Of a stretch of DNA of 20,194 nucleotides, positions 1 to 20,194 are shown one piece after another (positions within the stretch are counted from its first letter, which is position 1; each line of letters begins with the position of its first letter). Source of the stretch: a virus; the IMG/VR virus record IMGVR_UViG_3300017751_000334, positions 1 through 20,194 of that record; one strand, written 5' to 3'. The notes beneath the pieces were generated by a model. That model saw nothing but the letters and a program-made list of their open reading frames with translations, had not been told where the DNA came from and made no database searches. A program made the position numbers and the translations under genes.

Positions 1-240
1 GCAATACGTGTCTCAAGTGCAGCTGACACATTGGCAATACTTGTTGCCATTGTGCTAGAAACATTTGCAATAGATGTTTGCAAGGCCACATTAGTACTTG
101 ACAAGGTAGCCGAAACCGTGTTAATATGACTTTCCAAAGTCGCAGAGGTTGAAGCAAAGGTAGAGCTTACACCTGCAATGCGAGTCTCTAATGCTGCCGA
201 TACATTAGCAATACTAGTAGCCATAGTTGAACTAACTGTT
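1..240. repeat. Coding repeat in the fibre gene (about 60 bp, two copies)
   Basis: The stretch at 1-60 recurs at about 175-234, 174 bp (58 codons) away. Differences are largely at third codon positions, so the peptide ATSIANVSAALETRI is kept while the DNA has drifted. A partial third unit (TSIANVS) lies between them. This is a protein-level shaft repeat, not a mobile repeat. Confidence 0.75.
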
Positions 241-686
241 GCCAAGCCTGCCGATGTAGCTACTGGCTCACCTGCCAGTGTAATATTAGTACCAGCAATA
301 TTAGTTGCACTTACTGTGCCTGCACTAACAGTATCTGCAAACAAATCACCAGTGCGTAGGCTGCTAACACTTACATCTTGAAAGGTAAGTGTTTCTGCGG
401 TTAAAAAATCTGTTGTAATATTTGTTGCATCAAGTGTTGATGTAATTATTTCAGAAGAATGAATTGCATTAGGCTGAAAAGTACCCTGAACAATAAGGCT
501 ACCATTAACACTTACGTTACCAGTAAAGGCAGCAGAAGTTTGAGAAAGTTTTAGTGAGGAGTTATTACCAGAACCATCTTGGACACGGCGCAGTGTTTCA
601 TCTATGCCGTTATTGGAGGCGCTAGAATTAATCTGCAATAAATCCTTATAGGTATTTGCAATCTTCTTACCTGTTAAATCTGTCAT
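1..686 (-). CDS. Tail fibre / virion appendage protein, N-terminal part (runs off the left edge)
   Basis: About 228 codons are open on the minus strand from an ATG at 686 to the window edge with no stop. The protein starts MTDLTGKKIANTYKDLLQ, a start I associate with fibre-like proteins of environmental phages. It then has a Ser/Thr/Asn-rich beta-type stretch (NVSVNGSLIVQGTF near residues 58-71) and, from about residue 145, low-complexity repeats built on TSIANVS and AALETRI, typical of trimeric fibre shafts. The start overlaps the stop of the upstream gene (TAATG), which implies translational coupling. The receptor-binding end lies outside the window. Fibre is the best call; another trimeric virion protein is possible. 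Confidence 0.72.
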   Translation of the reverse strand, partial: MTDLTGKKIANTYKDLLQINSSASNNGIDETLRRVQDGSGNNSSLKLSQTSAAFTGNVSVNGSLIVQGTFQPNAIHSSEIITSTLDATNITTDFLTAETLTFQDVSVSSLRTGDLFADTVSAGTVSATNIAGTNITLAGEPVATSAGLATVSSTMATSIANVSAALETRIAGVSSTFASTSATLESHINTVSATLSSTNVALQTSIANVSSTMATSIANVSAALETRI

Positions 687-970
687 TATACTATATTCCA
701 GTTCTTGTTAATATCTTCCCAGTTATCAAACACGGCGGCTTCCCAACTTAGGTTTCTATCGTTATTAAATTCAGGTCTAGCATCTCTAATAAACATACTT
801 CTGTCTATAGTAGATATGATTTTATTCTGCGGGTGATTAACTAAATCATAACCTTTCTCATTATCTTCTGGACAAACCCAAAGACCATAACTGTTTTTCT
901 TCATTACTGTTCTTGAATAAGAAAAACCACATACGTCACAAAGAACTTTATTATATTTGCCTCTTGCCAT
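686..970 (-). CDS. Small Cys-motif protein A (CDVCGF type)
   Basis: A 94-residue protein of unknown function with a CxxC knuckle (CDVCGF, residues 11-16), a KKNSYG motif, a third cysteine (VCPED) and HPQNKI. This resembles a small metal-binding zinc-ribbon-like fold, but only three cysteines plus Asp/His are visible, so a zinc site is inference. It is a paralogue of the gene immediately upstream (972-1214), sharing CDVCGF, KKNSYG, a VC..D pair and HPQNKI in the same order, but it has a longer Trp-rich C-terminus. It sits between the second adaptor and the fibre, so a role in head-tail joining or tail assembly is plausible but unproven. Its stop overlaps the fibre start. Confidence 0.8.
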   Translation of the reverse strand: MARGKYNKVLCDVCGFSYSRTVMKKNSYGLWVCPEDNEKGYDLVNHPQNKIISTIDRSMFIRDARPEFNNDRNLSWEAAVFDNWEDINKNWNIV

Positions 971-971
971 T

Positions 972-1214
972 TTAATCCTCTGGTAGCCAAGCAGATACAG
1001 GTACTGTGCTGACTGGTAATCTTACTAGCGGTCTTGGGTCATATACAGACTCATCGTCAGTTACCCTAGCTATTTTATTTTGTGGATGACTTACCCTATC
1101 GTACTTACCTTCGTAATCTGATTTGCAAACCATCATCCCGTAGCTATTCTTTTTTAGTTCACGAAGCTTGTAACGAAAGCCACATACGTCACAAACACCT
1201 AATGCCCTAGTCAC
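972..1214 (-). CDS. Small Cys-motif protein B (paralogue of A)
   Basis: 80 residues, starting at a GTG (1214) directly after the TAG stop of the adaptor gene; no ATG lies upstream of the conserved CDVCGF motif (residues 8-13), which supports the GTG start. It shares CDVCGF, LKKNSYG, VCKSD and SHPQNKI with the downstream paralogue; its C-terminus is instead Pro/Val-rich. Tandem duplication with divergence of the tails suggests two related small virion or assembly factors. Function is unknown and the metal-binding idea rests only on the CxxC spacing. Confidence 0.8.
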   Translation of the reverse strand: MTRALGVCDVCGFRYKLRELKKNSYGMMVCKSDYEGKYDRVSHPQNKIARVTDDESVYDPRPLVRLPVSTVPVSAWLPED

Positions 1215-1895
1215 CTAGTAGTTTAATCTAGGACGCACAAGAAGACTAACACGTTCTTTGTCTTCTTCCTGCGCACGAGATAACCTTTCTTCATATTCTT
1301 GTTTCAACATATTGATTCGACCAGCATCAACACCTGGTCTTTTCATAGACATAAAGTATGCTGTGCCTGCAGTCAAGCATGGTAGAAACCTTCGAGATAC
1401 ATCAGCATTTTGAGAAGACCTTGTGACATCTTGAATATATTTTACAGTTTCTAATTTAAGTTGGTCAGTGCTGTTGTCAGGTAAAGGCCACAGATGAACA
1501 ATTACATTATCACGGTCACGCCGAATTGCATATTGAGAGGGGCGACCTGTTTGAGACTTTCTAGGAATCTTTAAGTATTCTTCCATAGAAATTCTGTTTA
1601 ACTGTAAGTCAGTTCTATTATCACCATCAACTCTATTGATGACTGCCTCAACAACATCAATGTTGTGTGCGTCTAGACTATAGGCTGTGACACTAGTTGT
1701 CACGGACACCGCCGTAGTTCCAACAGTCCAAAGCTGGATGCCACGGTTTTGCCAATCTTGCAGGAGCAAGTTTATAGAGCGGCGTGCAGAGCGAGGCTCT
1801 TCACCTAGCGTAGGTTCACCACCAATCATTTCCATTGCTTCTTGGATTACTTCATCAATATCCATTGAGAAACTATATGTACCTGATGTTGCCAT
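1215..1895 (-). CDS. Head-tail adaptor / connector protein (P22 gp4-like type)
   Basis: 226 residues. The layout fits tail-accessory adaptors that bind below the portal: a helical N-terminus (DIDEVIQEAMEMIGGEP), the RSARRSINLLLQDWQNRGIQ helix, a beta-rich centre, the stretch SMEEYLKIPRKSQTGRPSQY leading to VIVHLWPLPD, then C-terminal helices ending in RPRLNY. P22 gp4 and the SU10-type adaptor family show this order, and I recognise it by pattern rather than by alignment. A strong Shine-Dalgarno (AGGAGG, about 9 bases before the ATG) sits in the end of the upstream gene. It is the second adaptor-like gene here (see 4097-4747), so one may be the adaptor ring and the other a nozzle component. 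Confidence 0.75.
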   Translation of the reverse strand: MATSGTYSFSMDIDEVIQEAMEMIGGEPTLGEEPRSARRSINLLLQDWQNRGIQLWTVGTTAVSVTTSVTAYSLDAHNIDVVEAVINRVDGDNRTDLQLNRISMEEYLKIPRKSQTGRPSQYAIRRDRDNVIVHLWPLPDNSTDQLKLETVKYIQDVTRSSQNADVSRRFLPCLTAGTAYFMSMKRPGVDAGRINMLKQEYEERLSRAQEEDKERVSLLVRPRLNY

Positions 1896-2075
1896 TTATG
1901 GCCTCCTTTTTCTGGCTTTACCTTGTGCAGTTTTAGAAAGCTCTGAATAATGATAAAGAGGTTTACTTGACGTAGTGTGCCTTGCTCCACTATGCAGTTT
2001 TCCATCAGACATTTTATGTGTGCCTCCTTTATGTTTAGAGCCATCTCTAAAATAATGTGCCATTCCTTTTGCCAT
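1896..2075 (-). CDS. Small basic phage protein (59 aa)
   Basis: An ORF of 59 codons, starting MAKGMAHYFRDGSKHKGGTH and ending GKARKRRP. The central pattern of YF-DG, HKMSDGKLHSG, HTTSSKPLYHYSELSKTAQ is one I recognise as recurring in small proteins of structural regions of environmental phages, with no known function. It is His/Lys-rich and strongly basic. Its TAA ends one base before the ATG of the adaptor gene, and its 3' end supplies that gene's Shine-Dalgarno. The overlapping reading frame at 1847-2044 lacks such composition and is a shadow. Confidence 0.75.
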   Translation of the reverse strand: MAKGMAHYFRDGSKHKGGTHKMSDGKLHSGARHTTSSKPLYHYSELSKTAQGKARKRRP

Positions 2076-2086
2076 CTAATATTCCT

Positions 2087-2251
2087 TTAGTATAGTCTAT
2101 TATGTCCTGATTGGTTGCGGCCAGTCTTTAGGTTAGCTTTCTGGCCTGTGCCTCTTGGACTAACAGAACCAGTAGAGTTTCTTTTACGACCACCTACCTT
2201 TCTTCCAGGTTTGCTAATCTGTTGACTGACCGCCGCCCTACTTATCGCCAT
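2087..2251 (-). CDS. Small basic protein ending in QSGHNRLY (54 aa)
   Basis: 54 codons, starting MAISRAAVSQQISKPGRKVG, very rich in Lys/Arg/Gly/Ser, with no predicted fold visible. Its last eight residues, QSGHNRLY, are identical to the C-terminus of the protein encoded at 2613-2924, and the codons differ only synonymously. It lies in the run of basic proteins between the two adaptors and is followed 11 bases later by the next start. It could be a virion-packaged or DNA-binding peptide. Function is unknown. Confidence 0.68.
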   Translation of the reverse strand: MAISRAAVSQQISKPGRKVGGRKRNSTGSVSPRGTGQKANLKTGRNQSGHNRLY

Positions 2252-2256
2252 TGTCT

Positions 2257-2613
2257 TTAAGTTTTTTTTCTGTTCTTGCTACCAAGACCAAAAGTCTGCT
2301 TTTGACTTTTAGGAGGCCGCTTTTTACTACCAGATTTACCTGCCCAAAAAACTTTATCAGCCCAGTAAGCAGCTGAACATTTGCCTCTAGCAATGTTCTT
2401 TCCATGCCTTGCTTTAAAGTTTTTACGAGCTTCTGGGCTGTAGTTGTGGCCCATTCCTTGAGCGCCAAACCTAATTGTTTTAATTTTTCCATTATCACAC
2501 CTTACTGCAACTACTGCTTTTTTAGTTGGATGATTAGGAGTTCTCTTGGGTTTGTTTAAACCAGATAGTCCTAGCTTCTTTAGTTTATTTTTTTCTCCGT
2601 CTGTGAGTGCCAT
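2257..2613 (-). CDS. Basic conserved phage protein (IRFGAQGMG...AAYWADKVFW type)
   Basis: 118 residues. The middle (residues about 35-95) has the pattern VVAVRCDNGKIKTIRFGAQG, EARKNFKARHGKNIARGKCS and AYWADKVFW, which I recognise as a recurring, uncharacterised family in phage structural modules. The pattern of RFG, RK.FKARH and AAYWA resembles the core of a small nucleic-acid or virion-binding fold, but that is inference. The C-terminus (KSGSKKRPPKSQKQ) is disordered and basic. The ATG overlaps the upstream stop (TAATG). The frame at 2238-2498 is a shadow of this gene. Confidence 0.78.
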   Translation of the reverse strand: MALTDGEKNKLKKLGLSGLNKPKRTPNHPTKKAVVAVRCDNGKIKTIRFGAQGMGHNYSPEARKNFKARHGKNIARGKCSAAYWADKVFWAGKSGSKKRPPKSQKQTFGLGSKNRKKT

Positions 2614-2924
2614 TAGTATAACCTATTGTGTCCTGATTGAGTTTTTTGTTTAATCTTGCCGCCCTTTTTAGCCGTGCGAAACTTAGCTGTTTTCTTTGCT
2701 ATAGCTTTAGGCTGCTCAACATGCTGCTTTCCTTGTTTGCTTCCTTTTCTTTTTGCTCTCGTAGTTGCCGCATACTCTTCTTTTGTGAGTGCATCCCTCG
2801 CCTTTTTAGGTAAGTATCTCTCACCTGTAGCTTTTTTGCCCTGTGTACTTGGATTACCACTTGCTGTACCCCAGTCTTCTTTTTCCCATTTGTCTAAAGA
2901 CTTTTGTGATTTTGCTTTTGCCAT
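2613..2924 (-). CDS. DUF5872-like basic protein ending in QSGHNRLY
   Basis: 103 residues. The N-terminal two thirds, with KSLDKWEKEDWGTASGNPST, QGKKATGERYLPKKA, and YAATTRAKRKGSKQGKQ, match the family I know as DUF5872, found in phages and giant viruses and of unknown function. The tail is Lys-rich and ends QSGHNRLY, shared with the 54-residue protein at 2087-2251. No good Shine-Dalgarno precedes the ATG; expression probably depends on coupling to the upstream gene, which stops 8 bases earlier. Confidence 0.82.
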   Translation of the reverse strand: MAKAKSQKSLDKWEKEDWGTASGNPSTQGKKATGERYLPKKARDALTKEEYAATTRAKRKGSKQGKQHVEQPKAIAKKTAKFRTAKKGGKIKQKTQSGHNRLY

Positions 2925-2932
2925 TTAACATA

Positions 2933-3349
2933 CTACGATGTGTAGCTCCCACCCCTAGCTTTATATTCTTTAGCAACCATTTGAGCTTTTCTTGCTGACC
3001 ACTGACCAGGTTTACCGCCGCTGCTCCCAGCCCTAATACGCTCAACTATTTTTTTTCTCATACCAGGCTTTGTGTAGTTGCCTGCCTCATTGACACGGCT
3101 GCCTTCTTTTTTATTTACTTTTTTTTTACCACCACGGTTATCAGAAAGTTGAGACTCAACGTAATCCATATGTTTTTTAAAGTCTTCCATTTGAGCCTTT
3201 TCAGATTCATAGGCACGCTTGGCTTGTGCAGGTGTGCCACGGGTGCTAGACTCTTTCATTGAGCCGCCTGCTTGATTATAACCCATACGATTACGAACCT
3301 TAGTAGGAAGCTTTGAAAGACCTGGATTATTTGCTGGTACTTTTTTCAT
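2933..3349 (-). CDS. Basic conserved phage protein (VNEAGNYTKPGMRKK ... GQWSARKAQ type)
   Basis: 138 residues. The C-terminal half has VNEAGNYTKPGMRKK, IVERIRAGSSGGKPGQWSAR and KAQMVAKEYKARGG. I recognise this as a recurrent module in small basic proteins of environmental phages, but I know no function for it. The N-terminal half (PTKVRNRMGYNQAGG, then a Lys/Glu coiled-coil-like segment) is less conserved in my memory. It starts at an ATG overlapping the upstream stop (TAATG) and belongs to the same basic-protein run. DNA or scaffold binding is guesswork based on charge alone. Confidence 0.8.
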   Translation of the reverse strand: MKKVPANNPGLSKLPTKVRNRMGYNQAGGSMKESSTRGTPAQAKRAYESEKAQMEDFKKHMDYVESQLSDNRGGKKKVNKKEGSRVNEAGNYTKPGMRKKIVERIRAGSSGGKPGQWSARKAQMVAKEYKARGGSYTS

Positions 3350-4080
3350 TACTTCATTGCCTTTCCATAACCAGACTTAGCGCAGCCAACACCTCTAGGC
3401 TTACTTGACATGCCGCCACCAGCCTGGCGTTTAACCGTTTTCTTTTTCATACCACCGCCATAAGATTTTTTAGAAGACAAACGGTCAACCATTTCTTGAC
3501 GAGGTCCAACATATTTACCAGCTGCTCTACGTTTTCTTTTGGTACTTAATTTACGAGAATCAGCGCCAGACTTAGCTACAGTTTTTTTCAATCTAGTTTT
3601 CTTTTTAGCAGCTGATTCTCTTGCAGTTTTTTCTTCACGAGTCTCTGTAGTAAATGTTTCAGTTTTACCATTTGCTTTAGTAAATTGAAATGTCTTTTTA
3701 CCTGCTTTACGTGCAGCAGCAAAAGCCTGACCAAATGTTTGTTTTTTAGCAGCAGGTTTAGCAGCAGGTTTAGCAGCAGATTTAGCAGCAGGTTTAGCAG
3801 TAGGCTTCATTTCACCACGTGCTTTTAATTCTTTTGCTGCTCTATCAAAACGAGCTTGAGCGCTTTTTACAAGAGGAGTTCTCATATCGCTTCCCTTGCT
3901 TGATTTTCTCAATCTTTTATTAATAGTATCTTGACTCTTTTTAATTACAGACTTTAGTTTTGCAACTGTCATCTTAGATTCACGAGAATTAGATTCACGA
4001 GAAGCTGATTTAGCGGCCTTCTTTTTGGCACGTTCAGCACGCAAGTTTTCCATGTATTTTTGATAACCTGTTTTTTCCAT
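3349..4080 (-). CDS. Lys/Ala-rich histone H1-like basic protein
   Basis: 243 residues, of which I count about 72 Lys or Arg. Segments in order are a basic coiled-coil-like N-terminus, a PAAK repeat tract (residues 93-112), then KKQTFGQAFAAARKAGKKTF. This last motif, followed by an aromatic/Thr beta hairpin (FQFTKANGKTETFTT), occurs in many phage proteins. A second Lys-rich region follows, then a C-terminus with GGGMSSKPRGVGCAKSGYGK, also a pattern I know from phage structural modules. It has a GGGAGC Shine-Dalgarno. The charge suggests nucleic-acid association, possibly as an internal virion protein. No enzyme motif is visible. Confidence 0.8.
   Translation of the reverse strand: MEKTGYQKYMENLRAERAKKKAAKSASRESNSRESKMTVAKLKSVIKKSQDTINKRLRKSSKGSDMRTPLVKSAQARFDRAAKELKARGEMKPTAKPAAKSAAKPAAKPAAKKQTFGQAFAAARKAGKKTFQFTKANGKTETFTTETREEKTARESAAKKKTRLKKTVAKSGADSRKLSTKRKRRAAGKYVGPRQEMVDRLSSKKSYGGGMKKKTVKRQAGGGMSSKPRGVGCAKSGYGKAMK
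3745..3804. repeat. 12-bp tandem repeat, five units, encoding PAAK/SAAK
   Basis: Five consecutive 12-bp units read TTTAGCAGCAGG with single-base variants in the third and fifth units. On the minus strand they encode a repeated four-residue PAAK/SAAK/PTAK linker inside the histone-like protein. Unit number may vary between relatives by slippage. Confidence 0.9.
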
Positions 4081-4096
4081 TTTAAGTTAGCTCCCT

Positions 4097-4747
4097 TTAT
4101 TCACTTCCATTAATTGTATTTTCACCAAATAAAGAAGCAGGAGCTTCCATATCATCACGGCGTGTTCTTCGAGATTGATTTCTCAAAAGTTCTACAGAGT
4201 TAGTATATCGTTGTTCGTAATAATTACTTACTGTATAATTTTTCATAAAGTCCCCTGCCTCTACCATGCAGCCATAAAATAAAGCATCATAACAAAAGTC
4301 AGAGAAATAGTTAGTTTGATTTAAACTAGTCAAAGCAGTTGGCCTAGCGACATATACAAGCTCACCACCATAAGTAGCGCTTGCAGTAGGAGCAACAATA
4401 ACATTAGTATTTGTTTTCTTAGCATAATACTTTGGTGTTCCTGTGCTGGCACTAACAGGCCAGTAGTCATAAATAAATTCATCTGTTCTTTGTAGTAAAT
4501 TAATCTTAGTTCCATTATCTTCAATCCGAAGATTTTTTACATAGCGTGTTTCTGCTGGCAGTGTAAGAGTGTTCTTACCTGCAGATAATGTAACTGTTGT
4601 AGTTGTTACCAAACCAAAATCATCTAAGGCTTTAACTAATCGCTCTTCAACACGATTAACCATCTTAGGAATAGCCGCAACAAATTCATTGCCATCATTC
4701 TCTGTGGCATCAATAATGTCGGTAACAAGGTAAGTATAATTAGCCAT
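4097..4747 (-). CDS. Head-tail adaptor-like protein (SU10 adaptor type)
   Basis: 216 residues from the ATG at 4747 (MANYTYLVTDI). A longer in-frame start at 4786 would add a hydrophobic leader inside the upstream gene and is less likely. The order is an N-terminal helix (EFVAAIPKMVNRVEERLVKA), a beta section, ETRYVKNLRIEDNG, the TGTPKYYAKKTNTNVIVAPT strand pair, YVARPTALTSLN, then C-terminal helices containing FSDFCYDALFYGCMVEAGDF. That is the same architecture as the gene at 1215-1895 and as phage adaptor proteins of the P22 gp4/SU10 type. It overlaps the upstream gene by 8 bases. Confidence 0.72.
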   Translation of the reverse strand: MANYTYLVTDIIDATENDGNEFVAAIPKMVNRVEERLVKALDDFGLVTTTTVTLSAGKNTLTLPAETRYVKNLRIEDNGTKINLLQRTDEFIYDYWPVSASTGTPKYYAKKTNTNVIVAPTASATYGGELVYVARPTALTSLNQTNYFSDFCYDALFYGCMVEAGDFMKNYTVSNYYEQRYTNSVELLRNQSRRTRRDDMEAPASLFGENTINGSE

Positions 4748-5030
4748 AATAAATTGTCGTAGAAATAGTATTGACAGCAGAAACAATTACCTTGCCTGCC
4801 ATGCGAACACCATTATCTGCGAAGTCCTGATAGTTGCTTCCGTTAATTTGAAACTTAATACGACCACCGTTGGTATTACCAAACGGGTCTGCAGACGTAC
4901 CAGTAATAACCACAATCCCTGTCCCTACACATTGTACGCCACGTACACGGGTATCAGTAACGGTTACACTGGTAAGCGAATCTACAAATGTGCCAGTTCC
5001 AGAAACAAATGCGCTTCTAATGTTAGTCAT
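4740..5030 (-). CDS. Small beta-rich structural protein (96 aa)
   Basis: 96 residues rich in Thr, Val, Gly and Ser with alternating hydrophobics (GTFVDSLTSVTVTDTRVRG, GIVVITGTS, GRIKFQINGS), consistent with a small beta barrel or sandwich. It has a clear Shine-Dalgarno (AGGAG) and is the first gene after the terminator and promoter that follow the capsid gene. The position next to the capsid and adaptor genes suggests a head decoration or joining protein. I do not recognise the family. Confidence 0.72.
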   Translation of the reverse strand: MTNIRSAFVSGTGTFVDSLTSVTVTDTRVRGVQCVGTGIVVITGTSADPFGNTNGGRIKFQINGSNYQDFADNGVRMAGKVIVSAVNTISTTIYYG

Positions 5031-5061
5031 TGTTTACTCCTATAAAAATATCAATAGCTAT

Positions 5062-5090
5062 ATTATACTAAAAAAGGGGGTGAGATACAA
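5062..5090 (-). promoter_or_regulatory. Promoter P3 for the adaptor-to-fibre segment
   Basis: On the minus strand, TTGTAT (5090-5085), a 17-bp spacer and TATAAT (5067-5062). Transcription would start near 5055, about 25 bases upstream of the start at 5030. The -35 box lies in the loop of the terminator hairpin at 5074-5103. It is one of four sites with the same layout on this strand. Confidence 0.7.
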
Positions 5091-5103
5091 GTCCCACCCC
5101 CTT
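5074..5103 (-). terminator. Rho-independent terminator after the major capsid gene
   Basis: Read on the minus strand, AAGGGGGTG pairs with CACCCCCTT across a 12-base loop, followed by a run of T (six A on the plus strand, 5070-5075). It sits 26 bases downstream of the capsid stop and fits the need to isolate abundant capsid mRNA from the following genes. Confidence 0.88.
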
Positions 5104-5129
5104 CAAAGGTTAGCTAATAGGTGTTTTAA

Positions 5130-6050
5130 TTAAGCACCTTGGCTTCCGTAGAAACCACGCCAGTCACTGAAACCAAACGCATAACGCTCACGAGCCTTAA
5201 AGCGCAGGTTACCAGTGTCGAAGTCAGGCTCCATTTTAGTCTGAAGCGGCGAACGTACGAACATTTTCGCACCATTCGGCACATCAGTCTTAATGAAGTA
5301 ACCATTCGTGTCCGTGAAACGGCGGTTTACGTAGAAGCCGTTAGGGACAAGACCTTGATTGCGAATGCTGTTAATGTCGTTGACATTGGTAGCAGAGTTA
5401 GCAATCGTGGTTGACAAGGTGCTGTTCAGAATCTGGTCAGCAGTAAATGCCAGGTCTGACGGGATGTGCAGGCTTTCGGCCTGTGCGCCAATCAGAATAC
5501 CACGGTCATCTTTAGTTTTAGAAATAGCAATCAATGCAGTTTCCAAAGCGGCTTCCGAAAGGTCAGAAGCAGCCAAGGCATTGCTTTGGTCGCCATTGCC
5601 AATGGTCGGGTGTGCAGCGGAGAAGAAAGCTTGTCCGTCACCACCACCAAAGGCAGAGTTAAAACCGTTGTTGAAAACATCAGCAGCTTTAACTTGTTTC
5701 GTGTTCGCCATAGCACGAGCCAAACCTTTGGCACGCAGTTTAGCGAATGTGTCATAGAGGTTATCCTCCATAGCTTCTTCCGTAACGGCGAAGCCAAGGG
5801 CAATCGTCTCATGCGTATAGCGTGAGGTGTAGCTTTCTTGGGCATCGTCATATGATACAGCAGCGCCTTCACCTTTTACGGGTGCGGTGCCGAAGCCAGT
5901 GAAGAGAACTTCTTCTTCGAATGCACGGTCTGAATTTTCAGTGTCAAACAACGGTGCATGTTCATCAGCAACTTCTCCATACTCAAGACCGAAAACGGCG
6001 TTGAGGCCAGGGAGAAGTTCTTTTGCAATACTTGCTCTATTAATAGCCAT
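5130..6050 (-). CDS. Major capsid protein (HK97 fold expected)
   Basis: 306 residues. It begins MAINRASIAKELLPGLNAVF and has features typical of capsid proteins with this start: an acidic N-terminal arm region, SYTSRYTHETIALGFAVTEE (the P-domain/E-loop area), EDNLYDTFAKLRAKGLARAM (long spine-like helix), and a C-terminal domain ending KARERYAFGFSDWRGFYGSQ. The dense charged-aromatic C-terminus and the place after scaffold and decoration genes support the call. It has a strong Shine-Dalgarno (AAGGGAG) and a terminator directly after the stop. The HK97 fold is inferred from phage lineage, not aligned. Confidence 0.88.
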   Translation of the reverse strand: MAINRASIAKELLPGLNAVFGLEYGEVADEHAPLFDTENSDRAFEEEVLFTGFGTAPVKGEGAAVSYDDAQESYTSRYTHETIALGFAVTEEAMEDNLYDTFAKLRAKGLARAMANTKQVKAADVFNNGFNSAFGGGDGQAFFSAAHPTIGNGDQSNALAASDLSEAALETALIAISKTKDDRGILIGAQAESLHIPSDLAFTADQILNSTLSTTIANSATNVNDINSIRNQGLVPNGFYVNRRFTDTNGYFIKTDVPNGAKMFVRSPLQTKMEPDFDTGNLRFKARERYAFGFSDWRGFYGSQGA

Positions 6051-6065
6051 TATTATTTATCTCCC

Positions 6066-6653
6066 TTAGTTAGTTGTTGTTACAACGGCTGAAGTTACAA
6101 CATTCTGATAATCGGTAGCGTCATAGTTAAATGCAACTTCCATTTTCGTGAATGCATCCCCAGCAGCATTGCTAGGCTCATCAACAATACCGATAACACG
6201 CAGCAAGCCGTTTGTGGCTTTACCGCTAGTACCAGCAGTCGTTTTGGCAACAATGGTTGATTTACCAGTAAAGGTAGAACCACCAGCAATTGCGCTAACT
6301 TCTACGTTGTTTCCTACGATACCAGCAACAACTGTGGCATTCGAAGAAATGATGTAAGTTTGACCAGGATTGTCGTTTACCAAGCCAACGATGTCTGAAG
6401 CAGACACGCCAGAATAGTAAGGTTTAAATTTTTGTTCCCCGTCTTCTACATAGCGGCAACCTTGGAAAGTACCAACGGGTACTTCGGTTGTCGTTACGCA
6501 GGGTGTAAGTGTACCAGAAGCAATACGCACAGGAGTACCTGTGTACATTGCCGTAGCACCTGAAGCAATAGGATATTCGTTCAGGCCGTTACTATTTGGT
6601 GCAGCACCACGAACACGGGAAGGCTGAAGTCCAGCGACTTTAGTAGTAGACAT
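6066..6653 (-). CDS. Probable head decoration / capsid-associated protein
   Basis: 195 residues, Ala/Gly/Thr/Val-rich and beta-patterned, containing NEYPIASGATAMYTGTPVRI, a Gly/Val centre (ATVVAGIVGNNVEVSAIAGG) and KMEVAFNYDATDY. It has a perfect GAAGGAG Shine-Dalgarno and ends 15 bases before the capsid gene. Proteins with the pattern of PIASG..A...G.PV at this position are usually virion structural or cement proteins; I cannot assign a named family. A role as a capsid-stabilising decoration is inference from position and composition. Confidence 0.65.
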   Translation of the reverse strand: MSTTKVAGLQPSRVRGAAPNSNGLNEYPIASGATAMYTGTPVRIASGTLTPCVTTTEVPVGTFQGCRYVEDGEQKFKPYYSGVSASDIVGLVNDNPGQTYIISSNATVVAGIVGNNVEVSAIAGGSTFTGKSTIVAKTTAGTSGKATNGLLRVIGIVDEPSNAAGDAFTKMEVAFNYDATDYQNVVTSAVVTTTN

Positions 6654-6702
6654 ATTTTTCTCCTTCAGTGTCTAAGTTGTGTAACCAGACTTCGCCACCC
6701 TT

Positions 6703-7194
6703 TTAATCAAAAGAAGGGGTGCGACCCTTGGTTACATTGGTTTTGCTTTGATTTTGAATCGGCATTCTGCGGTCTGATGAGTTTTCAAGCTGTGCATTAA
6801 CAGCATCAACCATCTCTGCGGAGGCGTTTTCAAAGTGTCTTTGTCGAGCTTCTGCACGTTTAATTGGCAATTTAGCAAGTGCCAAATCTCCTCGACATAC
6901 AGTACCCTTATATCGACCTTCATCTTTAATTGCAGATGTGTGCGCTAGTTCAGGTACTTCTTCAAGAGAAACAAACTCCCAGCCTTCGGCCATTCGTTTG
7001 CCAACATTTGTATAATCGTCACCACCCTTTAGGGTTGTACGTATCCAACGAAGTTTCATTCCTTGGTCTTCAAACCGTGAGGTTACTGATTCAGGAATAT
7101 CTAGAAGGTTCGGTTCACGATATTCAAAGTCTTCTTCTACTTCTCTTGTTTCCAGTTCACGACTCTGGGTGCTACGTGTGGTGTTTCGTGCCAT
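6703..7194 (-). CDS. Conserved phage protein of the scaffold-capsid region
   Basis: 163 residues, mixed charge, with the motif LRWIRTTLKGGDDYTNVGKR (about residues 48-67) followed by MAEGWEFVSLEEVPE and the helical DLALAKLPIKRAEARQRHFE. I recognise this pattern as a recurring unassigned gene between scaffold and capsid genes in phages. The N- and C-termini are polar and probably disordered. A Shine-Dalgarno-like AAAGGAT lies upstream. It may act in procapsid assembly; no enzymatic motif is visible. Confidence 0.72.
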   Translation of the reverse strand: MARNTTRSTQSRELETREVEEDFEYREPNLLDIPESVTSRFEDQGMKLRWIRTTLKGGDDYTNVGKRMAEGWEFVSLEEVPELAHTSAIKDEGRYKGTVCRGDLALAKLPIKRAEARQRHFENASAEMVDAVNAQLENSSDRRMPIQNQSKTNVTKGRTPSFD

Positions 7195-7214
7195 AAGTGT
7201 ATATCCTTTCGCAA

Positions 7215-8249
7215 CTATCGGTTAATGGTAGTATACTCGCCTTGGCCTGCCTTTTCGACTTTTAGCTTTTCGGCTGCATACTGTTCAAGTGATATTCCCC
7301 ATTTTTCTGCAAGGCGTACATCTTCTTGAGAGAGTTTTACCTTCTTACTTGATGAGGGTGCTGGAGTGTGCGAAGCTCCTGCGACCACTTGAGCAGGGGT
7401 TGACGTTTCCTGCGCTACGGGGGTTTCGGCTGCTACTTCTTTGGTAGCTTTTCCAAACTTGTTAGGAAATTGATTTGCCATACGGCGGTCAATTTCTTGA
7501 TAGTAATCATCGTCAGCTGGGTCAAAGCCTTCTTCCTGAACCTGACTATCTACTTCAAGAGCAACTGCAGTCATTACACGGTCAGTATTAAACCAGTCAT
7601 TTGCTGCTGCCCAGTCCGTTGCTTTACGTTGTGCGTCTGACACAACTGCAGTTTGGGCTTGTTGTTGTTGCTCCTCAAATGTTTGAGGTTCAAAGGACTC
7701 CGCCTGTTGACGAAATTCTGTCAGTCGATAATTATCTTGCTGGGCAGTATTAAGAGATTCTTGTGCCTTTAAGATGTTATCGGCATCGCCGCTTTCTACG
7801 GCCTGACGGTAAGCAGAACGAGCAAGCTCTAACCGTTCCGTCACTTGACGCTCGTTAGATTCAACATTATTATTTAAGAGACTTTTATATTCTTCTTCTC
7901 TTTGTTGAAGCTTTGTTTGCATTTCCTTTTGCTGTGACAAAAGATTTTCAATTTCAGCTTCACGTTCTTTTTTCTGTTTTACCAGTTGTCGAATACGTTT
8001 CTGTGCGCCAGATGTTTCTACACCCTTGGTTTCTTTTTCTTGCTCTTCTTCAATTGTAGGGGTAGCTTCTTCTTGGGGTGCTTCGGCTTCTACTTTTGCT
8101 TCAGGCTCTTGTGGCTCTTCTGCTTTAGTTTCTACTTCTGCTTCGGGGGCTTCCACTTCTGCGGCTTCCTGCCCTTCGATTTCAAATTCCACCTTTTCTT
8201 TTTCAGGCGGTGAACCTGCTTCGATGGTAGACCATTCAGTCTCTGCCAT
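7215..8249 (-). CDS. Capsid scaffolding protein
   Basis: 344 residues with the classic scaffold layout. The first ~75 residues are Glu/Ala/Pro-rich and acidic, residues ~80-125 are a strongly charged coiled coil (IRQLVKQKKEREAEIENLLS), a Gln/Glu-rich helical region follows, and the C-terminus ends in a small helical, Lys-containing segment (LSQEDVRLAEKWGISLEQYA) of the kind that docks on capsid protein. It sits two genes before the capsid gene and directly after promoter P2, with an AGGAG Shine-Dalgarno. No protease motif is visible, so it is scaffold rather than a scaffold-protease fusion. Confidence 0.85.
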   Translation of the reverse strand: MAETEWSTIEAGSPPEKEKVEFEIEGQEAAEVEAPEAEVETKAEEPQEPEAKVEAEAPQEEATPTIEEEQEKETKGVETSGAQKRIRQLVKQKKEREAEIENLLSQQKEMQTKLQQREEEYKSLLNNNVESNERQVTERLELARSAYRQAVESGDADNILKAQESLNTAQQDNYRLTEFRQQAESFEPQTFEEQQQQAQTAVVSDAQRKATDWAAANDWFNTDRVMTAVALEVDSQVQEEGFDPADDDYYQEIDRRMANQFPNKFGKATKEVAAETPVAQETSTPAQVVAGASHTPAPSSSKKVKLSQEDVRLAEKWGISLEQYAAEKLKVEKAGQGEYTTINR

Positions 8250-8307
8250 ATTATTTTCTCCTGTTTAACGTCTGCGGCGAATTAGACGAGTAACGCCGAT
8301 GTATATT

Positions 8308-8336
8308 ATTATATAGTATGATTGTTTAATTCACAA
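8308..8336 (-). promoter_or_regulatory. Promoter P2 for scaffold-to-capsid genes
   Basis: Minus-strand TTGTGA (8336-8331), 17-bp spacer, TATAAT (8313-8308). Transcription would start near 8301, some 50 bases before the scaffold start. The -35 box falls inside one arm of the perfect 8-bp hairpin at 8328-8351. The layout matches P0, P1 and P3. Confidence 0.7.
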
Positions 8337-8357
8337 GAGTCACTGTGAATTTTTTTT
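8328..8357 (+). terminator. Hairpin with T-run on the plus strand (antisense terminator candidate)
   Basis: AATTCACA pairs perfectly with TGTGAATT over an 8-base loop. On the plus strand eight T follow (8350-8357), the signature of an intrinsic terminator. On the minus strand, where the genes lie, the hairpin is followed by AAACAATC, so it would not be an efficient terminator of the GroES-like mRNA. It may block antisense transcription or act as an mRNA 3'-end stabiliser. Confidence 0.55.
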
Positions 8358-8763
8358 AGTTGCTTAGATTAAATGTAGGGTCTAAGTCTTTAGCATCTTC
8401 AACTACCATCTTGATATCGTCATCAAACAATAGCAAAAGATTTATGCCCTTGTAAAAGAATTTGTTTCCTGTATGTTTTCCGTAACACACAAAGTCACCT
8501 TCTTTACACCAAGGACCATTGGCAAACTTTTCGTCTTTATAAGCTAGGTCGCCAACTTTTAGAACACGACCAACTGTTGTAAGGTAAGCCATGTCCGATT
8601 TGGTTGAGTCAGGCAAAAGGATACCACCCTTAGTTGCTGACTTAACTGATACTGGACGAACAAGGATATGGTATCCAGGAATTTCTGGAAGTGGGTTAGG
8701 GTCTGCGATGTCCTCGTCTGTAATCCATTCATCATTTTTCAAAGCATTAGATGCAGCTTGCAT
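8356..8763 (-). CDS. GroES-like co-chaperonin (Cpn10 fold)
   Basis: 135 residues. After a 25-residue acidic extension comes the Cpn10 pattern: PGYHILVRPV (first strand), then KSATKGGILLPDSTKS, whose ILL (residues 48-50) corresponds to the hydrophobic mobile-loop tripeptide of GroES (IVL) that binds GroEL. TVGRVLKVGD follows (the GxVxxVG strand), then a KEGDFVCYGKHTGN strand pair and LLLFDDDIKMVVED, equivalent to the GroES C-terminus. Phages such as T4 (gp31) supply their own co-chaperonin to fold capsid protein in host GroEL. Its place between portal and scaffold supports a capsid-folding role. It has a strong GAGGAG Shine-Dalgarno. Confidence 0.85.
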   Translation of the reverse strand: MQAASNALKNDEWITDEDIADPNPLPEIPGYHILVRPVSVKSATKGGILLPDSTKSDMAYLTTVGRVLKVGDLAYKDEKFANGPWCKEGDFVCYGKHTGNKFFYKGINLLLLFDDDIKMVVEDAKDLDPTFNLSN

Positions 8764-8765
8764 AT

Positions 8766-8948
8766 TTACTCCTCTTCGATATATTTATTCAGATAATCTT
8801 TAATAAGACCTACGGCCTTTTCTAAACCAGCGATTGTTCCCACCGATTCACAGTATCTAGAATAATCCGAAGCGGCTCCATACGCAAGGGAATTTTTTAT
8901 AGATTCGATTTCTTTTTGTATATCTTTTACTAACTCTTCGTATAACAC
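8766..8948 (-). CDS. Small helical protein between portal and GroES (60 aa)
   Basis: 60 residues, starting at a GTG that overlaps the portal stop (TAGTG), so translation is coupled to the portal. The sequence is amphipathic and helical (LYEELVKDIQKEIESIKNSL, YCESVGTIAGLEKAVGLIKD). Short proteins with the ending VG.I.GLE.A..LI next to portal genes are common in phages and have no known role. It could be a portal-assembly or connector accessory factor. Confidence 0.75.
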   Translation of the reverse strand: MLYEELVKDIQKEIESIKNSLAYGAASDYSRYCESVGTIAGLEKAVGLIKDYLNKYIEEE

Positions 8949-11449
8949 TATTTAATACCCTGCTCTTTAATTACATCTTGTAATAGTTTAGCAGAAAGTT
9001 TTGCTTCTTCCAAGTCATTATTTTCTTGAGCCTTCAGAAGGTCAGCCAAAACATCCATAGCTTTTAGAACACGCTTAGAGTTTCTGTCTTCTTCTTTTTG
9101 ATAGGCTTTCATTTGTTCAGACATTCCTTGACCCTGTGCATCGAGAACAATCTTCTGTTCTTTTAAATCAAGGTCACGTTGTTTAAGGGCCGAATCTGCT
9201 TGAGACTTAGCAATTTGTGCAGCAGTTTTATTTTGTTCAACCTGAAGTTTTTGAGCCTCAAGCTGTACCATTTGCTGTTCGGGAGTTTGAGGACCGCCCT
9301 GTGCCATCATTTGATTTGTTTCTGCAATCTGTTGAGCAGCAATTGCTTGGGCAAATGCTTCTGGGTCAGCCATCTCTGCCAGCTGTGCAGCAGCCTGTGG
9401 ATTTTCAATAGCTTTGTCCATTAAGCCTTCTACTTGCTCTTGATACTTCATAAGCATGTGTTCAGAAATATTAGCTTGTAATGCTGCCCCAATCTGTGCC
9501 ATAAATGGATTGCCTTGGTTTCCAGGGTCTTGCAAGAATGACATTTTAAATTGTACATGTGCATCGTGGTTTTGACCAGGAAAAGCTTTAATTGGTTTAT
9601 TCTCCATAACCTGCATAATATCTGACATTGGGTCAAGGGGAACTGCATCCTTCTTTAAGGGCATAAGTTTATCTACGTCAGGCACATTAGCAGTAGTCAA
9701 CAGCATTCTGTTGATTGCTTCCATGTCAAACATACCTGGGTCTGATTGCTGTGCAATCTGCTGCACCATTTGAATAAGCATCATGCGCTGTGCATTAGAC
9801 GGAATGTTCGGGTCAGATACTGGAATAATATCTACACGACCATCAAAGTCTAACTTAAATACTTTCTCACTAATACCTGGAAGGTCGTAAGGATATTCGC
9901 TAGGCAATGACTCGTGATTAACACGTGCCAATACCTTGAACTCATCACCCTGCGCTTTGTGCAGTCTCTTGTGAATAGCAGTGAAGAACTTACTTGAAGC
10001 CTCAAGCAATGCCATCGTTGTACCAACTGGACCATAGCCACCGCTGTCTGAAATAACCTGCTCTGTACTGTCAGCAAACTTTTGACCAGAAGCAGTTACA
10101 AAGTTCAGCATGTTGAACAAAGTCTGCGAAGGTTCTTTAAATGGTAGAGGAATAATAGACTTGGACAAGTCCATGCCTGTAGCTTCTACTTCCTTAAACT
10201 CACCTGGCGCAATCGGGTCATTATCCCCGACCATCCTAACTCCTTTAGCTTTAAAGCCGCCTGGTAGATTAGCGAACTGACCAGCATCAAGAAGGCTACG
10301 CATTGCAGCAGTAGCAGACATAGTAAGGTTGCCAAGAAAATGAATAAGACCCAGCCCATAAAAACCGAAACCAGGAACATATCGGTAATGTGTGAAGTGC
10401 ATCTTTTTAACATACTTGTCATCTCCCTCTGCCCAGTTACGGCGAATCGAAAGAACCTGACCTGACTGTTGCTCTACAGTTACAATGTATGGGCAAGCAG
10501 TCTTGCCTTTGTGCATCTTGTCTTCTTCAAGTTCTAGATAGCAGTGCTGTTCCAGCAACACATACTGTGGGTCATTGTCTCCTGCGGGTGACAGTCCCAA
10601 AACTGTATCCATTTTCTCTGCCATGCCTGACAAGCTAGGAACACCTGCATCAGGAAGTTCCATGTCGGCATACATGCCTGCTTCTATTTGTCGAGATAAA
10701 TCGACAGGGCTACGGTATATAACGTGAGTATAACGGTCTGCTCTGCGAAGGTCAGTCGCATAGTAAGAAACATAAAACTGGTCAATAGGCACAAACTCGC
10801 TAACAGGACGGTCAAGACTGGAATCATAATAAATCTTCTTAACTGCAGAACCAATCAGCGGTAGGTGAAATAACATACGCTCAAACTCATCGAAGTATTC
10901 AGGCATCTGGGTAGTTACCTGATAGTTCATAAAGTTCTGTACACGATTGGCTTGCTGTTGCCTTTCAAGTGTAGCTTCGCCAAGAACCTGTGCTTTGACT
11001 GGTCCTTTGGCTGGGAATAATTCTTGTGAAGCCTTAGACTGAAACTTAACTGCTGACTCAATCAACAGCGGGTGGACAGCAGTAGCTGCACCCTCAAAGG
11101 GTTCACTCGTATCTTCTAGCTTCAGACCAAGCAGGTCAAAGCCACGTTCAAACATTGACTCCCATTCTGAACGGGAATCCTTGTCTGCCTCAAACTTATC
11201 AAGTACTGTGTTGCCAATCTCTTCAAGCATATCGTCATCCAAGATTTCTACAAGGTTTTCATAGAACCCTGCATTCATGTTGACTTCTACTTCGATTGAC
11301 TCTGCCGACCCTTCAAGGTCTACTGTAATCTCGCCTGTCTCTGGGTCTACCTCAAAGGTAGCCTCTGCTTCAGAAGGCTGCTGCATTTCCATGCGGATAA
11401 CATTCTCACCCTCTGGGCGCTGCTCATAAGGATTTCGCTCTGTTGCCAT
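8948..11449 (-). CDS. Portal protein
   Basis: 833 residues, the size of large P22-type portals. The N-terminal ~75 residues are acidic and non-conserved. The clip/wing-stem region follows with EDTSEPFEGAATAVHPLLIE, FQSKASQELFPAKGPVKAQV, and MPEYFDEFERMLFHLPLIGS, motifs I recognise in phage portals, then VPIDQFYVSYYATDLRRADR and RYVPGFGFYGLGLIHFLGNL. The C-terminal ~150 residues are a Gln/Glu/Ala-rich coiled-coil barrel. As the twelvefold ring at one capsid vertex it works with TerL (next gene upstream) and the adaptors. Its stop overlaps the downstream GTG. Confidence 0.93.
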   Translation of the reverse strand: MATERNPYEQRPEGENVIRMEMQQPSEAEATFEVDPETGEITVDLEGSAESIEVEVNMNAGFYENLVEILDDDMLEEIGNTVLDKFEADKDSRSEWESMFERGFDLLGLKLEDTSEPFEGAATAVHPLLIESAVKFQSKASQELFPAKGPVKAQVLGEATLERQQQANRVQNFMNYQVTTQMPEYFDEFERMLFHLPLIGSAVKKIYYDSSLDRPVSEFVPIDQFYVSYYATDLRRADRYTHVIYRSPVDLSRQIEAGMYADMELPDAGVPSLSGMAEKMDTVLGLSPAGDNDPQYVLLEQHCYLELEEDKMHKGKTACPYIVTVEQQSGQVLSIRRNWAEGDDKYVKKMHFTHYRYVPGFGFYGLGLIHFLGNLTMSATAAMRSLLDAGQFANLPGGFKAKGVRMVGDNDPIAPGEFKEVEATGMDLSKSIIPLPFKEPSQTLFNMLNFVTASGQKFADSTEQVISDSGGYGPVGTTMALLEASSKFFTAIHKRLHKAQGDEFKVLARVNHESLPSEYPYDLPGISEKVFKLDFDGRVDIIPVSDPNIPSNAQRMMLIQMVQQIAQQSDPGMFDMEAINRMLLTTANVPDVDKLMPLKKDAVPLDPMSDIMQVMENKPIKAFPGQNHDAHVQFKMSFLQDPGNQGNPFMAQIGAALQANISEHMLMKYQEQVEGLMDKAIENPQAAAQLAEMADPEAFAQAIAAQQIAETNQMMAQGGPQTPEQQMVQLEAQKLQVEQNKTAAQIAKSQADSALKQRDLDLKEQKIVLDAQGQGMSEQMKAYQKEEDRNSKRVLKAMDVLADLLKAQENNDLEEAKLSAKLLQDVIKEQGIK

Positions 11450-11521
11450 TTATATACCTATCAAAATAATTGTGGTTGCTAGTATCAGTAGAACTAACAA
11501 TGTTTTGGTTCTCCCGTCCAT
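11450..11521 (-). CDS. Putative 23-residue single-span membrane peptide
   Basis: An ORF of 23 codons (MDGRTKTLLVLLILATTIIL, then IGI) lies exactly between terL and portal; its TAA abuts the portal ATG. Six charged/polar residues are followed by one uninterrupted 17-residue hydrophobic stretch, a composition unlikely by chance. No Shine-Dalgarno is seen, and the TATAAT of promoter P1 ends 7 bases before the ATG, so it would be leaderless if P1 is used. It could be a lysis or membrane peptide, or merely portal leader sequence. Confidence 0.42.
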   Translation of the reverse strand: MDGRTKTLLVLLILATTIILIGI

Positions 11522-11528
11522 AGGGCAT

Positions 11529-11557
11529 ATTATACCATTAAGTTCTCCAGTATCCAA
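11529..11557 (-). promoter_or_regulatory. Promoter P1 for the portal segment
   Basis: Minus-strand TTGGAT (11557-11552), 17-bp spacer, TATAAT (11534-11529), with TG one base upstream of the -10 box (extended -10). It straddles the end of terL. Transcription would start near 11522. The layout matches the other three sites on this strand, but its -35 box is the weakest. Confidence 0.6.
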
Positions 11558-13115
11558 CCCTCTTTGTTCGTCTTGGATTATAGTCATCTTCCCAGCTGGG
11601 GTCTTCATTGTGTGACACATGCCAGCTATCCCGCATATAGTGTATAGCCATAGTCATGGCATCTACTTGGTCATCGTGTGCGCCGTTGGGGAATGCAAGG
11701 CATTCATCGTATAAATCTTTAGCCCACTCCTTCCCTTTAGGTATGTACACACGACCCGACTCCATAAGAGGCGTAGCGGCATAGACACGTGAAACCTTGT
11801 CTCTGTCTGGAAGATAGTCCAGAACTGGTAGCCCTGCGAGGCGCATATCCTGAAGCAACGATTGACCAGAAGCTTTCTTCTCAATGATACACACATCTGG
11901 TTTGTGTTTTTGGTACAGATGTTGTGCCGTACGGCGAAGGTCAGGGTACTCAAACCTTTCCTTGACATTCCCAAGAAGGATAAGGTTCGGTACAACGTAC
12001 TCTCCACCATACTCGTCACGCTCCGCTTGGTGAAAGATGCCCCAGGTTTGGATGACACTATAGTCTGCTGTTTTTCTAGTAGAGAAGGCCGTGTCATACG
12101 TTTGAATGATAAACTCACAGTGCGGCGGGTCTTCGTATTCCCACCACTGAAACCAGTTCTTCTTGATAATCCCACCTTCGTCTGGCGACGGGTTCTGCAT
12201 GTATAGCGCATCCCAGTATCTACTCCCGTTGCTTGCTCGTATCTCTTGCTCATCCAACTGCAATACTGAATCTGGTTTCCATTCTGGGAAATAAGAAGAA
12301 CCCTCTGGCAATCCCAGCAGTTCGGCTGCAGTTTCGTCTAGCCATGCAGGAATACTAATTACTTCCCACGGCTCTGTGCTAAACTCTGACTCCTGCTTGA
12401 GCAGCCAGCCGCACAGGTCATCAAAGTGATAGCGTGTGTTAATAATAATAATGCTGCCATTCGGCATCAGGCGGGTACGCAGACCAGAAGGCCACCACTC
12501 CTTGATATATCTGCGGCCTGCATCACTGAAGCTGTCTTCTTCTGACATAACGTCATCCAGTAGAGCCAAGTGCGCACCCCGACCAGCAATCTGTGACCGC
12601 ACACCCGCAGCATAGTAAGAACCATTGTGGTTTGTCTTCCACTTGCCAGCTGCCTTAACGTCTGACCGAAGGGCTACACCCTTGAACACACGCTGAAAGT
12701 CTTCCGTGTTTACAATATCCCTGACGCTACGGCCAAAGTCACTAGCAAGCTGGTCACTGTGTGACACAGACATAATCTCGTGGTTCGGCTCACGGCCAAT
12801 ATACCACGCAGGAAATATCTTGCTAGTAATAAGTGACTTACTTGAGCGTGGCGGCAGGAAGACCATCAGTCTTTTTATCTCACCATCGGCTACCTTCTGC
12901 AATCTGTCACACAGTAGCTCGATATGCCTACCCATCTTGAAGTCAGTGACTAGGGTTGGGGCTACTCTGCGTACAAATGTAAGTAAATCTTCTTTTGATT
13001 TTTCTTGAATATATTTATCTAAGGCTGCATCTAGTGCCTGATGGTCTAAATAGCCACCATTTTCTGCCATTGGCTCATTGCCAACTACTACATCTTGTAT
13101 CTGTTCTAATTCCAT
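11538..13115 (-). CDS. terL: Terminase large subunit
   Basis: 525 residues. The ATPase half has the Walker-A-like LPPRSSKS (residues 87-94), motif DFGRSVRD (126-133), SQIAGRGAHLALLDD (174-188, Walker B), and the coupling motif IIIINTRYHFDD (222-233). The nuclease half has QTYDTAF (Asp341), IIEKKASG (Glu412) and AHDDQVDAM (Asp481, Asp485), the RNase H-like acidic set. Order and length are typical of phage TerL, which threads DNA through the portal and cuts it. No small terminase gene is recognisable in this window. The start has only a weak Shine-Dalgarno; Met16 is an alternative start. Confidence 0.97.
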   Translation of the reverse strand: MELEQIQDVVVGNEPMAENGGYLDHQALDAALDKYIQEKSKEDLLTFVRRVAPTLVTDFKMGRHIELLCDRLQKVADGEIKRLMVFLPPRSSKSLITSKIFPAWYIGREPNHEIMSVSHSDQLASDFGRSVRDIVNTEDFQRVFKGVALRSDVKAAGKWKTNHNGSYYAAGVRSQIAGRGAHLALLDDVMSEEDSFSDAGRRYIKEWWPSGLRTRLMPNGSIIIINTRYHFDDLCGWLLKQESEFSTEPWEVISIPAWLDETAAELLGLPEGSSYFPEWKPDSVLQLDEQEIRASNGSRYWDALYMQNPSPDEGGIIKKNWFQWWEYEDPPHCEFIIQTYDTAFSTRKTADYSVIQTWGIFHQAERDEYGGEYVVPNLILLGNVKERFEYPDLRRTAQHLYQKHKPDVCIIEKKASGQSLLQDMRLAGLPVLDYLPDRDKVSRVYAATPLMESGRVYIPKGKEWAKDLYDECLAFPNGAHDDQVDAMTMAIHYMRDSWHVSHNEDPSWEDDYNPRRTKRVGYWRT

Positions 13116-13135
13116 ATTGCTTTTCTGCAGTTAGT

Positions 13136-13159
13136 GTTGCATATTTGCACTATTGCAAC
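13136..13159. promoter_or_regulatory. Short inverted repeat overlapping the plus-strand promoter (operator candidate)
   Basis: GTTGCA (13136-13141) and TGCAAC (13154-13159) form a perfect inverted repeat with a 12-bp centre. The right arm contains the -35 box of the promoter at 13153-13181. The site would suit a dimeric repressor, but no candidate regulator gene is present. It also lies in the 5' leader of terL. Confidence 0.4.
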
Positions 13160-13181
13160 AGGTTTGAATCCATGCTATACT
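13153..13181 (+). promoter_or_regulatory. Plus-strand promoter with extended -10
   Basis: TTGCAA (13153-13158), exactly 17 bp, then TATACT (13176-13181) preceded by TG one base upstream (extended -10). Start near 13188. It faces right and drives the gene-less unit that ends at the terminator at 13341-13365. Confidence 0.65.
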
Positions 13182-13274
13182 ATCTTTACTTTAAAGTTCG
13201 GAGGTAAATATATAATAGCTACTCTATATAGATTTATGTATGCCCCCGCTAAGTAGTTCTGGACAACTACAGCT

Positions 13275-13303
13275 ATTATACTTTGGACACAACTACTACA
13301 CAA
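13275..13303 (-). promoter_or_regulatory. Promoter P0 for terL
   Basis: Minus-strand TTGTGT (13303-13298), 17-bp spacer, TATAAT (13280-13275). The start would be near 13268, giving terL a leader of about 150 bases. It lies inside the opposing plus-strand unit, so the two promoters face each other. Confidence 0.68.
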
Positions 13304-13340
13304 GTAAAACATCTTACCATAACACAACTGCCAACTCCAG

Positions 13341-13365
13341 AAGCCCCCGCTTGTGGGGTTTTTTT
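13341..13365 (+). terminator. Intrinsic terminator on the plus strand
   Basis: AAGCCCC pairs with GGGGTTT (one G-T pair) around the loop CGCTTGT and runs straight into seven T (13359-13365). No U-run follows on the minus side. It closes the short unit that starts near 13188. Confidence 0.82.
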
Positions 13366-13448
13366 ATGTAATAAGCTACTATGAAGTACCTTGGTATTTT
13401 TTTCTACTACTAGACACACATTATATTGTGTTTTATTTCCTAGATTTA

Positions 13449-13754
13449 GGGGGTAGGGGTGTAATATAGAGGCCATCCTGGCAGATTCTGGCAAGCCCCA
13501 TGAAGTTTCCTAGTGAAAATAGTCGTTATATATCAGGGGTATATTATATATATACATGCACGGCAGTTTTTTGGGGGTGGGTTGCGGCAAGGCTTGGCAG
13601 GATTTGGGAAGATTTGGCAAAAGGATGCTTTTTAGAATAGGACAACCATGCTGACCTATTATCAATGTGATAAATATATATATTTTCGGTGATTCTTTTC
13701 AGAATATGCGACAAATAGGGCATGGCAAAACTTGGCAATATACCCCCTACCCCC
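13449..13754. repeat. G-rich inverted repeat bracketing the TTGGCA clusters
   Basis: GGGGGTAGGGG at 13449-13459 has its exact reverse complement CCCCTACCCCC at 13744-13754, 284 bp further on. Three of the four paired TTGGCA clusters lie between the arms and the fourth just beyond. Another G-run (TTGGGGGTGGG) is at about 13571-13581. The arms could form a long hairpin or cruciform or G-rich structures. Confidence 0.7.
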
Positions 13755-13780
13755 TTGTTATTATTGGCAAAACTTGGCTA
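13475..13780 (+). repeat. TTGGCA iterons in exact 10-bp phase (four clusters)
   Basis: The core TGGCA begins at 13479 and 13489; then CGGCA/TGGCA/TGGGA/TGGCA begin at 13585, 13595, 13605 and 13615; then 13723 and 13733; then 13765 and (as TGGCT) 13775. Within every cluster the spacing is exactly 10 bp, one helical turn, and all cores are on the plus strand. The units read roughly GATTTGGCAA. Isolated copies occur at 13850 and 13871. Phased direct repeats are typical binding arrays for an initiator or repressor that lines up on one DNA face. Confidence 0.78.
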
Positions 13781-13914
13781 TGTTCTACCTATGTTCTCAC
13801 TCGCTGGCTTCATGCTGTCTTTATATATACAAAAAAAAATAATGAGGCTTGGCATGATGCAAAGCATGAATGGCAGGAATCAGCCAATCTTAAAAAACTT
13901 TACCAGCTAACCTA

Positions 13915-14180
13915 TTGAAAATAAACGATAAGCCAAAATAATTCAAAAAAATGCAAAATATCGCTTGCAATTAAAAACAAGGCATGGTCATATAGTCATA
14001 ACGAAACGGCAACCGCAAAACGCAAACGCCGAATCGCTAGGGAATAACCCGCCATGTTATAGGTGCTATAACCCCAAGATAAGGCGCAAGCCTTTAGGAA
14101 AGCAAAAAGCCTAAAGCAAGCGGCAAAAGCCCGAAAAAAACTAAGGCAAGGCAATGGCCTAAAGATTGCACAAAAAAGGA
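13915..14180. other. A-rich, T-poor non-coding segment
   Basis: The plus strand here is strikingly depleted in T; for example 14101-14160 has 28 A and 4 T by my count, and 13921-13980 has 34 A and 12 T. All ATG codons I checked are followed quickly by stops. A CTTTAGG/CCTAAAG inverted pair lies at about 14092-14117. It may be an untranslated leader or part of the origin. Confidence 0.55.
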
Positions 14181-14181
14181 T

Positions 14182-14209
14182 TTGACAAGCGCCTTCAATT
14201 TTGTAAAGC
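14182..14209 (+). promoter_or_regulatory. Putative promoter upstream of the first plus-strand gene (weak)
   Basis: A perfect TTGACA (14182-14187) lies in the phrase GGATTTGACAAGC; a poor -10 candidate, TAAAGC, follows at 16 bp. The same phrase (AGATTTGACAAGC) recurs at 14516-14527, upstream of the next gene, which suggests a shared promoter or activator element. Confidence 0.38.
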
Positions 14210-14266
14210 TAGTCGCAACATAACCCGCCAAGCGTGCAAACGCTGGCAATGAAAGAGAGGCTTGCT

Positions 14267-14506
14267 ATGGCAAGGCTAGGTAAAAGAGAGCGTGCCGAAA
14301 AGCGTGCGAGAATTGCCCGAATTATTAGGGCAGAACATTCGATGGGTCATAATGTATCAGCACATACCCATATCTATGAAGGCCGCAACGGGTCTAGGGC
14401 TACGCCAAGTTTTGGCAATAGCAGGTTTGAAAATCCAATGCACACTTGCCAGCGTGCCTATAGGGATTTTGAATCTGGCCTCACTAAGCAAAAAAGTTTT
14501 GGATAA
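14267..14506 (+). CDS. Small basic hypothetical protein, first gene of the plus-strand module
   Basis: 79 residues from the ATG at 14267, with AGAGAGG seven bases upstream; a GTG at 14234 in frame would give 90 residues but has no Shine-Dalgarno. The N-terminus is strongly basic and helical (ARLGKRERAEKRARIARIIR). The rest is Gly/Ser/His/Asn-rich (AHTHIYEGRNGSRATPSFGN) with no recognisable family. The basic helix could bind nucleic acid. Two TTGGCA-type half-sites in opposite orientation lie inside the gene (about 14404-14416). Confidence 0.6.
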   Translation: MARLGKRERAEKRARIARIIRAEHSMGHNVSAHTHIYEGRNGSRATPSFGNSRFENPMHTCQRAYRDFESGLTKQKSFG

Positions 14507-14639
14507 GGCAAAAAAAGATTTGACAAGCTAAAACCTGCCGTGGTAGGTTAAGGCAAGCTAGGAAATGCCCTAGCGAAAAACAGCAAGTTTGGTGGCCGCA
14601 ATGGGTGGCAGTAAATCCAAACCATAGAAAGGATACGCC
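14507..14639 (+). promoter_or_regulatory. Leader with TTGACA box and hairpin before the glycosylase-like gene
   Basis: TTGACA at 14520-14525 is followed 18 bp later by TAGGTT with an upstream TG, a weak extended -10. A perfect 6-bp hairpin (GCTAGG/CCTAGC, 14557-14574) follows in the presumed leader. GAAAGGAT, 13 bases before the ATG at 14640, is the ribosome-binding site. Confidence 0.38.
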
Positions 14640-15239
14640 ATGAGTGTAGATAACATTCTGGCAGTGTATCGGCAAGCCACGCCCGATGAAAAGCGTGATG
14701 GTGTTGTCTGGTATGCTGAAGCATTGGCCTCTTGTATGAATATATCTAATGATACAAGTGTGCCTTTGCATATTGTAGTGGGCGTTTGTGCCGCTCTATC
14801 TCCAAACAATAAATGGGATAGAAATGTTCAAAATGCCCGTGATTTAATTGTCGCCTTTATCAATGGTGACTATATAGACAGCGTGAAGGTGTCAACCTAT
14901 CATGCGATGAAGCGCAAAGCGTGGGGAATTTTGGAAGCCATGCCCGACCATGACGGGGTAATTGCGCTTCTCAATGGTCAAAAAATTGTGTCATTCTATC
15001 GCAACATTGTGGGCGATGATACCTGCACAATAGATGGTCATGCCCGCAATATATACTATGGCGAGCGTGTCGGCTTGACTAATGACAAGTCGAATGTCGG
15101 CAAGCGTGAATATGCCGAAATCCAGTCGGCCTATGTCAAGGCTGGTAAAAAAGTGCGGCTCAATGGGCGTTCTCTCAAAGCCTTTGAAATGCAAGCCATT
15201 ACATGGGTCGCATGGCGGCGCATACATAATATCAAATAG
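14640..15239 (+). CDS. HhH-GPD-like DNA glycosylase-type protein
   Basis: 199 residues. It carries VGVCAALSPNNKWDRN (residues 47-62), a helical middle with YHAMKRKAWGIL, and then LLNGQKIVSFYRNIVGDD followed by TIDGHARNIYYGERVG. The last part parallels the HhH-GPD glycosylase signature, in which a Lys on the hairpin is followed about 17-20 residues later by the catalytic VD.H; here Lys115 and Asp132 fit. The family occurs in phages and bacteria (from memory, possibly DUF7178; unverified). It may excise modified bases from host or phage DNA. The glycosylase role is inference; the gene call is firm, with a GAAAGGAT ribosome-binding site. Confidence 0.72.
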   Translation: MSVDNILAVYRQATPDEKRDGVVWYAEALASCMNISNDTSVPLHIVVGVCAALSPNNKWDRNVQNARDLIVAFINGDYIDSVKVSTYHAMKRKAWGILEAMPDHDGVIALLNGQKIVSFYRNIVGDDTCTIDGHARNIYYGERVGLTNDKSNVGKREYAEIQSAYVKAGKKVRLNGRSLKAFEMQAITWVAWRRIHNIK

Positions 15240-15253
15240 AAAGTGTAACAAAA

Positions 15254-15430
15254 ATGCAACAGTTTATCGGATTATGGCAGATGCTGTCAGGCGTGGCCTG
15301 TGGCATTATTGCAACAGTAATGATTATTCACAATGTCAATAATGATATTGTGTATCATATGTTAGCCGCATGGCTGACTATATCTGGTATAGCCTTATCA
15401 TGTGTCGGGCTATATCTAGTTTCTAAATAG
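15254..15430 (+). CDS. Small two-span membrane protein (58 aa)
   Basis: 58 codons, starting MQQFIGLWQMLSGVACGIIA, with two hydrophobic segments (about residues 5-25 and 36-56) joined by a short polar turn (HNVNNDIVYH). The size and two-span layout fit a small holin or a membrane-acting host-takeover peptide, but no family is recognised. It is preceded by GAAAGTG exactly 15 bases before the ATG, as for the next two genes. Confidence 0.65.
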   Translation: MQQFIGLWQMLSGVACGIIATVMIIHNVNNDIVYHMLAAWLTISGIALSCVGLYLVSK

Positions 15431-15454
15431 ACACAAAAAGAAAGTGAGTATACA

Positions 15455-15658
15455 ATGCGTATTAAATCTTTAAATGATAACACACAAGGCTTCCGCTTCA
15501 ATATCGCTGGGGTGCAAGGTCTGTATCGCAAGCGCCAAGTTATCCGCCGCTATGGTGTGAAGCGTGGCGACAGCATGACTGCCCTGCACTTAGGCAAGCG
15601 CAGCCTGTATATTGAGGGCGGTATGTATCGCCGTGCCTTGCACAATCTGGCTGGCTAA
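15455..15658 (+). CDS. Small basic hypothetical protein (67 aa)
   Basis: 67 residues, Arg/Gly-rich, including GLYRKRQVIRRYGVKRGDSM and ALHLGKRSLYIEGGMYRRAL. The alternating pattern suggests a small beta-rich nucleic-acid-binding protein, for instance of the AP2/MerR-like kind seen in phage DNA-binding peptides; this is a guess. GAAAGTGAGTATACA directly precedes the ATG. No family recognised. Confidence 0.65.
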   Translation: MRIKSLNDNTQGFRFNIAGVQGLYRKRQVIRRYGVKRGDSMTALHLGKRSLYIEGGMYRRALHNLAG

Positions 15659-15665
15659 TCAGCTA

Positions 15666-15694
15666 TTGACAATCACCTAGCCATGTGATAAAAC
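15666..15694 (+). promoter_or_regulatory. Putative promoter TTGACA-17-TAAAAC
   Basis: TTGACA at 15666-15671, 17 bp, then TAAAAC at 15689-15694 (4 of 6 to TATAAT). It lies in the 65-base gap before the gene at 15724, which is otherwise one of the few gaps in this module. It could re-start transcription for the overlapping gene chain that follows. Confidence 0.5.
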
Positions 15695-15723
15695 TGGCTA
15701 CATAAATTGAAAGTGAGTATAAA

Positions 15724-15891
15724 ATGTCTAATATCTATTATGTAAAAAATGTATCTGAAGAATACGGCGGCACGCCTGCCTATGCCGTGGTGCATACGCA
15801 TGAGGGCGTGGTGTCTGTCTGGGATAGCCCCACCTTTGCCGATGCAATAGCTGAAGATTTAGAAATGGAGGCCGCTTATGGCATATGCTAA
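15724..15891 (+). CDS. Small hypothetical protein (55 aa)
   Basis: 55 codons beginning MSNIYYVKNVSEEYGGTPAY. The pattern (aromatic strand, acidic turn, VVHTHEGVVSVWDSP, then an acidic helix FADAIAEDLEMEAA) suggests a small alpha/beta protein. GAAAGTGAGTAT stands exactly 15 bases before the ATG, as in the preceding gene. Its last 14 bases overlap the next gene, and its 3' end supplies that gene's GGAGG. Function unknown. Confidence 0.65.
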   Translation: MSNIYYVKNVSEEYGGTPAYAVVHTHEGVVSVWDSPTFADAIAEDLEMEAAYGIC

Positions 15892-16174
15892 TCACAATTC
15901 AATTACAATCAAACTTGATAAGGTGTATTCAATATCACTTGTTCAGGGTAAGGCCGTTACGCCCTATGCAGATGACTATGCCGAAGTGGCACTTATCCGA
16001 ACCGATGATGTGTATAATGCCTTTGTGCCGCCTAACGCATGGTGTCCGATGTGGGTCGGTGAAGATTATTATGATGATGTGATTGTCGGTTGCGATGCGC
16101 ATGATGTATTAGAGCTACTGAACCATGCTAAAGAGTATGTTTTTGTAAAGGATAAACAAAATGTATCAGCATAA
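15878..16174 (+). CDS. Hypothetical acidic protein (98 aa)
   Basis: 98 residues with GGAGG nine bases upstream of the ATG. It has beta-type segments (SITIKLDKVYSISLVQG), an Asp/Tyr-rich centre (YADDYAEVALIRTDDVY, WVGEDYYDDVIVG) and a C-terminal helix (DVLELLNHAKEYVFV). Overlaps both neighbours by 14 bases. No family recognised; acidic small proteins of this sort in phage early regions often bind host proteins, which is inference only. Confidence 0.7.
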   Translation: MAYANHNSITIKLDKVYSISLVQGKAVTPYADDYAEVALIRTDDVYNAFVPPNAWCPMWVGEDYYDDVIVGCDAHDVLELLNHAKEYVFVKDKQNVSA

Positions 16175-16442
16175 CGAAGACGATATGTATGATGTATTCC
16201 ATGCGCTGGTAGAATTGACAGGCCATGACAGCTTCGCTGAAAAAGATTTGGAAGTGTATTATGGCGATGACTATGAGCAGCATGTAACCGATGCAATGGT
16301 CACAAAAGTATCAGACGAAACAGGTCTGGCGGTGTGGTATGTCCGTAACATACTGATAGACGATATACCCGAAGTGCGTGCAATGCACGGCAAGTGGTGT
16401 CACAAAACCCCCTATGGCATGCAGGAGTTTGCCGATGTCTAA
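16161..16442 (+). CDS. Hypothetical acidic protein (93 aa)
   Basis: 93 residues, beginning MYQHNEDDMYDVFHALVELT; largely helical, acidic at the N-terminus, with AMVTKVSDETGLAVWYVRNI in the middle, a pattern resembling a small winged-helix or helix-turn-helix core. The overlap with the upstream stop means coupled translation. No family recognised and no catalytic motif seen. Confidence 0.7.
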   Translation: MYQHNEDDMYDVFHALVELTGHDSFAEKDLEVYYGDDYEQHVTDAMVTKVSDETGLAVWYVRNILIDDIPEVRAMHGKWCHKTPYGMQEFADV

Positions 16443-16689
16443 AAACTGGATGAATGAAATCCATTGGAAAAACAACGAACACAAGCAGCTAGTGCGTCAC
16501 CTGTTCTGGGCAGATGCCTTTGCGGAGTATTCCGAAGTCTTCGCAGATGACAGAGATGCCGATGGCGATTTCTATCGTGAAGTAGGCCGCAAGGCGTGGC
16601 GTTTGGCGATGGACATCTGTGAGCGTGAAGGCTACCCAACAAACTTTCTAACCCCTGACTTGGAGAATAACGATGACCCAGAATACTGA
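16435..16689 (+). CDS. Hypothetical protein (84 aa)
   Basis: 84 residues from the ATG at 16435, which has AGGAG upstream; the frame is open further upstream, but that part is a shadow of the previous gene. It is helical and rich in Trp and acidic residues (FWADAFAEYSEVFADDRDAD, EVGRKAWRLAMDICEREGYP). It overlaps both neighbours. No family recognised. Confidence 0.68.
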   Translation: MSKNWMNEIHWKNNEHKQLVRHLFWADAFAEYSEVFADDRDADGDFYREVGRKAWRLAMDICEREGYPTNFLTPDLENNDDPEY

Positions 16690-16861
16690 AAAGCAAATGG
16701 TGATGGTATCATGCGAGACGCTGTGTGACCTACACCTAGCCGCCTATGACCACGACTACAAGAAATACCCAACCCTTGGTCGAGAAATTATGCTGGCTCA
16801 AGACGAAGCACGGCAGGCTCTATATGCTTGCGGCTGGTGGCAGAGTGGTGACGAAGACTAA
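16673..16861 (+). CDS. Hypothetical protein (62 aa)
   Basis: 62 residues, starting MTQNTEKQMVMVSCETLCDL; mostly helical with an HDYKKYPTLGREIMLAQDEA segment and a Trp-Trp acidic end. GGAG precedes the ATG. Overlaps the upstream gene by 17 bases, and its TAA shares a base with the next ATG. Function unknown. Confidence 0.65.
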   Translation: MTQNTEKQMVMVSCETLCDLHLAAYDHDYKKYPTLGREIMLAQDEARQALYACGWWQSGDED

Positions 16862-17022
16862 TGCTTACAATCCTTGCCACCATATTGGGTATCTTGTTTC
16901 TTGTGTTTCTCGCTATGACTATGTGGGAAGCAATCATGCAGGGCTTGATGCTCTTGATGTTAAACCCCGCCACGCTATTGACACTAATAGTTGTGTCAGT
17001 TATACTGGCAATTATATTTTGA
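16861..17022 (+). CDS. Small two-span membrane protein (53 aa), holin candidate
   Basis: 53 codons, MLTILATILGILFLVFLAMT then a short amphipathic turn (MWEAIMQG) and a second hydrophobic stretch (TLLTLIVVSVILAIIF). Almost the whole chain is membrane-embedded, with two spans. It overlaps the previous stop (TAATG). Such two-span peptides in phages are often holins; the endolysin is 2.1 kb downstream on the same strand, so the link is possible but not close. Confidence 0.65.
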   Translation: MLTILATILGILFLVFLAMTMWEAIMQGLMLLMLNPATLLTLIVVSVILAIIF

Positions 17023-17034
17023 AGGAGAAGGCAA

Positions 17035-17565
17035 ATGCCTAATCATTGCAACAACACACTGACAATTAAATCAGACAACGCAGGGTTACTTCGTAACCTT
17101 ATGAGCGACCTAACCAACGCCGAAGGAAACATGTATAGCTTCCTCGAAAAGCTAGTGCCATTCACTGATGACATTGCCAACAAGTGGGACTATGACTGGT
17201 GCGTTAGAAACTGGGGAACGAAGTGGGACATCTACGATGTAAACTATGCGTCCCTCGATGGCGACACGCTGGAGTTGTCCTTCATGTCTGCATGGTCGCC
17301 GCCAAGTGAGGCACTAGTGACAGGCATGCTCAAGCATGGCTACACCTTTGACCTGTATTACGAGGAAGGCGGTGCGTGCTTTATCGGACACACCGAAGGT
17401 GATGGCGAGTCTCACTTTGACCATTGCTGGGAAACATGGACTGATGCAGACCCGACCACATACATTCCTGACGATGTGCTTGATGCCTTCCCGTGGGTCG
17501 AACAAGACTGGCACGAATGGAAGCAGGAGCAAGCAGAGGAAGAACAGGGGTTGCAAGGTGCGTAA
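17035..17565 (+). CDS. Api92/DUF1281-like protein
   Basis: 176 residues. The N-terminus MPNHCNNTLTIKSDN, then YDWCVRNWGTKWDIYDVNY, LELSFMSAWSPPSEAL and the YEEGGACFIGHTEGD strand are hallmarks of the Api92-like/DUF1281 family, with a ferredoxin-like domain, found in phages and in mobile islands. The biochemical role is unknown. The C-terminus is a Gln/Glu-rich tail (HEWKQEQAEEEQG). A GAAGGAG Shine-Dalgarno precedes the ATG. It overlaps the next gene by 8 bases. Confidence 0.85.
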   Translation: MPNHCNNTLTIKSDNAGLLRNLMSDLTNAEGNMYSFLEKLVPFTDDIANKWDYDWCVRNWGTKWDIYDVNYASLDGDTLELSFMSAWSPPSEALVTGMLKHGYTFDLYYEEGGACFIGHTEGDGESHFDHCWETWTDADPTTYIPDDVLDAFPWVEQDWHEWKQEQAEEEQGLQGA

Positions 17566-17704
17566 TTACAAAGTAATAATGACAATCGAGCAATGGGTCG
17601 AAGCCCAAGACGAAGACGAGGCTGCGGAACTTGCAAAGGAAAACTTTGAGTATAGTGACTTACACTATGCCGAATTAGACGTAGAGGAACAGGAAAATGC
17701 CTAA
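17558..17704 (+). CDS. Small acidic protein (48 aa)
   Basis: 48 residues from a GTG at 17558; that start keeps the natural N-terminus (M)RNYKVIMTIEQWVEAQDED, whereas the open frame upstream is a shadow of the DUF1281-like gene. A Shine-Dalgarno-like AGGGG lies upstream. The pattern of YKV.MTIEQWVEA.DEDEA is common in short phage proteins of unknown role. It is very acidic. An alternative start is the ATG eight codons in. Confidence 0.6.
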   Translation: MRNYKVIMTIEQWVEAQDEDEAAELAKENFEYSDLHYAELDVEEQENA

Positions 17705-17906
17705 GAAATACACAGCACTAGCCGAAATGAGCGTGGCTTATGAGGTTGAGTTTGACGAAGACGAAATCCCCGCAGGCATGGACGAGTGGGAGTATGCCCA
17801 CCACCTTGCCGAACAAGGTGCTTACATAGAGTGTAAGAACGGCGGGGACTTCAAGATATATGACGTAGTTTCTGACACAGTAAAACTTAAAGGATTTGAC
17901 AAATGA
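17697..17906 (+). CDS. Small acidic hypothetical protein (69 aa)
   Basis: 69 residues: PKKYTALAEMSVAYEVEFDE, an acidic linker, a helix (EWEYAHHLAEQGAYIECKNG) and a final strand (FKIYDVVSDTVKL). This beta-alpha-beta layout resembles the neighbouring 48-residue protein, but they do not align clearly. It overlaps both neighbours by 4-8 bases. No named family recognised. Confidence 0.68.
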   Translation: MPKKYTALAEMSVAYEVEFDEDEIPAGMDEWEYAHHLAEQGAYIECKNGGDFKIYDVVSDTVKLKGFDK

Positions 17907-18391
17907 TGCAAGCAATATTGATTGACCCATACACCCAGACCATTGAGGTGGTCGAGTATTCGGGTGACTACAAAGACATCTCTGCCATGCTAGGGTGTGA
18001 CTTATTTACAACAGTCTACGCAGAAATGCCAGACACTATATATGTGGATGACGAGGGATTGTATGTCGAAGACCAAAGGTTCTTCAAGCTGAAAGGCTAT
18101 CCGCAGCCTCTGGCTGGTCGTGGCCTTGTGCTTGGCAGCACCGATGATGGTGACTCTACTGATTGTGTGTCCAGCCTACAGGATATACTAGATATAGTAG
18201 AGTTCTGCCCAGAAGGCACAAGTGTAAAGCCAATGATGACTGTGCATCCGCTTGAAGATGTTGACACCCTGTCGGACAACGAATTGTTGGAGCATCTTGG
18301 TGTGTTGAAGGAAGAATTGCAGGTGTCGAAAGCAATGATAGAAAAAGCTATGCTTCGCATGTTGCATGGCGGAAAGGGGTATGAAAACTAA
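17903..18391 (+). CDS. DUF3846 protein
   Basis: 162 residues. ILIDPYTQTIEVVEYSGDYK, MLGCDLFTTVYAEMPDTIYV, DDEGLYVEDQRFFKL and LAGRGLVLGSTDDGD are the DUF3846 signature, a family frequent in phages and mobile elements with no known function. The family domain fills residues 1-~95; the rest is a coiled-coil-like helical tail (LEHLGVLKEELQVSKAMIEK). Starts at ATGATG overlapping the previous stop. Confidence 0.85.
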   Translation: MMQAILIDPYTQTIEVVEYSGDYKDISAMLGCDLFTTVYAEMPDTIYVDDEGLYVEDQRFFKLKGYPQPLAGRGLVLGSTDDGDSTDCVSSLQDILDIVEFCPEGTSVKPMMTVHPLEDVDTLSDNELLEHLGVLKEELQVSKAMIEKAMLRMLHGGKGYEN

Positions 18392-18492
18392 TGCTTGACA
18401 TACCACTATCAATATCATATATTGAAATCGGAATCCTGATTGGCGTGTGGCTTAACACAACAATCAACGTGTATAATTTTATGAAAGGATAG
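18391..18492 (+). CDS. Putative small single-span membrane peptide (33 aa)
   Basis: 33 codons, starting MLDIPLSISYIEIGILIGVW. One hydrophobic span (about residues 9-22), then a polar C-terminus (LNTTINVYNFMKG). The ATG shares a base with the previous stop (TAATG). The gene fills the gap to the next gene with no non-coding space, which supports it despite its size. Unknown role; an accessory membrane or lysis peptide is possible. Confidence 0.5.
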   Translation: MLDIPLSISYIEIGILIGVWLNTTINVYNFMKG

Positions 18493-18495
18493 CCT

Positions 18496-18783
18496 GTGGC
18501 TAGATATGAAGTTTCGTTTGTGATTGACACAGACATTGAAGATGTGGGGCAGCAGCCGTGGTGGCCTATCATCGGTGAAGAACCTATGCCTGTTGAGTGG
18601 CTGGAGTATGTAATGGTTCGTGACCTTACACCAGATGAACAGGTATTGGATGTGGAGTTCATGCCTGATACAATTAATGTGATTGACATGTGCTACAAGG
18701 AAGAACCTAAACCTACACTGGAGTTAGTGGTGAACAATGATGACAAAAATACTGAACATCCCGAAGTTCCTGAAAAGGAATAA
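18496..18783 (+). CDS. Hypothetical acidic protein (95 aa)
   Basis: 95 residues from a GTG with GAAAGGAT 13 bases upstream, the same box and spacing as two other genes here. The sequence is beta-alpha patterned (ARYEVSFVIDTDIEDVGQQP, PVEWLEYVMVRDLTPDEQVL), acidic, with a Pro/Glu-rich tail that overlaps the next gene by 47 bases. No family recognised. Confidence 0.68.
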   Translation: MARYEVSFVIDTDIEDVGQQPWWPIIGEEPMPVEWLEYVMVRDLTPDEQVLDVEFMPDTINVIDMCYKEEPKPTLELVVNNDDKNTEHPEVPEKE

Positions 18784-18904
18784 AACAAAAGCCCGAAACA
18801 AAGCGGCTATTGCCCTGATGGAAGGGCAGAACAAACCCCAAGTAATCCCTGCCAAGAAAGGCAAGGGCAGCTATAAACGAAAAGGAAAACATAGTGCCGA
18901 ATAA
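18737..18904 (+). CDS. arfA: ArfA-like alternative ribosome-rescue factor
   Basis: 55 residues from ATG 18737 (or 54 from the adjacent ATG). The C-terminal motif KKGKGSYKRKGKH (residues 40-52) is the hallmark of ArfA, which in E. coli reads KKGKGSYMRKGKH, and the preceding AAIALMEGQ helix parallels the ArfA AIEALL helix. ArfA enters ribosomes stalled at an mRNA end and recruits RF2 to free the peptide. The chain stops three residues after KGKH, so the longer E. coli tail is absent, resembling its processed active form. A phage copy could rescue ribosomes on mRNA broken during takeover. Overlaps both neighbours. Confidence 0.68.
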   Translation: MMTKILNIPKFLKRNKTKARNKAAIALMEGQNKPQVIPAKKGKGSYKRKGKHSAE

Positions 18905-19073
18905 ACACACTAAAATGTTCCGCCCGTGGTATGAGGACAATGTTCTTAGCCCATGGCGGAAGGTAAAAACTGGTGACAAATCATACACTTACGAGAAGGT
19001 GAAGCACATCAAGGCTCACAAAGATGAGCGGCTTGGTCGTGAGTGGGAGCATGAAAGGATTTGGAATGATTGA
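18894..19073 (+). CDS. Small basic hypothetical protein (59 aa)
   Basis: 59 codons from a GTG at 18894, preceded by AAAAGGA; an in-frame ATG at 18915 has no Shine-Dalgarno. The sequence is (M)PNKHTKMFRPWYEDNVLSP, WRKVKTGDKSYTYEKVKHIK and a charged helical end. It overlaps the ArfA-like gene by 11 bases and the endolysin by 8. Unknown family; basic and aromatic-rich, possibly nucleic-acid-binding. Confidence 0.55.
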   Translation: MPNKHTKMFRPWYEDNVLSPWRKVKTGDKSYTYEKVKHIKAHKDERLGREWEHERIWND

Positions 19074-19503
19074 AACATTCTTCGCTAATGCACTGATGTG
19101 TATGGCAATCAACATCTATCACGAAGCACGCAACGAGTCTGTCATTGGGCAGATTGCAGTCGGGCAGGTGGTGATGAATCGTGTTGACGATGCACGCTTT
19201 CCAAACACAGTGTGTGAAGTTATTACACATGGCAAGCACTACACAACCAAAGATGGCGCACGCTATCCAGTCAAAGACCGATGCCACTTTAGCTGGTATT
19301 GTGATGGGCTGGCTGATGTGCCGTTCAACAACAAAGCCTTTGAAGAGTCGCAAGAGATTGCAGCTATGGTGCTGGAGGGGTGGACAGGCACGTTCCTTGA
19401 GGGTGCTACACACTACCACGCCGACTACGTGTTCCCCACATGGGCGGCACATCACACGAAGATTGTTAAGATTGACAGTCATATTTTTTACAGGTGGGAT
19501 TAA
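19066..19503 (+). CDS. SleB-type cell-wall hydrolase (endolysin)
   Basis: 145 residues from the ATG at 19066 (AAAGGAT at the right distance); earlier in-frame starts at 19024 and 19051 lack good Shine-Dalgarnos. It has the Hydrolase_2/SleB pattern: NIYHEARNESVIGQIAVGQV, with the catalytic-type Glu20, VVMNRVDDARFPNTVCEVIT, CHFSWYCDG, EIAAMVLEGWTG, ATHYHADYVFPTWAA, KIDSHIFYRW. This family cleaves peptidoglycan and serves as an endolysin in many phages. Residues 3-16 are hydrophobic and could be a signal-anchor. It sits in the early-type module, away from the virion genes. Confidence 0.88.
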   Translation: MIETFFANALMCMAINIYHEARNESVIGQIAVGQVVMNRVDDARFPNTVCEVITHGKHYTTKDGARYPVKDRCHFSWYCDGLADVPFNNKAFEESQEIAAMVLEGWTGTFLEGATHYHADYVFPTWAAHHTKIVKIDSHIFYRWD

Positions 19504-19504
19504 G

Positions 19505-19687
19505 ATGACAAGTAACCTATGGGAAAAAGACCGCAAGCAACTCTTTAGAGAGTTGTATCACCAGTATATTGAAGAAGGCTACAGCCAGAAAGAAGCCAAG
19601 AAGCTGGCACGGGACGAGTCCACTGAAATATATTCAGACAGCGTAGAGTTTGCATTGGACGCAGCCGACATGGAGTTTGACCAGTGA
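19505..19687 (+). CDS. Small charged helical protein (60 aa)
   Basis: 60 residues, MTSNLWEKDRKQLFRELYHQ then YIEEGYSQKEAKKLARDEST, ending in an acidic helix (DAADMEFDQ). Follows the endolysin stop by one base, with AGGTGGGAT upstream. The frame is open upstream but overlaps the endolysin and is a shadow there. Helical; function unknown. Confidence 0.65.
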   Translation: MTSNLWEKDRKQLFRELYHQYIEEGYSQKEAKKLARDESTEIYSDSVEFALDAADMEFDQ

Positions 19688-19884
19688 AGCCGACACCAAT
19701 ACGAAAGCTAAAGAAGATGCCTGACTTTCATGGGCGGCTCTTCCACGAAGAAGACAAAGCATTCAAATGGATTGACCGCATGCAAAGAAAGATGAGAGCA
19801 GGTTACCTCTATGGACACCAGCCGTGGAAAGCAGAGGACAACACCTACCTAACCCTGGCCTACCTACACAGAGGAGAAGGTTAA
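19684..19884 (+). CDS. Small basic hypothetical protein (66 aa)
   Basis: 66 residues from a GTG whose first bases overlap the previous TGA (GTGA). KPTPIRKLKKMPDFHGRLFH, then a helix (FKWIDRMQRKMRAGYLYGHQ) and a short end. His/Lys/Arg-rich. It ends in TAATG shared with the next gene. No family recognised. Confidence 0.62.
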   Translation: MKPTPIRKLKKMPDFHGRLFHEEDKAFKWIDRMQRKMRAGYLYGHQPWKAEDNTYLTLAYLHRGEG

Positions 19885-20045
19885 TGAACGACAAACAATT
19901 AAAGCGTCATCGTGACTTGGTTCGCCGCCTCAAGCAAGAGAAACGGCAGACACCAGAGTGGCACGAAAAAAAACGCTTGACACTTGAAAGAGCATGGAGT
20001 AGGTTTCACCCAATGGAACTGACACGAAAGGACAATGACGAATGA
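19884..20045 (+). CDS. Small basic hypothetical protein (53 aa)
   Basis: 53 codons from the ATG at 19884, preceded by GAGGAGAAGG. It is strongly basic, a single-helix type sequence (KQLKRHRDLVRRLKQEKRQ, HEKKRLTLERAW). The upstream frame extension is a shadow. A DNA- or RNA-binding peptide is possible on charge. It overlaps the next gene (ATGA). Confidence 0.62.
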   Translation: MNDKQLKRHRDLVRRLKQEKRQTPEWHEKKRLTLERAWSRFHPMELTRKDNDE

Positions 20046-20176
20046 AACGACAGACCAAGAAACAGAAGCTGCGTAGTATCCGCCGCCGTGCAATCACTGC
20101 GCAGAACAATAGTTCTCGAAAGATAACGCTAACTGAAGCAATGAAAGAGGTTCAAAATGTTTCGAATGATGTATAA
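20042..20176 (+). CDS. Small basic hypothetical protein (44 aa)
   Basis: 44 codons: KRQTKKQKLRSIRRRAITAQ, then SSRKITLTEAMKEVQNVSND. Starts ATGA overlapping the previous stop. Very basic N-terminus followed by a helix. No known family. It continues the same gapless chain, which is the main reason to call it. Confidence 0.5.
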   Translation: MKRQTKKQKLRSIRRRAITAQNNSSRKITLTEAMKEVQNVSNDV

Positions 20177-20194
20177 ATCAACAGGCTTTTCCCC
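20157..20194 (+). CDS. Start of the next gene (cut by the window edge)
   Basis: An ATG at 20157 with a GAGGT Shine-Dalgarno nine bases upstream overlaps the end of the previous gene and stays open to the window edge (MFRMMYKSTGFSP). Too short to identify. Confidence 0.4.
   Translation, partial: MFRMMYKSTGFS

Follow-up and report, generated by a model that had tools for sequence, protein, structure and literature searches.

The locus analyzed here raises a simple question: what does a promoter that leads into no gene do when it directly faces the promoter of a phage terminase gene? The window, by which we mean the whole stretch of DNA that was analyzed, is an IMG/VR virus record of 20,194 bases. 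Its late (minus) strand begins with the gene for the terminase large subunit, terL (phrog_38, E = 2.5e-112), with portal and major head protein genes downstream, and its plus-strand genes begin at ~14.27 kb. As judged from comparison with related contigs, the gene-less unit upstream of terL is a real and conserved arrangement of convergent promoters and probably has a part in timing terL production, its most likely function being interference with, and antisense action on, the terL promoter and leader. The elements of the locus are as follows.

11538 to 13115, minus strand: terL, terminase large subunit gene
13116 to 13268, minus strand: predicted terL 5' leader of ~150 nt, its start placed from P0
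13137 to 13159, no strand assigned: inverted repeat GTTGCA..TGCAAC, read by eye, right arm over the PS -35
13153 to 13181, plus strand: PS, promoter of the gene-less unit, TTGCAA-17-TATACT with a TGC extended -10
13184 to 13197, no strand assigned: palindromic start region CTTTA-CTT-TAAAG / ACTTTAAAGT, about -4 to +10 of PS
13188 to 13365, plus strand: predicted gene-less RNA of ~178 nt, its ends placed from promoter and terminator
13242 to 13249, plus strand: first of the two copies of GCCCCCGC in the entire window
13275 to 13303, minus strand: P0, the terL promoter facing PS, TTGTGT-17-TATAAT
13333 to 13365, plus strand: intrinsic terminator, AACTCCA.G.AAGC-CCCC-GCTT.G.TGGGGTT and a T-run
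11557 to 11529, 8336 to 8308 and 5090 to 5062, minus strand: late-strand promoters TTGnnn-17-TATAAT, besides P0 (13303)

Conservation of the facing promoters

Scans confined to the window recover promoters at chance level (5 found, 5.1 expected) and terminators no better than chance (4 found, 2.5 expected), and conservation was therefore used as evidence instead. Eighty TerL relatives were retrieved, others were added with further queries, and measurements of the unit come from 34 contigs whose TerL is ~82 to 100% identical to that of the window.

PS consists of a -35 element (TTGCAA, 13153-13158), a 17-bp spacer ending in TGC, and a -10 element (TATACT, 13176-13181), with transcription predicted to start at ~13188, about 7 nt past the -10. 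All 34 relatives retain TTGnnn, the 17-bp spacer and TGY ahead of the -10, which bears out the extended -10 promoter that a sequence-only reading of the window had proposed at 13153-13181. The family consensus of PS matches the window twice against 0.04 expected, the second match lying on the minus strand. Among the 2.9 million viral contigs of IMG/VR, the exact PS start motif occurs in 31, and in every one of these terL is adjacent and on the opposite strand.

P0 is equally constant: its -35 (TTGTGT, 13303-13298), 17-bp spacer and -10 (TATAAT, 13280-13275), read on the minus strand, correspond to TTGTRT-17-TATAAT in 34 of 34 relatives, and this consensus matches the window twice against 0.00 expected. 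The predicted P0 start, ~7 nt past the -10, falls at ~13268. Predicted PS and P0 starts are separated by 80 bp in the window and by 37 to 111 bp among the 34 relatives, inside the ~200 bp that marks the facing promoters of an interference module. From the promoter positions, the predicted plus-strand RNA overlaps the 5' half of the terL leader by ~81 nt, in agreement with the earlier proposal that P0 lies inside the unit, fires the other way, and leaves the first ~80 bases of the RNA antisense to the leader.

Conservation is concentrated at these signals. In an alignment of 32 sequences, mean column identity is 43%, and the invariant columns fall mainly in the PS -10, the first transcribed bases, the P0 -10 (6 of 6 positions), the P0 -35 (5 of 6) and the CCC of the terminator loop; apart from P0, the middle of the RNA is not conserved. 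The retention of the promoters and of the terminator position while much of the unit drifts suggests that the opposing transcription is used and not accidental.

Two symmetrical elements adjoin PS. Among the long relatives with the motif, the start of PS is the sole location of the exact TTTACTTTAAAG; in one relative (G003) this sequence is a perfect palindrome and matches both strands at one place. The palindromic start region of PS could act as an operator or fold into a 5' hairpin. The inverted repeat GTTGCA..TGCAAC sits in the 3' part of the predicted terL leader. It had been described as covering the PS -35, which is true of its right arm in the window but holds only for group A, to which the window belongs: by eye, the group B version (GTTACA..TGTAAC) lies closer to terL and leaves the PS -35 uncovered.

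The PS motif is absent from contigs whose TerL falls below ~80% identity, in which the fuzzy matches, at 8 to 9 mismatches, amount to noise. Ten sister-clade contigs do have a plus-strand promoter ~264 to 284 nt from the terL start, matching 11 to 12 of the 12 positions of TTGACA-17-TATAAT, and in one of the sister clade (L049) it stands, by eye, back-to-back with the terL promoter. Because the sister clades are without the PS motif and the L049 promoters are back-to-back, the facing layout seems to belong to the clade of the window.

The gene-less RNA and its terminator

The terminator comprises a stem (13333-13344 paired with 13349-13360), a CCCC loop (13345-13348) and seven T residues (13359-13365). 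Its energy of -13.4 kcal/mol makes it clearly stabler than shuffled sequences (z = -3.4). The terminator previously placed at 13341-13365 is hence present, although its stem is longer and begins at 13333. A T-run closes the unit in 25 of the 34 relatives, giving RNA lengths of 127 to 219 nt, and in 24 of these 25 it ends 46 to 72 bp behind the P0 -35; the remaining one, L039, has an inserted hairpin and a T-run ending 90 bp behind. The other nine units (L028 and group B, with eight units measured) have no T-run at this site but keep both promoters, and in them a weaker downstream hairpin may act as the terminator.

MAFFT is not structure-aware, and hand alignment was therefore used for the terminator arms. 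Among the eight stems aligned in this way, 94% of cells pair, and both partners have changed in five of nine stem pairs (2.2 expected); none of 500 shuffles reaches the observed values. This covariation applies where a stem was alignable, the hand alignment omitting the loose hairpins of L037, L039 and L044 (3 of the 25 units with a T-run), several group A variants in another register, and the terminator-less units.

Among the relatives compared, no ORF inside the unit is shared across groups, in line with the earlier description of ~180 bases without a credible ORF. A 43-codon frame at 13240 was considered as a small protein gene and rejected: it is missing in L008, L010, L012, L013 and in other groups. 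In the window, this frame continues through the terminator.

The fold of the RNA as a whole is only mildly stabler than that of shuffles (z = -1.7), and RNAalifold, run on the 32-sequence MAFFT alignment, which is not structure-aware, gave no consensus structure for it. No Rfam family matched the window at the gathering score, and at E ≤ 5 the best sub-threshold matches (E of 0.53 and 2) were not credible. The check on conservation and folding that had been suggested for the unit was borne out for the promoters, which are kept, and for the terminator stem, which covaries where alignable, but yielded neither a whole-RNA consensus fold nor an Rfam match.

Short motifs recur within the unit. The second copy of GCCCCCGC lies at the apex of the terminator, and a C-rich motif is present twice per unit, recurring across groups. 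A first hairpin (GGAGGU or GGGGU with ACC(U)CC) is recurrent by eye; it lies within the overlap with the terL leader, such that its changes are assignable to neither strand. GGAGGT itself is kept in groups A and B only, with GGGGT-type sequence elsewhere, which weakens the suggestion that the unit is a decoy carrying a start-less GGAGGT.

Control of terL and alternative explanations

Convergent-promoter interference combined with antisense action on terL is the reading that we favor, and we hold it half-confidently. Polymerase from PS would traverse the first part of the terL leader together with the entire P0 core and then be halted by the intrinsic terminator directly behind P0, leaving, we infer, a discrete RNA. 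Transcriptional interference (occlusion and collision) from an active PS would reduce P0 output, and the antisense RNA would pair with the terL leader, further lowering terL output. Once PS was shut off or outcompeted, P0 would fire, and its transcripts would cross PS in turn; the palindrome at the start site is a candidate operator through which PS might be turned off. The predicted result is that terL, encoding the packaging motor, is low early and rises late, or that its level is set, as opposed to a switch of the whole late program; timing, sign and size of the effect are all predictions from the arrangement.

The T-run keeps a near-fixed place behind P0 despite the variable RNA length, and a model in which polymerase sweeps P0 and then stops fits this best. 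Also in favor of interference, both promoters and their 17-bp spacers are kept in 34 of 34 relatives though the distance between the promoters varies from 37 to 111 bp, invariance falls mainly on promoter hexamers, the terminator stem covaries, and the exact PS motif always accompanies an opposed terL. Counting against it are the nine units without a T-run, which indicate that not every unit would yield a discrete short RNA; the other late promoters, which are unopposed; the terL leader, whose fold is unremarkable and no better than that of shuffles (z = 0.4); and an origin-like intergenic region (with a GC-skew turn, repeats and a conserved AT-rich block), in which a transcript could have a different purpose.

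The reach of the unit is limited by the remaining late promoters. The window has five exact matches to TTGnnn-17-TATAAT against 0.26 expected, four on the late strand, and relatives G002, G003 and G004 have such late promoters at matching gene positions. The window contains no PS-like promoter opposing those at 11557, 8336 or 5090. Because these three stand unopposed, the unit cannot alone hold all late genes off, and the idea of a switch doing so, advanced by the sequence-only reading, loses its footing. To judge from promoter positions, terL and P0 read-through are within reach of the element, and late genes overall are not.

A broader reading, which we put forward tentatively and as less likely than not, is that of an inherited regulatory RNA locus not described before, in which an opposing promoter and a terminator dedicated to the terL promoter would let synthesis of the packaging motor alone be timed or dosed apart from the other late genes, in a phage otherwise using plain host-type promoters. 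The element is small and defined (~230 bp) and could be moved into a laboratory strain for interference, antisense and origin assays.

Of the alternatives, a replication-origin transcript has the most to recommend it but is a minor possibility. Transcription from PS would open or prime an origin in the ~900-bp noncoding divergent region, the overlap with terL being incidental. Cumulative GC skew turns at this region in relative G002, although gene orientation likewise produces skew turns, and G002 carries a T7-like primase-helicase and a family A polymerase. The window side of the region has TTGGCAAAACTTGGCAA-type repeats, and a conserved AT-rich block, CAGGGGTATWWTATATATA, is present even in relatives that are without the unit; however, in 25 of 34 units the RNA stops at the T-run, before both. 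Sister clades too have a strong plus promoter here, with repeats nearby in L049. An origin leaves unexplained both the place of the terminator behind P0 and the restriction of facing PS and P0 to one clade.

A trans-acting small RNA of ~130 to 220 nt, pairing with host or phage messages through its C-rich motifs, of which the terminator loop carries one, is unlikely. The invariant CCC within a covarying stem, the two C-rich motifs per unit and the discrete 3' end with a U-tract in 25 of 34 units would all suit such an RNA. Yet its duplex energies with the gene starts of three relatives, based on approximate ORF calls, are no better than those of shuffled RNAs; GGGG precedes the start codon in only 0 to 3 of ~80 genes; the middle of the RNA, apart from P0, is unconserved; and no Rfam family matches.

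It is very unlikely that the unit is an attenuated leader of the early operon, in which early PS transcripts would mostly end at the terminator and sometimes reach the plus-strand genes at ~14.27 kb. PS is directed toward the early strand, and in group A an upstream segment can pair with the 5' arm of the terminator (UUCUGGA/UCCAGAA) in the manner of an antiterminator; group B likewise has an alternative pairing, for a different hairpin, but groups C and D show none. Moreover, ~900 bp without clear genes separate the terminator from the first plus-strand gene, and several relatives have TTGACA-type plus promoters further downstream.

A packaging RNA like the phi29 pRNA, brought to mind by an RNA locus whose adjacency to terL is constant (31 of 31), is scarcely credible, being unnecessary where the early strand of two relatives carries a gene for an ordinary small terminase subunit (Terminase_2, PF03592). 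An alignment that is not structure-aware showed no conserved compact fold.

Precedents, phage group and neighboring sequences

Facing promoters and antisense RNAs to late genes are already known in phages; the present unit is new and is unusually well conserved. The lambda 6S RNA is the leader of pR', a gene-less, terminated RNA of ~190 nt that is transcribed in the late direction and lengthened by Q antitermination, whereas the present RNA runs against the late genes. In P2-like phages, the lytic and lysogenic promoters stand face-to-face, 40 to 60 bp apart, and interfere by transcription (PMC7498355). The two close facing promoters are shared with our unit, but those of P2-like phages both drive protein operons and decide lysogeny, whereas here terL is set against a gene-less, mostly terminated RNA, and a casual look at the present phages noted no lysogeny genes.

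Pseudomonas phage PAK_P3 makes early antisense RNAs over its structural genes, the small ones averaging ~176 nt (PMC4933390), and LUZ100 is reported to have antisense RNA in its structural region (PMC10134795); for these noncoding RNAs, early shut-off of late genes has been proposed (PMC4933390, PMC10134795). The likeness is a short noncoding RNA antisense to late genes, here a predicted one. The RNAs of PAK_P3 and LUZ100 were found by RNA-seq and are nearly all intragenic, whereas the present RNA lies in the terL leader and promoter, usually has an intrinsic terminator and is conserved across a clade. Antisense RNAs to phage late genes come mostly from RNA-seq of single phages, in which function and noise are hard to separate. 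Lambda OOP and aQ and P22 sar are short cis-antisense RNAs that lower a key regulator (PMC12197685). They share with the present RNA complementarity to an mRNA of the same locus (here the ~81-nt predicted overlap), but they act on cII, Q and ant, in temperate phages, and the present unit has no Rfam match. In the literature searched, with subscription papers mostly outside its scope, no marine or terL-linked precedent was recognized.

The phage group is uncultured and, judged from its nearest cultured relatives, probably marine. The window has no DNA similarity to cultured phages; the nearest cultured-phage TerL proteins, ~40% identical, are those of Pelagibacter phages HTVC023P and HTVC027P, in which co-directional genes precede terL. 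GTDB genomes searched for terL gave no match and hence no host. Two relatives of 59.7 kb each, with differing contig ends and no end repeats, are probably near complete. The one examined (G002) shares the divergent gene plan of the window and encodes TerS, ribonucleotide reductase, ThyX, a family A DNA polymerase and a T7-like primase-helicase on its early strand; no RNA polymerase gene was noticed there in a casual look.

Between the unit and the plus-strand genes, positions 13370-14260 form a region of ~900 bp without clear genes that is a candidate origin or packaging site. It contains TGGCAAAACTTGGCAA-type repeats at 13595-13780, and the block CAGGGGTATATTATATATA is kept in many relatives, including the unit-less L076 and L206-L211. 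At 13384-13411, TACCTTGGTATTTTTTTCTACTACTAGA comprises a T-run and then a short palindrome, a combination that recurs, by eye, 3' of the terminator in several groups. In L049, three iteron-like 42-nt repeats containing TTGTTACAAGTT lie near the plus promoter (positions 4571-4654 of that contig). By eye, the unit is replaced in many sister-clade contigs (L049-L080) by a short ORF of ~70 codons upstream of terL. In the window, a repeat resembling TGTTGCAT..TGCAACA is present in two copies at 15244-15316 (allowing 3 mismatches, 3 matches against 0.06 expected), and sister clades have a similar repeat ahead of the short ORF.
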